Shown here in pieces: positions 1 to 63,685 of a DNA stretch of 63,685 bases. The stretch covers positions 1-63,685 of the forward strand of contig JAHAYO010000103.1 of NCBI GenBank assembly GCA_018384595.1, given 5' to 3'. Source of the DNA: Thiopseudomonas sp. (GTDB lineage: Bacteria > Pseudomonadota > Gammaproteobacteria > Pseudomonadales > Pseudomonadaceae). The stretch's first letter is position 1, and every line of letters begins with the position of its first letter. The notes beneath the pieces are model-generated. The model had not been told where the DNA came from. It worked only from the letters and a program-made list of their open reading frames with translations, and did no database searches. Both the position numbers and the translations under genes were made by a program.

Positions 1-367
1 CTGAATGTCTGTTATTTTTGTCTCTTTGTCGAATACAAGTCCCAAACTGCTTTTGTATTTTTATAACTGCCAGCACTTTAAAAATCGTGCATTTTGCGAG
101 ATTTTCTTTTAGTGCTGGCTGCGCACACATTTTTGTGGGGGAGGGTGGCGATGCTGCGCATCGCTGCGTGCATACGCACGCTTTTCGCCTTCAACACGCG
201 ACAGCAGCCCGCCACAGGCGGGCCTCACCCCCAACAACACACGCGGTGCATCAAGGTCGAGGTGGTGCCTGTGCAACGCATTAGTGAGGTGTCGAAGCTC
301 CCTTCGACGCCGAAACGTAGCGGCCGCACAGACACCACCACGACCCAGCGCCCCGCAAGACAAAAAA
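1..367. other. Intergenic region downstream of cysD, no gene
   Basis: No credible coding frame is seen on either strand. The left third is AT-rich and the right part is GC-rich and highly structured. Positions 69-77 and 111-119 are a perfect 9-bp inverted repeat (GCCAGCACT/AGTGCTGGC) enclosing an inner AAAATC/GATTTT stem. Positions 192-340 are copy D of the dispersed two-hairpin element. In Pseudomonas relatives cysN or cysNC normally sits close to cysD, but it does not start within these 367 bases. Confidence 0.75.
192..340 (-). repeat. Dispersed two-hairpin element, copy D
   Basis: Read on the minus strand, directly after the cysD stop codon, this has an outer hairpin (arms 326-339 and 261-274, GGTGGTGTCTGTGC against GCACAGGCACCACC), an internal stem at the inner GTCGAAG/CTTCGAC, and the shared motif CACTAATGCGTTGC (273-286). 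A short hairpin GCCCGCC-TGT-GGCGGGC follows (207-223), then TGCTGTCGCGTGTTG (192-206). The same order occurs in copies A, B and C with different but still paired stems. The strand matches the upstream gene cysD. Function is unknown; it may be a structured RNA or a small mobile repeat. Confidence 0.6.
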
Positions 368-1285
368 CTAAAAATACCCCTGCCGCTTTTTCTCTTCCAT
401 CGACCCCGCCCCATCATGGTCAATCACTCGCCCCTGCCGCTCAGAAGTTCGGGTCAACAGCATCTCCTGAATAATCTCCGGCAAAGTGCTGGCGGTGGAC
501 TCCACCGCGCCAGTCAACGGATAACAGCCCAAAGTACGAAAACGCACACTTTTCTTCACAATGCGCGATTTTTCTTCCTCGCTCAGATGCTCAAGAATCC
601 GCTCATCGTCAATCAGAATCAGCGTACCGTCCCGTTCAATCACCTCACGTTCGGCCGCAAAATACAGCGGCACAATGGGAATGCCTTCCAAATAGATGTA
701 CTGCCAGATATCCAGCTCGGTCCAGTTGGATAGCGGAAACACGCGGATGGACTCGCCTTTGTCGATCTTGCCGTTGTAAATGTTCCACAGCTCAGGGCGC
801 TGGTTTTTCGGGTCCCAGCGGTGCTTGCTGTCGCGAAAGGAATACACCCGCTCCTTGGCGCGGGATTTTTCTTCGTCACGCCGTGCGCCACCAAAAGCGG
901 CATCAAAACCATGCTTATCCAGCGCCTGTTTCAACCCTTCGGTTTTCATCACATCGGTATGCTTGGCGCTGCCGTGTACAAAAGGGTTGATGTCTTGGGC
1001 GATGCCGTCTGGGTTGATATGGGTGAGCAAATCCAGCTCGTAATCCTGCACCATGCGGTCGCGGAAACTGTACATTTCCTGGAATTTCCAGCGCGTATCC
1101 ACATGCATAACCGGAAAGGGCAGCTTGCCAGGGTAAAACGCCTTGCGCGCCAGATGCAGCATCACCGCCGAATCTTTGCCAATGGAATAGAGCATCACCG
1201 GGTTATCAAACTCGGCAGCTACTTCACGGATAATATGGATGCTCTCGGCTTCCAGTTGTTTGAGGTGGGTAAGGGTGTCGGTCAT
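368..1285 (-). CDS. cysD: Sulfate adenylyltransferase subunit 2 (CysD)
   Basis: CysD is the catalytic ATP-pyrophosphatase subunit of cytosolic ATP sulfurylase. With the GTPase CysN it turns sulfate and ATP into adenylyl sulfate, the first step of sulfate assimilation. The 305 residues show the N-type pyrophosphatase loop near residues 34-40 (YSIGKDS), the conserved GGARRDEE segment and the QGYF C-terminus, and the length is normal. The ATG start has only a weak Shine-Dalgarno sequence. The partner gene cysN/cysNC is not immediately downstream; structured intergenic DNA follows instead. The gene runs away from a short region shared with the NIF3-like gene. The family call is secure. Confidence 0.97.
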
Positions 1286-1419
1286 GCTGGGCTCGCGATC
1301 AGTGTCGGATAATACGGGGCACTGTATATCGGGCAGACGTTATAACCAACCGAGTTTCTAGAATAAATAGGAATGAGTATATGGCAGCCCCGTGGCTGGG
1401 ACTGCCTAGGCGGGGTGCA

Positions 1420-2178
1420 TCAGGCGGGGTTGGGGCACTCGACGTACTGGTGCTCGATACCCAAGGTGCGGGCAATCCAGTCGCCCAGCGCTTGCACGCC
1501 GTAGCGTTCGGTGGCGTGGTGGCCGGCGGCGAAGTAGCTGAGGCCGTTTTCCAGTGCGCTGTGGGTGCTGTGCTCAGAAATTTCACCGGTGATAAACGCA
1601 TCGACGCCGGCCGCAATGGCGTGGTCGATATAGTTTTGTGCGCCACCGGTGCACCAGCCCAGGGTGCGGATTGGTTTGCCGGCATCAACCACCATAGGGG
1701 TGCGGCCCAGGACGTGTTCGATATGGCTAGCCAGTGCGGCGCTGCTCTGGGGCTGCGGCAGCTCGCCAATCAGACCGACGCTGTTCGGGTTGCCGGCTTC
1801 CAGCGGGCCGTTGATGCGCAGGCCCAGCTTGTGCGCCAGTTGCACGTTATTGCCCACTTCGGGGTGGATATCCAGCGGCAGATGGTAGGCGATCAAGTTG
1901 ATATCGTGTGTCAACAGGCTCTTTAGGCGACGCTGTTTCATGCCGCGCACGACTGGGCTTTCGCCCTTCCAGAAGTAACCATGATGGACGAGGATAGCGT
2001 CCGCTTGCTGCTCAATCGCCGCATCAATCAGCGCTTGGCTGGCCGTAACGCCGGACACAATGCGGCGGATGCGTGGCCGGCCTTCCACTTGCAGGCCATT
2101 GGGGCAGTAGTCGTGGATGGCAGCGCTGTTTAGGTAGTGGTCTAGGGCGGCAATCAGGTCGGCGGTGGCCAAGCTCAT
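1420..2178 (-). CDS. NIF3/YbgI-family dinuclear metal-binding protein
   Basis: This cytosolic NIF3-family protein (COG0327, often labelled GTP cyclohydrolase I type 2-like) is 252 aa long. The family forms toroidal hexamers with a dinuclear metal site; its physiological role is unsettled. Metal-ligand motifs are visible: the HHGYFWKGE block early on and the late GEISEHSTHSALENG and AAGHHATERYG blocks. The start is the ATG at 2178, which fits the family N-terminus (MSLATADLIAALDHYL) and has GAGGA upstream; an upstream in-frame start is less likely. It lies divergent from algW, an arrangement familiar in Pseudomonas. A GC-rich hairpin without a T-run sits just past the stop (about 1382-1407). 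Confidence 0.93.
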   Translation of the reverse strand: MSLATADLIAALDHYLNSAAIHDYCPNGLQVEGRPRIRRIVSGVTASQALIDAAIEQQADAILVHHGYFWKGESPVVRGMKQRRLKSLLTHDINLIAYHLPLDIHPEVGNNVQLAHKLGLRINGPLEAGNPNSVGLIGELPQPQSSAALASHIEHVLGRTPMVVDAGKPIRTLGWCTGGAQNYIDHAIAAGVDAFITGEISEHSTHSALENGLSYFAAGHHATERYGVQALGDWIARTLGIEHQYVECPNPA

Positions 2179-2247
2179 GGTGATGTCCTCGGGATGCGGC
2201 AAAGGCGGGCACGATAGCACAGAACAGCGGTGCGCTTACGCGCGGGG

Positions 2248-2277
2248 TTGGGCGTGTAGCTTGTGGGTGTCTATAAT
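2248..2277 (+). promoter_or_regulatory. Candidate sigma-70 promoter for algW
   Basis: TTGGGC (2248-2253) and a perfect TATAAT (2272-2277) are separated by 18 bp, 37 bp before the algW ATG. This is read by eye from the consensus match. Confidence 0.55.
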
Positions 2278-2314
2278 GCCTGCCTGTTTTGATAAGCCAA
2301 ATAAAGAGGTCACG

Positions 2315-3451
2315 ATGAGAGAGCGTCTGCAACAGCTGGGCTGGCCGGTGCTGGCGGGCGTGCTGGCGGCGCTGGTGGTCATGGGCTGGTTTCCCGGGCT
2401 GGCTGGTCTTACGCAGCGTCAGGTCAGCGCGCCGTTTCCCGCACTGCAGGACGGGCCGTTTTCGTACGCTGCTGCCGTGGGGCGCGCTTCACCGGCGGTG
2501 GTCAACCTGTATAGCACCCTAGCGGTGGGCGAGCCGATTCATCCGCTGTTTGCCGACCCATCCCTGCGTCACTTTTTTGGTGACAGCCTGCCGCAGCAGC
2601 GGCGGCTTGAGTCAAGCCTTGGATCGGCGGTGATCATGAGCGATACCGGCTACTTGCTCACCAATAACCATGTTATCGCCGGCGCTGAGCAGATTGTAGT
2701 GGCGCTCAAAGATGGCCGTGAAACCCTAGCGCGGCTGATTGGTAGTGACCCGGAAACCGACCTGGCGGTGCTCAAGATTGACCTGCCCGACTTGCCGGCA
2801 ATCAGTGCTGGCCAGTCCGATCAAGTACAAATTGGCGATGTAGCGCTGGCCATTGGTAACCCCTTTGGTGTGGGGCAGACGGTCACCATGGGCATTATCA
2901 GCGCCACGGGCCGTAACCAGCTTGGCATCAATACCTACGAAGACTTTATCCAGACCGACGCTGCGATTAACCCCGGCAACTCGGGTGGCGCGCTGGTGGA
3001 TGCCCGTGGTCAGTTGCTGGGTATCAATACGGCGATTTTTTCCCGCAGTGGCGGCTCGCAGGGCATCGGTTTTGCTATTCCGGTCAAGCTGGCGCAAAGC
3101 GTGATGGACTCCATTATCGAGCACGGACAGGTGATTCGTGGCTGGCTAGGGCTTGAGGTGCAGGCGTTGACGCCAGAGCTGGCAGAGAGTTTTGGGCTGC
3201 GAGGGCGACCCGGTATTTTGGTGGCGGGTGTGCTGCGTGAGGGGCCGGCAGACGAGGCCGGACTGCGTCCAGGTGATGTGATTCTGTCGATTGCCGGCCA
3301 ACCGGCGGTGGATGGTCGTAGTTCGATGAGTCAGGTCGCCAATATGAGTCCGGGCCAGCCGATGGTGCTGGAAGTGCTGCGTCGCGACCAGCTGTTGACG
3401 GTGCATGCCAAGGTAGGCATGCGTCCCGTCATTGCCAGCCCGCAACAGTAG
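2315..3451 (+). CDS. algW: Periplasmic serine endoprotease AlgW/DegS
   Basis: AlgW is an inner-membrane-anchored HtrA-type site-1 protease. In Pseudomonas it senses misfolded envelope proteins and cleaves the anti-sigma factor MucA, starting release of the envelope-stress sigma factor AlgU. The 378 residues show an N-terminal membrane anchor (about 8-26), a trypsin-like domain with His119 (NNHV), Asp149 (TDLAV) and Ser223 (GNSGGAL), and one PDZ domain from about residue 275. One PDZ plus an anchor favours AlgW/DegS over two-PDZ MucD/DegP. The ATG at 2315 follows AAAGAGG, and a good promoter lies upstream. AlgU and MucA are not in the window. Confidence 0.93.
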   Translation: MRERLQQLGWPVLAGVLAALVVMGWFPGLAGLTQRQVSAPFPALQDGPFSYAAAVGRASPAVVNLYSTLAVGEPIHPLFADPSLRHFFGDSLPQQRRLESSLGSAVIMSDTGYLLTNNHVIAGAEQIVVALKDGRETLARLIGSDPETDLAVLKIDLPDLPAISAGQSDQVQIGDVALAIGNPFGVGQTVTMGIISATGRNQLGINTYEDFIQTDAAINPGNSGGALVDARGQLLGINTAIFSRSGGSQGIGFAIPVKLAQSVMDSIIEHGQVIRGWLGLEVQALTPELAESFGLRGRPGILVAGVLREGPADEAGLRPGDVILSIAGQPAVDGRSSMSQVANMSPGQPMVLEVLRRDQLLTVHAKVGMRPVIASPQQ

Positions 3452-3475
3452 AGCAGGCAGCAAGCAGCCGATGGA

Positions 3476-3985
3476 TCAGTCTTTTTTCAGGCCGAAACTG
3501 GCGTCTAGTGTGCCAACCTCGCCTTCTTCTTTGCTGGCATAGTCGCGTGGTGGCTCGGGCGTGCTCTCAGGCGCGTTTGCCGCTTCTGCCACGGCTGGAG
3601 TGGCCGTTTCGGCTTCTGTGGGGGCTGCGTTCGTTGCGGGGGCGGCCGTCTGTTGGCTGTGTTCCAAGGCGGGCGTGCCAACCAGACTGTTGAGCAGGTG
3701 CTGGCGGGTATCTTCGTCCAACGCCAAGCGTTCGGCGGATTGCAGCAGGTGTTCTTGCACGTTTTGGTAGTTTTCGGTCAGTTTGTTGACCAGTTCGGCG
3801 GTCGTGCTAAAGTGTGCGACCACTTCGACCTGGTAGCTGTCGAAACGCTTTTGCAGCTCATTGATGCGCTGATCAGGCGTGTCGGATGCCTCGCTGCGCA
3901 TCATGCGGGTAATCAGCAGGGTGGCGATAACGCCGACAGTAAAACTCAACAATGGCAGCAGCCAGACGGGAATTGAATTGTCCAC
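3476..3985 (-). CDS. YhcB/ZapG-like (DUF1043) inner-membrane protein
   Basis: This 169-aa protein has one N-terminal membrane helix (about residues 7-27), a predicted coiled-coil stretch (about 38-95) and a long Ala/Pro/Glu/Thr-rich tail typical of a disordered cytoplasmic end. That layout matches the DUF1043/YhcB family, linked in enterics to cell division and envelope growth. The start is GTG at 3985, preceded by AGAGGAT at good spacing. It is transcribed towards algW (convergent). The C-terminus is more variable than in enteric YhcB, so the assignment rests mainly on the first 90 residues. Confidence 0.8.
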   Translation of the reverse strand: MDNSIPVWLLPLLSFTVGVIATLLITRMMRSEASDTPDQRINELQKRFDSYQVEVVAHFSTTAELVNKLTENYQNVQEHLLQSAERLALDEDTRQHLLNSLVGTPALEHSQQTAAPATNAAPTEAETATPAVAEAANAPESTPEPPRDYASKEEGEVGTLDASFGLKKD

Positions 3986-4239
3986 GGGGTATCCTCTTTC
4001 GGGTGATTAACGGGAGCTCCGAAGTAGGCCGGAGCTCGGGTGATGCCTGATGCTCTGTCTAGCGCGTTCGTTATCTGTAACTCGCGGCCTTCGGGCTGAA
4101 ACGGGTGTGTGAACTTAACCAGATAGGCCCATAGAGTAGCGCAAGCTGAGCATCTTGTGCGGGCAGCAGGTCGCACTATTGGCCAGCTGGCCATTTTTTG
4201 CAATCAGACAAAACGACCCAGTGGGGTAGGGAGCAGGCA

Positions 4240-4896
4240 GTGTTGGTAAGAGAACAACAGGTACAGATTCCGGGGCCGGCGGGTGCTCTGGAAGCCTTGT
4301 ACCTGGCAACTGCAGGGGCGCGTGGTGTGGCTCTGGTCTGTCATCCCAATCCGCAACAGGGCGGCACCATGCTTAATAAGGTGGTATCCAGCCTGCAACG
4401 CACTGCGCGTGACCAAGGTTTGGCTACGCTGCGTTTCAATTATCGAGGCACCGGTAACAGTGAAGGTGAGCATGATATGGAGAGCGGCGAGGTGGATGAC
4501 GCCGAAGCCGCGCTGAACTGGTTGCGGGAGCATCATCCGCGCCTGCCGGTGTATTTGTTTGGGTTTTCCTTTGGCGGCTTTGTTGCCGCCAGCCTGTCGG
4601 GCCGACTGGAGCTACAGGGCGAGCCTGCCGTACAACTGTGCTTGGTGGCACCAGCGGTTACCCGCTTGCAGGCACCGCACTGGCTGGCTGGACAGGGGCG
4701 ACTTACGCTGATTCAGCCCGAGCAGGATGAAGTGATAGAGCCGCTGCAAGTGTATGACTGGGCACAGGCCCAGCAGCGTCCTCTGCAACTGATCCGTATT
4801 GCCGACAGTGGTCATTTTTTTCATGGCAAACTGGTTGAGTTGAAAGAGGCCGTATTGCGGTATGTTTTTGATATCGAGCCGCTGGATGCTGGCTAA
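4240..4896 (+). CDS. Alpha/beta hydrolase (COG2945-like)
   Basis: This is a compact single-domain alpha/beta hydrolase of 218 aa. The nucleophile elbow is GFSFGG (Ser near residue 111), an oxyanion-type CHPNPQQGG loop sits near residues 35-43, and a late SGHFFHG supplies the catalytic His. COG2945 members are predicted esterases of unknown substrate. The GTG at 4240 was chosen because GGGAG lies 7 nt upstream; an in-frame TTG at 4198 would add 14 residues. It precedes trpS on the same strand, as in Pseudomonas. The stop codon is the first three bases of a heptanucleotide repeat tract. Confidence 0.87.
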   Translation: MLVREQQVQIPGPAGALEALYLATAGARGVALVCHPNPQQGGTMLNKVVSSLQRTARDQGLATLRFNYRGTGNSEGEHDMESGEVDDAEAALNWLREHHPRLPVYLFGFSFGGFVAASLSGRLELQGEPAVQLCLVAPAVTRLQAPHWLAGQGRLTLIQPEQDEVIEPLQVYDWAQAQQRPLQLIRIADSGHFFHGKLVELKEAVLRYVFDIEPLDAG

Positions 4897-4935
4897 GAGC
4901 TAAGAGCTAAGAGCTAAGAGCTAAGAGCTAAGAGC
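4894..4935 (+). repeat. Tandem heptanucleotide repeat (TAAGAGC)6
   Basis: Six perfect head-to-tail copies of TAAGAGC begin exactly at the TAA stop codon of the hydrolase gene. A seven-base unit is prone to slippage. Because the stop lies in the first copy, copy-number change alters only the spacing to trpS and not the protein. Confidence 0.95.
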
Positions 4936-4963
4936 TAGACCCTGCGACTACGCGCAGAGTGAC
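4935..4963. repeat. REP-like palindromic repeat, copy 1
   Basis: A 29-nt imperfect palindrome beginning CTAGACCCTGCG and ending GCAGAGTGAC. It closely matches the copy after trpS (6445-6473) and, in reverse complement, resembles the copy before xerD (45161-45197). It lies between the heptamer tract and trpS. Confidence 0.6.
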
Positions 4964-5075
4964 AATTGAGTGTCGCTGGGCGACAGGTTGCATGACAGTA
5001 GGTTCGTGCGGGGTGACACATTGCAGGCTGGTGCGTTTGCGCACGGCAATAGATTTATAGTTGATGGATAATCTG

Positions 5076-6410
5076 ATGAAGACACGAGTTTTAACCGGTA
5101 TTACCACCACTGGCACGCCCCATCTGGGCAACTACGCCGGTGCCATTCGTCCGGCCATTGAGGCCAGCAAAGCCACGGATGTGGAGTCTTTTTATTTTCT
5201 GGCCGACTACCATGCGCTGATCAAGTGTGATGATCCGGCGCGCATCCAGCAGTCGCGGCTGGAAATTGCCGCCACCTGGCTGGCCGGCGGGCTGGACCCG
5301 CAAAAGACGACCTTTTACCGTCAGTCCGACATTCCAGAAATCCCTGAGCTGTGCTGGCTGCTGACCTGCGTGGCGGCCAAGGGCTTGCTCAACCGCGCCC
5401 ATGCCTACAAGGCGTCGGTGGACCAAAATGTTGCAGCTGGCGAAGACCCAGATGCCGGTGTCAGCATGGGCTTGTTCAGTTATCCGGTGTTGATGGCGGC
5501 GGATATTCTGATGTTCAACGCCAATCGCGTACCAGTTGGCCGTGATCAGATCCAGCACGTGGAGATGGCGCGGGATATCGGCCAGCGCTTTAATCATCTG
5601 TTTGGACAGGGGCGCGAATTTTTTGTCATGCCGGAGGCGCAGATTGCCGAGGAAGTGGCGACTCTGCCGGGACTGGATGGTCGCAAAATGTCCAAAAGCT
5701 ATGACAACACCATTCCGCTATTTAGCTCCAGCAAAGAACTGAAGGCGGCGATTGCGCGTATCGTGACGGACTCACGTCTGCCCGGCGAGGCGAAGGATGC
5801 TGATAGTTCGCACTTATTTACCCTATATAAAGCCTTTGCCAGTGAAGAACAGGCCGCGCACATGCACGCCGACTTGGGCGCTGGACTGGCCTGGGGTGAG
5901 GCCAAACAGCGTCTGTTCGAGTTGCTGGATGGTCAGTTGAGCGAGTCGCGTGAGCGCTATCACGAGCTGCTGGCGCGTCCGCAGGATTTGGAAGACATTT
6001 TGCAGGCCGGCGCCGTGAAGGCGCGTCAAATTGCGACGCCGTTTTTGGCGGAACTGCGTGAGGCGGTTGGCTTGCGCAATTTTGTTCAGGTTGCGGCAAC
6101 TGGGGATAAGAAAGCACGCAAGGTGAAAAAAGCCGTGCGCACCGTTAGCTTTCGTGACGATGCTGGTTTTCGTTTCCGCGTGCTGAATGCGGCGGGCGAA
6201 GATATTTTGCTGTCGGTCGCTTTTGCTGATGGCCGTGCTGCGGGCCAGGTACTAAAAGCGCTGCAGGCAGGTGAGCTGGAACTGCGCCAAGAAGGGCTGC
6301 AGGTGCAGGCGTTGCAAGCGGGCGAGCTGGTGGCGCAAAGCGACAGCCTGGCCGACGAAACGGCCTGCCAGGACGTATTGCAAATCTTGCAAGGCTTGGC
6401 GGCAGAATAA
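5076..6410 (+). CDS. trpS: Tryptophan--tRNA ligase
   Basis: TrpRS is the cytosolic class I enzyme that charges tRNA-Trp. The HIGH-like signature is PHLGNYAG near the N-terminus and KMSKS begins near residue 204. At about 444 aa it is longer than the roughly 330-aa E. coli enzyme; the extra 100 residues form a C-terminal extension after about residue 335, with a basic [10 protein letters not shown] patch, as in Pseudomonas-type TrpRS. The start is uncertain: ATG 5076 (MKTRVLTG) fits the family and has GGA 6 nt upstream, while ATG 5064 adds four residues. Related REP-like repeats flank the gene on both sides. Confidence 0.96.
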
Positions 6411-6444
6411 GCCTGTTGGCCGCTGCCTCGTGCAGACCCAAGTG

Positions 6445-6473
6445 CTGGACCCAGCGACTTCGCGCAGGGTGAC
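6445..6473. repeat. REP-like palindromic repeat, copy 2
   Basis: A 29-nt imperfect palindrome, CTGGACCCAGCGACTT followed by CGCGCAGGGTGAC, with a stem roughly ACCCWGCG/CGCWGGGT. It pairs with the copy at 4935-4963 to bracket trpS. Confidence 0.6.
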
Positions 6474-6530
6474 GAGGAGGGGCAAGTTGACAGCAGGCCG
6501 CACAAGGCACGGCAAAGCTATATTTCCGGC

Positions 6531-6560
6531 AATAAAAAACGGGGCCTTGTGGGCCCCGTT
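6531..6560 (-). terminator. Rho-independent terminator of dksA
   Basis: On the minus strand a GC-rich stem (AACGGGGC/GCCCCGTT, loop about 6547-6552) is followed by a T-rich run, the complement of AATAAAAAA at 6531-6539. It lies about 18 bp past the dksA stop. Transcripts leaving trpS would meet the same hairpin, but without a strong T-run on that side. Confidence 0.85.
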
Positions 6561-6577
6561 TGCAGGTCTGGTTTCCT

Positions 6578-7021
6578 TTAGGAACCCATCTGCTTTTCCT
6601 TGATTTCTGCCAGCGTCTTGCAGTCAATGCACTGCGTGGCAGTTGGACGAGCTTCTAGGCGGCGCAGACCGATTTCGACACCACAGGCATCGCACCAACC
6701 GTATTCTTCGTCTTCGATGAGCTGCAGAGTTTCGTCGATCTTCTTGATCAGCTTACGCTCGCGATCACGCGTACGCAGCTCTAGGCTGAACTCTTCTTCC
6801 TGGCTGGCACGGTCGGCAGGGTCTGGGAAGTTGGCCGCTTCGTCCTTCATGTAGTTGACGGTGCGGTCGACTTCTTCACGCAATTCCTGCTTCCAGCTAT
6901 TGAGGATTTCGACAAAATGGGCACGCATCGCTTCGCCCATGTACTCTTCGCCCTCAGTTTCTTTATAGGGGACAAAGGCGCGTGTCAGTTGACTGTTTTT
7001 TTGCTCTTCTTTGTTGGCCAT
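6578..7021 (-). CDS. dksA: RNA polymerase-binding transcription factor DksA
   Basis: DksA enters the RNA polymerase secondary channel and, with ppGpp, shifts transcription away from rRNA promoters in the stringent response. The 147 residues match the classical length. An N-terminal segment leads into a coiled-coil hairpin (about residues 33-105) that includes the acidic tip (FPDPADRASQEEE). A four-Cys zinc finger follows (CDAC near 109-112, CIDC near 133-136), so this is the zinc-containing paralogue. The terminator downstream indicates a monocistronic unit. Confidence 0.97.
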   Translation of the reverse strand: MANKEEQKNSQLTRAFVPYKETEGEEYMGEAMRAHFVEILNSWKQELREEVDRTVNYMKDEAANFPDPADRASQEEEFSLELRTRDRERKLIKKIDETLQLIEDEEYGWCDACGVEIGLRRLEARPTATQCIDCKTLAEIKEKQMGS

Positions 7022-7178
7022 AACTCAGTGCCTCCACAACTAAAAGTCCGGTGCAGATGCCTCTGCCTTTTCAAGCCGGCGAAATTACCAGAAAGTTACT
7101 ATTAAGGCCAGTACAAACATTGGCTAAGGGTAAAAGGTAGTGGATTTGTGACAGGGTTTTGGCAAGGTCCGCGGCCCG

Positions 7179-8528
7179 TTAGCCTTCACTGCCTTCGATC
7201 AGCTTGCCCAGTAGTGAGAACGGGCGCGCCTCTACGATTTCGCAGTCTACAAATTTGCCAATCAACAGCGGGTTATCGCTGCGAAAGTTGACCACCCGAT
7301 TGAACTCGTTGCGCCCCTGCAGCATGCCTGGGTCTTTTTTGGAGTAGTCAGTAACTAGAATGCGCTGGGTCTGACCCGCCATGCGGCGGCTGTTTTCAAA
7401 GCCTTGCTGTTGCAGGCGTTGCTGCAGCAGCGCCAGGCGTTCTTTTTTCACCGCGTCCGGTGTGTCGTCTGGCAGGTCGGCTGCTGGCGTGCCGGGGCGC
7501 GCACTGTAGACAAAAGAATAGGAAAAATCGAAGCCGATTTCGGCAATTAAGTTCATGGTTTGCTCGAAGTCTTTGTCGGTTTCGCCGGGGAAGCCAACGA
7601 TAAAGTCCGAGCTGATCAGAATGTCCGGCACCGCCTGTTTTAGCTTGCGAATGCGAGATTTGTATTCCAGCGCGGTGTGGTTACGTTTCATATTGGCCAG
7701 CACCCGATCCGAGCCGGACTGCACCGGTAAATGCAGATAGCGCACCAATTTGGGCAGGGTAGCGTGGGCTTGGATCAGTGCGTCAGAAAATTCCAGCGGG
7801 TGCGAGGTGGTGTAGCGGATGCGCTCGATGCCGTCGATTTCAGATACCAGCCGCAGCAAATCAGCCAGATCAATGATCTGACCCAAGCCGCCAATCTCAA
7901 ATTCGCCTCGGTAGCCGTTGACGTTCTGCCCCAGCAGGGTAATTTCGCGCACGCCGTTGTCGGCTAGGTGGCGGATTTCGTTCAACACATCCGCCGCTGG
8001 ACGGCTGACTTCCTCACCGCGGGTGTAGGGCACCACGCAGAAGGTGCAGTATTTGCTGCAGCCTTCCATGATGGAAACAAAGGCGGTGGGGCCATCAACC
8101 CGTGGTTCGGGTAATCGGTCAAATTTTTCGATTTCGGGGAAGGAAATATCCACCTGCGCCTGGCCGGTGCTGCGTGCGGCGTCAATCATTTCCGGCAAGC
8201 GGTGCAGGGTTTGCGGACCGAATACCACATCCACATAGGGCGCGCGGTCACGGATGGCGGCCCCTTCTTGGCTGGCGACACAGCCGCCAACACCAATGAT
8301 TAAGTTGGGGTTGGCTTGCTTGAGTTCGCGCCAACGGCCCAGTTGTGAAAATACTTTTTCTTGGGCTTTTTCGCGGATCGAGCAGGTATTAAGCAGGATA
8401 ACGTCGGCTTCTGCCGGGTTGTTGGTGGCTTCCATGGCTTCCTGTTCGCCCAGCAAGTCCGCCATGCGCGAGCTGTCGTACTCGTTCATCTGACAGCCGT
8501 GGGTTTCGATAAAGAGTTTTTTGGCCAT
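7179..8528 (-). CDS. miaB: tRNA-2-methylthio-N6-isopentenyladenosine synthase (MiaB)
   Basis: MiaB is a radical-SAM methylthiotransferase that adds ms2 to i6A37 of tRNAs reading UNN codons. The first [4Fe-4S] cluster is held by Cys12, Cys49 and Cys83 in the UPF0004 domain; the radical-SAM cluster by Cys157, Cys161 and Cys164 (CSKYCTFC); a C-terminal TRAM domain follows (about residues 378-442). At 449 aa the length is standard, and these features favour MiaB over RimO. In many Pseudomonas genomes miaB lies directly beside ybeZ-ybeY-corC-lnt; here that cluster is about 50 kb away. Confidence 0.97.
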
Positions 8529-8698
8529 GAAAAGCTACCTGTGGTGTGGCGTAAAATAAACCGCGCATTATAGGTGCCAGCGGGCAGGGCGGCAAAGGGT
8601 TGCCCAGTCTTTGTTGATTCTGAGCAGGCTGCTTTATATTCACTTGCCGGTGGATACGTTAAGATGCCGCCATTATCCGGTCTTCAGGAGCTTTTTTC

Positions 8699-9166
8699 AT
8701 GCATTGCCCGTTTTGTGGTACCCATGATACCAAGGTGGTCGATTCGCGACTGGTAACCAATGGTGACCAGGTGCGCCGGCGGCGTGAGTGCATTTCCTGT
8801 AGCGAGCGTTTTACTACCTTTGAGGTGGCGGAGCTGCAGTTGCCGCGTCTGATCAAGCAAGATGGCAGCCGCCAGCCATTTGACGAAAATAAATTGCGCG
8901 CCGGTATGATGCGGGCGCTGGAAAAACGCCCGGTCAGTCTGGAGCGGGTTGAAGAAGCCGTGGCCAATATCAAACGCAAACTGCGGGCTACCGGGGAGCG
9001 GGAAATCAAGTCGCTGGTCGCCGGCGAGCTGGTGATGAACGAGCTGCGCAAGCTGGATGAAGTGGCTTACATTCGTTTTGCGTCGGTATACCGCCGCTTT
9101 CAGGACTTGAATGAGTTTCGTGAAGAAATCGAGCGCATGACCCGTGAGCGCAGCAGCGATGAGTGA
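8699..9166 (+). CDS. nrdR: Transcriptional repressor NrdR
   Basis: NrdR is a zinc-ribbon and ATP-cone repressor that senses ATP/dATP and binds NrdR boxes before ribonucleotide reductase genes. The 155 aa show CPFC at residues 3-6 and CISC near residues 31-34 for zinc, then the ATP-cone (from about residue 49, beginning [13 protein letters not shown]). The ATG follows AGGAG. The gene overlaps ribD by 8 nt, a common arrangement in proteobacteria (nrdR-ribD), so the two are probably co-translated. No nrd genes are present in the window. Confidence 0.97.
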
Positions 9167-10268
9167 TAAAGCGTTTATGGCCCGAGCGCTGCAGTTGGCA
9201 GAGCTGGGGCTGTACTCGACCCACCCCAACCCCAGAGTTGGCTGCGTGTTGGTGCAGGATGGCCGCATTATTGGTGAGGGCTGGCACCAGCAAGCCGGTA
9301 CGCCCCATGCCGAGGTGCATGCCATTCGTGCGGCCAGTGCGCACGCGTCCGGTGCCACCGCCTACGTGACCCTTGAACCCTGCAGTCATCAAGGCCGCAC
9401 GCCACCCTGTGCGCAAGCGTTACTGGATGCTGGCATTGCTCGCGTGGTGGTGGCCATGCAAGACCCCAACCCACAGGTGTCTGGTCGCGGGCTTGAGCTG
9501 TTGCGCAGCCGTGGTGTTGAGGTGTGTGTGCTAGAGGGAGCGTTGGCGGAGCAGGCGCAGGCGCTGAATGCAGGGTTCGTTAAGCGTATGCGCAGCGGGC
9601 TGCCGCGTGTGACGGCCAAGCTGGCCATGAGTCTGGATGGACGCACCGCCATGGCCAGCGGCGAGAGCCAGTGGATTACCGGGCCGGCGGCGCGTGCCGA
9701 TGTGCAGCGGCTGCGGGCGCGCAGCAGCGTGGTTGTTAGCGGTGCCGATACCGTATTGCTGGACAATGCACGGCTCACAGTAAGGGGCGAACAGCTTGAA
9801 TTGCCGGAACCACAAAAAACATTAGCCCTGCAGCGTTCGCCGATGCGGGTGCTGGTAGATAGCCGCCAGCGGGTGCCTTTTGATGCGCCGTTTTATCAGG
9901 CCGATAATGCCTGGCTGGCGACCCTGCAGCAGCCCGCGCAGGCGTTGCCAGCTGGGGCCGCGTTGATGCTATTACCGCAGGCGAATGGGCATATTGACTT
10001 GCTGGCTTTGCTGCGACGGCTGGCGGATCAGCATGAGGCCAACGAGGTGCTGGTCGAGGCGGGAGCAAGGCTGTGCGGCGCGTTTTTACAGGCGGGCTTG
10101 CTGGATGAGCTGGTGATCTATATAGCGCCCAAACTGTTGGGCAGTGATGCGCGGCCATTGCTGAACCTGCCGCTGGTGCAGATGGCGCAGGCGCTGGACT
10201 TGCAGATAGATGAGGTGCGTGCGGTGGGTGAGGACTGGCGCTTAAGTTGTCGCCTAAAGAACGCTTAA
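9159..10268 (+). CDS. ribD: Bifunctional riboflavin biosynthesis deaminase/reductase RibD
   Basis: RibD performs the second and third steps of riboflavin synthesis: deamination of the pyrimidine intermediate and NADPH-dependent reduction of the ribose. The N-terminal deaminase has the zinc-binding PHAEVHAI and [11 protein letters not shown] motifs (residues about 50-85); the reductase domain starts near residue 147 ([16 protein letters not shown]). The ATG at 9159 lies inside the end of nrdR and matches the family start ([11 protein letters not shown]). At 369 aa the length is normal. No other rib gene is present; ribE and ribBA often follow elsewhere in Pseudomonas. Confidence 0.96.
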
Positions 10269-10309
10269 AGGGCTGCCTGCCGCAGTTGCTGTGACAGGCA
10301 GCTGCTGTT

Positions 10310-10750
10310 TTACAGCTCAGCTACATCTTCGGCCTGCAGACCTTTATCACTGGAAATGACGCTGTATTCCACGCGCTGGCCTTCAATCAGAATGCGGTGG
10401 CCATCGCCGCGAATAGCACGAAAGTGCACAAAAATATCATCTCCGCTATCGCGGGCAATAAAGCCGAAGCCTTTGGTGGTGTTGAACCACTTTACGGTGC
10501 CGGTTTCGCGCCCGTCTTCTGGGCTTTCATTCGCGGTTATATTCCGGCTTTCGCTGTGGGCTAGATCGGCCACCGACCGCGTTTGCGCCGTGGGTTTTTT
10601 GCCACCTAAAAAGTAGGCCAAGGTGGCGGCGGCGGTGAAAATCAGAGCAACCAGCGGGAGGGCGGGGATGGTGACGTACAGTGATACGGCTTGCAGTGTC
10701 GTGGCAGTAACAAGTAGTGACGCGGTAATAATACAAACAGGTTTTGACAT
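10310..10750 (-). CDS. Membrane-anchored cold-shock-domain protein
   Basis: This 146-aa protein combines two N-terminal hydrophobic helices (about residues 6-24 and 28-48) with a linker and a C-terminal cold-shock domain (about 82-146). The RNP-1-like KGFGFIAR and RNP-2-like DIFVHFR motifs are intact, so single-stranded nucleic acid binding is expected. The topology implies a nucleic-acid binder tethered to the inner membrane on the cytoplasmic side. Proteins of this kind occur in pseudomonads, but I know of no established function. It is transcribed away from aspS. Confidence 0.85.
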   Translation of the reverse strand: MSKPVCIITASLLVTATTLQAVSLYVTIPALPLVALIFTAAATLAYFLGGKKPTAQTRSVADLAHSESRNITANESPEDGRETGTVKWFNTTKGFGFIARDSGDDIFVHFRAIRGDGHRILIEGQRVEYSVISSDKGLQAEDVAEL

Positions 10751-11094
10751 GATGGTAATGACTCAATGTGCTAGGGGAATAATTAAGAGTGTGAATCGGT
10801 CCGTTCGCGCGCCGTGCTCGTCGTGGACAGGAACAGGCAGGCGCGTGCGCACCGAGCGGTTATTAAACAGCAAAGCTGTGCGCGACTCAAATCAACGCAG
10901 CTGATCTGGGGTGCGCGTGGTGCGGCCAGGTCCCTGTTGCGCTGTGACGGCAGGCATGGTCGGGAGGCGTGGAAAGCTATATAATCTGCCGTTTTTACAG
11001 GGCCGGCTCCGTCTCGGTTCCTGTTTTGCTGCTTAGGCTACGGCTGATGGCAGCCCAGTCTTAATTTTGAATAACCTGGGAAGTGAACACGATC
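10751..11094. other. Divergent intergenic region between the cold-shock-domain gene and aspS
   Basis: No coding frame is supported. A TATAAT hexamer at 10979-10984 is a plausible -10 box for aspS, about 110 bp upstream of its ATG, though no good -35 is visible at the expected spacing. The rest is GC-rich with small inverted repeats. Nothing else is recognised. Confidence 0.5.
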
Positions 11095-12873
11095 ATGATG
11101 CGCAGCCATTATTGCGGCCACCTTAACGCCGGCCTTGAAGGTCAAACCGTCACCCTTTGCGGCTGGGTGCACCGCCGCCGCGACCACGGTGGCGTGATTT
11201 TTCTTGATATCCGTGACCGTGAAGGTCTGGCGCAGGTGGTGTTCAACCCCGATAACGTAGACACCTTTAACACCGCTGACCGCGTGCGCAGCGAGTTTGT
11301 AGTCAAGGCCACCGGAGTGGTGCGTCGCCGTCCCGATGGTGCAGCCAACTCAAATCTGGCCAGCGGCGAGATCGAAGTCATCGCCACCGAACTGGAAATC
11401 CTAAGCCAAGCCGATACGCCGCCATTCCCGCTGGATGAGCATTCAGATGTGGGCGAGGAGACCCGTCTACGCTTTCGTTATATCGACCTGCGTCGCCCAG
11501 AAATGGCCGAGAAGCTCAAACTGCGCTCGCGCATCAGCTCCAGCATCCGTCGCTTCCTAGATGACAACGGCTTTATGGATGTAGAAACCCCGATTCTGAC
11601 CCGCGCCACGCCTGAAGGTGCCCGCGACTATTTGGTGCCCAGCCGTACCCACGCTGGCAGTTTTTTTGCCCTGCCGCAGTCACCGCAACTGTTCAAGCAA
11701 TTGCTGATGGTGTCCGGTTTTGACCGCTACTACCAGATTGCCAAGTGCTTCCGCGATGAAGACCTGCGCGCTGACCGCCAGCCGGAATTTACCCAGATCG
11801 ACATCGAAACCAGCTTTATGGACGAAGGCGACATCATGGGCATAACCGAAACCATGATTCGCAACCTGTTCAAGGACGTGCTGGGTGTGGAACTGGGTGA
11901 GTTCCCGCACATGCCTTACGAAGAGGCCATGCGCCGCTTTGGCTCGGACAAGCCGGATCTGCGTATCCCGCTGGAACTGGTTGATGTCGCTGATCAGCTC
12001 AAAGATGTTGAGTTCAAGGTGTTCAGCGGTCCGGCCAATGACCCCAAAGGCCGTGTTACCGCGCTGCGCGTACCTGGTCAGGGCGCGATGCCGCGCGGAC
12101 AGATTGACGACTACACCAAGTATGTTGGCCTGTACGGTGCCAAAGGTTTGGCTTACATCAAGGTTAACGAGCGTGCCAAAGGCGTTGAAGGCTTGCAGTC
12201 GCCCATCGTCAAATTTATTCCCGAAGACAACCTCAACACCATTCTCGACCGTGTCGGCGCAGTAGACGGCGATATCGTGTTCTTTGGTGCCGACAAGGCG
12301 CAGGTGGTTAGCGATGCTTTGGGCGCGCTGCGTATCCGCCTGGGCCATGACCTGAACCTGCTGACTGCCGAGTGGGCGCCGCTGTGGGTGGTGGACTTCC
12401 CGATGTTCGAGGAAAACGATGACGGCTCGCTCAGTGCGCTGCACCACCCCTTTACCTCGCCCAAGTGCTCGGCTGATGAGCTGAAAGCCGCACCGGAAAA
12501 AGCCCTGTCCCGCGCCTACGATATGGTGCTCAACGGCACTGAGCTGGGTGGCGGCTCGATCCGTATCCATGACCGCACCATGCAGCAGACCGTATTTGAT
12601 GTATTGGGTATTGACGAGGCCGAGCAGAAAGAAAAATTCGGCTTCCTGCTCGATGCTTTGCGCTTTGGTGCGCCGCCCCATGGTGGTTTGGCCTTTGGTC
12701 TGGACCGTCTGGTTATGCTGATGACCGGCGCTAGCTCGATTCGTGAAGTGATTGCCTTCCCGAAAACCCAGAGTGCGGCCTGCGTTATGACTCAGGCGCC
12801 GGGTACTGTGGATGCCAAGCAGTTGCGTGAGTTGAATATCCGCTTGCGGGAGCAGGCTAAGGCTGAGGGTTAG
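11095..12873 (+). CDS. aspS: Aspartate--tRNA(Asp/Asn) ligase
   Basis: AspRS is a class IIb synthetase of 592 aa: an N-terminal OB-fold anticodon-binding domain (about 1-105), the catalytic core with motif 2 ([18 protein letters not shown]) and motif 3 ([13 protein letters not shown]), and a GAD insertion (about 285-415). Pseudomonas AspRS is known to be non-discriminating and to depend on GatCAB for tRNA-Asn; whether that holds here is inferred only from similarity. The ATG at 11095 (MMRSHYCG) fits the family; an in-frame GTG at 11083 is an alternative. It heads the conserved aspS-yebC-ruvCAB-tol order. Confidence 0.97.
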
Positions 12874-12891
12874 TTTTTTTGTTTTGCGGTT

Positions 12892-13045
12892 GACCGGGAC
12901 GGGGTCAGGCTGGCTTAAAGCTTCGCTTCACCACTCGCAGCAAGCTTCGTGAGGTTCGCTAAGGCTTTATCCAGCCGGGCCCCGTCCCAATACACCGCGT
13001 TGTTTGAGGGGGGTGGCCCGGCTGTGCCGGGCTGCTGTCGCGTGT
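12892..13045 (+). repeat. Dispersed two-hairpin element, copy A
   Basis: Starting 19 nt after the aspS stop, the outer hairpin pairs GGGACGGGG (12896-12904) with CCCCGTCCC (12980-12988) and GGCTGG with CCAGCC. The 3' half carries TTCGCTAAGGCTTT (12955-12968), the least conserved version of the shared motif. A perfect 7-bp hairpin GCCCGGC-TGT-GCCGGGC (13016-13032) and TGCTGTCGCGTGT (13033-13045) follow. It is on the same strand as aspS. The architecture is shared with copies B, C, D and E. Confidence 0.65.
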
Positions 13046-13237
13046 CTTGGGTTGGTTTTGTGTTGTACCGGCGGCTGGGTTATCTGAGTGCTGTCGGTGG
13101 GGGGCATACATCAACCAGAAAGGTTGTTACCTGCCTTCATTTCTGCCAGTACGGATGGAGTGAGGCGGTTTGCCGGCGCGCAGTATGCGCGCCGTGGCTT
13201 AACACCAGAACATGAATGCAAAATAAGAGGAAATCTT

Positions 13238-13984
13238 ATGGCTGGACATTCCAAATGGGCCAATATCAAGCACCGTAAGGCGCGTCAGGATGCGCAGCGG
13301 GGCAAGATTTTTACCAAGCTGATTCGTGAGTTGACTGTGGCCGCCAAGGCCGGCGGCGGTGTTGTCGAAGACAACCCGCGTCTGCGACTGGCGGTGGATA
13401 AGGCGCTGGGTGCCAACATGACCCGCGACACCATTGAACGCGCGATTGCCCGTGGTGCGGGTACCAACGAAGCCGACAACGTTGAAGAGCTGTCCTATGA
13501 GGGTTACGGCGTGGCCGGTGTTGCGGTGTATGTTGAAGCGATGACCGATAACCGCAACCGCACTGCCGCCGAAGTACGCCATGCTTTCAGCAAGCACGGC
13601 GGCAACTTGGGTACTGATGGTTCGGTCGCTTATTTGTTCGAGCGTAAGGGGCAAATCCTGTTTGCGCCGGGCGTGGACGAAGAAGCCCTGATGGATGCCG
13701 CACTGGAAGCCGGTGCCGACGATGTGGTCATCAACGATGATGGCTCCGCTGAAGTGTTGACCAGTTTTGCCGACTTTATCGGCGTCAACGAAGCGCTGAA
13801 AGAGGCTGGTTTCAAGGCGGAAGAAGCAGAGGTCACCATGCTGCCTACCACCACTGCCGAGCTGGATCTGGAAAGCGCGCAAAAAGTCATGAAGCTGATT
13901 GATGCGCTGGAAGATTTGGATGATGTGCAGAACGTTTATTCCAATGCTGAGATTGCAGACGAGATCATGGAGCAGTTGGGGTAA
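13238..13984 (+). CDS. yebC: YebC/PmpR-family transcriptional regulator
   Basis: This is a cytosolic YebC-type protein (TACO1 family) of 248 aa. Family members have been described as DNA-binding regulators (PmpR in P. aeruginosa, acting on quinolone signalling) and, in other studies, as ribosome-associated factors helping translation of proline-rich stretches. The N-terminus [14 protein letters not shown] is diagnostic. The ATG at 13238 has AAGAGGAA at good spacing; an upstream in-frame start at 13088 has no such support. It sits between aspS and ruvC as usual, but is bracketed by two copies (A and C) of the structured element. Confidence 0.96.
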
Positions 13985-13999
13985 GCACTGTGGCTTTGG

Positions 14000-14160
14000 G
14001 CTCGGTCGGTATTGTTGCAAGGCTACGCTTGTCGGTGTCAGTGAACTGACACGAACCGCTAATGCCTTGCCGCAACACCGACTGGGCCGAATCCGCCTTG
14101 TGCAGGGAGCAGAGGTTGGGTCCCGCCATCCAAGATGGCGGGATGCTGTCGCGGTGTGTG
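14000..14160 (+). repeat. Dispersed two-hairpin element, copy C
   Basis: It begins 16 nt after the yebC stop. The outer stem pairs 14000-14023 (GCTCGGTCGGTATTGTTGCAAGGC region) with 14064-14087, with an internal TGTCAGT/ACTGACA hairpin and the shared motif CCGCTAATGCCTTGC at about 14056-14070. The short hairpin is a perfect 9-bp stem, TCCCGCCAT/ATGGCGGGA (14121-14143), whose sequence differs from copies A and B. TGCTGTCGCGGTGTGTG follows. It is on the same strand as yebC. Confidence 0.65.
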
Positions 14161-14331
14161 TCTGTAGCGCGCCGGGTTTGTTGTAGAGAAACCCTTGAGG
14201 GGCATTGCGTAGTGCCGTTTTGAGGCGTTTTGGCTGGCTTGCTGCAGCTTGTGGCGCTGTTAGCGCTTTCTGAAATTTCACCTCGGTTCATAGGGATGAA
14301 ACGGGTAGCCTAGCGTCAGGACATTATGGTG

Positions 14332-14347
14332 CTGTATAAATACACAG
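14332..14347. promoter_or_regulatory. LexA (SOS) box upstream of ruvC
   Basis: CTGT-ATAAATAC-ACAG is a perfect match to the gammaproteobacterial LexA consensus CTGT-N8-ACAG. It lies 52 bp before the ruvC ATG and predicts DNA-damage induction of ruvCAB. Confidence 0.85.
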
Positions 14348-14399
14348 TATTTTGTGTTAAGTTGCACGGCTTCAACAGCGCTGCAAGGTGGGTACCCAG

Positions 14400-14951
14400 A
14401 TGACCTTGATTCTTGGCATTGACCCCGGTTCGCGTATCACCGGTTATGGCGTGGTGCGTGATACGGGGCGTGGTTGCGAGTATGTAGCCTCCGGCTGTAT
14501 TCGTACCGGCAGCGGTGAGTTGCCTGAGCGGCTGGATGCGGTGTTTGCCGGTGTTAGCAAAATTATTGAGCAATACCAGCCCGAGCTGATGGGCATTGAG
14601 CAGGTGTTCATGGCCAGCAATGCCGACTCGGCGCTCAAGCTGGGTCAGGCGCGTGGCGCGGCCATTGTTGCGGCCACCCAGCACAACATTGCGGTTAGCG
14701 AATACAGTGCCACCCAGATCAAGTCGGCGGTGGTTGGCAGCGGCCGTGCAGCCAAGGAGCAGGTGCAAATGATGGTTATGCACTTGCTCAAACTGACTAA
14801 AAAACCACAAATCGACGCCTCCGATGCGCTAGCGGTGGCGCTTTGTCACGCCCATCATCGCCAAACGTTGATTCCCCATAATCTGGGCGGTGCGCGCACC
14901 CGTGGCGGTCGCATGCGCTTGGCCAGCCTGCCGGAAGGATATGCTCAATGA
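14400..14951 (+). CDS. ruvC: Holliday junction resolvase RuvC
   Basis: RuvC is a dimeric endonuclease that resolves Holliday junctions bound by RuvAB. The 183 aa show an RNase H-like fold with the first catalytic Asp in GIDPGS (residue 7), Glu in GIEQVF, and the C-terminal [15 protein letters not shown] acidic motif. The ATG at 14400 gives the normal N-terminus [10 protein letters not shown]. It overlaps ruvA by 4 nt (ATGA), and a consensus LexA box lies upstream. A nearby upstream start would add only four residues. Confidence 0.97.
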
Positions 14952-15556
14952 TAGGTTTTTTGCGAGGCACCTTGCTGGATAAGCAGCCGCCTTTGGTTAC
15001 GTTGGATGTCAACGGCGTGGGCTACGAACTGGAAGTGCCCATGAGCACCCTGTTTCAGCTGCCCGATAACGGCAAACCGCTGGAGTTGTACACGCATTTG
15101 GTGGTGCGCGAGGATGCGCAGTTGTTGTTCGGTTTTTATAGCCGCAAGGACCGCCAGATGTTTCGCGAGCTGATCCGCCTTAATGGCGTGGGCCCCAAGC
15201 TGGCGCTGGCGCTGATGTCGGGTATGAGCGGCGACGAGCTGATTGCCTGTGTGCATGCCGAGGATACTGCGCGCCTAATGAAGGTGCCTGGCGTAGGCAA
15301 AAAGACCGCCGAGCGCTTGCTGGTTGAGCTTAAGGGCAAGTTTAAAGACTGGGATGCGCCGGCCGGCGTGGCTTTGCCGGTGGCGGGTGCGGCAGAAATA
15401 GCCTATGCAACCAGTGCCGAACAGGATGCGGTGAGTGCACTGGTGTCGCTGGGCTTTAAGCCTGTCGAGGCCAGTCGTGCGGTGCGTGCGGTGTTTGCCG
15501 ACGGCCTACGCAGCGAAGAGCTGATTCGTCTGGCGCTGCGCGGCCTAGGCCAATAA
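14948..15556 (+). CDS. ruvA: Holliday junction branch migration protein RuvA
   Basis: RuvA is the tetrameric junction-binding subunit that positions RuvB rings for branch migration. At 202 aa it has an N-terminal OB-fold (about 1-64), two helix-hairpin-helix motifs ([14 protein letters not shown] and [17 protein letters not shown]) and a C-terminal RuvB-interacting domain (about 155-202). It is translationally coupled to ruvC by ATGA and is followed 11 nt later by ruvB, giving a three-gene SOS operon. Confidence 0.97.
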
Positions 15557-15567
15557 AGGGTAACGCC

Positions 15568-16614
15568 ATGATCGAAGCTGACCGTCTGATTTCTGGCACC
15601 GCCAAAGAGCGGGAAGAGCAGTTTGACCGCGCCATTCGCCCGCTGAGCCTTGCGGAATATATTGGCCAGCCGGTGGTGCGCGAGCAGATGGGTCTGTTTA
15701 TTCAGGCCGCCCGCATGCGCAATGAGGCGTTGGACCATACCCTGATTTTTGGCCCGCCGGGTTTGGGTAAAACCACGTTGGCCAATATTATTGCCAGTGA
15801 AATGGGCGTGTCGCTGAAAAGCACCTCAGGTCCGGTGCTGGAGCGCGCCGGCGATCTGGCCGCCCTGCTGACCAACCTGAACGAAGGCGATGTGTTGTTT
15901 ATCGACGAAATTCACCGCCTGCCGCCGGTGGTAGAAGAAGTTCTCTATCCGGCCATGGAAGATTTTCAGCTGGATATCATGATTGGCGAAGGCCCAGCGG
16001 CCCGCTCGATCAAGCTGGACTTGCCGCCCTTTACCCTAGTCGGTGCCACCACCCGTGCCGGTATGCTGACCAATCCCTTGCGGGACCGTTTTGGCATCGT
16101 GCAACGGCTGGAGTTTTACAGCCATGCTGACCTGTCCAGCATTGTTGAGCGTGCCGCCGGCATTCTCGACATGCCGATCGCCGCGCAGGGTGCATTCGAG
16201 ATTGCCCGCCGCTCGCGAGGCACGCCGCGTATCGCTAACCGTCTGTTGCGTCGGGTGCGTGACTTTGCTCAGGTGCGTGGCGACGGCCAAATTACCGCCA
16301 ACATTGCCGATCAGGCGTTGAACATGCTGGATGTGGACGAGCTGGGCTTTGATCATCAGGACCGCCGCCTATTGCTGACCATGATGGAAAAATTCGATGG
16401 CGGGCCGGTCGGGCTGGACAACCTTGCCGCCGCCATCAGCGAAGAGCGCCACACCATTGAAGACGTGCTGGAGCCTTATCTGATCCAGCAGGGCTATATC
16501 ATGCGCACACCGCGGGGCAGGGTGGTGACGCGCCATGCGTGGCAACATTTTGGCCTGAAAGCGCCGCAGGATGCACAACAGCTGCAGGAGGAAGGTTTCG
16601 ATGATGGGCAGTGA
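15568..16614 (+). CDS. ruvB: Holliday junction branch migration ATPase RuvB
   Basis: RuvB is a hexameric AAA+ motor driving branch migration. The 348 aa show Walker [10 protein letters not shown], Walker [10 protein letters not shown], a sensor-1 region in [11 protein letters not shown], and the C-terminal winged-helix domain ending in [14 protein letters not shown] Shine-Dalgarno sequence (AAAGGGTAA) precedes the ATG. The last 14 nt overlap the start of ybgC, coupling the SOS repair genes to the Tol-Pal cluster as in other Pseudomonas. Confidence 0.97.
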
Positions 16615-17020
16615 ATTTAGCTGGCCCTGCCGTGTCTATTACGAGGACACCGATGCCGGTGGCGTGGTGTATTACGTCAACTACCTCAAGTTTATGGAGC
16701 GTGCGCGTACTGAACGGTTGCGGGCGCTGGGTTACAGCCAGCATGAACTGGCCGCGCAAAACCTTCTTTTTGTCGTGCACAGTGCGCAAACCCGCTATCA
16801 TGCGCCGGCGCGACTGGATGATGAATTGCAGGTCAGCGCGCAGGTAGAAAAACTGGGTAAAGCGCGGCTGGAATTTGTTCAGCAAGTGCGCCGCAACTCC
16901 GATGGAATGTTGCTGTGCGAGGGCCGTTTTACCATTGCCAGCGTCAGTGCAGACCGTTTCAAACCCGTGGCCATGCCGGCCGCATTGCATACCATTTTTC
17001 AACACGATCTTTTGCCTTAA
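16601..17020 (+). CDS. ybgC: Tol-Pal-associated acyl-CoA thioesterase YbgC
   Basis: YbgC is a hot-dog-fold thioesterase of 139 aa that hydrolyses acyl-CoAs. The catalytic Asp lies in the [16 protein letters not shown] motif (residues about 12-27). It is the standard first gene of the tol-pal cluster. The ATG at 16601 follows a strong GGAGGAAGG and overlaps the end of ruvB; ATG 16604 is a second possible start. Its link to Tol-Pal envelope function is known from context and phospholipid-enzyme interactions in E. coli, not from this sequence. Confidence 0.95.
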
Positions 17021-17031
17021 GGGAGGACTGT

Positions 17032-17721
17032 GTGGGCGCCAATCAAGCCGATTCAATGTCAATGTGGAGTCTGGTCAGTAATGCCAGCCTGCTGGTGCAG
17101 CTGGTTATGCTCAGCCTGCTGCTGGCATCGGTCATCTCCTGGATCATTATTTTTCAGCGCAGCAGTGCACTGGGTGCGGCTCGCAAAGGGCTGGAGCTGT
17201 TTGAAGACCGTTTCTGGTCGGGCGTTGACCTGTCACGTCTGTACCGCGAGGTAAGCGGTAAACAGGAACTTAGCGGCACCGAGCGCATTTTTCAGGCCGG
17301 TTTTAAGGAGTTTTCCCGCCTGCGCCAACAGCAGGGCATGCACCCCGATGCTGTTATGGATGCTGTAGCCCGCGCTATGCGTGTGGCCATCGCCCGCGAA
17401 GAAGAATACCTAGAGCAAAACCTGCCATTTTTGGCTACGGTTGGCTCCACCAGTCCCTATGTCGGCCTGTTCGGTACTGTTTGGGGCATTATGAACTCGT
17501 TTCGCGGTTTGGCTCAGGTGCAACAGGCCACCTTGGCCACCGTGGCACCGGGTATCGCCGAGGCTCTGATTGCCACCGCCATTGGTCTGTTTGCTGCTAT
17601 TCCGGCCGTGGTTGCCTATAACCGCTTTGCGGCACGCAGCGAAATCCTGATTGCGCGTTACTACACCTTTGCCGACGAGTTTCACGCCATCCTGCACCGC
17701 ACCGTGCACGCCAAAGGTTGA
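17032..17721 (+). CDS. tolQ: Tol-Pal system inner-membrane protein TolQ
   Basis: TolQ, with TolR, is the proton-driven motor energising TolA. The 229 aa contain three membrane helices (about residues 18-40, then a pair at about 137-160 and 172-195) and the conserved GSTSPYVGLFGTVWGIM motif. The GTG at 17032 was chosen because GGGAGGA lies at ideal spacing; an ATG at 17056 would remove eight residues. ExbB is homologous, but tolR, tolA, tolB and pal downstream make TolQ certain. Confidence 0.97.
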   Translation: MGANQADSMSMWSLVSNASLLVQLVMLSLLLASVISWIIIFQRSSALGAARKGLELFEDRFWSGVDLSRLYREVSGKQELSGTERIFQAGFKEFSRLRQQQGMHPDAVMDAVARAMRVAIAREEEYLEQNLPFLATVGSTSPYVGLFGTVWGIMNSFRGLAQVQQATLATVAPGIAEALIATAIGLFAAIPAVVAYNRFAARSEILIARYYTFADEFHAILHRTVHAKG

Positions 17722-17735
17722 GGTGGAGAACAGAC

Positions 17736-18188
17736 ATGGCGCGCATACGCAATCGCAGAAAACCCGTTGCCGAAATGAACGTCGTGCCTTACATCGACGT
17801 GATGCTGGTACTGCTGGTGATTTTCATGGTGACCGCCCCTATGCTTAATCAGGGAGTCAAGGTTGAGCTGCCGCAAGTGTCCAGCGAGGTACTGCCCCAA
17901 GACAACAACGCCGTTATCCTCACCGTGTCGATCAAAGAGGACAAAAGCTACCACTGGACCACAGGTTCAGAAGTGGATGTTGACACCGTGGATGACAGCG
18001 CTGTGACGCTCGACGGCATGATCCAAGCCGCCACCGCGATACTGGCTGCCAACAAAGCCCAAGGCAAACAGGTGCAGGTCTATGTGCGGGCAGACAAGCG
18101 GGTGGATTATGGCAGCGTGATGCAGGCCATGGGCGGTCTGCAACAGGCCGGCGTGACCGATGTGGGCCTGATTACCGAGCCGCTCTGA
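17736..18188 (+). CDS. tolR: Tol-Pal system protein TolR
   Basis: TolR is the ExbD-like partner of TolQ. It is 150 aa long, with a short cytoplasmic N-terminus, one membrane helix (about 20-40) carrying the proton-path Asp (VPYIDVMLVLL) and a periplasmic peptidoglycan-binding domain. The ATG at 17736 is preceded by GGTGGAG. Its stop overlaps the tolA start by one base (TGATG), implying translational coupling. Confidence 0.97.
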   Translation: MARIRNRRKPVAEMNVVPYIDVMLVLLVIFMVTAPMLNQGVKVELPQVSSEVLPQDNNAVILTVSIKEDKSYHWTTGSEVDVDTVDDSAVTLDGMIQAATAILAANKAQGKQVQVYVRADKRVDYGSVMQAMGGLQQAGVTDVGLITEPL

Positions 18189-19357
18189 TGGACAGGATTC
18201 CCGCACAGAAAGAACGGCTGTTTTGGCCGACCCTGTGGGCAGTTGCCATTCATGTGGCGCTGCTCTCGCTGTTGTTTGTCAGTTTTTCCAGCACGCCCGA
18301 GCTGCCGCCGGCGCGCCCCTTGGTTAAAGCGACCCTCTATCAGCTCGAGTCGCAAAACATGGCGACCAGCCAGACGCCGCACAAAATTGCGGGCGAGGCT
18401 GAGCAAACCCGCACACAAGACTACGCTCAGGATCAACTAGAACAAAAAAAACGCGAGCAGGAACGCGAAGCGGCAGCCCAGCGACAGGCTGAAGAGGCGC
18501 GTCAGGTCGCCATGCGTCAGGCAGAACAGCAACGCGCAGCCGAGCAACAGCGCCAAGCTGAACAAAGCGCTGAGCAAGAACGCAAGCGTCAAGCCGAGCA
18601 AAAATTGGCAGATGAGCGGCAAAAAGCCGCCGAGCAAAAGCGTGTCGCCGAACAAAAAGCCGCTGAACAGAAAAAACTTGAATTGCAAAAAGCTGAAGCC
18701 GCGCGCCTGAAAGCAGCAGAAGAAGCCAAGGCCCGTGCCGAGGCCGAGCGCAAAAAAGCTGAGGAACTGAAGAAAAAAGCCGAAGCCGAGCGCAAAAAGG
18801 CCGAAGAGCAAAAACAGAAAGCCGAAGCCGAGCGTAAGAAAGCCGAGGAACAAAAGAAAAAGGCCGAAGCCGAACGTCAAAAAGCTGAAGCAGACAAGAA
18901 AAAACGCGATGCTGAGCAGGCGGCGAAGGTGGCCGCCGACAAAGCCCGCGAAGCCGAGCGTCGCGCCCAGGAAGACCGCACTGCAGCGGCACTGGCCGAG
19001 CTGCTGGGTGACGGGCCGGCACAACGCCAAGCCACGGCAGCTGACCGCCAGGGCGAACAGCAGGCGGCACGCTTAGATGATCTGATCGTGCAGCTGGTCA
19101 GCCAAAACTGGAGCCGCCCTGACGCCGCCCGCAATGGCATGCAGGTGGTGCTGGATGTGGAGTTTCTTGCCGACGGTACCATCAGCCGCGTGGTCATTGC
19201 TCGCAGTAGTGGCAATGCCGCATTTGATAATTCCGCCCTAGCGGCGGTAAGAAACGTGGCGCGGGTCAGGGAGCTACAAAACCTTGATCGCGCCACCTAT
19301 GAACGCTTTTATCGTAAACGCAGCATGGCCTTCCGGCCCGAGGATTTAAGCCAGTGA
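18188..19357 (+). CDS. tolA: Cell envelope integrity protein TolA
   Basis: TolA spans the periplasm and links TolQR to TolB and Pal during cell constriction. Its 389 aa comprise one N-terminal membrane helix (about 15-36), a long Lys/Glu/Ala/Gln-rich helical arm (about 65-265) with repeated [10 protein letters not shown]-type units, and a globular C-terminal domain (about 295-389). The arm is low-complexity DNA rich in A and G on this strand. The gene is coupled to tolR and tolB by stop/start overlaps. Confidence 0.96.
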
Positions 19358-20649
19358 GCACCTTGTTTCGACTGTTGATTGCCTGTATCACCCTGAGCGC
19401 CAGCTTGGCCTTTGCCGCAGACCCGCTGGTTATTACCCGTGGAACCGACCGCGCCATTCCGGTGGCGGTGGTGCCCTTTGGCGTGGCAGGCGCAGGTTTG
19501 CCAGATGATCCGGCGCGGATCATTGCTGCTGACCTGTATAACTCGGGTTTGTTCAGCCCGATAGCGCGCGAGCATATGATCAGCATGCCCAGCCGCCCTG
19601 ATGAAATTATTTACCGTGACTGGCGTGCCGTGGGTGCCCAGTATCTGCTGATAGGCGATGTGCGCGCGCTGGGTGACGGCCGTTACCAGTTGCAGTATCA
19701 CCTATTCAACGTGACCAGCGAACAACAGGTACATGCCGGCACGCTCAGCGGTACGGCACAACAAATTCGTGATATGTCGCATCATATTGCTGACCAAGCC
19801 CATGAAAAAGTCACCGGCATCCGTGGCGCGTTCTCGACCAAACTGCTGTTTGTCAGCGCTTCGGGGCCGGTCAATGACCGACGTTACGCGCTGTATCGCG
19901 CCGACTATGATGGCGCCCGTGCAGTGACCCTGCTGCAGTCCCGCGAGCCGATCCTTTCGCCCAGCTATGCACCGGACGGCAAGCGCATTGTTTATGTGTC
20001 CTTTGAACAGAAGCGCCCGCGCATTTATGTACAGCACGTTGAGACAGGTGCCCGCGAGCAGGTCACTCACTTTGAAGGGCTCAACGGCGCGCCGGCCTGG
20101 TCGCCAGACAGCAGTAAACTGGCCTTTGTGCTGTCCAAGGACGGCAACCCAGAAATCTACGTGATGGATATGGCCAGCCGCCAAACGCGCCGCGTCACCA
20201 ATCACATGGCCATTGATACCGAGCCTTTCTGGGGCAAGGACGGGCAAACCCTGTACTTCACCTCCGACCGTTCCGGCAAACCGCAGATCTACCGCACCAG
20301 CATCAATGGCGGAGAGGCCAAGCGCGTCACCTTTACCGGCAATTACAACGCCAATCCCAAGTTGTCGGCGGATGAAAAGACTCTGGTCATGATTCACCGC
20401 CAAGACGGCTACAAGGTGTTCAAGGTGGCTACCCAGGACCTGCAACGCGGTACCTTGCGCATCCTTTCTGACACCAGTCTTGACGAATCGCCCACTGTTG
20501 CGGCCAATGGAACCATGGTAATCTACGCCACGCGTCAACAGGGTAAAGGAGTGCTGATGCTGACCTCCATCAATGGCCGCGTGCGTACCGCATTGCCGGG
20601 TATTGAAGGAGAGATTCGTGAGCCTTCATGGTCACCTTTTTTAAACTGA
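19354..20649 (+). CDS. tolB: Tol-Pal system periplasmic protein TolB
   Basis: TolB is a periplasmic beta-propeller that binds Pal and TolA. At 431 aa it has a Sec signal peptide (about 1-21, cleavage near AFA-AD), an N-terminal domain to about 160, and a six-bladed propeller with repeated [22 protein letters not shown]-type WD40-like motifs. The start is GTG, overlapping the tolA stop as GTGA. Confidence 0.97.
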
Positions 20650-20702
20650 TAAACGCTCAAATCAATCGGATCAACAACCTTGCGTTGGAGTTTTAAAACA
20701 CA

Positions 20703-21215
20703 ATGGCAACACTGAAATTTGGCAAATTGACTGCCCTGTCACTGGCCCTGCTGTTCGCAGTGGGCTGTACCTCCAAAGGCGGCGACGCCGCCGGTAACGA
20801 AACCCTGGATCCCAATGCTGGCCTCAACGGTGGTGTTGCGGGCGGTGCGGGTTACGGCAGCGAATTTGACAGCAGCAGCGAAGCTGCTCTGCGCGCCATC
20901 AAAACCTTCTACTTCGAGTTCGACAGCTCCGACCTCAAACCTGAAGCCATGCGTGCTCTGGACGTACACGCTCGCGACCTGAAAGGCAACGGCCGTCGTG
21001 TTGTTCTGGAAGGCCACACTGACGAGCGCGGCACCCGCGAGTACAACATGGCGCTAGGCGAGCGTCGTGCCAAGGCCGTTCAGCGCTACATGGTGCTGCA
21101 GGGTGTTTCCCCAGCACAGCTAGAGCTGGTGTCCTACGGTGAAGAGCGTCCGGTTGCTGGCGGCCACAGCGAGGCTGATTGGGCCCAGAACCGCCGCGTA
21201 GAGCTGCGTGACTAA
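20703..21215 (+). CDS. pal: Peptidoglycan-associated lipoprotein Pal (OprL)
   Basis: Pal is an outer-membrane lipoprotein that binds meso-diaminopimelate of peptidoglycan through an OmpA-like domain. The lipobox AVGC puts the acylated Cys at residue 22; residues just after it are Gly/Asn/Asp-rich. The OmpA domain (about 65-170) contains the [22 protein letters not shown] peptidoglycan-binding segment. At 170 aa it matches OprL of Pseudomonas. Confidence 0.97.
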
Positions 21216-21218
21216 ACC

Positions 21219-21926
21219 ATGAAAAAGACAGTTCTTGCGCTGTGTGTTGCGCTTTGCATGGGTGCTATGGCATCCGTATCGGCCAATGACAGCGCGGGAC
21301 TGTCTGCTCAGGGGCAGCTATTTATGCAGCTCCAGCAGATGCAGCAAGAAATTGCTGCATTGCGCGGTATGGTTGAAGAACAGCAAAACCAGATTCACCG
21401 CCTGACCGAAGAAAGTCGCGACCGCTACCAAGCCTTGGATAGCCGTCTCAGTCACGAGCAGGGCGCTCAGCCTGTCGTTAGCGACACCGACACCGACACG
21501 GTACCGCCACCCGCTAACCCGCCGGCCGATGTGGCACCCGGTGATCCGGCCAAGGAACAACAGTTTTACGAAGCTTCCTATAGCCTGATTCAGGCACGGG
21601 ATTTTGACCGTGCGCAGCAGGCATTCACCGCTTTTCTTGGGCGCTACCCTCAGGGTAAATACGCAGCCAACGCTTATTACTGGTTGGGCGAAATTGCTCT
21701 GGTTAAAAACGACCTGCAAGCAGCAGGGCAGGCATTTGCCAGCGTGATCCAAGATTGGCCGCAGCATGCCAAAGTTGCCGACTCGACCTACAAGCTGGCC
21801 GTGGTTGAGCAGCGCTTGGGCCGTTTTGAACGGGCTGAAGCTATGTTCCGGCAGGTAATCAGCCAGCATCCCAGCAGCTCCGCCGCCAACTTGGCTCGCC
21901 AAGACTTGCAACGCCTGCATCAATGA
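21219..21926 (+). CDS. cpoB: Cell division coordinator CpoB (YbgF)
   Basis: CpoB is a periplasmic protein that coordinates peptidoglycan synthesis by PBP1B with Tol-driven outer-membrane constriction. The 235 aa comprise a signal peptide (about 1-22), an N-terminal trimerising coiled coil (about 32-80, QLQQMQQEIAALRG), a Pro/Asp-rich linker and three TPR-type repeats (about 115-235). It begins 4 nt after the pal stop and ends the operon. In Pseudomonas, queE and queC commonly follow; here the tRNA-Lys gene follows directly. Confidence 0.96.
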   Translation: MKKTVLALCVALCMGAMASVSANDSAGLSAQGQLFMQLQQMQQEIAALRGMVEEQQNQIHRLTEESRDRYQALDSRLSHEQGAQPVVSDTDTDTVPPPANPPADVAPGDPAKEQQFYEASYSLIQARDFDRAQQAFTAFLGRYPQGKYAANAYYWLGEIALVKNDLQAAGQAFASVIQDWPQHAKVADSTYKLAVVEQRLGRFERAEAMFRQVISQHPSSSAANLARQDLQRLHQ

Positions 21927-21952
21927 CATTATCCCACCGTGATAAATAGTCC

Positions 21953-21980
21953 TTGAAATCAACGCCAAAACACGTATTAT
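21953..21980 (+). promoter_or_regulatory. Promoter of tRNA-Lys
   Basis: TTGAAA (21953-21958) and TATTAT (21975-21980) at 16-bp spacing lie 14 bp before the tRNA 5' end. This indicates independent transcription from the tol-pal operon. Confidence 0.7.
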
Positions 21981-21993
21981 TTGCCACCCCGAA

Positions 21994-22068
21994 GGGTCGT
22001 TAGCTCAGTGGTAGAGCAGTTGGCTTTTAACCAATTGGTCGCAGGTTCGAACCCCGCACGACCCACCA
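21994..22068 (+). tRNA. tRNA-Lys (anticodon TTT)
   Basis: A complete cloverleaf can be drawn: acceptor GGGTCGT/ACGACCC, D arm GCTC/GAGC, anticodon stem GTTGG/CCAAT with loop CTTTTAA (anticodon TTT), T loop TTCGAAC, discriminator A and an encoded CCA. It closely follows gammaproteobacterial tRNA-Lys. One oddity is an A-C mismatch in the T stem (22043 against 22055), where the familiar stem is GCAGG/CCTGC. A perfect 7-bp hairpin GGTACTG/CAGTACC lies just downstream (22078-22094). Confidence 0.97.
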
Positions 22069-22155
22069 TTTCCTTCCGGTACTGCAACAGTACCTGCCTG
22101 CACGGGGCACGCCAAAGCGGTGTGCACATCGGCAGCTTTTGGGAATTGCCTACAG

Positions 22156-23214
22156 ATGACACAGATTGCTGAACGCATTTTGGTTCAAGCACACCTGGCG
22201 GCCAGACAGATACAACCGCTGACCGCCGAACAGCAAACCACTTATTTTGAGCAAATTGCCGCCGAGCTTAAGCGCCAGAATGCGGTGCTGGTTGCGCATT
22301 ACTATTGCGACCCCGTGCTGCAAGAACTGGCGGATAAAACCGGTGGTTGTGTGGCCGACTCGTTGGAGATGGCGCGCTTTGGTAAGAATCATCCAGCACA
22401 AACACTGCTGGTGGCCGGTGTGCGCTTTATGGGCGAAACCGCCAAAATTCTAAGTCCCGAAAAACGAGTGCTGATGCCCACGCTAGAGGCGACCTGTTCG
22501 CTGGACTTGGGTTGTCCGGTGCAGGAGTTTTCTGCTTTTTGCGACCAGCATCCCGAGCGTACCGTGGTGGTCTATGCCAACACATCGGCTGCGGTTAAAG
22601 CGCGTGCCGACTGGGTGGTGACTTCCAGTTGTGCGCTGGAAATTGTCGAAAGCCTGATGGATAACGGCGAAAAAATTATCTGGGGCCCAGACAAGCACCT
22701 TGGCCGCTATATCGAGCGTGAAACCGGTGCTGACATGCTGATGTGGGACGGTGCCTGTATCGTGCATGAAGAGTTCAAAACTCAGCAGCTGGAAGACATG
22801 ATTGCGCTCTATCCCGATGCGGCAGTGCTGGTGCATCCCGAGTCACCCGAGGCAGTGGTTGAGTTGGCTGACGTGGTAGGCTCCACCAGCCAGTTGCTTA
22901 AGGCCACGCAAACCATGGAGCAGCAAGCCTTTATTGTCGCTACCGACAAGGGCATTTTTTATAAAATGCAGCAGGCCAGTCCGCACAAAACCTTTATTGA
23001 AGCGCCGACCGCTGGCGAAGGCGCCAGTTGCCGCAGCTGTGCCAGCTGTCCGTGGATGGCCATGAACACATTAGAGGCTACGCTGCATAGCCTGCAAACC
23101 GGAGCCAATGAAATACGGGTAGATGCTGCCTTGGTGCCCCGCGCGGTCAAGCCGCTGCAGCGGATGCTCGACTTTACTCGCAACGCAGGCATGACGCTAA
23201 AAGGCAACGCCTGA
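22156..23214 (+). CDS. nadA: Quinolinate synthase (NadA)
   Basis: NadA condenses iminoaspartate with dihydroxyacetone phosphate to give quinolinate in de novo NAD synthesis, using one [4Fe-4S] cluster. The 352 aa show the HYYCDP motif, [12 protein letters not shown], the VTSSCALE region and a late [13 protein letters not shown] Cys motif. The ATG at 22156 gives the Pseudomonas-type N-terminus [13 protein letters not shown]; an upstream start at 22120 is unsupported. A strong terminator follows. Confidence 0.97.
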
Positions 23215-23234
23215 GTTTAACTGGCTGTAAAACT

Positions 23235-23266
23235 AAAAGCCCCGCTCAGCTGTGCGGGGCTTTTTT
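23235..23266 (+). terminator. Rho-independent terminator of nadA
   Basis: A perfect stem AAAAGCCCCGC/GCGGGGCTTTT with an 8-nt loop and a T6 run, 20 bp after the nadA stop. Confidence 0.93.
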
Positions 23267-23432
23267 GTGTGCAGGCTCAGGGTGGGCGGTAAAACCGCGA
23301 TGCGCCTGTGGCGGCAAGCCTGTGCACCCCATGCAAAGTCGCCTGATCTGACGCAGAAAAAATACTGAACAAACTATGCAAAGGTATAGGCTGGCACCGT
23401 TTAATTTGCGGATGCAGTTTGCTACATTGCGC

Positions 23433-23456
23433 ATTATGTGTCCTGGTTCACATAAT
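23433..23456. promoter_or_regulatory. Palindromic operator (CRP/Vfr-like) before the GGDEF-YfiR-TonB operon
   Basis: ATTATGTG-N8-CACATAAT is a perfect 8-bp inverted repeat. Its core reads TGTGT-CCTGGT-TCACA, one base from the CRP/Vfr consensus TGTGA-N6-TCACA. It lies 55 bp before the diguanylate cyclase ATG and overlaps a possible TTGCGC-18-CATAAT promoter (23427-23456). The assignment to CRP/Vfr is an inference; another dimeric regulator could use it. Confidence 0.6.
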
Positions 23457-23511
23457 ATTTAAAAATGGCCCTTCGCTGGCCGCCCGCCGACCCGCCCGGG
23501 TGTGCAGACTG

Positions 23512-24801
23512 ATGAAAAAACTCTTCAATCGCCTGTCCATACGCTACAAGCTGACCGTATTGATGGGCGGTGGCTCTGTTGCGGGCTTATTATTTTCCGG
23601 TATCTTGCTGTTCTCGCTGGTATTGGCCGCTGAGCGAGACGCTTCTATACGCACTCTGCATCAACTGGCTGGCATGGCTGCTGAAAATTTGCGTGCGGCG
23701 CTGGCCTTTGATGACAGCGAGAGTGCCAGCAGTATGCTGGCAGCGTTGCGCAGCCATCCGCATATCCAGCTGGCGCTGGTGGATGCCAAAAACGGTACCC
23801 TGCTGGGCAGTTACCGCCACCCAGGTGTCAGTCCCGGGTTGTTTGACCAGCTGCGCCAGCACATGTATGCCCGTCACCAAGCCGCTGATGCAGCAGGCTG
23901 GGGAGAGGGAACGGTCGTGCAGGACATGACGCAGCATTATCATTATGTTGTGCACCCGATTGAGCTGGATAATGAGCATCTGGGCATCATTGCTATCGTA
24001 GCCGACAACCAGGCCTTGCTGGAAAAAATGCAGCACCTGCTACTGGCTCTACTGGTGGCTTCTCTGTTGCTGCTGGGGTTCTTGTTCTTGGTCTCGCTGC
24101 GCTTGCAGAGGGTGTTTACCCGCCCTGTGCTAGACCTAGTGCACACCATGCGGCGCATTGGCAAAGACAAGGACTATGGCATACGTCTCGATAATCCCTA
24201 CCAGGATGAGTTTGGTGAGCTGTACCAGGGCTTTAACGGCATGTTGCAGGGCATTCATGAGCGTGACGAGCGCCTCAGCGAGCAAGCCAGTACTGATACC
24301 CTGACGGGCCTGGCCAACCGGCGTTTTGCCGCCGACCGTTTTGTCGTGAAACGTGAGCGCAGCCTGCGCAAGCAGGAGCCGTTGGGCGTTATCCTGCTGG
24401 ATATTGACCACTTCAAACAGGTCAATGACACCTGGGGACATGCTGCGGGTGACCGTGTGCTGCAGGATATTTCTCATATTTTACAGGCCTGCGCACGCCC
24501 CTATGACTTGTCGGTACGCCTGGGGGGTGAAGAGTTTATGTTGCTGTGCGATAACGCCGGCCCCGAGGTGATTCGGGCGGTGGCCGAGCGTATCCGGCGG
24601 GCCGTTGAAGCCCACACCTGTGTGCTGGATAACAGGCAGAGCATCAGCATTACTGCAAGCCTGGGTTGCTGCACGTGTGTGGTGAGTGCTGATGCCGGTG
24701 CGGACCTGATGCAGGAGATGATTGATTGCGCAGACAGGGCCCTGTACCGCGCTAAACATGGCGGTCGCAACCGTGTGGAAGTGGCGCCGCTATGGCCTTG
24801 A
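23512..24801 (+). CDS. Membrane-bound diguanylate cyclase (YfiN-like architecture)
   Basis: A c-di-GMP synthase of 429 aa. Helix one (about 15-40) and helix two (about 173-200) enclose a periplasmic sensor region resembling the CHASE8/YfiN type, then a HAMP segment (about 200-260) and a GGDEF domain (about 262-425). The active site is GGEEF and an inhibitory RxxD site (RPYD) stands five residues before it, so catalysis and product inhibition look intact. The ATG at 23512 lacks a clear Shine-Dalgarno sequence. It overlaps the YfiR-like gene by 10 nt, suggesting control by that periplasmic protein. Confidence 0.92.
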   Translation: MKKLFNRLSIRYKLTVLMGGGSVAGLLFSGILLFSLVLAAERDASIRTLHQLAGMAAENLRAALAFDDSESASSMLAALRSHPHIQLALVDAKNGTLLGSYRHPGVSPGLFDQLRQHMYARHQAADAAGWGEGTVVQDMTQHYHYVVHPIELDNEHLGIIAIVADNQALLEKMQHLLLALLVASLLLLGFLFLVSLRLQRVFTRPVLDLVHTMRRIGKDKDYGIRLDNPYQDEFGELYQGFNGMLQGIHERDERLSEQASTDTLTGLANRRFAADRFVVKRERSLRKQEPLGVILLDIDHFKQVNDTWGHAAGDRVLQDISHILQACARPYDLSVRLGGEEFMLLCDNAGPEVIRAVAERIRRAVEAHTCVLDNRQSISITASLGCCTCVVSADAGADLMQEMIDCADRALYRAKHGGRNRVEVAPLWP

Positions 24802-25325
24802 ACGTACGCGGGCTGCTCGGGTTGGCTATGCTGCTGTTTACAGCACAGGCCTGGGGAAGTGATACCGAGCAGCGCTTGATGGCAGTGTATCTGGGTCGTT
24901 TTGCTGAATATGTGCAGTTCCCGCCCGTGCGCCAAGAGCAGGCGGAGTTTGTGATTGCCGTGCTGGGGCCTGACCCGTTTGGGGGGCAATTGCAGGTTCT
25001 GTATAAAGAGCGCCCGATCAACAAAAAAAAGGTACGTATCGTGCAAGCAGCATCTTTGCAGGATGTTCCCCCCTGTGATTTGCTGTACGTCAACCTGCTT
25101 ACTCAGGCCGCCCGTGATGCTGCCCTTGTGTTTGCTGCGCAGCATCAGATCCTAACCGTCAGCAATGCGCGCGGTTTTGCTGCCAGGGGTGGCATCATCC
25201 AGATCGGATTTGTCGAGCAGCAAGCCAGAATAACCATCAATCACACAGCTGCCGTTCGCAACGGGCTCCAGATCCGGGCGCCTTTATTGTCCATTGCCAC
25301 CGTGTTGCAGGGAGAACAACCATGA
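24792..25325 (+). CDS. YfiR-family (DUF4154) periplasmic protein
   Basis: This 177-aa protein has a signal peptide (about 1-22, ending AQAWG) and a DUF4154/YfiR domain: RFAEYVQFPP near the start, CDLLYVN, ILTVSNARGFAARGGIIQIGF, then NHTAAVRNGLQIRAPLLSIA. YfiR of P. aeruginosa represses the diguanylate cyclase YfiN from the periplasm. Here the gene is coupled to a GGDEF protein of matching architecture (10-nt overlap) and to a TonB receptor (4-nt overlap), so regulation of the cyclase is a reasonable inference. The redox-sensing Cys pattern of YfiR is not evident: one Cys is visible in the mature part. Confidence 0.88.
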   Translation: MALNVRGLLGLAMLLFTAQAWGSDTEQRLMAVYLGRFAEYVQFPPVRQEQAEFVIAVLGPDPFGGQLQVLYKERPINKKKVRIVQAASLQDVPPCDLLYVNLLTQAARDAALVFAAQHQILTVSNARGFAARGGIIQIGFVEQQARITINHTAAVRNGLQIRAPLLSIATVLQGEQP

Positions 25326-27688
25326 GGCGCTTGATACTTCTATTGCTGGCCTTCTGTCAGGTTGCTGTGGCTGGCACCGGCCAGCCCGATGCCGACTGGT
25401 ACAACATGGATCTGCAAAGCTTGCTGCAGGTGCGCACGCCACCCAAGGCCCAGGTGGGCTCGCGGCACGGTTTGCTTAGCGTAAAAAATACGGCGGTACC
25501 GGTGGATGTCTACACTGCCGAGCAATTGATGGCCACGGGTGAAATCGAACTGGCGCGTGCGCTGGCGGCGCTGGTGCCGGGTTTCAACTACCCGCGCCCG
25601 TCGATTGCTGACGGTACCGACCACGCGCCGCCGTTCACCCTGCGCACATTGCAGCCCGATCAGGTGCTGGTGCTGGTCAATGGTAAACGGTTGCATCAAG
25701 GTTCGCTACTGCACAACAACGGCACTATTGGTCGTGGCAGCTCCGGCACCGATCTGAACACTATTGCGCTGCTGGCCGTTGAGCGGGTGGAGGTGTTGCG
25801 TGACGGCGCGGCGGCGCAGTATGGTTCCGACGCGATTGCCGGCATTGTAAATATCATCCTCAAGGGGTACGGGCAAACGCATCAGGGCCTGTATCAGTGG
25901 GGGCGCACCTACAAAAAGGACGGTCTGGCTCGGCATGTCGAGGTGATGGCGGCCTTGCCGCTGGCGGGTGACGGTTTTGCCAACCTGGTGGTATCGCGCC
26001 GGGACCGCGGGGAGAGTAACCGTGCCTATACCGCAGCGCGGGATGGCGGGCGAACCAGACTGCATTTTGGTGACGCCCAAGTGCTGGACGAGAGCCTGAC
26101 ATTTAATGCCGAACTGCCTGGAGCGGATACTTTGCTGTATGCCCATGGCCATTACAACCAGCGCCAAAGCAGTGCTGGAGCGCTTTACCGTTATGCCGAT
26201 GATGACCGTAACCTGCCTGAGCTGTACCCCGATGGTTTTTTGCCGAGCATCGAACCGCGTATCCGCGATTATTCGGCCACCCTGGGCATCAAGGGTGTTC
26301 TGGACAGTGGTGCCAGCTGGGATCTGAGTTATACCCGTGGTGAAAACGATTACCACTTTTATGTACGCAATTCGCTCAACCGTTCACTGGGCATCAATAG
26401 CCCGCGCAGTTTTGACAGCGGCAGCACCCGCCTGAACCAAGATACCCTGAGCTTTGACATGAACCAGCACTTTGGCGCGCACAGCCTGAGTGCTGGCTAC
26501 GAGCTGCGTCGTGAGCACTACCGGATCAGGGCGGGCGACTCCGCGTCCTATCTACTGGGGCCGTATTCGACCCAGTATCCCGGAGCCCAGGGATTTGGCG
26601 GTTTTTCACCGGATAATACCGTGAGCGCCAGTCGTCTGAGCCAGGCCTTGTATGTGGATTTCAAATATGTACCGGTGGCCGGCCTGACCCTTGGCACGGC
26701 GGCGCGTACTGAACATTTCAGCGATTTTGGCAATACCCTCAACGGCAAGCTGTCACTGCACTATCAACCGGTGGAGCAGTGGCAGCTCAGAGGCAGCCTG
26801 AGCAGCGGTTTCCGTGCGCCTTCTTTGAGTCAGGCCAATTTCAGCTCGACCAGCATGATTAACGGGGGGGGCGGGCTTGTTCAAACAGGTAATTTCCGCG
26901 TGGACCATCCAGTGGCTAGAGCACTGGGTGCTGATGACCTCAAACCTGAAAAATCAGCGCACTTTACGCTGGGTGCTGTCTGGCAACCTGTGGCAAGCAT
27001 GAGCCTGAGTGCCGACTGGTTTGTGACTGACATCCGCAACCGCATCATGGCGACCAGTTATATTGAGGCCGATACAGTGCCGCAAGCCAAAGACATACTG
27101 GAACAATATGGTGTGGGGAGTGCGGTATATTTTACTAATGCTGTTGGCACCCGTACCCAGGGCTATGACGTGCGGCTTGACTATCAGGATGAACTGTCCA
27201 ACGGACACCTGTGGCAGATACAGGCGGCTTTTCAGCAGGCCAAAACACGTATCAACCGAGTCAACCGCGCCCCTGATGTTCTGGGCGTTGATATGAATGA
27301 GCTGGTCTTGGACCCGTTTACGCGGGTAACGCTGGAGCAAGGACAGCCGCAGCATGCGTTCAGCCTGTGGGGCCACTACAGGACGCCGGCCTTTGCCCTG
27401 AGTTTGGGCCTGCGTCGTCATGGTAGTTATGCCAGCACCTATGGCGATCAGACAGTGCGCTTTGCCGCACGCTGGGTGCTGGACCCGCAAATCAGCTTTA
27501 ATCTGGGCCGCCACGCTACGCTGGCGGTGGGTGCCACCAATCTGCTCAACAGCAGGCCCCAACAATGGGCGGCAACAGGCGAGGACGAACCCCTGCACGG
27601 AAAAGGCAAACCGGTTGCCTATTCCCAGTATGCGCCCTACGGGTACAACGGCAGAACCTGGTACCTGCGCTTGGGGGCGCGCTTCTGA
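25322..27688 (+). CDS. TonB-dependent outer-membrane receptor
   Basis: An outer-membrane TonB-dependent receptor of 788 aa: signal peptide (about 1-17), plug domain (about 50-180, with LVLVNGKRLHQGS and the VERVEVLRDGAAAQYGSDAIAGIVNI signature), a 22-strand beta-barrel and the terminal aromatic residue (ARF). There is no N-terminal STN signalling domain, so classical FecI/FecR surface signalling is not expected. The ligand cannot be read from the sequence. Its start overlaps the YfiR-like stop, linking the receptor to a c-di-GMP module. Confidence 0.93.
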   Translation: MRRLILLLLAFCQVAVAGTGQPDADWYNMDLQSLLQVRTPPKAQVGSRHGLLSVKNTAVPVDVYTAEQLMATGEIELARALAALVPGFNYPRPSIADGTDHAPPFTLRTLQPDQVLVLVNGKRLHQGSLLHNNGTIGRGSSGTDLNTIALLAVERVEVLRDGAAAQYGSDAIAGIVNIILKGYGQTHQGLYQWGRTYKKDGLARHVEVMAALPLAGDGFANLVVSRRDRGESNRAYTAARDGGRTRLHFGDAQVLDESLTFNAELPGADTLLYAHGHYNQRQSSAGALYRYADDDRNLPELYPDGFLPSIEPRIRDYSATLGIKGVLDSGASWDLSYTRGENDYHFYVRNSLNRSLGINSPRSFDSGSTRLNQDTLSFDMNQHFGAHSLSAGYELRREHYRIRAGDSASYLLGPYSTQYPGAQGFGGFSPDNTVSASRLSQALYVDFKYVPVAGLTLGTAARTEHFSDFGNTLNGKLSLHYQPVEQWQLRGSLSSGFRAPSLSQANFSSTSMINGGGGLVQTGNFRVDHPVARALGADDLKPEKSAHFTLGAVWQPVASMSLSADWFVTDIRNRIMATSYIEADTVPQAKDILEQYGVGSAVYFTNAVGTRTQGYDVRLDYQDELSNGHLWQIQAAFQQAKTRINRVNRAPDVLGVDMNELVLDPFTRVTLEQGQPQHAFSLWGHYRTPAFALSLGLRRHGSYASTYGDQTVRFAARWVLDPQISFNLGRHATLAVGATNLLNSRPQQWAATGEDEPLHGKGKPVAYSQYAPYGYNGRTWYLRLGARF

Positions 27689-27711
27689 GTGGGGCTCTTT
27701 AGCCATGTTTT

Positions 27712-27855
27712 AGCCCGACTGGCCCGCCGGAGGGGGCAAGCCGGGCCAAACGCTCGGGGTATCAGGGCCGGTGGTGATCTGCAAAAGCATCAGCGACCGT
27801 AAAAAACGTGCTTCGCCACGGAGAGCGGCGTGTTCAGCAGTCCGCTACCGGCCCG
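27712..27855 (-). repeat. Dispersed two-hairpin element, copy E (degenerate)
   Basis: On the minus strand, starting 12 nt past the sppA stop, the outer stem pairs GGGCCGGT (27847-27854) with ACCGGCCC (27765-27772). The shared motif appears as CGCTGATGCTTTTGC (27781-27795), and a short hairpin TGGCCCG/CGGGCCA with an enlarged loop follows (27720-27748). The trailing TGCTGTCGC of the other copies is not recognisable. It is on the same strand as sppA. Alternatively these hairpins could serve as a terminator between the convergent TonB receptor and sppA genes. Confidence 0.45.
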
Positions 27856-27866
27856 TTCACGCCAGA

Positions 27867-28889
27867 TTAACGTAGCTGCGGCGCCTGCTGCAGTCCCATA
27901 TAAAGCGCCAGTTGCTGGGCTACGCTGGCACCAAAGCGCTTGGCGAAGCGGTCAAAGGGCGAGTCTTCCACGCTGAAATCCACCAGATTGCTTTCTCCGA
28001 TAATGTCGCGTGCCACCTGGCTGCTGCTGGCCAGGCTGTCGATCAGTCCCAGCTCCAGCGCTTGCTCGCCCGACCAGACCAGACCAGAAAATACCTCAGG
28101 GTGTTGCTGCCACTTCAGGCGTTCGCCACGTCCTTGCTTGACCACATTAATAAACTGCTGGTGGGTGGTGCCCAGCACGGATTGCCAAAATTCGGTTTCA
28201 CTGTCTTTTTGTGGCTGGAAGGGGTCAAGGAAGGCCTTGTGCTCGCCGGAGGTGTATACGCGACGCTCAACGCCTAGTTTTTCTAGGGTATCGACAAAGC
28301 CGAAACTGGCGGCGGTCACACCGATGGAACCCACCAAGCTGGCCTTGTCGGCATGAATCTGGTCGGCTGCACTGGCGATGTAGTAGGCACCTGATGCACC
28401 GAGGTCAGTAATGACTGCGTGCACGGCAATATCGGGGTGCAACTGACGCAGACGGCGAATTTCGTCATAGATATAGCCAGACTGCACTGGGCTGCCGCCG
28501 GGGCTATTGATGCGCAGAATAATGCCCTTGGTGGCGTTGTCGCCAAAGGCGTTGCGCAGGGCGGTGACGATCTTGTCGGCACTGGCGCTTTCTTGATCGG
28601 CGATCATGCCGCGCACTTCGATCAACGCGGTGTGACTGTCGCCCTTGCCCGTGGCTTTCTTGTCCATGTCAAAGGCCGAGCCGAACAGGAAAATAGCGCC
28701 GAACAGATATAAAAAGGTCAGCGATTTGAAGAAGATGCCCCAGCGGCGGCTGCGGCGCTGTTCCTGTACGCCGGCCAGCACGGCTTTTTCTAACAGCTGC
28801 CACGTTTTGTCATCGGTGGGACGGCTTGCGTTGGCGTGCGGCACCGGAGGTTGCGGGTTGTCGGGGTTTTCTTTCCAGGGATCAGTCAT
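27867..28889 (-). CDS. sppA: Signal peptide peptidase SppA
   Basis: SppA is a membrane-anchored serine protease with a Ser-Lys dyad that degrades cleaved signal peptides. The 340 aa carry a cytoplasmic N-terminus, one helix (about 52-72) and a ClpP/crotonase-like S49 domain: INSPGGSPVQSG, the nucleophile Ser in DLGASGAYYIAS and the general-base Lys region SGEHKAFLDPF. It is the short, single-domain type common in Pseudomonas. The ATG at 28889 follows AGGAC. It is the last gene of the rluC-HAD-sppA run. Confidence 0.93.
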   Translation of the reverse strand: MTDPWKENPDNPQPPVPHANASRPTDDKTWQLLEKAVLAGVQEQRRSRRWGIFFKSLTFLYLFGAIFLFGSAFDMDKKATGKGDSHTALIEVRGMIADQESASADKIVTALRNAFGDNATKGIILRINSPGGSPVQSGYIYDEIRRLRQLHPDIAVHAVITDLGASGAYYIASAADQIHADKASLVGSIGVTAASFGFVDTLEKLGVERRVYTSGEHKAFLDPFQPQKDSETEFWQSVLGTTHQQFINVVKQGRGERLKWQQHPEVFSGLVWSGEQALELGLIDSLASSSQVARDIIGESNLVDFSVEDSPFDRFAKRFGASVAQQLALYMGLQQAPQLR

Positions 28890-28906
28890 GACAGGGTCCT
28901 TGTGGG

Positions 28907-29572
28907 TTAACGGTTGGCGGCCAGCCAGCATTGCAGCTCGGCAAAATGGTCGATGGCCAGTACGGGCTGTTCCTGCAGCAACACGCTCAGGGGTTGTGCA
29001 CCGTAGCTCACCGCGACCGAGGCCACCTGTGCACGGTTGGCCATGCGTAGGTCGAAGGGCGAGTCGCCGACCATAATGGCCTGCGCTGGGGTTTGACCGC
29101 AGTGATGCAGGATTTGCTGCAGCATCAGCGGGTCGGGCTTGCTGCGGGTTTCGTCGGCGCAGCGGGTGATGTCAAAAAAGTCCTGCATGCCGTGACCGTC
29201 GAGCACTCGCGCCAGCCCCTTGCGGCTTTTGCCGGTAGCTACCGCCAGTTGGTAGCCGGCGCTGCGGAAATTGTCCAACGCATCGCGCACGCCCGGATAA
29301 AAGGGTGAAGGCTCATACTCTTGTGCTAGGTAGTGGTCGCTGTAGGCTTGGCGCATGCGCTCAACCTGTTGCGGGTCGTCGGTCAGGTGTGGGTACAGCT
29401 GCACAATGGCCTTGTCCAGCGACAGGCCGATAATGGCGCGAATGGCGTCATCGCTCAGGCGGTCGATACCGCATACTTCAGCAGCATGGTGCATGGAGCC
29501 GACAATGCGCTCCAGTGAGTCAACCAGCGTGCCGTCCCAGTCAAAAATCAGCAGGCGGATATCGGTTGTCAT
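28907..29572 (-). CDS. HAD-family phosphatase (Gph-like)
   Basis: This is a 221-aa cytosolic haloacid-dehalogenase hydrolase. Motif I is [10 protein letters not shown] (nucleophile Asp), motif II lies in LAVATGKS, and motif III spans the KPDPLMLQ and [12 protein letters not shown] regions; a helical cap lies at about residues 18-90. It resembles phosphoglycolate phosphatases and is often labelled Gph, but the substrate is not established here. Its ATG overlaps the rluC stop by 4 nt. The order rluC-HAD-sppA is conserved in Pseudomonas. Confidence 0.9.
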
Positions 29573-30522
29573 TGCAATCTCTCCAGCGTGGACTGCCACG
29601 CGTCATCTGGGGCAGCGTGCAGTTCCAGTGGGCTATCATTTTCGCGCGGTATGGCTAGGTAGTGAGCGTGCAGGAACAACCGTTTGCCGCCTCGTTCACG
29701 GATGTGTTTACTGAAAGCATCGTCACCGTACTTGCTGTCTCCGGCAATCGGATGGCCGGCATGCAAGCAGTGCACGCGGATTTGGTGGGTACGACCTGTC
29801 ACCGGGCTGGCCTGTACTAGGGTGGCAAACTCGCCAAAGCGTTGCAGCACGCGAAAGCGGGTGAGCGACGCTTTGCCGTCGGGGTGCACTTCCACCATGC
29901 GTTCGCCGGAGCGCAAGTTGCTTCTTTGCAGCGGTGCCGAAACCTGCTTGAGACTGCTCGGCCAGTTGCCGGCAACCAGCGCCATATAGCCCTTGTTAAT
30001 GCTGCCGTCGCGTAGCGCGGCATGCAGGCGGCGCAACTGGCTGCGTTTTTTGGCCAGCATCAACAGGCCAGAGGTGTCACGATCCAGCCGGTGTACCAGC
30101 TCCAGCTCGCTGCACTGCGGACGCAGCTGGCGAAAGGCTTCGATAATGCCAAACTGCAGGCCGCTGCCGCCATGTACGGCAATCCCCGCCGGTTTGTTGA
30201 CCACCAGCATGTGCTTGTCTTCGTAGACAATGGCCGCTTCCAGCCGCTCCAGCAGACCCTGAGCCAAGGTGGGCGGGCTATCCGGCGGCGGTAGGCGCAG
30301 CGGCGGAATACGGATGAGGTCGCCGGCTTGTAGCCGGTATTCGGGCTTGATGCGCCCCTTGTTGACCCGCACCTCGCCCTTGCGCAAGATGCGGTAAATC
30401 AGAGTTTTGGGGGTGCCCTTGAGGTGGGTGATCAAGAAGTTATCAATACGCTGGCCGGCAAATCCATCACTGATGGTGACAAACTCGACTTTGGCGGGGA
30501 CGGATGTCTCGGAAATGCTCAT
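29569..30522 (-). CDS. rluC: 23S rRNA pseudouridine synthase RluC
   Basis: RluC makes pseudouridines 955, 2504 and 2580 of 23S rRNA. The 317 aa show an N-terminal S4 RNA-binding domain (about 18-80, [13 protein letters not shown]) and an RsuA/RluA catalytic domain with the active Asp in [13 protein letters not shown]. The start is ATG 30522 ([12 protein letters not shown]); the longer frame to 30621 has no family support. It is divergent from rne, the classical proteobacterial arrangement. Confidence 0.95.
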
Positions 30523-30615
30523 TTTATGGATGAAGACCACTCGCAGGTAATTGAAGCGGCAGCGGCTTGCTGCTATATTCTCGCCGCTGCTCTTGGCAGT
30601 CGGGTAATCTAGCAG

Positions 30616-31294
30616 GTGCACATACTTTATTCTAACTATTCAGTGCACAGCCCCGGAAAATGTTCTAAAGGTTACGACAGCCTTGCCGGCAGCCGTGTTT
30701 CGGGCTGCGGTACAAATGCCGAAAACATATACGCAGACACTGTTGCAAGGTGGCGTGACAGACTCCGCCCCTGCAGACGTACTGCATGGAATAAACCCGC
30801 TCGCGCAAGCAGGGCGGCACTGGACTAACCAAGGATATTTCGCACCGGTCCGGTTTGAGGGCCAGTAGCAGGAAAACGGACAGCGTAGCGGCAGCGGCCA
30901 AACATCACGGCCTGCCCCAGCTGGAACCGGCCTGCCGCCCCAGACAGCCGGTGCGCCCGCAACATGTGTAGGGTGGAGATGTACCGCGTTTCGACTGGCC
31001 GTGCCCGTGCATACCATGGGTCGGTGCCGCGTGCGGATTCCTCCTCCTGGATAATCGAGTTCGGTTTGCCGCCGACCACAGACTCTGGCCAGCCGGCTGT
31101 TGTGGTGGGGCAGGCAACCAGCGGAATTGAGCCGCGCTGCAGGCCAGAAGCCGGGCAGCCGGAGACGCGGTCGCCGGGAAGCACACAGCTCCCCGTGCTG
31201 GACACGGTTGGGTATACCCAATTGCGCGCACCCAACACAATCCTTAGGGGTCGAGTGCCACTGCCTTTCGTGACACGGAACGTACTGGTACCCC
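30616..31294 (+). promoter_or_regulatory. Long rne leader / divergent regulatory region
   Basis: About 770 bp separate the rluC and rne start codons and hold no credible gene. The length fits a long 5' UTR through which RNase E controls its own mRNA; pseudomonads carry a described structured leader, the rne-II motif. Two GTGCAC hexamers (30616-30621 and 30643-30648) flank an AT-rich stretch near the rluC side. Near the rne end, TTGGGTATACCCAA (31208-31221) is a perfect palindrome, and its left half can also pair with ACCCAAC at 31230-31236, allowing alternative folds. No strong Shine-Dalgarno sequence precedes the rne ATG. The exact transcription start cannot be set by eye. Confidence 0.6.
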
Positions 31295-34240
31295 ATGAAA
31301 AGAATGCTCATCAACGCTACTCAACCCGAAGAGTTGCGTGTTGCACTGGTAGACGGACAACGCCTGTTTGATATCGATATCGAATCCGGCGCCCGCGAAC
31401 AAAAAAAATCCAATATTTACAAGGGCCGCATCACCCGCATCGAGCCCAGCCTAGAAGCCGCCTTCGTTGATTTCGGCTCCGATCGCCACGGTTTTCTGCC
31501 ACTTAAAGAAATTTCCCGCGAATACTTCAGCAAGCCTGCCGAGGGCGGGCGCGTCAATATTAAGGACGTGCTCAGCGAAGGGCAGGAAGTCATTGTTCAG
31601 GTTGACAAGGAAGAACGTGGCAACAAGGGCGCAGCCCTGACCACCTTCATCAGCTTGGCCGGTCGCTATATGGTGCTGATGCCCAACAACCCGCGCGCAG
31701 GCGGTATTTCACGCCGTATCGAAGGCGAAGAGCGCAACGAATTACGCGAAGCCATGAACAGCGTCAACGCACCGGCTGATATGGGCCTGATCGTGCGTAC
31801 CGCTGGCTTGGGCCGCAGTGCTCAAGAACTGCAGTGGGACTTGGACTACCTAGTACAGTTGTGGACTGCGGTAAAAGAAGCCGCTGAAGGCCGCAAAGCG
31901 CCGTTTCTGATCTATCAAGAAAGCAATGTCATCATCCGCGCCATCCGTGACTACCTGCGTCAGGACATCGGCGAGGTGCTGATCGACAGCCATGAAGCCT
32001 ACGACGAAGCGCTGGCCTTTATCCAGCAGGTGATGCCGCAGTACGCCAGCAAGGTCAAGCTGTATCAGGACCCTGTGCCGCTGTTCAACCGTTTCCAAAT
32101 CGAGAGCCAGATCGAAACCGCCTTCCAGCGTGAAGTGAAGCTGCCGTCCGGCGGCGCACTGGTGATCGACCCGACCGAAGCGCTGGTGTCCATCGACATC
32201 AACTCGGCACGTGCTACGCGCGGCAGCGATATTGAAGAAACCGCCCTGCAGACCAACCTGGAAGCGGCGGAAGAAATCGCCCGCCAGCTGCGTCTGCGCG
32301 ATATCGGTGGTCTGATTGTGATTGACTTCATCGACATGACGCCGATGAAAAACCAGCGCGCGGTGGAAGAGCGCATGCGTGAGTGCCTGGAAGCCGACCG
32401 CGCCCGCGTGCAGATTGGCCGTATTTCACGCTTTGGCTTGCTGGAAATGTCCCGCCAGCGCCTGCGTCCGTCGCTGGGTGAAACCAGTGGCATGGTGTGC
32501 CCGCGCTGTAACGGACAGGGCGTGATTCGCGATGTTGAATCTATTTCTCTGGCCATTTTGCGTCTGATCGAAGAAGAAGCCCTTAAAGACCGCACTGCCG
32601 AAGTGCGCGCCCGCGTTCCGCTGCAGGTGGCCGCCTTCTTGCTCAACGAAAAACGCAATGCCATCACCAAGATTGAGCTGCGCACCCGTGTGCGTATCTT
32701 CATTCTGCCGGATGATCACCTGGAAACACCCCACTTTGAGGTTCAGCGCCTGCGTGATGACAGTCCCGAACTGCAGGTCGGTCAGTCCAGCTACGAAATG
32801 GCCTCTGAAGACAGCGACGACACCCAGGCAGCCAGCACCACCAGCCGTGCGCTGGTGCGTGAAGAAGCAGCGGTCAAGACCAGCGCCCGCGAGCGCGGCC
32901 CGGTTGCGGCTGCGCCTGTCGCACCGGCAGCCGCAGCACCTGCGGTAGCTGTTCCTGAAAAGGGCCTGCTAAAGGGACTGGTTAAATCACTGGTGGGCCT
33001 GTTTGCTAATGGCGACAAGGAAGACATCCCTGCCGCGCAAGAGCCAAGCAAAGAGCGCAGCCGCTCAAGCGAGCGCAGCGCGTCCAACCGCCAGGGCAAC
33101 CGTCGTCGTGACAACAACCGCGACACTGCCCGTGACAGCAGCCGAGAGAGCGCCGCGTCAGAAAATGGCAATGGTCGCACCCGTGATGACGAACGCAAGT
33201 CGCGTGAAGAGCGCAAGGACGCCAGCCCGCGTCGTGATAGGCCACAACGCGAGCCGCGTACCGGCGAGCAGGACAAGGCCGCAGCCAGCAATGGCCGCCG
33301 CAACAGCACGCCGCGCAGTCAGGAGCCTAAAGCCCGTGACGAGGACAGCCAAGCCCGTAACAACCGCCGCAGTCGCAGCCAAGACGATGCCGAGTTGGAG
33401 CTGAAACAGCAGCATGACGCCGAAGCAGTCATCGTTGAGAACGAAGCCGAGCAGGCGGTCACCGAGTTGGACGAGGCCGCCAGTGACGAAGAGCGTCCAC
33501 GCCGCCGTTCACGCGGTCAGCGTCGTCGCCCAACCACTCGCCGCGAGCGCCCAGCGCTGGATGAAGGTGAACATACCGATGCGGAAACTCCAGACTCTGC
33601 CGATGCCAACGAAGGCGAACAGTCGGTTGCCGCGCCAGCCGTGGCCGCTGTAGCTGCCACGGTTGCCGTCGAGGCGGTGCAGACATTTGATCCGGCTGCC
33701 GCGCCCGAGCCGGTCAAACAGTTGGCCGTGGCCGAACCTGACCTGCTGCTGCAGATCAGTGAGCCGGTGGCGCAGGAGCCTGAGCAAGCCGCAAGCGAGC
33801 AACCCGAGACAGTGGTGCAGCCGCCAGCCAGCGAAACGGCTGCACCGGTTGCCAGTACCACAGGACGTGCTGCCAATGATCCTCGCGAACGCCGCCGGCT
33901 GGAGCGACTGGCCCGTGAACAGGCAGCCCGTGATGCCGAGGCTGCCAGCGCTGCACCGGCAGCTGTCGAGCAAGCGCAACCGGTTAGCGAAGAAGCGGTT
34001 GCAGCCCCTGCTGCGGTCGAGGCGACTGTCGAGGTGATTGTAGAAGCGACTGCCGAGGCAACCGTTGCGGAACAGCCCCAGCCTGAGCCAGTGGTTGAGG
34101 CCAGCCGCGAAGAAAACGAGGTACCTGCGGCAGCAACGCCTGACGCCGAGGTCAGCGATGCGCCCGAACAGGCCGCCGCTGATGATCCGGAGCAAACACC
34201 GGAACCTGTCGGCAAGGATCAGTCAACACCAGGACAGTAA
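31295..34240 (+). CDS. rne: Ribonuclease E
   Basis: RNase E is the essential 5'-end-dependent endoribonuclease and degradosome scaffold. The catalytic half (about 1-520) contains the S1 domain (about 38-120), the 5'-sensor region, the DNase I-like site (with VSIDINSAR and IDFIDM acidic residues) and the Zn-link CPRCNG near 402-405. The non-catalytic half is disordered: a predicted amphipathic membrane-targeting helix near 554-570 ([15 protein letters not shown]), two Arg-rich RNA-binding segments (about 585-640 and 735-755) and an acidic Ala/Pro/Glu tail. At 981 aa it is a full-length type I enzyme. Confidence 0.97.
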
Positions 34241-34250
34241 GTCCACACAC

Positions 34251-34277
34251 AAGGCGATCCTCACGGGTCGCCTTTTT
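34251..34277 (+). terminator. Rho-independent terminator of rne
   Basis: The stem AGGCGA/TCGCCT, with a 10-nt loop and a T5 run, lies 11 bp after the rne stop. Confidence 0.8.
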
Positions 34278-34313
34278 ACATTCTAGCTATAGCCTGTGCG
34301 GGTATGTGGTGCC

Positions 34314-36143
34314 ATGAATTTGCCGTTACTTTGGGTATTGACCCTGTTGCTGGTTGCCATTGTCTTGTTTGTGCGCAACAAGCCGCGCATGGACGCGGTG
34401 GCCTTGCTGATGATTGTTTCGCTGCCCTTAACCGGCGTATTGAGCACGCAAGAAGTGCTGGCCGGCTTCAGCGATCCAAGCGTGATTATGATTGCTGCGC
34501 TGTTTGTGGTGGGCGAAGGGCTGGTGCGCACCGGCATTGCCAACCAGATGGGAGAAATGCTGGTTAAGCATGCCGGCAGCAGCGAATGGCGGCTGACCCT
34601 GTTTTTGATGTTGGCGGTGGCCGCGCTGGGCTCGGTGATGAGTTCTACTGGCGTGGTGGCGATTTTCATCCCCGTGGTCTTGAGCATTTGTACTCGCCTG
34701 AATATCCACCCCAGCAAGATGATGATGCCGCTGTCCTTTGCCGGCCTGATCAGTGGCATGCTGACTCTGGTGGCCACGCCGCCCAACATGGTAGTGCACA
34801 GCGAACTGGTACGCCATGGTTACGAAGGCTTCAGCTTTCTGACCTTTACACCCATCGGTCTGACCGTTTTGGTGCTGGGCATCTGCTACATGCTGATAGC
34901 TCGCCGCTGGCTGGCGGGCCATGTTGACGACAAAGACAGCCAACAGCCGCGTCATCGCATCCAGGACTTGGTGCGGGAATACCGCCTCGAAGGCCGCGAG
35001 CGCCGCCTGCGCGTCAAGGCCAACTCGATTCTCACCGGTCAAACCCTCAACGAGCTGCAGCTGCGCAAGCAATACGGCATCAACATCATCGCGGTAGAAC
35101 GCCAGCAGCGTTTCCGCCGCACCTTGCTGAGCGCCACCGGCAGCACCGAAGTGCGCCCGGGCGACATCCTGTTGGCCAACCTGGTCAGCCCCACCATTGA
35201 CCTGCTGACGTCTTACCATGAGCTGGGCGTGGAGCCGCTGTCTACCGAGGACAGTTATTTTGGCGATCACAGTAAAACACTGGGACTGGCCGAAGTTATG
35301 CTGCCGCCGGACTCGCAACTGATCGGCAAGACCATTCAAGAGCTGGGCTTTCGCTCGCAGCGCAAGCTCAACGTCATCGGCCTGCGCCGCAACCGTGCTG
35401 CACTGGAAGGTCTGCTGGTGGACGAGGTGCTCCGTGCCGGCGATACCCTGCTGGTAGCCGGAGACTGGAAGCACATTCATGTGCTGCAGGGCTATACCCG
35501 GGACTTTCTGGTGCTCAGCTTGCCCGCCGAGGTCGAGCAGGGCGTACCGGCGCTGGTCAAGGCGCCCCATGCGCTGTTCAGTCTGGCGGTGATGGTGGTA
35601 CTGATGGTGACCGGCGCGGTGTCTAATGTGATGGCGGTACTGATTGCCGGCCTGCTGATGGGAGCCTTTCGTTGCATCAACATGGAGGCCGCGTACAAGT
35701 CGATCAACTGGCAAAGCATCATTCTGATTATCGGTATGCTGCCCTTTGCTGCCGCGTTGCAGAAAACCGGCGGTATCGACCTAGCGGTACAGGGTTTGAT
35801 GCAGCTGTTTGGCGATGCCGGGCCGCGTATGGTGCTGGGCGTGCTGTTTGTGGCTACGGCCGGCATCAGCCTGTTTATTTCCAACACCGGCACGGCGGTG
35901 TTGATGGCCCCCGTAGCGATTGCCAGCGCCCAGGCAATGGGCGCATCGCCGGCACCCTTTGCCATGACGGTGGCACTGGCCGCCTCGGCCGCCTTTATAA
36001 CGCCTATTTCGTCGCCGGTGAATACGTTGGTGCTGGGGCCTGGCCAGTACAGTTTTGGAGACTTTGTGCGTATAGGCACACCCTTTGCGGTGGTGGTGCT
36101 ATTTACCACGATCGTGTTGGTGCCGATTTTGTTTCCGTTTTAA
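34314..36143 (+). CDS. SLC13-family permease with central RCK_C (TrkA_C) domains
   Basis: This 609-aa inner-membrane protein has two blocks of membrane helices (about residues 1-205 and 415-609) flanking a cytosolic insert with two TrkA_C-type domains (about 225-310 and 320-400; [18 protein letters not shown] and [18 protein letters not shown]). This is the DASS/SLC13-like layout of putative sodium-coupled anion (sulfate or dicarboxylate) transporters; the substrate is unknown. [15 protein letters not shown] and [14 protein letters not shown] are substrate-site-like loops. The ATG at 34314 lacks a strong Shine-Dalgarno sequence. Its end overlaps recQ by 4 nt, convergently. Confidence 0.88.
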
Positions 36144-38266
36144 CCAAACTCAGCCTGCAGGGCAGCCCGCACACAGTAGACGATACCCTCGTCCAGCGTG
36201 CTGAACTGGCGGGCGATTTCGGCGGCGGGCGGTAGCTCGCCGTCACCGTCGAGAAAGGCATCCTGCAACTCACCCAGCAGGTCATCGGGCAGGTCTAGCG
36301 CCTGCTCAAGGCTGAGCTGACCGTTACCGATGGCGCGCGCCAGATGGCTGTAAACGTTCTTTAATGAACAGCTGTGCTGGCGGGCAATTTGCTCCGGCGT
36401 CATGCCGTGGCGGGCCAGGGTGATGATTTCATGCTGCAGGTCGTGTACGGGTTCGGCTGCGGGCGTGCCGCTGTTGGCAGCGGTAAACACGGCCAAAAAT
36501 TCAGCACCGTAACGTTCCAGCTTGACCTGGCCCACGCCACTGACCTGCGCCATGTCGCTCATGCTTTGCGGTTGCTGGTCGAGCATGTCTTTGAGGGTTG
36601 AGTCGGGGAAAATCACATAAGGCGGCACCGAGTGTTCACCGGCCAGCCGTTTGCGCAGGGCGCGCAACTGCTCCCAGGTGTCACGCTGCTCGGGGCGTAC
36701 CAGTTTGCTGGCCTGGCTGGCTTGATAAGTAACCGGCGGCTTGCCGGCCTCTTCGCGCAGCTGCAGCTGGACCTCGCCGCGCAGCAACGGGCGACATGCA
36801 TCGTTCAGGCGCAGCCCGCCAAAGCCTTCCACATCAACATCCACCAGATTGCGCGCCACCAGTTGGCGAAACAGCGAACGCCACTGATGCTCGCCAATGC
36901 CCTTGCCGATGCCGAACACGGACAGGTGCTGATGGCCCATCGAACGGACGCGATCGTTTTCCTTGCCGAGCAATACATCCAGCACGTGACCCACGCCGTA
37001 ACGCTGGCCGGTGCGGTACACCGTAGACAGCGCCTGACGTGCGGCCTCGGTAGCGTCCCAGGTCTTGGGCGGCTCGGTGCAGTTGTCGCAGTGGCCACAG
37101 GGCTGATCCAGCTGCTCGTCAAAATAGCCCAGCAGCGTCTGGCGGCGGCAGCGGGTTTCTTCGCACAGGGCCAGCATGGCGTCGAGCTTGTGTTGTTCCA
37201 GCCGCTTGAAGCGCTCTTCACCTTCCGAGCTGGCCAGCATCTGCTTGAGCAGCAGCACATCCTGCAGGCCATAGACCATCCAGGCATCGGCGGCCAGACC
37301 GTCGCGTCCGGCGCGTCCGGTTTCCTGGTAATAGGCTTCGATGGACTTGGGCAGATCCAGATGGGCCACAAAACGCACGTTGGACTTGTCGATACCCATG
37401 CCAAAGGCAATGGTGGCGACCATGATCAGTCCTTCCTCGTTGATGAAGCGCTGCTGGTGGGCGGCGCGCACGTCGTTGCTCAGCCCGGCATGGTAGGGCA
37501 GGGCGCTGAAACCTTTTTCCACCAAAAACTCAGCGATGCTGTCCACGCTCTTGCGTGACAGGCAATAGACAATGCCCGAGTCGCCCTTGCGCGGTGCCAG
37601 AAACTGCAGCAGCTGCCTGCGGGCGTTGTCCTTGGGCGTGATGCGGTAAAAAATATTTGGCCGGTCAAAGCTGGAGACAAACTCTTTGGCATGCTGCAGT
37701 TGCAGGCGCTGGATAATTTCCTGGCGGGTACGCACGTCGGCAGTGGCGGTCAGCGCAATGCGCGGCACCTGCGGAAACAGTTCCGCCAGTTGGCTCAGCT
37801 GCAGATATTCGGGGCGAAAATCGTGGCCCCATTGCGATACACAGTGGGCCTCGTCAATGGCAAACAGGCTGATCGGTAGTTGTTGCAGAAAGGATAGCGT
37901 GTGCTCTTGCAACAGCCGCTCCGGGGCCAGATACAACAGACGGATTTCGCCACGGCGCAGCCGTCCGGCAATCTCGCGGCGTTCGTCAACCGACAGCGCC
38001 GAGTTGAGCGCGGCAGCACTGACGCCGGCTTCCTGCAGGTGGCTGACCTGATCCTGCATAAGCGCAATCAACGGTGAAATGACAATCGCCACGCCTTCAC
38101 GCAATAACGCCGGAACCTGATAGCACAGCGACTTGCCGCCGCCGGTGGGCATCAGCACCAGCGCGTCGCCGCCCTGGCTGACCTGGTCGATAATGTCCGC
38201 CTGACGGCCCCGGAAGGCATCGTAACCAAAGACGTTTTTCAGAACATTGAGCGCGCGCGATGACAT
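36140..38266 (-). CDS. recQ: ATP-dependent DNA helicase RecQ
   Basis: RecQ is a superfamily 2 3'-5' helicase of the RecF recombination pathway. The 708 aa show Walker [13 protein letters not shown] box ([19 protein letters not shown]), motif VI ([10 protein letters not shown]), the zinc-binding Cys set (ending PCGHCDNC), a winged-helix RQC domain, an HRDC domain (about 525-600) and a C-terminal tail. The ATG at 38266 is preferred because GGAG stands 6 nt upstream; ATG 38278 would add four residues. It converges with the SLC13 gene. Confidence 0.96.
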
Positions 38267-38607
38267 GGGCTTCTCCATAACAGGCCGGCATTATACGGTT
38301 TTGCCCGTGATTGTGCTGATGGCCGGATTGGATGTGGCGTGCGGCTGCCTTCAAGCTGTCGTGGCGTCTCCACAGTGCAGTGTGTGATGTGTCGCAATCA
38401 GGCCAGCCTGCTAAGCCTCTTATGCGTATCAGATGATGTAGGACGGCGAAAAAAACGATGGACGCGGCTGCAGCGGCGGCCATCTGCCTGCATACGTGGC
38501 GACCTCAGTTTGAGCCGGCATTTCAGCACGCGCAGCGGCGCGTTGACAGGGCAAATGAGTGCCCGTACGGTAGCGCCGAAGACAAGGGGCCAGGTACAGG
38601 GGTAGGG
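38267..38607. other. Intergenic region between recQ and the Rhs remnant
   Basis: No credible gene, repeat or promoter is recognised. An open frame running into the Rhs remnant from 38458 lacks codon bias and family similarity before the ATG at 38608. Confidence 0.5.
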
Positions 38608-39406
38608 ATGGCCAATCAAAGTCAATCTTGGGCGCGCCGCGTCGTGGCAGGGTGTTTGTCTCTGGGCCTAATGGCATCGGCTTGGGCACAGGTCGACATC
38701 GACAGACTCACCCAAGAAGTCGACAGCATCCACGGCACCACCACCTACCAGTACGATGCCAACGGCAACCTCACACAAAAAACCAACGGCGCCAGCACCA
38801 CCACCTACAGCTGGAACAGCGACAACCGCCTCATAGAAGTCCAGACCGGCAGCACAACCATCCGCTACGGCTACGACCCGCAAGGCAGGCGCATCAAACG
38901 CCTCAAAACAGAAGGCAGCGACAAAGAAGAAACGCACTACATCCTCGACACCCAGCGCGCCTACCACGACATCGTCATCGAGCGCACGAGAAGAAACAGC
39001 GACCCCTGGCAGGAAACCAGCTACCTCTTCACCCCCCGACGGAATAGGTGCACCTCTGAGCCAGCACAACGGCACGGACACCACGCAAATCTACGCCGAC
39101 GGCCAGGGCTCAACGCGCCTCATCCTTGACGGCATCAGCGCCCACACCGCAAGCTACGATGCCTTTGGCATCCGGCTGCACGGCAGCGCCAGCACCACCC
39201 ACGGCTACACAGGAGAGCAGCAAGACGAAGACACAGGGCTGATTTACCTCAGAGCCAGAGACTACGACCCGGCCACCGGGCGCTTCATCAGCATGGATGA
39301 GCACCCGGGCAGCCAGCGCATCCCGCTGACGCTCAACAAGTACCTGTACGGCAATGCGGATCCGGTGAACTTTGTGGATCCGAGTGGGGGCGGTCTCAAA
39401 AACTGA
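38608..39406 (+). pseudogene. Rhs/YD-repeat protein remnant, frameshifted, no toxin tip
   Basis: This is the C-terminal core of an Rhs/YD-repeat protein. A Sec signal peptide (MANQSQSWARRVVAGCLS..., ending SAWA-QV) joins directly to YD repeats (TTTYQYDANGNLTQKT, YSWNSDNRLIEV, IRYGYDPQGRR). The frame breaks in a C6 run at 39032-39037. Removing one C restores DGIGAP, then YDAFGI, YTGEQQDEDTGLIYLRARDYDP, and the Rhs core end (YLYGNADPVNFVDPSG), with a stop six codons later. The polymorphic C-terminal toxin and any immunity gene are absent. Codons are unusually C-rich (repeated ACC ACC, CGC CTC) compared with neighbours, suggesting transfer. A sequencing error in the C-run cannot be excluded. Confidence 0.88.
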
Positions 39407-39589
39407 GTGCAACACCTGACCCATTTGGTAAGGTACTGCAGCCTGCACGGTATGCGCCCGCAAGCAATTTCGCTAGCCGCAGGTGAAAAGCCCGCGCTGG
39501 ATGGTCCTGGCTAGGCTGCCGGATGCTGGTCGTGCCTGCGGCGCTGGTCTACAATAGCTGCCTTAAATTCACCAACAGGGTATGAGCCA

Positions 39590-40174
39590 ATGTCTTTCTC
39601 TCAACAACAGGCCCGCTTGCGCGCTTTCCTTGATGCCGATGACCTGTACGAAGAAGCGCTTGATTATGTTGCCAGCCATGGCTTCCTGACCGCCCTGTCC
39701 ATCTGCCCCGATCCGGTGGACGCCGAGGAGTGGATTGCGGAGCTGTTTGGTGAAGAGCCCGATTACAAGGATGCTGCCGAGCGTGACGACATTCAGCAAG
39801 CGCTGCTGCAGCTCAAGGCCCAGATTGAGCGCCAGCTGGCCAGCGACGAAGAATTTGAGTTTCCGTGCGAGCTTGATCTGGGTGACGAACCCGCCGACTC
39901 TGACCTGCGAGCCTGGTGCATCGGCTTTATGGAAGGCGTTTTTCTGCGTGAAGACATCTGGTTTGAAGACGACGAAGAGGAAGTCAGCGAGCTACTGCTG
40001 CCGATTATGGTGGGGTCTGGCCTGTTTGACGAACAACCGGACTTTGCCGAAATTGCCAGCGACGACGACTTGGTAGACAGCATGCTGGTGCAGATTCCCG
40101 ATATTTTATCTACCCTGTTCTTGTTGATGCAGGCACCGGAAGAAAAGCCGGCCCTGCTCAAACCCCGCGATTGA
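39590..40174 (+). CDS. YecA/YgfB-family (UPF0149) protein
   Basis: This is an acidic cytosolic protein of 194 aa. It matches the UPF0149 helical domain: the N-terminal ALDYVASHGFLTALSICPDPVDAEEWIAELFGE segment and LRAWCIGFMEGVFL in the middle are typical. The C-terminal SEC-A-like Zn motif found in some YecA proteins is absent, so it is a YgfB-like short form. Function is not well defined in the family. It lies just after the Rhs remnant and 16 nt before the DUF454 gene, with which it probably shares a transcript. Confidence 0.85.
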   Translation: MSFSQQQARLRAFLDADDLYEEALDYVASHGFLTALSICPDPVDAEEWIAELFGEEPDYKDAAERDDIQQALLQLKAQIERQLASDEEFEFPCELDLGDEPADSDLRAWCIGFMEGVFLREDIWFEDDEEEVSELLLPIMVGSGLFDEQPDFAEIASDDDLVDSMLVQIPDILSTLFLLMQAPEEKPALLKPRD

Positions 40175-40190
40175 TGCGCTGGCGGACGCC

Positions 40191-40586
40191 ATGAGCCGTG
40201 AGGTTCGACTGGTTGCCAATCCGCTGTTGCGTTCTCTGTTGTTTGTCCTGGGCTGCCTGAGCGTAGCCTTGGGCGTGCTCGGGCTGTTTTTGCCCATCCT
40301 GCCTACCACCCCGTTCATGCTGCTGGCCGCCGGCTGCTTTGCCCGCAGCTCGGCGCGCTTTTACCACTGGATCACTTCCCATCAGCGCTACGGGCCGATG
40401 ATTGCCGATTACCTGGCCGGCAAGGGCCTGCCGCTGCGCGTCAAACTACTGGCCATCAGTCTGCTATGGCTGAGCATTTTGTTTGGCGTGTTTTGGGTAG
40501 ATTTTGCCTGGGCCCGACTGGCCATGCTGTTGACTGCTGTCGCGGTAACTGCCTATTTGTGGCGCTTGCCGCGGTCTGATTCGTAA
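40191..40586 (+). CDS. DUF454 (YbaN-like) inner-membrane protein
   Basis: A small membrane protein of 131 aa. The first helix pair (about 12-33 and 37-50, LGLFLPILPTTPFMLLAAGCFARSS) is the DUF454 signature, followed by YHWITSHQRYGPMIADYL and two more helices (about 86-122). Function is unknown. It begins 16 nt after the YecA-like stop. The gene order with recQ is familiar from Pseudomonas, which suggests the Rhs remnant was inserted into this neighbourhood. Confidence 0.88.
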   Translation: MSREVRLVANPLLRSLLFVLGCLSVALGVLGLFLPILPTTPFMLLAAGCFARSSARFYHWITSHQRYGPMIADYLAGKGLPLRVKLLAISLLWLSILFGVFWVDFAWARLAMLLTAVAVTAYLWRLPRSDS

Positions 40587-40625
40587 TGCCTGTCTGTGGG
40601 GTGGAAGGCTCTGGAAGAGCGTTGC

Positions 40626-40652
40626 GTAACGCAGTGCAGTCGCGGAATCCAG
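40626..40652. repeat. REP-like repeat, partial copy
   Basis: GTAACGCAGTGCAGTCGCGGAATCCAG shares its right half (AGTCGCGGAATCCAG) with the copy before xerD at 45183-45197. It sits in the short gap between the convergent DUF454 and yceF genes. Confidence 0.4.
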
Positions 40653-40655
40653 CAT

Positions 40656-41234
40656 TTAGGGCACCGCAATTCCTGCCTGATTCAGCATGTCGCACAGACG
40701 GATCAGGGGCAGGCCGACCAAGCTGGTGGCGTCTTCGCCTTCGGTGGCGCGAAACAGGCTGATGCCCAGCCCCTCCGATTTGAAACTGCCGGCGCAGTCA
40801 TAGGGCTTTTCTTTGCTGACATAGCGCTCGATCTGCGCATCAGACAGCTCGCGAAAATGCACGGTAAAAGGCACGCAATCCACCTGCGCCTGGCGGCTGG
40901 CGCTGTCCAGCAGGCACAGGCCGGTATAAAAGGTGAGGCTGCGGCCACGCGCTGCCTGTAGCTGCTCGATAGCTGCCTGCTGGTTGCCGGGTTTGCCGAT
41001 GATCTGGCCGTCCAGCACCGCCACTTGGTCCGAGCCGATAATCATGTGTTGCAAAAACTGGTTGCGTAGAGCGCTGGCCTTGGCCGCCGCTAGGCGTTTG
41101 ACCAGGCTGGCGGCATCCTCGCCGGGGCGTGGCGTTTCATCAATATTGGGGCTTTGGCAAACAAAGCGCAGCTGCAGGCGCTCCAGCAATTCACGGCGGT
41201 AAGGTGAGCTTGAAGCCAAAACCAGAGGGCGCAT
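40656..41234 (-). CDS. yceF: Maf-like nucleotide pyrophosphatase YceF
   Basis: This is a Maf-family house-cleaning pyrophosphatase of 192 aa. The YceF subgroup prefers 7-methyl-GTP, whereas YhdE-type Maf acts on dTTP/UTP. YceF-type motifs are present: LASSSPYRRELLERL, DETPRPGE, IIGSDQVAVLDG, TFYTGL, CAGSFKSEGLGI and LVGLPL. The ATG at 41234 matches the family; the longer frame to 41315 reads across the intergenic region before ffh. It is divergent from ffh. Confidence 0.93.
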   Translation of the reverse strand: MRPLVLASSSPYRRELLERLQLRFVCQSPNIDETPRPGEDAASLVKRLAAAKASALRNQFLQHMIIGSDQVAVLDGQIIGKPGNQQAAIEQLQAARGRSLTFYTGLCLLDSASRQAQVDCVPFTVHFRELSDAQIERYVSKEKPYDCAGSFKSEGLGISLFRATEGEDATSLVGLPLIRLCDMLNQAGIAVP

Positions 41235-41331
41235 GCGCAGGGTTCTCGGAGGTGCAGGTGGGTGCAAAGCGGCCAGCGGATTCGGGTATACTGCGCCCAT
41301 TTCCGGCTGGACCATTTATTGAGGTGTGTAA

Positions 41332-42708
41332 ATGTTCGACAATCTTAGCGAACGTCTGTCGCAAACGCTACGCCATGTCACCGGCAAGGCTAAACTGAGC
41401 GAAGACAACATCAAGGATACGCTGCGCGAAGTGCGCATGGCGCTGCTGGAAGCCGACGTGGCGCTGCCGGTGGTTAAGGATTTCGTCAATGCCGTGCGTG
41501 ATCGCGCCGTGGGCACCGAGGTGTCGCGTAGCTTGTCGCCAGGCCAGGCGTTTTTGAAGATTGTTCAGGCCGAACTAGAAGCCATGATGGGCGCAGCCAA
41601 CGAAGAGCTGTCGCTTAATGCTACGCCGCCTGCGGTGGTGCTGATGGCCGGTTTGCAGGGTGCGGGTAAAACCACCACTGTGGCTAAGCTGGCGAAACAC
41701 CTGAAAGAGCGCAAAAAGAAAAGCGTGATGGTGGTATCGGCGGATGTGTATCGCCCGGCGGCGATTAAGCAGCTAGAAACCTTGGCTGGTGAAGTGGATG
41801 CTGTGTTTTTTCCCTCGGATATCAGCCAGAAGCCGGTAGATATCGCTAACGCTGCCATCAAAGAAGCCAAACTCAAGTTTATCGACGTGGTGCTGGTGGA
41901 TACCGCCGGTCGTCTGGCGATTGATGATGAAATGATGGCTGAAATCAGTCAGCTACACGCGGCGGTCAAGCCGGTAGAAACCCTGTTTGTGGTGGATGCC
42001 ATGACCGGTCAGGATGCCGCCAATACCGCCAAGGCGTTTAATGAAGCGTTGCCGCTCACCGGTGTGGTGCTGACCAAGGTCGATGGTGATGCCCGTGGCG
42101 GTGCGGCGTTGTCGGTGCGCGCCATTACCGGCAAGCCGATTAAGTTCCTCGGCATGGGCGAGAAAACCGATGCCCTAGAACCTTTCCACCCAGATCGTAT
42201 CGCGTCGCGCATTCTTGGCATGGGCGATGTGATGAGCCTGATCGAACAGGCCGAACAAAAGCTCGACCGCGAAAAAGCCGAAAAACTGACGCAAAAGCTG
42301 AAGAAGGGCAAGGGCTTTGACCTAGAAGACTTCCGCGACCAACTTCAGCAAATGAACAATATGGGCGGCATGGGTGGATTGCTAGAAAAAATGCCCAATA
42401 TGGGCGGCGTGAATCTGTCGCAAGTGCAAGGTTTGCAAGGCAACGCTGAAAAGCAGTTTAAGCAGATGGAGTCGATCATCAACTCCATGACCCCGCAAGA
42501 GCGTCGCAACCCTGACTTGATCAGTGGTTCACGTCGTCGGCGCATTGCGTTGGGTTCCGGCACGCAGGTGCAGGATGTGGGCCGCCTGATCAAGCAGCAC
42601 AAGCAAATGCAGAAGATGATGAAGAAATTTATGGGTAAGGGCATGGGCAAAATGATGCGCGGTTTGGGCGGCATGATTCCGGGCATGGGGGGCATGCCCA
42701 AGCTGTAA
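41332..42708 (+). CDS. ffh: Signal recognition particle protein Ffh
   Basis: Ffh is the SRP54 GTPase that, with 4.5S RNA, targets membrane proteins co-translationally to FtsY/SecYEG. The 458 aa comprise N (about 1-90), G (LMAGLQGAGKTTTVAKLAKH, VDTAGRL, TKVDGDARGGAAL) and Met-rich M domains (about 300-458, ending in GGMIPGMGGMPKL). The length is standard. The gene coding for 4.5S RNA is not in the window. The rpsP operon follows after 114 bp. Confidence 0.97.
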   Translation: MFDNLSERLSQTLRHVTGKAKLSEDNIKDTLREVRMALLEADVALPVVKDFVNAVRDRAVGTEVSRSLSPGQAFLKIVQAELEAMMGAANEELSLNATPPAVVLMAGLQGAGKTTTVAKLAKHLKERKKKSVMVVSADVYRPAAIKQLETLAGEVDAVFFPSDISQKPVDIANAAIKEAKLKFIDVVLVDTAGRLAIDDEMMAEISQLHAAVKPVETLFVVDAMTGQDAANTAKAFNEALPLTGVVLTKVDGDARGGAALSVRAITGKPIKFLGMGEKTDALEPFHPDRIASRILGMGDVMSLIEQAEQKLDREKAEKLTQKLKKGKGFDLEDFRDQLQQMNNMGGMGGLLEKMPNMGGVNLSQVQGLQGNAEKQFKQMESIINSMTPQERRNPDLISGSRRRRIALGSGTQVQDVGRLIKQHKQMQKMMKKFMGKGMGKMMRGLGGMIPGMGGMPKL

Positions 42709-42723
42709 CGGGAAAATAGCCCT

Positions 42724-42751
42724 TTGCAAAAATACCGTTTGCCCTTAGAAT
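42724..42751 (+). promoter_or_regulatory. Candidate promoter of the rpsP operon
   Basis: TTGCAA (42724-42729) and TAGAAT (42746-42751) at 16-bp spacing lie about 70 bp before rpsP. Confidence 0.5.
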
Positions 42752-42822
42752 ATGCGGCCTTTCGTGTGTGCCTTGCACATGCGAAAGGCTTTGTTCATTT
42801 TCAACTACAGGAAAGAAGTTTA

Positions 42823-43074
42823 ATGGTAACTATCCGTCTTGCACGTGGTGGCTCTAAAAAACGCCCTTTCTATCACCTGACTGTGGCCAACAGCCGCAAT
42901 GCTCGTGATGGCCGTTTTGTCGAGCGTATCGGCTTTTTCAACCCCGTTGCCCGTGGTGCAGAAGTTCGTCTGTCTGTAAACCAAGAGCGCGCCAACTACT
43001 GGCTGGGTCAGGGTGCACAACCCTCCGAGCGCGTAGCCCAGTTGCTGAAAGAAGCAGCTGCCCAGACTGCTTAA
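42823..43074 (+). CDS. rpsP: 30S ribosomal protein S16
   Basis: bS16 is a small-subunit assembly protein, 83 aa. [41 protein letters not shown] is the canonical N-terminal half. The ATG at 42823 has AGGAAAGA upstream. It is first in rpsP-rimM-trmD-rplS, an operon order conserved across proteobacteria. Confidence 0.98.
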
Positions 43075-43098
43075 GTTTAGGCGAAGAGGTAAACGTAC

Positions 43099-43623
43099 AT
43101 GAGCACGGACGATTTGATCGTAATGGGTAAAATCGGTGCTGTGCATGGTGTGCGCGGAGACGTAAAGATCCATTCCTTTACTGATCCGATGGAAAACCTA
43201 TTTGATTATCCGCTGTGGTATTTACGCCGCGACGGAAAAGTCATGAAGCAGGTTAAGCTGACCAGCGCCCGTTCCCAAGGCAAGGGGCTGGTGGCACATA
43301 TTGAAGGTCTGGATGATCGCGAAGTTGCGCGAACCTGGACCGGCTATGAAATCTGTGTGCCACGCAGTGAATTGCCATCGCTGGAAGAGGGCGATTATTA
43401 CTGGCATCAGCTGATAGGTCTTGAGGTGGTCAACCAGCAACAGCAACTGCTGGGCAAGGTGAACCATCTGCTCGAAACGGGAGCCAACGACGTTTTGGTG
43501 GTACGGCCTTGTGCCGGTAGCCTAGACGCGCGTGAACGCCTGCTGCCCTATACCGACGACTGCGTTGTGCAGATTGATCTGGTACAGGGGCGTATGAGCG
43601 TTGAATGGGATGCGGATTTCTGA
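43099..43623 (+). CDS. rimM: Ribosome maturation factor RimM
   Basis: RimM binds S19 and helps mature the 30S 3' domain. The 174 aa include an N-terminal RimM barrel ([29 protein letters not shown]) and a C-terminal PRC-barrel (about 98-172, [14 protein letters not shown] and [14 protein letters not shown]). AAGAGG lies upstream of the ATG. It is 24 nt after rpsP. Confidence 0.97.
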
Positions 43624-43630
43624 TTCCGAC

Positions 43631-44395
43631 ATGTTACGTCTTGGAGTCATTACCCTATTTCCTGAAATGTTCACTGCCATCAGTGAGCACGGCATAACCC
43701 GTCGTGCCGTACAGCAGGGGCTGGTCAGCATTGAATGCTGGAACCCGCGCAGCTTTACGCATGACCGCCATCATACGGTGGATGACCGACCCTTCGGCGG
43801 CGGCCCCGGCATGGTGATGAAGATCGAACCGCTGGAAGCTGCTCTGGCAGCTGCCAAGCAGGCACTGGGTGAAGACACTCGGGTGATCTACCTGTCCCCG
43901 CAAGGGCGGGTGCTCAAGCAGGCTGCGGTGAGTGAAATGGCAACGGCAGACAGGTTAATCCTGATTGCCGGACGTTACGAAGGCATCGACGAGCGGTTTA
44001 TCGAGACGCACGTGGATGAAGAATGGTCCGTTGGCGACTATGTGCTTTCCGGTGGTGAACTGCCGGCCATGGTGCTGATGGATGCCGTGATACGGTTGCT
44101 GCCTGGTGCTTTGAACCATGCAGAGTCGGCGGTGGAAGATTCTTTCACTGACGGTTTACTCGATTGCCCGCACTACACGCGACCGGTTACGTATGCGGGT
44201 AAAGATGTTCCACAGGTGCTGCTTGGCGGTAACCATGAACATATCCGGCGCTGGCGATTGCAGCAGGCTTTGGGCCGAACTGCAGAGCGTCGCGCTGATC
44301 TTCTGGATGGCCGCTCGCTTTCTGGAGAAGAACAGAGGCTGCTGGATGAATATTTTGCCCAGCGGAACGATTTAGGTATCGATGGCAAACCCTGA
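43631..44395 (+). CDS. trmD: tRNA (guanine-N1-)-methyltransferase TrmD
   Basis: TrmD forms m1G37 in tRNAs, preventing +1 frameshifting. It is a SPOUT-class dimer with the trefoil-knot SAM site ([37 protein letters not shown]). The 254 aa begin at ATG 43631 ([14 protein letters not shown]), only 8 nt past rimM, with no clear Shine-Dalgarno sequence, suggesting coupling to rimM translation. Confidence 0.97.
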
Positions 44396-44418
44396 GGTTT
44401 GTCTTACGGAGCATATAG

Positions 44419-44769
44419 ATGACTAACAAAATTATTCAGCAACTTGAAGCTGAACAAATGAACAAAGAAGTCCCAGCGTTCGCGCCTGGTGACACTGTAA
44501 TCGTGCAAGTAAAGGTGAAAGAAGGCGACCGTCAGCGTCTGCAGGCTTACGAAGGTGTCGTGATTGGCATTCGTAGCCGTGGCCTGAACAGTGCGTTCAC
44601 TGTGCGCAAAATCTCCAGCGGTGTGGGTGTTGAGCGTACATTCCAGACCTACAGCCCGCTGGTTGACAGCATTACCGTTAAGCGTCGCGGTGATGTGCGT
44701 AAGGCTAAGTTGTACTACCTGCGCAACCTGTCTGGTAAAGCGGCTCGTATTAAAGAGAAGCTCAACTAA
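44419..44769 (+). CDS. rplS: 50S ribosomal protein L19
   Basis: bL19 lies at the subunit interface. The 116 aa show the normal family sequence: [43 protein letters not shown], and a basic C-terminus. It is last in the rpsP operon and is followed by a strong terminator and then copy B of the structured element. Confidence 0.98.
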
Positions 44770-44780
44770 GAGCGGTATTC

Positions 44781-44808
44781 AAAAAGCAGCCTGCGGGCTG
44801 CTTTTTTG
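44781..44808 (+). terminator. Rho-independent terminator of the rpsP operon
   Basis: The stem AAAAGCAGCC/GGGCTGCTTTT, a TGC loop and a T6 run lie 11 bp after the rplS stop. Confidence 0.93.
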
Positions 44809-44832
44809 TTTTAGTGGGGTTGGTTTTGGTCT

Positions 44833-44990
44833 GGTGTAGCAGTCGGGGCGAGGCGCTACGCAGCGCTACGCACTCGCGCCGAAGCAAGCTTCGTCACGGG
44901 TGCTGATGCGTTGCTTCGGCCTTGCCCCGTCTGCTGCTACACCGTGCTGCTGTGGGGGAGTGGCCCGGCTTTGCCGGGCTGCTGTCGCTG
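44833..44990 (+). repeat. Dispersed two-hairpin element, copy B
   Basis: The longest outer stem of the family pairs GGTGTAGCAGTCGGGGCGAGGC (44833 onward) with GCCTTGCCCCGTCTGCTGCTACACC (ending 44944). An internal hairpin around CGCGCC...GGTGC and the shared motif GTGCTGATGCGTTGC (44900-44914) follow. The short hairpin GCCCGGC-TTT-GCCGGGC (44963-44979) and TGCTGTCGC (44980-44988) close the element. It is on the same strand as rplS but lies beyond its terminator, so it may be transcribed only by read-through or from its own promoter. Confidence 0.65.
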
Positions 44991-45160
44991 CGAGTGAGTG
45001 GGCCAAGGGCACCAACCCAGCTTTGCCAACACCAACGATGCTGTTGCTGTGAGTGCTAGGCTTGGGGTGTTTTGCTCAGAGCTGGGTAGTATTGCTGTTG
45101 TTGGTATGTCTGATAGGGCAAATAGAGCAGCAACGGATAGGGCGGTATGCATATTTCCTT

Positions 45161-45197
45161 GTCATTCCGCGCGCAGTGAAGCGGAGTCGCGGAATCC
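45161..45197. repeat. REP-like palindromic repeat before xerD
   Basis: GTCATTCCGCG...CGCGGAATCCAG is an imperfect palindrome of the widespread GTCATTCC/GGAATCCAG type. It resembles the copies flanking trpS and the partial copy by yceF. Confidence 0.55.
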
Positions 45198-45264
45198 AGT
45201 GGGCTGCTTGCTGGGTTCGGCCTGATGTTTACAATGAGCATCACAACGCAGGAGGCCAAAACTG

Positions 45265-46158
45265 ATGCAAGCCGATTCACAATTGATTGACCGCTTTTTG
45301 GAGCAGCTGTGGTTGCTGGATGGGTTGTCGGACAACACCCAGGCGGCCTATCAGACGGATTTGCTGCAGTATGCTGGCTGGTTGCAGCCGCGGGGGCAGT
45401 CGCTGTTGCAGGCAAAGCGGGACGATTTGCTGGAGTATCTGGGATGGCGTTTGCAACAGGGGTATAAGGCCAGCTCTAGTGCGCGTTTGTTGTCGGCCTT
45501 GCGGCGTTTTTATCAGCAGGCGCTGGAGCAGGGGCAGGTACTCGAAGATCCCAGTGCGCTGGTGGATATGCCGAAGACCCGCCGCAATCTGCCGGATACC
45601 CTGACCGAGTCCGATGTTGATCGCCTGCTGGAAACGCCGGATATAACAGAGCCACTGGGGCTGCGTGATCGTTGCATGCTGGAGGTGCTTTATGCCACCG
45701 GTTTGCGGGTCAGTGAGCTGGTGGGTCTGAAACTGGATGAGGTCAGTCTGCGCCAAGGGGTAGTGCGGGTGATGGGCAAGGGTAGTAAAGAGCGCTTGGT
45801 GCCCATGGGCGAGCAGGCGTTGGATTGGCTGGAGCGCTATCTGGCGCAGGGCAGACCTTTGTTGCTGGGCGGCAAGATGAGTGATGTGGTGTTTCCCAGT
45901 CAGCGTGGCCAGCAGATGACCCGCCAGACCTTCTGGTATCGGATCAAGTTGCATGCACAGGTCGCCGGCATCATTAAGCCGTTGTCGCCGCATACGCTGC
46001 GTCACGCTTTTGCTACCCATTTGCTGAATCATGGTGCAGACTTGCGCGTGGTGCAGATGTTGCTGGGTCATAGCGACCTCTCTACCACCCAGATATATAC
46101 CCATGTGGCGCAGGCGCGCTTGCAGGCATTGCATGCCGAGCACCATCCCCGTGGTTGA
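45265..46158 (+). CDS. xerD: Site-specific tyrosine recombinase XerD
   Basis: XerD, with XerC, resolves chromosome dimers at dif under FtsK control. The 297 aa show a SAM-like N-terminal core-binding domain (about 1-90) and the catalytic domain with Arg in GLRVSEL, HTLRH, GH (LLGHSDLST) and the nucleophilic Tyr in TQIYTHV (about residue 279). The length and lack of neighbouring mobile genes support housekeeping XerD over an integrase. It follows the rpsP operon as in Pseudomonas. Confidence 0.96.
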   Translation: MQADSQLIDRFLEQLWLLDGLSDNTQAAYQTDLLQYAGWLQPRGQSLLQAKRDDLLEYLGWRLQQGYKASSSARLLSALRRFYQQALEQGQVLEDPSALVDMPKTRRNLPDTLTESDVDRLLETPDITEPLGLRDRCMLEVLYATGLRVSELVGLKLDEVSLRQGVVRVMGKGSKERLVPMGEQALDWLERYLAQGRPLLLGGKMSDVVFPSQRGQQMTRQTFWYRIKLHAQVAGIIKPLSPHTLRHAFATHLLNHGADLRVVQMLLGHSDLSTTQIYTHVAQARLQALHAEHHPRG

Positions 46159-46184
46159 TTTCTTATAGTGCTTTGTTATCAATT

Positions 46185-46213
46185 TTGTATGAAATCTAGT
46201 TTTGTGCTATAAT
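46185..46213 (+). promoter_or_regulatory. Near-consensus promoter for the 59-aa gene
   Basis: TTGTAT (46185-46190), 17 bp, and a perfect TATAAT (46208-46213) lie about 30 bp before the ATG. This is one of the strongest-looking promoters in the window. Confidence 0.8.
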
Positions 46214-46242
46214 TGACCATTGGTAAGAGAGGAGAGTTGAAC

Positions 46243-46422
46243 ATGAGTCGTAAGGCCACTACAGCCATTAATGAGATCAGTCACGCCCAGACCCGTAGCG
46301 ATTTGCTTGAAGAGCAGCGCAAGGCGTTTCTTAAGCAGGGCGGCAAGATTGAGAAGGTTCCTACCGGTCAGAGCGGACAGCAGGCCATCAGTTATTTTGG
46401 TCGTGGTACTCGTAGCAAATAA
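46243..46422 (+). CDS. Small basic protein of 59 aa
   Basis: A short cytosolic protein with its own near-consensus promoter, Shine-Dalgarno GAGGAGAG 5 nt before the ATG, and a terminator 20 bp after the stop, so it is very probably a real monocistronic gene. It is predicted mainly helical (about 6-32) with a C-terminal flexible Gly/Ser/Arg tail. The core RKAFLKQGGKIEKV loosely recalls the C-terminal segment of the Pseudomonas RNA polymerase regulator SutA and related small proteins; that comparison is from memory and weak. Function is not known. Confidence 0.8.
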   Translation: MSRKATTAINEISHAQTRSDLLEEQRKAFLKQGGKIEKVPTGQSGQQAISYFGRGTRSK

Positions 46423-46442
46423 CGGTTACCCCGAGCAGACAG

Positions 46443-46474
46443 GCTCCTGGAAGCATGCTTTCAGGAGCTTTTTT
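46443..46474 (+). terminator. Rho-independent terminator after the 59-aa gene
   Basis: The stem GCTCCTG/CAGGAGC extended by AAGC/GCTT, followed by T6, lies 20 bp past the stop. Confidence 0.9.
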
Positions 46475-46580
46475 ATGCCTGCAATACGGCGCTTTTGAGG
46501 GGTAAGGCCGGTAAAATGTATCTGAATCCGGCGTTAGCTTGCCGGTATTTTTTGATGTTGAAGGTGGGGTGGCAGGTGTT

Positions 46581-46949
46581 ATGAAAAAAACAACAGGGCT
46601 GGCTGGACTGGGTGCGCTGGTGTATTCAACCGATGGTGGGCGTTATTGTCCTGACTGCGGCCAGCCACAGGATCAATGCAGCTGCGCAGATAGTCAGGCG
46701 GTGCTGGGCGATGGCAAGGTGCGGGTGCGGCGCGAAAGTAAGGGGCGCGGTGGCAAGGTGGTGACGCTGGTCAGCGGTTTGCCGCTGACGGCGGACGGGC
46801 TTAGGGAGGTGGCGAAAAAGCTCAAGCAAGCCTGTGGCGTAGGCGGAGCGGTCAAGGACGCAATGATCGAGATTCAGGGCGACCAGCGGGACAAAGTGCT
46901 GCAGTGGCTAAAGAGCCAAGGCTACGACGCTAAACAGGCCGGCGGCTAA
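46581..46949 (+). CDS. yciH: YciH/SUI1-family translation factor-like protein
   Basis: This is a bacterial eIF1/SUI1-like protein of 122 aa. E. coli YciH can influence start-site fidelity on ribosomes in vitro and is linked to stress translation. An N-terminal CPDCGQPQDQCSC Cys cluster, common in the family, precedes the SUI1 domain (about 55-120, RRESKGRGGKVVTLVSGLPL, KKLKQACGVGGAVKD, IQGDQRDKVLQWLKSQGY). The ATG at 46581 was chosen because it gives the family N-terminus; a start at 46539 is possible. Confidence 0.93.
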   Translation: MKKTTGLAGLGALVYSTDGGRYCPDCGQPQDQCSCADSQAVLGDGKVRVRRESKGRGGKVVTLVSGLPLTADGLREVAKKLKQACGVGGAVKDAMIEIQGDQRDKVLQWLKSQGYDAKQAGG

Positions 46950-46976
46950 AGCAGCAACAGGCGACGCCTGCTGCCC

Positions 46977-47162
46977 TTAGTCGATATCAAAGTCGTAGTC
47001 AGCCAGCTCTTTATTGAGACGGCGTTCTTCCAGTAGGTTGTCGATGACGCGGCGTTTGGTCAGGCTGTTTTTGGTGGTGGCTGCGGGGATATCGTCGCTC
47101 ACCACTTCGCCATCTTCTTCGGCGACAAAGTCGTCATCCAGTTCCAGATCTTCTTTACTCAT
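46977..47162 (-). CDS. PA3496-like small acidic protein
   Basis: A 61-aa acidic protein: an Asp/Glu-rich N-terminal half, then KNSLTKRRVIDNLLEERRLNKEL, a short charged helix. This matches the small protein found beside nth in pseudomonads (PA3496 type, annotated as a putative envelope-integrity protein). The position next to nth on the same strand is conserved. GGAGGC lies about 7 nt upstream of the ATG. The mechanism is unknown. Confidence 0.83.
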   Translation of the reverse strand: MSKEDLELDDDFVAEEDGEVVSDDIPAATTKNSLTKRRVIDNLLEERRLNKELADYDFDID

Positions 47163-47269
47163 GGGTATGCCTCCGTAGCATGGGGGTGTCTGAGGCGTCT
47201 TATAGTGTGGTGCTTGAAAAAAGTAAAAAAGATTTTTTCTATAGACTGGCTGAATATGTTTTGCGCCGT

Positions 47270-47908
47270 TTAATGGATGTCGGTTTTTTCCTTGTATTCA
47301 CACAAATCCTCAATGCGACAACTGCCGCAGCGTGGCTTGCGAGCCTGGCAGACATAGCGCCCGTGCAGGATTAGCCAGTGGTGGGCATCCAGCAAAAACT
47401 CTTTGGGCACCAGTCGTAGCAGTTTTTTCTCCACGTCCAAGACCGTTTTACCCGGTGCAATGCCGGTGCGGTTGCTGACGCGGAAAATATGAGTATCGAC
47501 CGCCATGGCAATCTGGCCAAAAGCGGTATTGAGCACCACGTTGGCGGTTTTGCGGCCCACGCCTGGCAAGGCTTCCAGTTCTTCGCGGGTACGCGGCACC
47601 TGGCTGTTATGCTTTTCGATCAGCAGGCGGCACGTCTCGATGGCGTTTTTGGCCTTGGTCGGATACAGGCCGATGGTCTTGATGTATTCGCTCAGTCCGT
47701 CCACGCCCAGTGCGTACATGGCTTCGGGGGTGCGCGCCACCGGAAACAGCTTGGCGGTGGCCTTATTGACGCCGACATCGGTGGCCTGGGCAGACAGCAG
47801 CACGGCAATCAGCAACTCGAAGTCGGATGAGTATTCAAGTTCGGTTTGAGGTTTGGGATTGTCTTCACGGAAGCGGTGAAAAATTTCGTAGCGTTTTTGG
47901 GCGTTCAT
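47270..47908 (-). CDS. nth: Endonuclease III
   Basis: Nth is a bifunctional DNA glycosylase/AP lyase removing oxidised pyrimidines. The 212 aa contain the helix-hairpin-helix LEALPGVGRKTANVVLN with catalytic Lys, the Gly/Pro-rich loop Asp in VDTHIFRVSNR, and the C-terminal [4Fe-4S] ligands C-x6-C-x2-C-x5-C (CQARKPRCGSCRIEDLC). In Pseudomonas it lies after rnf genes; no rnf genes are in this window. Confidence 0.97.
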   Translation of the reverse strand: MNAQKRYEIFHRFREDNPKPQTELEYSSDFELLIAVLLSAQATDVGVNKATAKLFPVARTPEAMYALGVDGLSEYIKTIGLYPTKAKNAIETCRLLIEKHNSQVPRTREELEALPGVGRKTANVVLNTAFGQIAMAVDTHIFRVSNRTGIAPGKTVLDVEKKLLRLVPKEFLLDAHHWLILHGRYVCQARKPRCGSCRIEDLCEYKEKTDIH

Positions 47909-47956
47909 GGCGTACCACAGGGCATCCGGCAGTAGAGGCGGCCGGATGCTGCAAAC

Positions 47957-48436
47957 TCAGGAATCCTGCCGCGTAAAGCGGGGCAGGGGCGGCATCTGGA
48001 CGGTTTGCGAGCTGTCGGGTGCCAGCACCAAGGCTTCACCGTCCACCACCGCTTTGTTGTGCTGATTGAGCACGCGCGTGCGGATGCGCACTTGGTTTTT
48101 AGGCAGTTTTTCCAACACTTCCAGCTGCACATCCAGCGTGTCGCCCAGTTTGACCGGGCGGGTAAAATTTAACTGCTGGCCCAGATAGACGCTGCCTGGG
48201 CCGGGCAGTTTGCAGGCAATAGCAGCGCTGATCAGCGCGCCGGTAAACATGCCGTGGGCAATGCGTTCTTTGAAACGGCTGGCGGCGGCAAAGTCGGCGT
48301 CTAGGTGTACGGGGTTGTTGTCGCCGGAGACGGCGGCAAACATCTGAATATCGGCTTCACTGACCACATGGGACTGGTTGGCAGTTTGGCCGACCTGCAG
48401 GTCGTCGTAGGCGATACTTTGGGCGGTGGCAGTCAT
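47957..48436 (-). CDS. MaoC-family (R)-specific enoyl-CoA hydratase
   Basis: This is a hot-dog-fold hydratase of 159 aa. The hydratase-2 motif is complete (DNNPVHLDADFAAASRFKERIAHGMFTGALIS), with catalytic Asp and His. It resembles PhaJ-type enzymes that hydrate enoyl-CoA to (R)-3-hydroxyacyl-CoA, linking beta-oxidation to polyhydroxyalkanoate or lipid synthesis; which role applies is not clear. The ATG at 48436 has GGAG 7 nt upstream. It is divergent from fadD, a pairing known in Pseudomonas. Confidence 0.9.
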   Translation of the reverse strand: MTATAQSIAYDDLQVGQTANQSHVVSEADIQMFAAVSGDNNPVHLDADFAAASRFKERIAHGMFTGALISAAIACKLPGPGSVYLGQQLNFTRPVKLGDTLDVQLEVLEKLPKNQVRIRTRVLNQHNKAVVDGEALVLAPDSSQTVQMPPLPRFTRQDS

Positions 48437-48915
48437 AACATCTCCGTTGGGCTGGGTGACTGGCGTGTGGGCGGGCTGTGGTGTCCAACCCAAGCAATGA
48501 GGTTGCGCAAAACGCGCTCGTGGCGCAGCGGGGTAGAGTTTAACATCAATGCCGTGTTTGCCGGCGTCGCACAGTGCGCTGGCCAGATCGAGCTGGCGCG
48601 TGTCTTTGTACAGGGCGTCCGCTTGACGCCCAGTAATATCAGCGACAGGCAGCGGCTGATTGTTGCCGTGGCGTGATGAGTCGGGTGACCTGAATGCTGC
48701 TTGCGCGCCGTTTATGACTAAAGTTGCGCTCTCGGTGCTGGTTGATGCAAATTAAAACTGCTAACCTCGCTTGCCTGAATGCTTGCACTCAAGCAGGATA
48801 ACAACAATTACAATCCCTGCACGGATGGTGTTGCCCTCGTCCATAGCCGGTCTGTCAGGCAGCCGGACACGGGACGAAACCAAGCAGACTGTCTGCTGTA
48901 GCCTTGGAGCCGCGC
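48437..48915. other. Divergent intergenic region between maoC-like gene and fadD
   Basis: No gene with a credible start is found. A minus-strand frame stays open from about 48755 into the maoC-like gene but contains no good start codon and no recognisable family. GCTTG-CACT-CAAGC (48781-48794) is a small inverted repeat that could be an operator for fatty-acid control; this is speculative. Confidence 0.45.
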
Positions 48916-50607
48916 ATGAACGAAGACTTCTGGAAGGACAAATACCCGGCCACTGTGCCGGCTGAAATCGACGCTGATCAGTACCCCAGCATCCAAGCGG
49001 TACTGAGTGAATCCTGTGAGCGCTTTGCCCAGCTGCCGGCGTTTAGCAACATGGGCAAAACCCTAACCTACGCCGATATTTACCGTCTGTCCGGTGATTT
49101 TGCCGCTTGGTTGCAGCACCACACTGACTTGCAGCCGGGCGACCGCATCGCTATTCAGTTGCCCAACGTGCTGCAGTATCCCGTGGTGGTTTTCGGCGCT
49201 ATCCGTGCTGGGCTGGTGGTGGTTAATACCAACCCGCTCTACACCGCGCGCGAGATGGAGCACCAGTTCAACGACTCGGGTGCCAAGGCGCTGGTTAGTC
49301 TGGCCAATATGGGCCACCTGGTCGAGCAGGTGGTGCCCAAAACGGCGATCACCACTGTCATCATGACTGAAGTGGGCGACATGCTGCCGCCGCTCAAGCG
49401 GTTGCTGGTTAACAGCGTAGTCAAATATGTGAAGAAAATGGTGCCGGCTTATCACTTGCCTAAGGCGCATGCGCTGACGCGGGTGCTGGCCGACGGCAGT
49501 AAAAAAGCGGCTCATACGGTTGAGGCTAATAGCGGGGACGTAGCTGTACTGCAATACACCGGCGGTACCACAGGTGTAGCCAAGGGCGCTATGTTGACCC
49601 ACCGTAACCTGATCGCCAATATGCTGCAGGCGCGGGCGATCATGGCCTCCAACCTGTACGACGGCAAGGAAATCGTAGTGGCTCCGTTGCCGCTCTACCA
49701 TATTTACGCATTTACCTTTCACTGCATGGCCATGATGCTGACCGGCAACCACAACCTGCTGATCACCAATCCGCGTGACCTGCCATCCATGATCAAGGAC
49801 CTGTCGCGCTATCCGTTTAGCGGTTTTGTCGGGCTTAACACCCTGTTTGCCGCTCTGTGCAACAACGCTGATTTTCGCAAGCTGGACTTTTCCAGTCTCA
49901 AAATGACCGTATCCGGCGGCATGGCGTTGCAGATTGCCACCGCCAAACGCTGGACCGAAGTTACCGGCTGCCCCATCTGTGAAGGCTACGGGATGACCGA
50001 AACCAGCCCCATAGCTACGGTGAATCCGATCCAGAATATCCAGCTGGGGACTATTGGCATTCCGGCGCCTTCTACCCTGTGCAAGATTATTGATGATGAA
50101 GGTCGCGAGCTGCCGCTGGGCGAAGTGGGCGAGTTGTGCGTCAAAGGCCCGCAAGTGATGAAGGGCTACTGGCAACGCGAGGACGCTACCCGTGACACCC
50201 TCGATGCCGGCGGTTGGCTGCGCACCGGCGATATCGGCATCATCCAAGAAGACGGCTATATCCGCTTGGTTGACCGCAAGAAAGACATGATCCTGGTGTC
50301 GGGCTTTAATGTGTTCCCCAACGAGGTTGAGGATGTGCTGGCCGCGCTGCCGCAGATACTGCAGTGTGCTGCGATTGGTGTGCCGGATGAAAAATCCGGC
50401 GAGGCGATCAAGGTATTCATTGTGCTACGCCCAGGCGAGAACCTAAGCAAAGACGAGGTTATTGCCCACATGCGCAAAAACCTGACCGCCTACAAGGTTG
50501 CGCGTCAGGTTGAGTTTCGGGACGAGTTGCCTACCACCAACGTAGGTAAAATTCTGCGTCGCGAACTGCGTGACGAAGAGCTCAAAAAGCGCTCGGCAAC
50601 GGCTTAA
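48916..50607 (+). CDS. fadD: Long-chain-fatty-acid--CoA ligase
   Basis: FadD activates imported fatty acids to acyl-CoA for beta-oxidation. The 563 aa carry the AMP-binding signature YTGGTTGVAKGAML (about residue 210), GYGMTETSP, the GWLRTGDIG hinge region and the C-terminal catalytic Lys in TNVGKILRREL. The N-terminus MNEDFWKDKYPATVPAEI matches Pseudomonas FadD1/FadD2. The ATG at 48916 has GGAG 6 nt upstream. Only one copy is present here, whereas Pseudomonas often has two in tandem. Confidence 0.96.
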   Translation: MNEDFWKDKYPATVPAEIDADQYPSIQAVLSESCERFAQLPAFSNMGKTLTYADIYRLSGDFAAWLQHHTDLQPGDRIAIQLPNVLQYPVVVFGAIRAGLVVVNTNPLYTAREMEHQFNDSGAKALVSLANMGHLVEQVVPKTAITTVIMTEVGDMLPPLKRLLVNSVVKYVKKMVPAYHLPKAHALTRVLADGSKKAAHTVEANSGDVAVLQYTGGTTGVAKGAMLTHRNLIANMLQARAIMASNLYDGKEIVVAPLPLYHIYAFTFHCMAMMLTGNHNLLITNPRDLPSMIKDLSRYPFSGFVGLNTLFAALCNNADFRKLDFSSLKMTVSGGMALQIATAKRWTEVTGCPICEGYGMTETSPIATVNPIQNIQLGTIGIPAPSTLCKIIDDEGRELPLGEVGELCVKGPQVMKGYWQREDATRDTLDAGGWLRTGDIGIIQEDGYIRLVDRKKDMILVSGFNVFPNEVEDVLAALPQILQCAAIGVPDEKSGEAIKVFIVLRPGENLSKDEVIAHMRKNLTAYKVARQVEFRDELPTTNVGKILRRELRDEELKKRSATA

Positions 50608-50645
50608 AGCAACGGGCGGGGCAGGTGTTTATCGCACCTGTCCCG

Positions 50646-52598
50646 TCAGTCGTTCGGGGCGGCGCTGACAATCACTTGGCTGCGGCCTTCGCGTTTGGCT
50701 TGATACATGGCGTTGTCGGCTTCGTGAATCAACTTCTCGGCGGTATTGGCGTGTTGCGGGAAAAAACTGATACCGCAGCTCAAAGACAGATGACTGTCGA
50801 TGCCATCGAGTGTAATCACCTGTTCTACGCTGTCCTTGATGCGCTGCGCGATACGCATGGCGGCCTCCAGATCAGGGTTGCCTTCCAGCAGCACCACAAA
50901 CTCATCCCCTCCCAAACGTGCACAAAAGTCCGCTTCGCGAAGCTGCTTTTGAATGCGCTGCGCCACTTCCTGCAACACATGATCGCCATGGCGGTGGCCG
51001 TAGCGGTCATTGATCGGCTTGAATTTGTCGAGGTCAATGAACAACAGGCCCAGCCGTTGTTGCTGGCGCGTTGCGGTGTGGATGGCGTGCTCTAGGTGGC
51101 TGATGAAAAAACGGCGGTTGGCAATGCCGGTGAGACTGTCGAAGTTGGCCTGCCGCCAAATTTGCTCTTCGTTGGCTTTTTGCTGGCTGATGTCGGCAAA
51201 TAAGCTGACCCGAAAACGCACGCTGCCATCGGCGTTATAGGTGTTGCTGATGGACACAAACTGCGGGTACAGCTCGCCGTTTTTACGCCGCGCCCAGATT
51301 TCGCCTTTCCAGCGACCTTTCTTTTCTAGGCGTGTATTCATGCGCTCGTAGAAGGTAGCGTCGTGCTGGTTTGAGTGGAGCAGGGTAAAGTCTTTACCAA
51401 TAATTTCGGCCTGGCTAAAGCCGGTAATGCGGGTAAAGGCAGGGTTGACGGTAATAAACACACCGTTGGCGTCGTTGACCGCCAGCGCTTCGTTGCTGTT
51501 GTGGTAGACGGTTTCGGCCAATTGCAGCAGGGCCAGATTCTGGCTGCGCTGTACTGCTAGGCGAATGAGGTCGGTCATATTGCCGATAAGTTGCAGCTCG
51601 TCTGAGGACGGCAGCGACTTGCTGGTTCGGTAATACAGCACCAGCCCCGCCAGAAAACCGGACGAATCCAGCACCGGCTCTGACCAGTAGCTATGCATGC
51701 CATCGGCACGGGCGGCGGCGTGCACCGGATTTTGCAGGTCGGGACTGGCGTTAAAGCCAGGCCGCGATAGCGATTGTGTCAGCGTGCGCGCCAGATGGCT
51801 GTCGATCGGTAGCGACAAAGCGGACTGCTCAAGTACGTGCGGCAGGGCTGGGGCGCTGGCTAGATGCAGGTTTTGTTTGTCGGTACTGGTTAAAAAAGCC
51901 ACTGGATACAGCCCAGAATGGTCGAGTGTACTGCTGGCAAAAATGGTATCTAGGATGCGTGGCAGCGGGGCATTGTGGGTCAGTAGTTCCAGCGCGCTGT
52001 TTTGCATCTGGATGTGCTCCAGCGTGCGCTGTTGCTCAGAGATGTCCTGCTTGATGGACACAAACTGGCGCAGGTTGCCGCCTTCATCCAACACCGGCGC
52101 CATCCAGACTTGCTCCAAATAGCTGCGACCGGATTTGTCACGGCTGCTAAAACGACCGTTCCAGGGTTGCAGTTGGCTCAGTTGCTCCCACATCTGTCGG
52201 TAGGTGTCCTGGCTTGTCTCTCCGGAGCTGAGCATGCGCGCGTTTTTACCCACCAATTCGCCTTCGCTATAGCCAGAACGCTTGACCATGAATGGGTTGA
52301 CGTACTGAATGTTGGCTTGGGTGTCGGTGATGATCATCGACAGCGGAGCCTGTTGCATGGCGGTGTGAAACGGCAACAGGCGCTCTTCAAGACTGCTGGC
52401 CAGTTTGAACAGATGGGTCAGATGGCGTTGGCGGCGGATATTCAGCGCTACTAGCAAGATCAGCAAGCTGATCAATAGCGCCGACACAGGCATCCACACC
52501 GCAGAATGAACCAGCGGGCCATGTCGCAAGAAGCTGGCGGCCAACAGAGGCAAGAAAGCCAAGAAGGCCAGTGGCAGGTGTTTAAAAAATCTAGGCAT
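50646..52598 (-). CDS. Membrane PAS-PAS-GGDEF diguanylate cyclase
   Basis: This 650-aa signalling protein has two N-terminal membrane helices (about 8-24 and 31-53), a PAS domain (about 78-190), a GAF-like middle (about 205-350), a second PAS with PAC (about 360-480) and a GGDEF domain (about 485-645). The active site GGDEF is intact with an RxxD inhibitory site (READ) five residues upstream, so c-di-GMP synthesis with feedback inhibition is expected. No EAL domain is present. GAGG lies upstream of the ATG. It is convergent with fadD. Confidence 0.92.
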   Translation of the reverse strand: MPRFFKHLPLAFLAFLPLLAASFLRHGPLVHSAVWMPVSALLISLLILLVALNIRRQRHLTHLFKLASSLEERLLPFHTAMQQAPLSMIITDTQANIQYVNPFMVKRSGYSEGELVGKNARMLSSGETSQDTYRQMWEQLSQLQPWNGRFSSRDKSGRSYLEQVWMAPVLDEGGNLRQFVSIKQDISEQQRTLEHIQMQNSALELLTHNAPLPRILDTIFASSTLDHSGLYPVAFLTSTDKQNLHLASAPALPHVLEQSALSLPIDSHLARTLTQSLSRPGFNASPDLQNPVHAAARADGMHSYWSEPVLDSSGFLAGLVLYYRTSKSLPSSDELQLIGNMTDLIRLAVQRSQNLALLQLAETVYHNSNEALAVNDANGVFITVNPAFTRITGFSQAEIIGKDFTLLHSNQHDATFYERMNTRLEKKGRWKGEIWARRKNGELYPQFVSISNTYNADGSVRFRVSLFADISQQKANEEQIWRQANFDSLTGIANRRFFISHLEHAIHTATRQQQRLGLLFIDLDKFKPINDRYGHRHGDHVLQEVAQRIQKQLREADFCARLGGDEFVVLLEGNPDLEAAMRIAQRIKDSVEQVITLDGIDSHLSLSCGISFFPQHANTAEKLIHEADNAMYQAKREGRSQVIVSAAPND

Positions 52599-52628
52599 AG
52601 CGCCTCACTGGGGCGGGTGTGATGCGAT

Positions 52629-53426
52629 TTAGTGTTGCGCCTCGTGCAAAATGGCCAGCCGGCCAACCAGCGGGATTTTGCGCGCTAAGCGCACACAGGG
52701 CTCGGCCAGTCGGTCAAGGAAGCGGTAGATCCAGTCGCCAGCGGCAGTGTAATACCCCCATGCGAGGGTTTGCATGACGACAAAGCCGCCGCCGACCAGA
52801 TTGTCGCTAAGCCAGTGTGCACCGGCGACCAGACGCGGTAACAGAAGCACGATACCGGTTAGCCACAGCAACAGCAGGCGCTTGCCCCGGGCAAACAGGC
52901 TCAGAAACGCGGCCCATAGTAGCAAAACAGAAGCATGGTCGCCCGGGAAACTGCGACTGGAGCGGTCCTTGATTTCCATAAACTGTTCCATCCACGGAAA
53001 CGCTTGGCTCAGGCTAAAGCCATCACCCAGAAAAGCGGATGGGCTGGCATGTTGCAGGCCGGCGGCATCAATAAAGCGGGTAAACAGCGTGCGCACAATC
53101 AGGGTGCACACCAGCAGAGCGATAAAACTCACCAGCGCACGGCGCAATCCATGCTGGTCAAACACCAAACCGCCGACGATCAGGCTGCACAGCATCAGCA
53201 CCGCCGCCAGCACATCGGCTACGCGGGTGCTCAGCAGTGCCCACACAAAATCCCAGACTGGCCAGTGGCCAAGGCTGCCATTGAGCAGACGAAAAACGGG
53301 CACATCCAGCGCATGCCACAGGGTTTTGGTCGCTGGCAGGCACCAGCTGGCCAGCAACAGAATGCTCGTCAGTTGGAGCATGGTAAACGTGCGGGGCTGC
53401 CAGCGGGCAGCAGGACTGGGCATCAT
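52629..53426 (-). CDS. PAP2-family membrane phosphatase
   Basis: This inner-membrane phosphatase has 265 aa and about six helices. The PAP2 motifs are KDRSSRSFPGDHA (with catalytic His) and RLVAGAHWLSDNLVGG (motif 3). Possible substrates are undecaprenyl pyrophosphate, phosphatidate or lipid A phosphates; the sequence does not decide. ATG 53426 (or 53423) gives the best hydrophobic N-terminus; a longer frame starting at 53528 has no support. It lies 30 nt upstream of the PAS-GGDEF gene on the same strand, so they may be co-transcribed. Confidence 0.88.
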   Translation of the reverse strand: MMPSPAARWQPRTFTMLQLTSILLLASWCLPATKTLWHALDVPVFRLLNGSLGHWPVWDFVWALLSTRVADVLAAVLMLCSLIVGGLVFDQHGLRRALVSFIALLVCTLIVRTLFTRFIDAAGLQHASPSAFLGDGFSLSQAFPWMEQFMEIKDRSSRSFPGDHASVLLLWAAFLSLFARGKRLLLLWLTGIVLLLPRLVAGAHWLSDNLVGGGFVVMQTLAWGYYTAAGDWIYRFLDRLAEPCVRLARKIPLVGRLAILHEAQH

Positions 53427-53537
53427 GGCGGCAGACTTCTTGAGCGTAGGGCGTGACAGTAACGCTATCGCGGTACAGGAAACGGGCAATTTTACCGGCT
53501 TAGCAGCGAAGCTGCCAGCAAGGCGCACGGCGGCGGT

Positions 53538-53636
53538 TTAGAACGGCTGACCTAGATAAATCAGGTAGGCCAGCGCAAACACCACCGCAAATACGGCAGT
53601 GGCGAACACAATATCGGCGCGTTTAGGGCTATTCAT
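53538..53636 (-). CDS. Possible 32-aa single-pass membrane peptide
   Basis: A short frame, ATG to TAA, encodes a basic N-terminus (MNSPKRAD) followed by one strong hydrophobic helix (about 9-29) and a LGQPF tail. The composition is just that of a small membrane protein, but the Shine-Dalgarno sequence is weak. It lies upstream of the PAP2 gene on the same strand. I do not recognise it. Confidence 0.45.
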   Translation of the reverse strand: MNSPKRADIVFATAVFAVVFALAYLIYLGQPF

Positions 53637-53908
53637 GGGCGTTGGCAGGGGCCTTGGGTTAGGGGCGTAGTGTTTGTGGCGCGTAGTGTGCCATTTTTGC
53701 AGGCAACGTGCTCATAGACAGCGCAGTGTCGATGCGCGCAGGATGCCAGCGCCGTTCAGGTTGTTGCTTAAGCCCAGCGCGGAGAAAGCAACCTTTGAAA
53801 AAACATCAGCCTTAGCTTTGTCAGCGTGATCATACCCCACGGCCAAAACGTTTGCCGCACAAAGCTGTGATAAGATCAGCGCCGTTTTTATTGTTGTCGG
53901 ATGGGTTC

Positions 53909-54238
53909 ATGAGCAAAGACGATACACAAATTTTCCGCGTTATTTTTGTCAACCAAGGTCAGGTATTTGAGATTTACGCCAAGGCGATTTACCAGAGTGA
54001 TCTGTGGGGATTTCTTGAGGTGGAAGAGTTCGTGTTTGGCGAGCGCACGCAGATGGTGATCGACCCTAGCGAAGAAAAGCTCAAGGCCCAGTTTGAAGGC
54101 GTGGTGCGCAGTTACATTCCCATGCAGGCGATTGTGCGCATTGATGAAGTCGAGCGACTTGGCGTGGCGCGCATCACCGAGGCCTCCGGCAGTAATGTCA
54201 TGAGTTTTCCGCTGCCGGTGCCTTCGCGCACGCCGTGA
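53909..54238 (+). CDS. DUF1820 family protein
   Basis: A small cytosolic protein of 109 aa. The sequence IFRVIFVNQGQVFEIYAKAIYQSDLWGFLEVEEFVFGER and the later QAIVRIDEVERLGVARI match DUF1820, a family widespread in gammaproteobacteria with no known role. The ATG at 53909 matches the usual start. Its last 41 nt overlap the 3' end of the convergent PsiE-like gene. Confidence 0.9.
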   Translation: MSKDDTQIFRVIFVNQGQVFEIYAKAIYQSDLWGFLEVEEFVFGERTQMVIDPSEEKLKAQFEGVVRSYIPMQAIVRIDEVERLGVARITEASGSNVMSFPLPVPSRTP

Positions 54239-54689
54239 CTGTATCCAAAGCCTCGGCCTCGTCGCGGCCTGAAAAGTGGGCGTTGTAATAGCCAATGATC
54301 AAAATCGACACGGCCAGCAATAGGATGGCACCCGAAACATAGAGCACGCTGATACCGGGTTCGTTGTGGTGGGAGATGTCGGATATCATCAGCCGCGTTA
54401 GCGCGGTCATGGCGACATAAATCAGAAAACGCACCGGCATTTGCCGTGTCTTGAAGTAAATGCCCACCATGGAGCCAAGCTCCAGGTAAATAAACAGCAA
54501 TAGAATATCGTCAATGCTGATGCGCTCGGCGCTGAGCAGGCTGCCCACGGTGATAACGGCTGCCCAAGCGGTAATGGCACCGATGACAAACAGGGCTAAA
54601 AAGTGAAAGCTGTCCACCAGCAGGTTGCCGAAGGTGTCGGCCTGCTGCTGAAAATAATCGCGCAGGCGCGCGGGCCATTGAGGTTGCAT
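54198..54689 (-). CDS. PsiE-like inner-membrane protein
   Basis: A 163-aa membrane protein with four hydrophobic helices (about 28-50, 62-78, 86-102, 116-138), as in the phosphate-starvation-inducible PsiE family; the LLLFIYLELGSMVGIYF segment is characteristic. The function is unknown and no Pho box was searched for. The C-terminal tail overlaps the end of the DUF1820 gene on the other strand by 41 nt, which is unusual and may limit divergence of both tails. Confidence 0.83.
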   Translation of the reverse strand: MQPQWPARLRDYFQQQADTFGNLLVDSFHFLALFVIGAITAWAAVITVGSLLSAERISIDDILLLFIYLELGSMVGIYFKTRQMPVRFLIYVAMTALTRLMISDISHHNEPGISVLYVSGAILLLAVSILIIGYYNAHFSGRDEAEALDTVTACAKAPAAENS

Positions 54690-54808
54690 GGGCTATGCCT
54701 TGTGTGATTGGGCTGGGGCAGTACAGTAACCTAGAACAGACCGGTTCCCCATTGCCAGAGAGATGCAAACGCGGGCCCGCCAAGACTTAACACGAAAGGA
54801 GTGTTTGA

Positions 54809-56248
54809 ATGACTCATCAGGTACAAGACGCGGCGCAGGTATTGCTGGCGGCCAATGGGCTGCAATCATCCGATCTGGAGCGGCTGCTGGCACAGGTGGC
54901 GGGGCCAGGTGTTGATGCGGGCGATCTGTATTTTCAGCGCCGTATGACCGAGTCCTGGTCGCTGGAAGAAGGCATTGTCAAACAGGGCAGTTTTAATCTG
55001 GATCAGGGCGTGGGTGTGCGCGCCATGGCCGGCGAAAAAACCGGTTTTTCCTACAGTAACAGCATTGATCTGTCGGCCCTGCAACAGGCCGTGCAGGCGT
55101 CGCGCAGCATCGTGCGCAGCGGCGCACAGGTGCAGCCGCAGGCGCTGATGCAGCACAACCCGCCGGCGTTGTATGCGGCTGAAACCCCGCTGCATGTATT
55201 AACCTCCGAAGAAAAAGTGGCGCTGCTCAAGCGGGTGGATGCTTTCACCCGCAGTCTGGACCCGCGGGTCAGTCAGGTCAGTTTGGGGTTGGTGGGTGCT
55301 TGGGAGCATGTGCTGGTGGCAGCGCTGGATGGCAGTCTGGCCACCGATGTGCGGCCCATGGTGCGTTTTAATGTCAGCGTGATTGTGGAGCAGGGCGAGC
55401 GCCGCGAGCGTGGCAGTCACGGCGGCGGCGGGCGTACCGATTACCGCTATTTCCTCGACGAGGACCGTGCCATGGCCTATGCCCGCGAGGCGGTGCGCCA
55501 AGCGCTGGTCAATCTGGAGGCCATTGCTGCGCCGGCTGGCAGCATGCCGGTGGTGATGGGGCCGGGCTGGAGCGGGGTGCTGTTGCATGAGGCGGTCGGT
55601 CATGGCCTGGAAGGTGATTTCAACCGCAAGGGCAGTTCTAACTACAGCGGCCTGATTGGCCAGCAGGTGGCTTCGCCGCTGTGCACCATTGTCGATGACG
55701 CCACGTTGGCGGGTCGGCGTGGTTCGCTGACGGTGGATGATGAGGGCGTGGCGGCGCAAAACACGGTGCTGATTGAAAACGGCATTCTGCGCGGTTATAT
55801 GCAGGACAAACTCAACGCCCGCCTAACGGGCGTAGCCAGTACCGGTAATGGTCGCCGCGAGTCTTATGCCCATCTGCCGATGCCGCGCATGACCAACACC
55901 TACATGCTGGCCGGCGAATCGGATCCTGAAGAAATTATCCGTTCGGTGAAAAAGGGTTTGTATTGCGCCAGCCTGGGCGGCGGTCAGGTGGATATCACCA
56001 GCGGCAAGTTTGTGTTTTCCACCAGCGAGGCTTATCTGATTGAAGACGGCAAAATCACTGCGCCGGTAAAAGGAGCGACCCTGATTGGCAACGGCCCCGA
56101 ATGCATGCGGGCGGTGTCGATGGTGGGCAATGATCTGGCACTGGATAGCGGTGTTGGCATGTGTGGCAAGGCCGGCCAGACCGTACCGGTGGGTGTGGGC
56201 CAACCGACTTTGAAAATGGATGCCATTACGGTGGGCGGAACGGCCTAA
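54809..56248 (+). CDS. tldD: Metalloprotease TldD
   Basis: TldD with TldE (PmbA) forms a zinc protease complex that processes modified peptides such as microcins. The 479 aa contain the [11 protein letters not shown] zinc-binding motif (about residues 262-272) and the conserved C-terminal GECMRAV...GMCGKAGQ region (family PECM-type). AAAGGAG stands 8 nt before the ATG. TldE is not in the window. The gene is convergent with lnt, as in Pseudomonas neighbourhoods. Confidence 0.96.
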
Positions 56249-56257
56249 GCAGGCCCG

Positions 56258-57799
56258 TTATTGCGCGCGCGGCGTCTTGCCGCCGCGCACTTCACGGGTG
56301 CGGTAGAAGGACAGGGCCAGCACCAGACTGCACAGGATCACCAGTGGCCAGGAGCCGAAGCGCAGATAGGGCGTCAGCCCCTGCATCGGCGTTACCTGAC
56401 CGTGCAGGACAGCCTGCTCGAATTGCGGAATGTCGGCGGTAATTCGGCCAAACGGGTCAATCAAAACGCTGATGCCGTTGTTGGTGCCGCGAATCATCCA
56501 GCGACCGGCTTCCAGCGCACGCATTTGCGCCATTTGCAGGTGTTGCAATGGGCCAATGGAGCGGCCAAACCAGCTGTCGTTGCTGATGGTGAGCAGGATG
56601 TCGCTGCGGGCAGCCAGTTCGCGGGCAAACTCAGGGTAGACCACTTCATAACAAATATAGGGTGCCACCCGATAGCCCTGTGCTTGCAGGGGTGGCTGGC
56701 CGGACGGGCCGCGGGCAAAGTCGGACATCGGCAGGTTGAAAAACTCGATTAGTCCGCGTAGCCAGTCCTGCAAGGGGACATACTCGCCAAAGGGCACCAG
56801 CTTCTGTTTTAGGTATTCGCCAGAGCCTGCACCCAGCACGGTGACGCCGTTGTAATAGCGCTTTTGGCCGTCGTCCAGCGTGTGGCGTACCGGAATGCCG
56901 GTCAGCAGCGCACTGCCGCGCTCGTGTGCGCGCTGATGCATGAAATCCAGCCAGCGTTCTGCGGTGTCGCGAAACAGCGGCACCGCGGTTTCTGGCCACA
57001 CCAGCAGGTCGGCGGCGGGGGCGTTGAGGGACATTTCACGGTATAGGTCAAGTTGGGCGCCAATCTGTTCTGGGTCCCATTTTAGGTTTTGCTCGATATT
57101 GCCCTGAACGACCGCCACCGACAGTGGCTGGCCGGTGGCTTGGGTCCAGGGTTGGTCTTTGAGGCTAAAACCCGTTAGCCAAATCAACATGAGCAGTGCC
57201 AGACGCCCAGCACGCTGCGGGCGGGGCAGCGTGCTGCCACTCAGTTGCACCAGCACTGCGCCCGTCAGCGCTAGCACAAAGCTGATCAGCCAAACGCCAC
57301 CCAGCGCCGCCAGCGCTGCCAGCGGGCCGTCGAGCTGGCTGTAGCCGCTGTACAGCCAAGGAAAACCGGTCAAAAACCAGCCGCGAAAGGCATCACTTAC
57401 AACCCAGAGTGCGGCAAAGGCCAGCGCATCACGCAGCTGCTGCGGCTGGCCGCGTAAAAAGCGCACCCACAGCCAGCCGTGCAGTGCTTGGAACAGTGCC
57501 AACCCAGCCACAAACAACAGGGTGAGCAAGCCGGCCAGCACGGGCGATGCTGAGCCGTAATCATGGATGCTGACGTACACCCAGCTGGTGCCGGAGGCAA
57601 ACAGGCCAAAGCCGAATAGCCAGCCGGTCAGCAGCCCTTGGCGTGGCGTGCTGTCCTGTTGCAGCAGCCAGTAGAGCAGTGCACAGGCCAGCGGCGCGAA
57701 CAGCCACAGGTTGAAGGGTGCCAGTGACAGGGTGATCAGCGGGCCGCAGCCCAGGGCCAGCAGGCAGCGCAGCCAGCGTTTGGACAAAAGCTGTGGCAA
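56258..57799 (-). CDS. lnt: Apolipoprotein N-acyltransferase
   Basis: Lnt adds the third acyl chain to the N-terminal Cys of lipoproteins such as Pal. The 513 aa hold about seven membrane helices (mostly 1-200 plus one at the C-terminus, about 485-503) and a periplasmic nitrilase domain with Glu (VWPETAVPLF), Lys (KQKLVPFGEY) and Cys (APYICYE). The start appears to be TTG at 57799 with AAAGGAAA upstream; no ATG fits better. It is last in the ybeZ-ybeY-corC-lnt run. Confidence 0.96.
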   Translation of the reverse strand: MPQLLSKRWLRCLLALGCGPLITLSLAPFNLWLFAPLACALLYWLLQQDSTPRQGLLTGWLFGFGLFASGTSWVYVSIHDYGSASPVLAGLLTLLFVAGLALFQALHGWLWVRFLRGQPQQLRDALAFAALWVVSDAFRGWFLTGFPWLYSGYSQLDGPLAALAALGGVWLISFVLALTGAVLVQLSGSTLPRPQRAGRLALLMLIWLTGFSLKDQPWTQATGQPLSVAVVQGNIEQNLKWDPEQIGAQLDLYREMSLNAPAADLLVWPETAVPLFRDTAERWLDFMHQRAHERGSALLTGIPVRHTLDDGQKRYYNGVTVLGAGSGEYLKQKLVPFGEYVPLQDWLRGLIEFFNLPMSDFARGPSGQPPLQAQGYRVAPYICYEVVYPEFARELAARSDILLTISNDSWFGRSIGPLQHLQMAQMRALEAGRWMIRGTNNGISVLIDPFGRITADIPQFEQAVLHGQVTPMQGLTPYLRFGSWPLVILCSLVLALSFYRTREVRGGKTPRAQ

Positions 57800-57857
57800 G
57801 GCGGGTTTCCTTTGCAGTATGGGAGGCAGCCCAGCATGACCAGGCTGCCTCAGGTGA

Positions 57858-58691
57858 TCAGCGGGTCTGGCTGACCCTGAGCAAATGCAGGCGGCGGCTG
57901 TCGCTGTTGACCACGCGAAAGCGCCATTGCTCCAGCTCGATGGTTTCGTTGCGTTTGGGCAGGTGACCGAAGGCGCTCATCACCACGCCGCCAATGGTGT
58001 CGTAGTCGTCTTCGGAAAAACCGCTTTTGAAAAACGCGTTGAAGTCCTCGACCGGTGTTAGCGCCTTGACCAGAAAGTCTCCGGTTGGCAGGCGGCGGAT
58101 GAAGTTGTCATCGTCAATGTCGTGCTCGTCCTCGATATCGCCGACGATTTGCTCCAGTACATCCTCGATGGTGACCAAGCCGTCAACGCCGCCGTATTCG
58201 TCAATCACGATGGCCATGTGGTTGTGATTGGCGCGAAACTCTTTGAGCAGCACATTGAGACGCTTGGACTCGGGCACGAAAATGCAGGGGCGTAGTAGCT
58301 GGCGTAGGCTGAAATCGGGGGGACGGTCCAGGATCAGAGGCAACAGGTCCTTGGCAAGCAGGATGCCCAGCACTTCGTCGCTGTTTTCGCCGATCACCGG
58401 ATAGCGCGAATGGGCCGCTTCCATAATGGCGGGCAGGAAGGCTTCTGGCGTCTGGTCGGCTTGGATGCAGATCATCTGTGAGCGCGGGATCATGATGTCG
58501 CGCACCTTGAGTTCGTCAATTTCCATCGCGCCTTCGACAATGCCCAGCGCATCATCATCCAGCAGGTTGTTGCGGTTGGCTTCGCGCAATAGGGCAAAGA
58601 GCTCTTTGCGGGTTTTGGGTTCCTGGTTGAAGGCTTGTGCGAGCTTGTCCAGCCAGGACTTGTGCCCGCTACTTGAATGATCTTCGCTCAT
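57858..58691 (-). CDS. corC: CorC/YbeX-family CBS-domain protein
   Basis: A cytosolic CBS-pair protein of 277 aa with a C-terminal CorC_HlyC domain. CBS domains span about 65-190 (VRDIMIPRSQM and VIDEYGGVDGLVTIEDVLEQIVGDIEDEHD). CorC was named for a role in CorA-linked magnesium/cobalt efflux; YbeX has also been linked to ribosome metabolism. The gene lies between ybeY and lnt, as in many gammaproteobacteria. Confidence 0.95.
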   Translation of the reverse strand: MSEDHSSSGHKSWLDKLAQAFNQEPKTRKELFALLREANRNNLLDDDALGIVEGAMEIDELKVRDIMIPRSQMICIQADQTPEAFLPAIMEAAHSRYPVIGENSDEVLGILLAKDLLPLILDRPPDFSLRQLLRPCIFVPESKRLNVLLKEFRANHNHMAIVIDEYGGVDGLVTIEDVLEQIVGDIEDEHDIDDDNFIRRLPTGDFLVKALTPVEDFNAFFKSGFSEDDYDTIGGVVMSAFGHLPKRNETIELEQWRFRVVNSDSRRLHLLRVSQTR

Positions 58692-58712
58692 GGGTGGTGG
58701 TGTTCCGTGTGG

Positions 58713-59171
58713 TCAGTGTTCAGCATAGGGGTCGGGGTAGCCCAGTTGGGCCAGTAGCTGGCGCTCTAGGGCTTCCATGGCCTCGGCTTCGTCGTCTTCA
58801 AGGTGGTCGTAGCCCTGCAGGTGTAGGCAGCCGTGGATGACCAGATGGGCCCAGTGGGCCTGCAGGTTTTTGCCCTGCTCGTTGGCCTCGCGCTCAACAA
58901 CAGGTGCGCAGATCACCAGATCACCCAGCAGCGGGATGTCGAGCAGGCCGGGCGGAATATCGGCCTCAAATGACAGTACGTTGGTGGCGTAGTCCTTGCC
59001 GCGCCAGTCCAGATTGAGTTGGCGGCCTTCGTCCTCATCGACAATACGGAGCGTCAGTTCGCTATCGCTGTCGCGCTGAGCCAGCGCCGCATGGCACCAG
59101 CGCTCAAAATCCTGCTGTGTGGGCAGGTTGCTGGCTGCGCTGGCCAGTTGCAGATCCAGTTCAAGCCTCAT
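58713..59171 (-). CDS. ybeY: Endoribonuclease YbeY
   Basis: YbeY is a zinc-dependent RNase for 16S rRNA 3' maturation and late 70S quality control. The 152 aa carry the metal motif [11 protein letters not shown] (about 115-125). The start is the ATG at 59171, which overlaps the ybeZ stop by 11 nt; the longer open frame upstream lies inside ybeZ in another phase and is spurious. Confidence 0.96.
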
Positions 59172-60165
59172 GAGCGACCTCCAGTTGCTCTTGCTCTTCA
59201 AAGGCGTCGTAGGCTTCCACGATGAGCTGCACCAGCGGGTGGCGCACCACGTCACGCGAGTCAAAGAAGGTAAAGCCCAGCCCCTGCACGTCGCGCAGTA
59301 CGTGTAGCACGTGCTTGAGGCCGGACTGAGTGCCGCGTGGCAGGTCGATTTGGGTGATGTCGCCGGTGATGACGGCGGTGGAACCAAAGCCGATGCGGGT
59401 AAGGAACATCTTCATCTGTGCTTTGGTGGTGTTTTGGCTTTCATCCAAAATGATAAAGCTGTTGCTCAACGTGCGCCCGCGCATATAGGCCAGTGGCGCC
59501 ACTTCGATAATCTGGCGCTCGATTAGGCGGTTGACGTGCTCGTTGCCGAGCATTTCATACAGGGCGTCATACAGTGGGCGCAGGTAGGGGTCGATTTTTT
59601 GGCTCAGGTCGCCGGGCAGAAAGCCGAGCTTTTCACCGGCTTCTACGGCGGGGCGTACCAGTAAAATGCGTTCGATGCTGCCGCGCTCCAGCGCGTCTAC
59701 GGCACAGGCTACGGCCAGATAGGTCTTGCCGGTGCCGGCTGGGCCCACGCCAAAGTTGATGTCGTGCTGCTGGATAGAGCGCACATAGCCCTGCTGGTTG
59801 CCGCCACGGGGACGTATGGCTTTTTTGCGGGTGCGCAACACCACGCCGTTACCGGCGCTTTCGCTGCTGGAGGGGGTGTGGTCGGGCTGTTGCATGGCGG
59901 CTTCCTGTAGTAACAGGTGCACGTCGTCGGGGCCGAGGTCGCGTTGCTTGGCTTCGCGATAGAGGTTGCGCAGAAAGTGTTCTGCCCGGCGGGTGTTGGC
60001 GTCTTCGCCCAGCAGCTCAAACTGCTCACCGCGGTTGCGGATCTCGACCTGCATATGGCGTTCGATTTGGCGCAGATGCTCGTCGTACTGTCCGCACATC
60101 GTGGCAAAACGGGCGGCTTCAAAGCCGTCCAGTGAAAAACGGTGAATCGGTGTCGTGCTGTCCAA
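59161..60165 (-). CDS. ybeZ: PhoH-like ATPase YbeZ
   Basis: A PhoH-family P-loop NTPase that works with YbeY in RNA metabolism. Walker A is [11 protein letters not shown] and Walker [11 protein letters not shown]; an N-terminal KH-like segment (about 25-75) precedes them. The start is uncertain: no ATG lies near the family N-terminus, and TTG 60165 (reading [20 protein letters not shown]) best fits homologues, with GAGG about 13 nt upstream; a TTG at 60255 would add 30 residues. It is normally preceded by miaB, which here lies far away. Confidence 0.92.
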
Positions 60166-60277
60166 GAGAGGGAGGCGCCTCGTAAAAAAAGTTTGACTAG
60201 GATAACCGTGCCTGCAAAAAGCGCAATAGTCTGTCGGTAGGGCAACTGAAAACAAGCGGTGCCGCTGCGCCGCTGAG

Positions 60278-61081
60278 TTAGCGGGTCAGCAGCAGGTCGC
60301 AGGGCGGGTTTTCGACAAAGTGGCGGGCCAGACTGCCCAGCAGCGCGTCGGCCATTTCACCGCGCCCATGCTTGCCCAGCGCCAGTAACTGCGGTTGCAG
60401 CTGCTCAATGCTGGCGGCCAAGCAGTCGTGCAATTCGCCCTGCAGTAGGGCATGGCTGATAGGCGCGCCCTGTGCCGGCATCTGCGCGCATTCATCGGCA
60501 ATGAGCTGATCAAACAACTGCGCTTGCCATTCTTGCTCATCATCACTGCAGCCGTGAATTTGTGCTTTTTCTAGCACATGCACAGCGTGGATACGGGCGT
60601 CGTTGGCCAGCAGCGCGCGGGTGCGGTGCAGGGCATTGCAGGCACAGCGGGAGAAATCCAGCGGCACCAGCGCTTGCCGGTAGGGCTGTGCCTGCGGGAG
60701 CACGGCCAACAAAACGGCAGCGGTGCTGTGTTGCAGCACCCGTTCCAGTGTGGTGCCAGAAAAGTGAAGCGGTGAGGCTTGGTGGTGGTCGCCCATGACC
60801 AACAGGTCCACACTGCGGGCTTTTTGCTGGGCCACCAGCGTGTGTGCCGGCTTACCGGGAATGACTACCAGCTCGGCCACTGCCTGTAGCCGTGCCAGCT
60901 GTTCATGCAGCTGCTGCTGGGCTGTTGTGCGGTTGTGTTCTAGCTCGGTCTGGGGTAGCTGCGCTTCCTGAACATGCAGCAGGGTTAAGCGGGCGCGGTG
61001 CTGATGCGCCAGCTGTACCGCCCGTTGCAGGGCGGTGTCTGCCTGTGGGCTGAGGTCGTGCGCCACCATGATGTGTTGCAT
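60278..61081 (-). CDS. Tandem universal stress protein (UspE-like)
   Basis: A cytosolic 267-aa protein with two Usp domains (about 1-130 and 131-267), each opening with a strand-loop (IMVAHDLSPQAD; QALVPLDFSRCA) and ending near a GKHGRGEM-type loop in the second copy. The G-2x-G-9x-G(S/T) nucleotide motif is imperfect in the first half. UspE-type proteins aid survival under stress. It lies 50 nt downstream of metY, possibly in one transcript. Confidence 0.88.
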   Translation of the reverse strand: MQHIMVAHDLSPQADTALQRAVQLAHQHRARLTLLHVQEAQLPQTELEHNRTTAQQQLHEQLARLQAVAELVVIPGKPAHTLVAQQKARSVDLLVMGDHHQASPLHFSGTTLERVLQHSTAAVLLAVLPQAQPYRQALVPLDFSRCACNALHRTRALLANDARIHAVHVLEKAQIHGCSDDEQEWQAQLFDQLIADECAQMPAQGAPISHALLQGELHDCLAASIEQLQPQLLALGKHGRGEMADALLGSLARHFVENPPCDLLLTR

Positions 61082-61131
61082 AGGGTTTCCTTACGTTACA
61101 AAACGGCCCAGCACAGGCTGGGCCGCAGGCA

Positions 61132-62412
61132 TCAGGCGTGCAGGGCTTTATCCAGCGCTTGGGACAGATCGGCCAGAATGTCGTCGATATGCTCAATGCC
61201 TACCGACAGGCGCACCAAGTCCGGCGATACACCGGCTTTGGCGGCTTCTTCCTCCGACAACTGGCGGTGGGTGGTGCTGGCGGGGTGACAGGCCAGCGAT
61301 TTGGCATCGCCGATGTTGACCAAGCGGTAAATCATTTGCAGCGCATCAATAAAGCGTGCGCCGGCTTCTTGGCCGCCCTTGATGCCGAAGCTGAGAATCG
61401 CCGATGGCGTGCCGCCGTAGTATTTTTGCGCCAGCGCGTGTTCGGGGTGATCCGGCAGGCCGGCGTAATTGACCCATGACACCGCAGGGTGTGCCTTGAG
61501 GTATTCGGCCACTTTTTGTGCGTTTTCGCAGTGACGCTCCATGCGCAACGACAGGGTTTCCATGCCCTGCATGATCTGGAAGGCGTTAAATGGCGACAGC
61601 GCCGCGCCCATATTGCGCAGCGGCACCACGCGGCAGCGACCAATAAAGGCTGCTGGGCCAAAGGCTTCGGTGTAGACCACGCCGTGGTAGGACACATCTG
61701 GGGTGTTGAGCAGCGGGAAACGCGCTTTATTGTCGGCCCAAGGGAAGGTGCCGGAGTCAACAATAGCGCCGGCGATGGTGGTGCCGTGACCGCCGATGTA
61801 TTTGGTTAGAGCATGCACCACGATGTCGGCCCCGTGTTCAATGGGGCGGCACAGCGCAGGTGACGGCACGGTGTTGTCAACAATCAGCGGTACACCATGA
61901 CGGTGAGCCGCTGCGGCCAGCGCTTCAATATCCACCAGCGCACAGGACGGGTTGCCAATGCTTTCGCAGAATACCGCCTTGGTTTTGTCATCAATCAGCG
62001 CTTCTAGCGCGGCAATGTCGTCGTGCTCGGCAAAACGCACTTCGATGCCTTGGCGCGGCAGGGTGTGGGCAAACAGGTTGTAGGTGCCGCCATACAGCTT
62101 GGATACGGAAACAATGTTGTCGCCCACCTCGGCAATGGCCTGGATGCTCATGGTAATCGCCGCCATGCCGGAGGCCACCGCCAGCGCTGCGACGCCACCT
62201 TCCAGTGCGGCAATGCGCTGTTCCAGTACATCGTTGGTCGGGTTCATGATGCGGGTGTAGATGTTGCCGGGCACCTTGAGGTCAAACAAATCGGCACCGT
62301 GCTGAGTGTCGTCGAAGGTGTAGGACGTGGTCTGGTAAATGGGGACGGCGGCGGATTTGGTGGTGGGGTCGGAGCTGTAGCCGGCGTGGATGGCAAGGGT
62401 TTCCAGTTTCAT
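61132..62412 (-). CDS. metY: O-acetylhomoserine sulfhydrylase (MetY type)
   Basis: A PLP-dependent Cys/Met-metabolism enzyme of 426 aa that makes homocysteine from O-acetylhomoserine and sulfide. PLP Lys lies in [17 protein letters not shown] (about 205-220). [37 protein letters not shown] and the late ASTTHRQL are MetY-like rather than MetB-like. The ATG at 62412 was chosen over an upstream start because of the family N-terminus and GAGAT upstream. It fits with cysD in sulfur metabolism, but the two are 60 kb apart. Confidence 0.93.
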
Positions 62413-62472
62413 GGGCGATCTCGTGTGGTGGTGGGAAAATGCCGTCAAGCATGCCGCTGCAGGTGCCAGCGG

Positions 62473-63387
62473 TCAAGCGGGCGTGTTGGGCTGGTGGCGG
62501 CTCTGCAAGCGCTGTAGGTGATCGTCTTTAGCGTGCCAGATGGCGTTAATCCAGTTTTGGAAGTCGGCGCGATACTCGGCATCATCGCTGTAATTGCGGC
62601 CCAAAAAGCGCGGGGGAATGGGCAGCACTTCGATATGCAAACTGAGGCGATGAATCTGGCCGCACATCAGTTGCCAGAAGCTAGGCCGGCCATCAGGGTA
62701 GTGTAGGGTGACATTAGCAATGCCCTGTAGTTGCTCCCCCATGGCGTCGAGCACATAGGCCATGCCGCCGGCTCTGGGCTTGAGTAGGTGGCGGTAGGGC
62801 GATTGCTGTTCTGCGTGCTTGGCGGGGGTGAAGCGGGTGCCTTCCAGAAAATTGAACACCGCCACTGGGTTGGTTTTATAGCGTTCGCACGCTTGGCGGG
62901 TGGTGGCCAAGTCCTGCCCGCGCTTTGCGGGGTGTTTTTCCAGATAGTGGCGGCTGTAGCGCCGCATAAACGGAAACTCCAGCGCCCACCAGCACAGCCC
63001 CATGATGGGTACCCAGATCAGCTCTTGCTTGAGGAAAAATTTGAGCAAGGGCAGGCGGTTGTTGAACTGGTATTGCAACACCAGAATATCGACCCAGCTC
63101 TGGTGGTTGCTGGTCACCAGCCAAGAGTGCTGTTTGTCCAGTGCCTCGAGCCCTTGCACATCCCACTCAATATCCTGCGCCAGATCCATCCAGAACGTGT
63201 TGATGCTGATCCAGCTTTCGGCAATCCAATGCATGCCAAAGCGCAGGGCGCGTTGTACTGGAGTAAAGGGCAGCAGGAGTTTTAATAGCGCCAAGATAAA
63301 CAGGGGCCAGCACCAGAACAGCGTATTGAGCGTCAGCAGCAGGGCTGAAATCAGGCCGCGCACAGGGGCAGGTAAGAACTTAAACAT
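62473..63387 (-). CDS. PlsC-family acyltransferase (YihG-like)
   Basis: An inner-membrane 1-acylglycerol-phosphate acyltransferase-like protein of 304 aa. An N-terminal hydrophobic segment (about 12-42) precedes the HX4D motif (NHQSWVD, about 94-100) and the FLEGTR motif (about 171-176). The length and SWISINTFWMDL region resemble YihG/PatB-type enzymes, a second acyltransferase distinct from the short housekeeping PlsC. The start is ATG 63387. Acyl-donor and acceptor preference cannot be read here. Confidence 0.9.
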   Translation of the reverse strand: MFKFLPAPVRGLISALLLTLNTLFWCWPLFILALLKLLLPFTPVQRALRFGMHWIAESWISINTFWMDLAQDIEWDVQGLEALDKQHSWLVTSNHQSWVDILVLQYQFNNRLPLLKFFLKQELIWVPIMGLCWWALEFPFMRRYSRHYLEKHPAKRGQDLATTRQACERYKTNPVAVFNFLEGTRFTPAKHAEQQSPYRHLLKPRAGGMAYVLDAMGEQLQGIANVTLHYPDGRPSFWQLMCGQIHRLSLHIEVLPIPPRFLGRNYSDDAEYRADFQNWINAIWHAKDDHLQRLQSRHQPNTPA

Positions 63388-63685
63388 GCAGGGAGCTCTT
63401 GGTGAACAGAGGTGCAATGGTTAGCTGTTTACCGGAAAAGTGCAAGCACTGCCCGAGCCAGTCTCTGCAACACAATGGCCGGCAACAGGGGGAACGTCAT
63501 GGATAAGCAAGCGGTGGTGCCGGTGCAGCTAATCTGTGGCGTGCGCTGCCGAAAGCGCAGGCTAGGTTAGAACAAGCAGGGGCTGTGCAGTAGTTATGGG
63601 CACTCCGATTGCATGTCGGAAGCTCTGAGGTGTTGCGGGTAGGTAGCGTGGCAGGTGCAGACAGGCAAAATGATAAAAAACAGTT
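63388..63685. other. Right-end intergenic region, no gene recognised
   Basis: No coding frame of note, hairpin element or clear promoter was recognised up to the end of the window. Confidence 0.5.

What the first reader, a model, noticed from the sequence alone, without database searches (positions are those of the whole stretch)
23433..27688. Operon joining a diguanylate cyclase, a YfiR-like periplasmic protein and a TonB receptor
Three genes overlap at stop/start codons (10 nt and 4 nt), so they are co-translated. The cyclase has a YfiN-like layout with an intact GGEEF and RxxD site. YfiR is known to inhibit YfiN in P. aeruginosa, where the third gene is yfiB, an outer-membrane lipoprotein. 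Here a TonB-dependent receptor takes that place. Inference: ligand status at the outer membrane may set c-di-GMP through the YfiR-like protein, a signalling route without an STN/FecR pair.
Basis: partly seen in the sequence, partly recalled or inferred. Interest (0 to 1): 0.72.

Follow-up and report, generated by a model that had tools for sequence, protein, structure and literature searches.

The report
Outer-membrane receptor wired to c-di-GMP enzyme
Three overlapping genes encode an outer-membrane receptor, a periplasmic go-between and an inner-membrane enzyme that makes the signal c-di-GMP; the receptor and go-between recur together across distant bacteria with different signalling enzymes, so they probably form an exchangeable relay that carries outside information into the cell.

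Summary
The operon is real: CHASE8-HAMP-GGDEF cyclase (23512-24801), YfiR/DUF4154 protein (24792-25325) and TonB-dependent receptor (25322-27688), overlapping by 10 and 4 nt. The linkage is conserved. The ten closest receptors in 84,980 species genomes all have YfiR directly upstream; 69 more distant ones have none. The relatives are Thiopseudomonas, Comamonas, Paenacidovorax, Zoogloea, Rhodocyclaceae, Rhodoferax, Methylococcaceae, Mariprofundaceae and Sulfurimonas. The output changes while the pair stays: GGDEF, histidine kinase or SpoIIE phosphatase. In the wider order, 44 of 120 YfiR genes sit in operon-like clusters with a TonB receptor and only 6 with YfiB. The window's YfiR is not in the YfiB-linked clade, so this is not YfiBNR with one gene swapped. 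New here: YfiR-linked receptors share an N-terminal peptide (LSLEELMNIEV; DLQSLLQV in the window). It is absent from 50 receptors of YfiR-less genomes, but present on five unrelated barrels next to YfiR. I propose that it docks YfiR, as YfiB's N-terminal segment does. The YfiR-receptor-kinase set is already a curated NCBIfam group, and a related receptor (OmpS) is reported to sense alkanes, so this is a new variant. Ligand and signalling direction are unknown.

The parts
23235..23266 (+). Intrinsic-terminator-like hairpin after nadA, separating it from the triad
   Evidence: Sequence GCCCCGCTCAGCTGTGCGGGGC + TTTTTT; 11-pair stem, -20.5 kcal/mol
23512..24801 (+). Membrane diguanylate cyclase: CHASE8 periplasmic sensor, HAMP, GGDEF (GGEEF at 24523-24537)
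   Evidence: Pfam CHASE8 52.6, HAMP 37.8, GGDEF 146.7 bits; best NCBIfam hit DgcN/YfiN 188.8 bits, below cut-off 325; start chosen from relatives L108/L110
24792..25325 (+). YfiR/HmsC-like (DUF4154) periplasmic protein
   Evidence: Pfam DUF4154 106.5 bits; AF2 model pLDDT 93.1, Foldseek best match P. aeruginosa YfiR 4zhu/4yn7, TM 0.6-0.8; lacks family Trp43 and Cys56
25322..27688 (+). TonB-dependent receptor, no STN domain
   Evidence: Pfam Plug 69.7 and barrel 130.5 bits; AF2 pLDDT 81.7, nearest solved folds Cir, PfeA, FepA, BtuB
25397..25465 (+). Receptor N-terminal peptide WYNMDLQSLLQVRTPPKAQVGSR (residues 26-48), proposed YfiR-docking element
   Evidence: Equivalent peptide in all 13 YfiR-linked receptors of this type, absent from 50 receptors of YfiR-less genomes; disordered with a short helix 31-36 in the model

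Best explanation
A three-part trans-envelope signalling operon. The TonB-dependent receptor acts as an outer-membrane sensor (or transporter-sensor). Its free N-terminal peptide, which lies in the periplasm just before the plug, docks onto the YfiR-like protein. The YfiR-like protein is a periplasmic relay that otherwise acts on the CHASE8 domain of the cyclase. Ligand binding or TonB-driven transport would change how available the peptide is, and so shift YfiR between receptor and cyclase and change c-di-GMP synthesis. By analogy with YfiBNR, free YfiR would inhibit the cyclase and receptor-bound YfiR would release it. The relay is modular: the same receptor-YfiR pair is found with a cyclase, histidine kinase or SpoIIE phosphatase, and YfiR more widely with chemoreceptors and other outer-membrane barrels. 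SHOWN by sequence: operon, conserved linkage, output exchange, shared N-terminal peptide, YfiR fold. INFERRED: peptide-YfiR contact, inhibition, sign of the response, ligand control, effect on c-di-GMP.
For: (1) Ten of ten nearest receptors have YfiR directly upstream, nine with an ATGA-type 4-nt overlap; 0 of 69 more distant homologues have YfiR within 4.5 kb. (2) Outputs swap beside the pair: GGDEF, HK-RR, CHASE8-SpoIIE, with a CHASE8 sensor half kept; across all loci 101 of 114 effectors near YfiR carry this sensor half. (3) In the order, 44 of 120 YfiR loci have a TonB receptor in the same cluster, mostly overlapping, although genomes hold only 3-54 receptors. (4) Motif PSSM >13 bits: 38/38 linked receptors vs 0/50 in YfiR-less genomes. 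(5) The four top-scoring ORFs of 1197 unrelated ones, and five of the top six, are non-receptor barrels directly upstream of YfiR. (6) DUF4154 is fused to histidine kinases in three loci. (7) In P. aeruginosa, YfiB's N-terminal segment (F48, W55, F57) wraps YfiR, and the proposed YfiN site overlaps that surface (PMC4887326). (8) TOL_0244, a YfiR-linked receptor type, is similar to OmpS, reported to detect alkanes and trigger chemotaxis (PMC6304351).
Against: No experiment. No complex could be modelled here. The window's peptide is a weak form (2.7 bits), recognisable mainly through its relatives. The motif ends 10-13 residues before the plug in most receptors, where a TonB box is expected, so part of it may serve TonB. 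YfiR beside ShlB-type barrels lacks any such peptide partner. The Rhodoferax locus L343 has the pair without an adjacent effector. Comparisons are not phylogenetically independent and the YfiR-less sample is 50 receptors from 12 genomes.
Confidence: 0.6

Rival explanations
1. The YfiR-like protein is a small ligand-binding protein. The receptor imports a ligand, YfiR binds it in the periplasm, and liganded YfiR signals to CHASE8, like a substrate-binding protein feeding a kinase. No receptor docking is needed.
For: After YfiR itself, Foldseek's next matches are substrate-binding proteins (5z6v, 3lkv). P. aeruginosa YfiR binds vitamin B6 or L-Trp at the YfiB site (PMC4887326). Cycloclasticus pahS-pahP-pahK, needed for PAH use, is an outer-membrane receptor, a periplasmic substrate-binding protein and a histidine kinase with consecutive locus tags (PMC8547461).
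Against: Does not explain why linked receptors and unrelated linked barrels share an N-terminal peptide.
Confidence: 0.2
2. Ordinary YfiBNR-type repression, with the receptor only a co-regulated passenger: YfiR controls the cyclase in response to envelope or redox stress and the receptor imports a nutrient.
For: Cyclase layout is YfiN-like, and YfiR alone represses YfiN in P. aeruginosa (PMC2837407).
Against: Receptor and YfiR stay together while the output changes. The conserved disulfide Cys is missing in window-type YfiR, which argues against redox sensing. No OmpA lipoprotein is in the operon.
Confidence: 0.13
3. The shared N-terminal peptide is a subtype of TonB box or an export feature of one receptor lineage, unrelated to YfiR, and the co-occurrence is shared ancestry.
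For: Near-constant spacing of 10-13 residues to the plug.
Against: Found on five barrels that are not TonB receptors but are next to YfiR, on receptors of at least three different subfamilies (window type, L133 type, TOL_0244 type), and absent from window-type homologues without YfiR.
Confidence: 0.07

Closest known systems
YfiBNR (TpbB) system of Pseudomonas aeruginosa; HmsCDE of Yersinia pestis
   Same: Periplasmic DUF4154 protein, membrane diguanylate cyclase with periplasmic sensor and HAMP, outer-membrane partner encoded in one operon
   Different: Outer-membrane partner is a TonB receptor, not an OmpA-type lipoprotein; gene order differs; YfiR in a separate clade; output can be a kinase or phosphatase in close relatives; conserved disulfide lost
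NCBIfam TOL_0243 / TOL_0244 / 'HK near YfiR-like' set (NF053591, NF053590, NF053592)
   Same: YfiR-like protein plus TonB receptor plus CHASE8-type membrane sensor protein in one operon; order-level relative L050 meets the YfiR-like and receptor cut-offs
   Different: Window proteins are below all three cut-offs (93<125; 37<645; 124<194); receptor is from another subfamily; output is GGDEF; order is effector-YfiR-receptor
OmpS of Alcanivorax dieselolei (alkane sensing), as described in PMC6304351
   Same: TonB-type receptor with a reported signalling role; similar to the YfiR-linked receptor TOL_0244
   Different: Receptor subfamily, effector and ligand; YfiR involvement not described in the text read
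STN/FecR/sigma cell-surface signalling (FecA, FpvA)
   Same: TonB receptor passes outside information inward through a periplasmic N-terminal element
   Different: No STN domain, FecR or ECF sigma factor; periplasmic relay is YfiR-like and output is a second-messenger enzyme

Membership tests
YfiBNR tripartite system | DUF4154 YfiR protein in operon with the cyclase | tested here: met
   PF13689 106.5 bits, overlapping ORFs; YfiR fold, TM 0.6-0.8 to 4zhu/4yn7
YfiBNR tripartite system | Meets the NCBIfam sequestering-YfiR model and lies in the YfiB-linked clade | tested here: not met
   24.4 bits vs cut-off 85, while L116, a YfiB-linked YfiR, scores 191.8; separate clades, supports 0.875 and 1.0
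YfiBNR tripartite system | OmpA/Pal-like lipoprotein YfiB in the operon | tested here: not met
   Third gene is a TonB receptor. The Pal gene upstream (20703-21215) belongs to the tol-pal cluster
YfiBNR tripartite system | YfiR represses the cyclase and the outer-membrane partner relieves it | not testable with these tools
   Needs mutants and c-di-GMP assays
NCBIfam TOL_0243/TOL_0244/HK set | YfiR-like and receptor above equivalog cut-offs | tested here: not met
   93.1<125 and 37.4<645
NCBIfam TOL_0243/TOL_0244/HK set | YfiR-like gene adjacent to TonB receptor and CHASE8-type effector | tested here: met
NCBIfam TOL_0243/TOL_0244/HK set | Receptor carries the N-terminal LSLEELMNIEV-type peptide | tested here: inconclusive
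   L050 (TOL_0244 member) has LASLSLESLMNIDVV at 34 bits; window has diverged DLQSLLQV, 2.7 bits, but clear in relatives such as L338, 18.6 bits
STN/FecR cell-surface signalling | STN domain at receptor N-terminus | tested here: not met
   No STN match in Pfam scan
Active diguanylate cyclase | GG[DE]EF active site with RxxD site | tested here: met
   RPYDLSVRLGGEEF; activity itself not tested
TonB-dependent receptor | Plug and TonB-dependent barrel | tested here: met
   Pfam; AF2 model and Foldseek to Cir/PfeA/FepA

The most novel reading that the evidence does not exclude
YfiR-type proteins are a general, exchangeable outer-to-inner-membrane relay. Many outer-membrane barrels (several TonB receptor subfamilies and unrelated MetA-like barrels) acquired a short portable N-terminal docking peptide for YfiR, and CHASE8 proteins with cyclase, kinase, chemoreceptor or SpoIIE outputs read YfiR. 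This would be a route for outer-membrane receptors to signal that is distinct from STN/FecR.
Probability: 0.45. Interest if true: 0.82.

Novelty: new variant of a known kind. Interest (0 to 1): 0.66.

Why it matters
How outer-membrane receptors without an STN domain report what they bind has little description in the literature held here. If the relay is real, dozens of orphan TonB receptors, cyclases, kinases and chemoreceptors gain a partner and a testable input. The signal entering YfiN-type cyclases becomes an outside ligand rather than unspecified envelope stress, and a short peptide gives a simple sequence mark for finding such receptors and a handle for engineering biosensors in laboratory strains.

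Tried and rejected
Rejected: 'YfiBNR with one gene replaced' (and NCBIfam scores). Rejected: c-di-GMP-only route (outputs swap). Rejected: redox sensing through the YfiR disulfide (Cys56 absent). Tried without result: ligand class of the receptor (nearest solved folds Cir, PfeA, FepA, BtuB at 14-16% identity; no shared neighbour genes seen beyond the operon); promoter (one search gives chance-level hits); papers describing a YfiR-TonB receptor system (none as a system); NCBIfam names for the window receptor (only broad sub-threshold hits). A loose regular expression for the motif was dropped as a classifier because it also hits signal peptides (14/86 unlinked, 10/50 YfiR-less). Ligand-binding-protein reading of YfiR kept as a rival. 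No complex could be co-folded with the tool offered.

Full report
WHAT IS THERE. The window carries three overlapping genes on the plus strand: a cyclase (23512-24801), a YfiR/DUF4154 protein (24792-25325) and a TonB-dependent receptor (25322-27688). Pfam assigns CHASE8, HAMP and GGDEF to the first, DUF4154 to the second, Plug and barrel to the third, and no STN domain. The GGEEF site and an RxxD five residues upstream are intact. A terminator-like hairpin lies between nadA and the triad, and the next gene downstream, an S49 peptidase, is convergent. The window lies in a 2.25-Mb genome with one DUF4154 gene.

IS THE LINKAGE REAL. In 391 genomes of the order, 122 have DUF4154. I fetched 120 stretches and called neighbours. 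Of 120 YfiR genes called, 44 have a TonB receptor in the same close-spaced, same-strand cluster, usually overlapping, and 6 have an OmpA-type lipoprotein. Receptors number only 3 to 54 per genome, so chance would give a few percent at most (estimate). In most loci the order is receptor-YfiR-effector; the window's order, effector-YfiR-receptor, is shared by L108 and L110 in its own family.

A NATURAL EXPERIMENT. A scan of one genome per 84,980 species with the window-type receptor gave 79 named loci. The ten closest (39-62% identity) are in Paenacidovorax caeni, Comamonas denitrificans, two Zoogloea, a Rhodocyclaceae, Thiopseudomonas denitrificans, a Rhodoferax, a Methylococcaceae, a Mariprofundaceae and a Sulfurimonas. 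All ten have YfiR directly upstream, nine with a 4-nt overlap. None of the other 69 (35-39% identity; Xanthomonas, Lysobacter, Pseudomonas and others) has YfiR within the flank. Several betaproteobacterial receptors are closer to the window's than those of its own family are, which suggests transfer of the operon between lineages (inference). Beside this constant pair the output changes: GGDEF in Paenacidovorax, Comamonas, Zoogloea, Rhodocyclaceae (tblastn) and Thiopseudomonas; histidine kinase plus receiver in the Methylococcaceae (divergent) and Mariprofundaceae (downstream); CHASE8-SpoIIE phosphatase in Sulfurimonas; none adjacent in Rhodoferax. The Pfam-checked outputs keep CHASE8. In the wider order the same slot also holds methyl-accepting chemotaxis proteins. 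101 of 114 effectors within two genes of YfiR share the sensor half of the window cyclase (sampling was YfiR-centred). In three loci DUF4154 is fused to a histidine kinase.

A SHARED PEPTIDE. YfiR-linked receptors begin, after the signal peptide, with LADLSLEELMNIEVT or a variant, 10-18 residues before the plug (mostly 10-13). A scoring matrix trained on 38 of them finds it in all 38 (above 13 bits) but in 0 of 50 receptors from 12 genomes without DUF4154; the leave-one-out minimum was 9.2 bits. In DUF4154-bearing genomes, 7 of 70 sampled receptors score above 20: two (L249, L263) are beside YfiR and five are elsewhere in genomes with two to four YfiR genes. Among 1197 unrelated neighbour ORFs the four best scorers, and five of the top six, are non-receptor barrels of 352-394 aa directly upstream of YfiR, one identified as a MetA-type barrel. 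Window-type receptors carry a diverged form (PLEQLLxVETQxKAxVGSR; in the window DLQSLLQVRTPPKAQVGSR), and window-type homologues without YfiR have a plain TonB-box-like LDTVIVTGTR there. The L133 receptor, of yet another subfamily, scores 26.5. So the peptide appears on different barrel families in step with YfiR linkage. In the receptor model residues 1-46 are disordered except a short helix, 31-36, inside the peptide.

HOW IT PROBABLY WORKS. In P. aeruginosa, YfiR represses YfiN and YfiB counteracts this (PMC2837407). The crystal structure shows YfiB's N-terminal segment wrapping YfiR with F48, W55 and F57 as anchors, and the proposed YfiN site overlaps it (PMC4887326). I infer that the receptor peptide plays that part. 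The window's YfiR has the YfiR fold (pLDDT 93; Foldseek to 4zhu and 4yn7). It lacks the family's Trp43 and Cys56, so redox control through that disulfide is unlikely. The main rival is that YfiR binds the imported ligand: its next structural matches are substrate-binding proteins, YfiR binds vitamin B6 or L-Trp (PMC4887326), and Cycloclasticus needs an outer-membrane receptor, a periplasmic substrate-binding protein and a histidine kinase with consecutive locus tags for PAH use (PMC8547461). The two ideas can both hold.

WHAT IS KNOWN. NCBIfam already has models for a YfiR-like protein (TOL_0243), its receptor (TOL_0244) and a YfiR-associated kinase; L050 meets the first two cut-offs and the window meets none. 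TOL_0244 rises sevenfold on C28 alkane and is similar to OmpS of Alcanivorax dieselolei, described as detecting alkanes and triggering chemotaxis (PMC6304351). No paper in the library searched describes a YfiR-TonB receptor system. The window's YfiR is in a 13-member clade of receptor-linked YfiR (support 0.875), apart from the YfiB-linked clade (1.0). I therefore file it as a new variant: YfiR-type trans-envelope signalling with a TonB receptor and exchangeable output.

LIMITS. Nothing here measures c-di-GMP, binding or direction. Samples share ancestry, and p-values (9e-26, 3e-9) are descriptive. The YfiR-less receptor sample was partly chosen by high Plug score. The motif in the window itself is weak and rests on its relatives. 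The motif sits where a TonB box would, so some of its conservation may be due to TonB.

Noticed in passing
L157:4461-6737, L158:6235-8970, L160:4148-6910: DUF4154 fused at the N-terminus of hybrid histidine kinases, with no separate YfiR needed.
   Followed up: partly
L057, L062, L072, L077, L078, L081, L082, L084, L086, L090, L094, L115: YfiR directly downstream of, or one gene from, a predicted two-partner-secretion barrel (ShlB/FhaC type in L115; the rest grouped with it by BLAST or by layout), often near a large exoprotein-like ORF. The barrels scored lack the peptide, so YfiR may have another kind of outer-membrane partner.
   Followed up: partly
L101, L102, L134, L159, L166: Non-receptor barrels of 352-394 aa (L102 matches Phenol_MetA_deg) directly upstream of YfiR that carry the LSLEEL-type N-terminal peptide.
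   Followed up: yes
L284, L285, L286 (G041); L288, L290 (G098): Peptide-bearing TonB receptors away from YfiR in genomes with two to four YfiR genes; several receptors may share one YfiR.
   Followed up: partly
L346:6674-8206: CHASE8-SpoIIE phosphatase next to the YfiR-receptor pair in a Sulfurimonas MAG, followed by small ORFs on the same strand that were not identified.
   Followed up: no
L337:3220-3963: In Paenacidovorax caeni the cyclase ORF lacks the sensor half in frame (tblastn covers residues 213-422 only), possibly a decayed gene or assembly error.
   Followed up: no
L107:3250-9305: Thiopseudomonas denitrificans has a second YfiR set: peptide-bearing receptor, YfiR, hybrid kinase, receiver-GGDEF.
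   Followed up: partly
window 24792-25325: The YfiR-like protein has Phe and Ala at positions where 98% and 90% of relatives in the order have Trp and Cys.
   Followed up: partly
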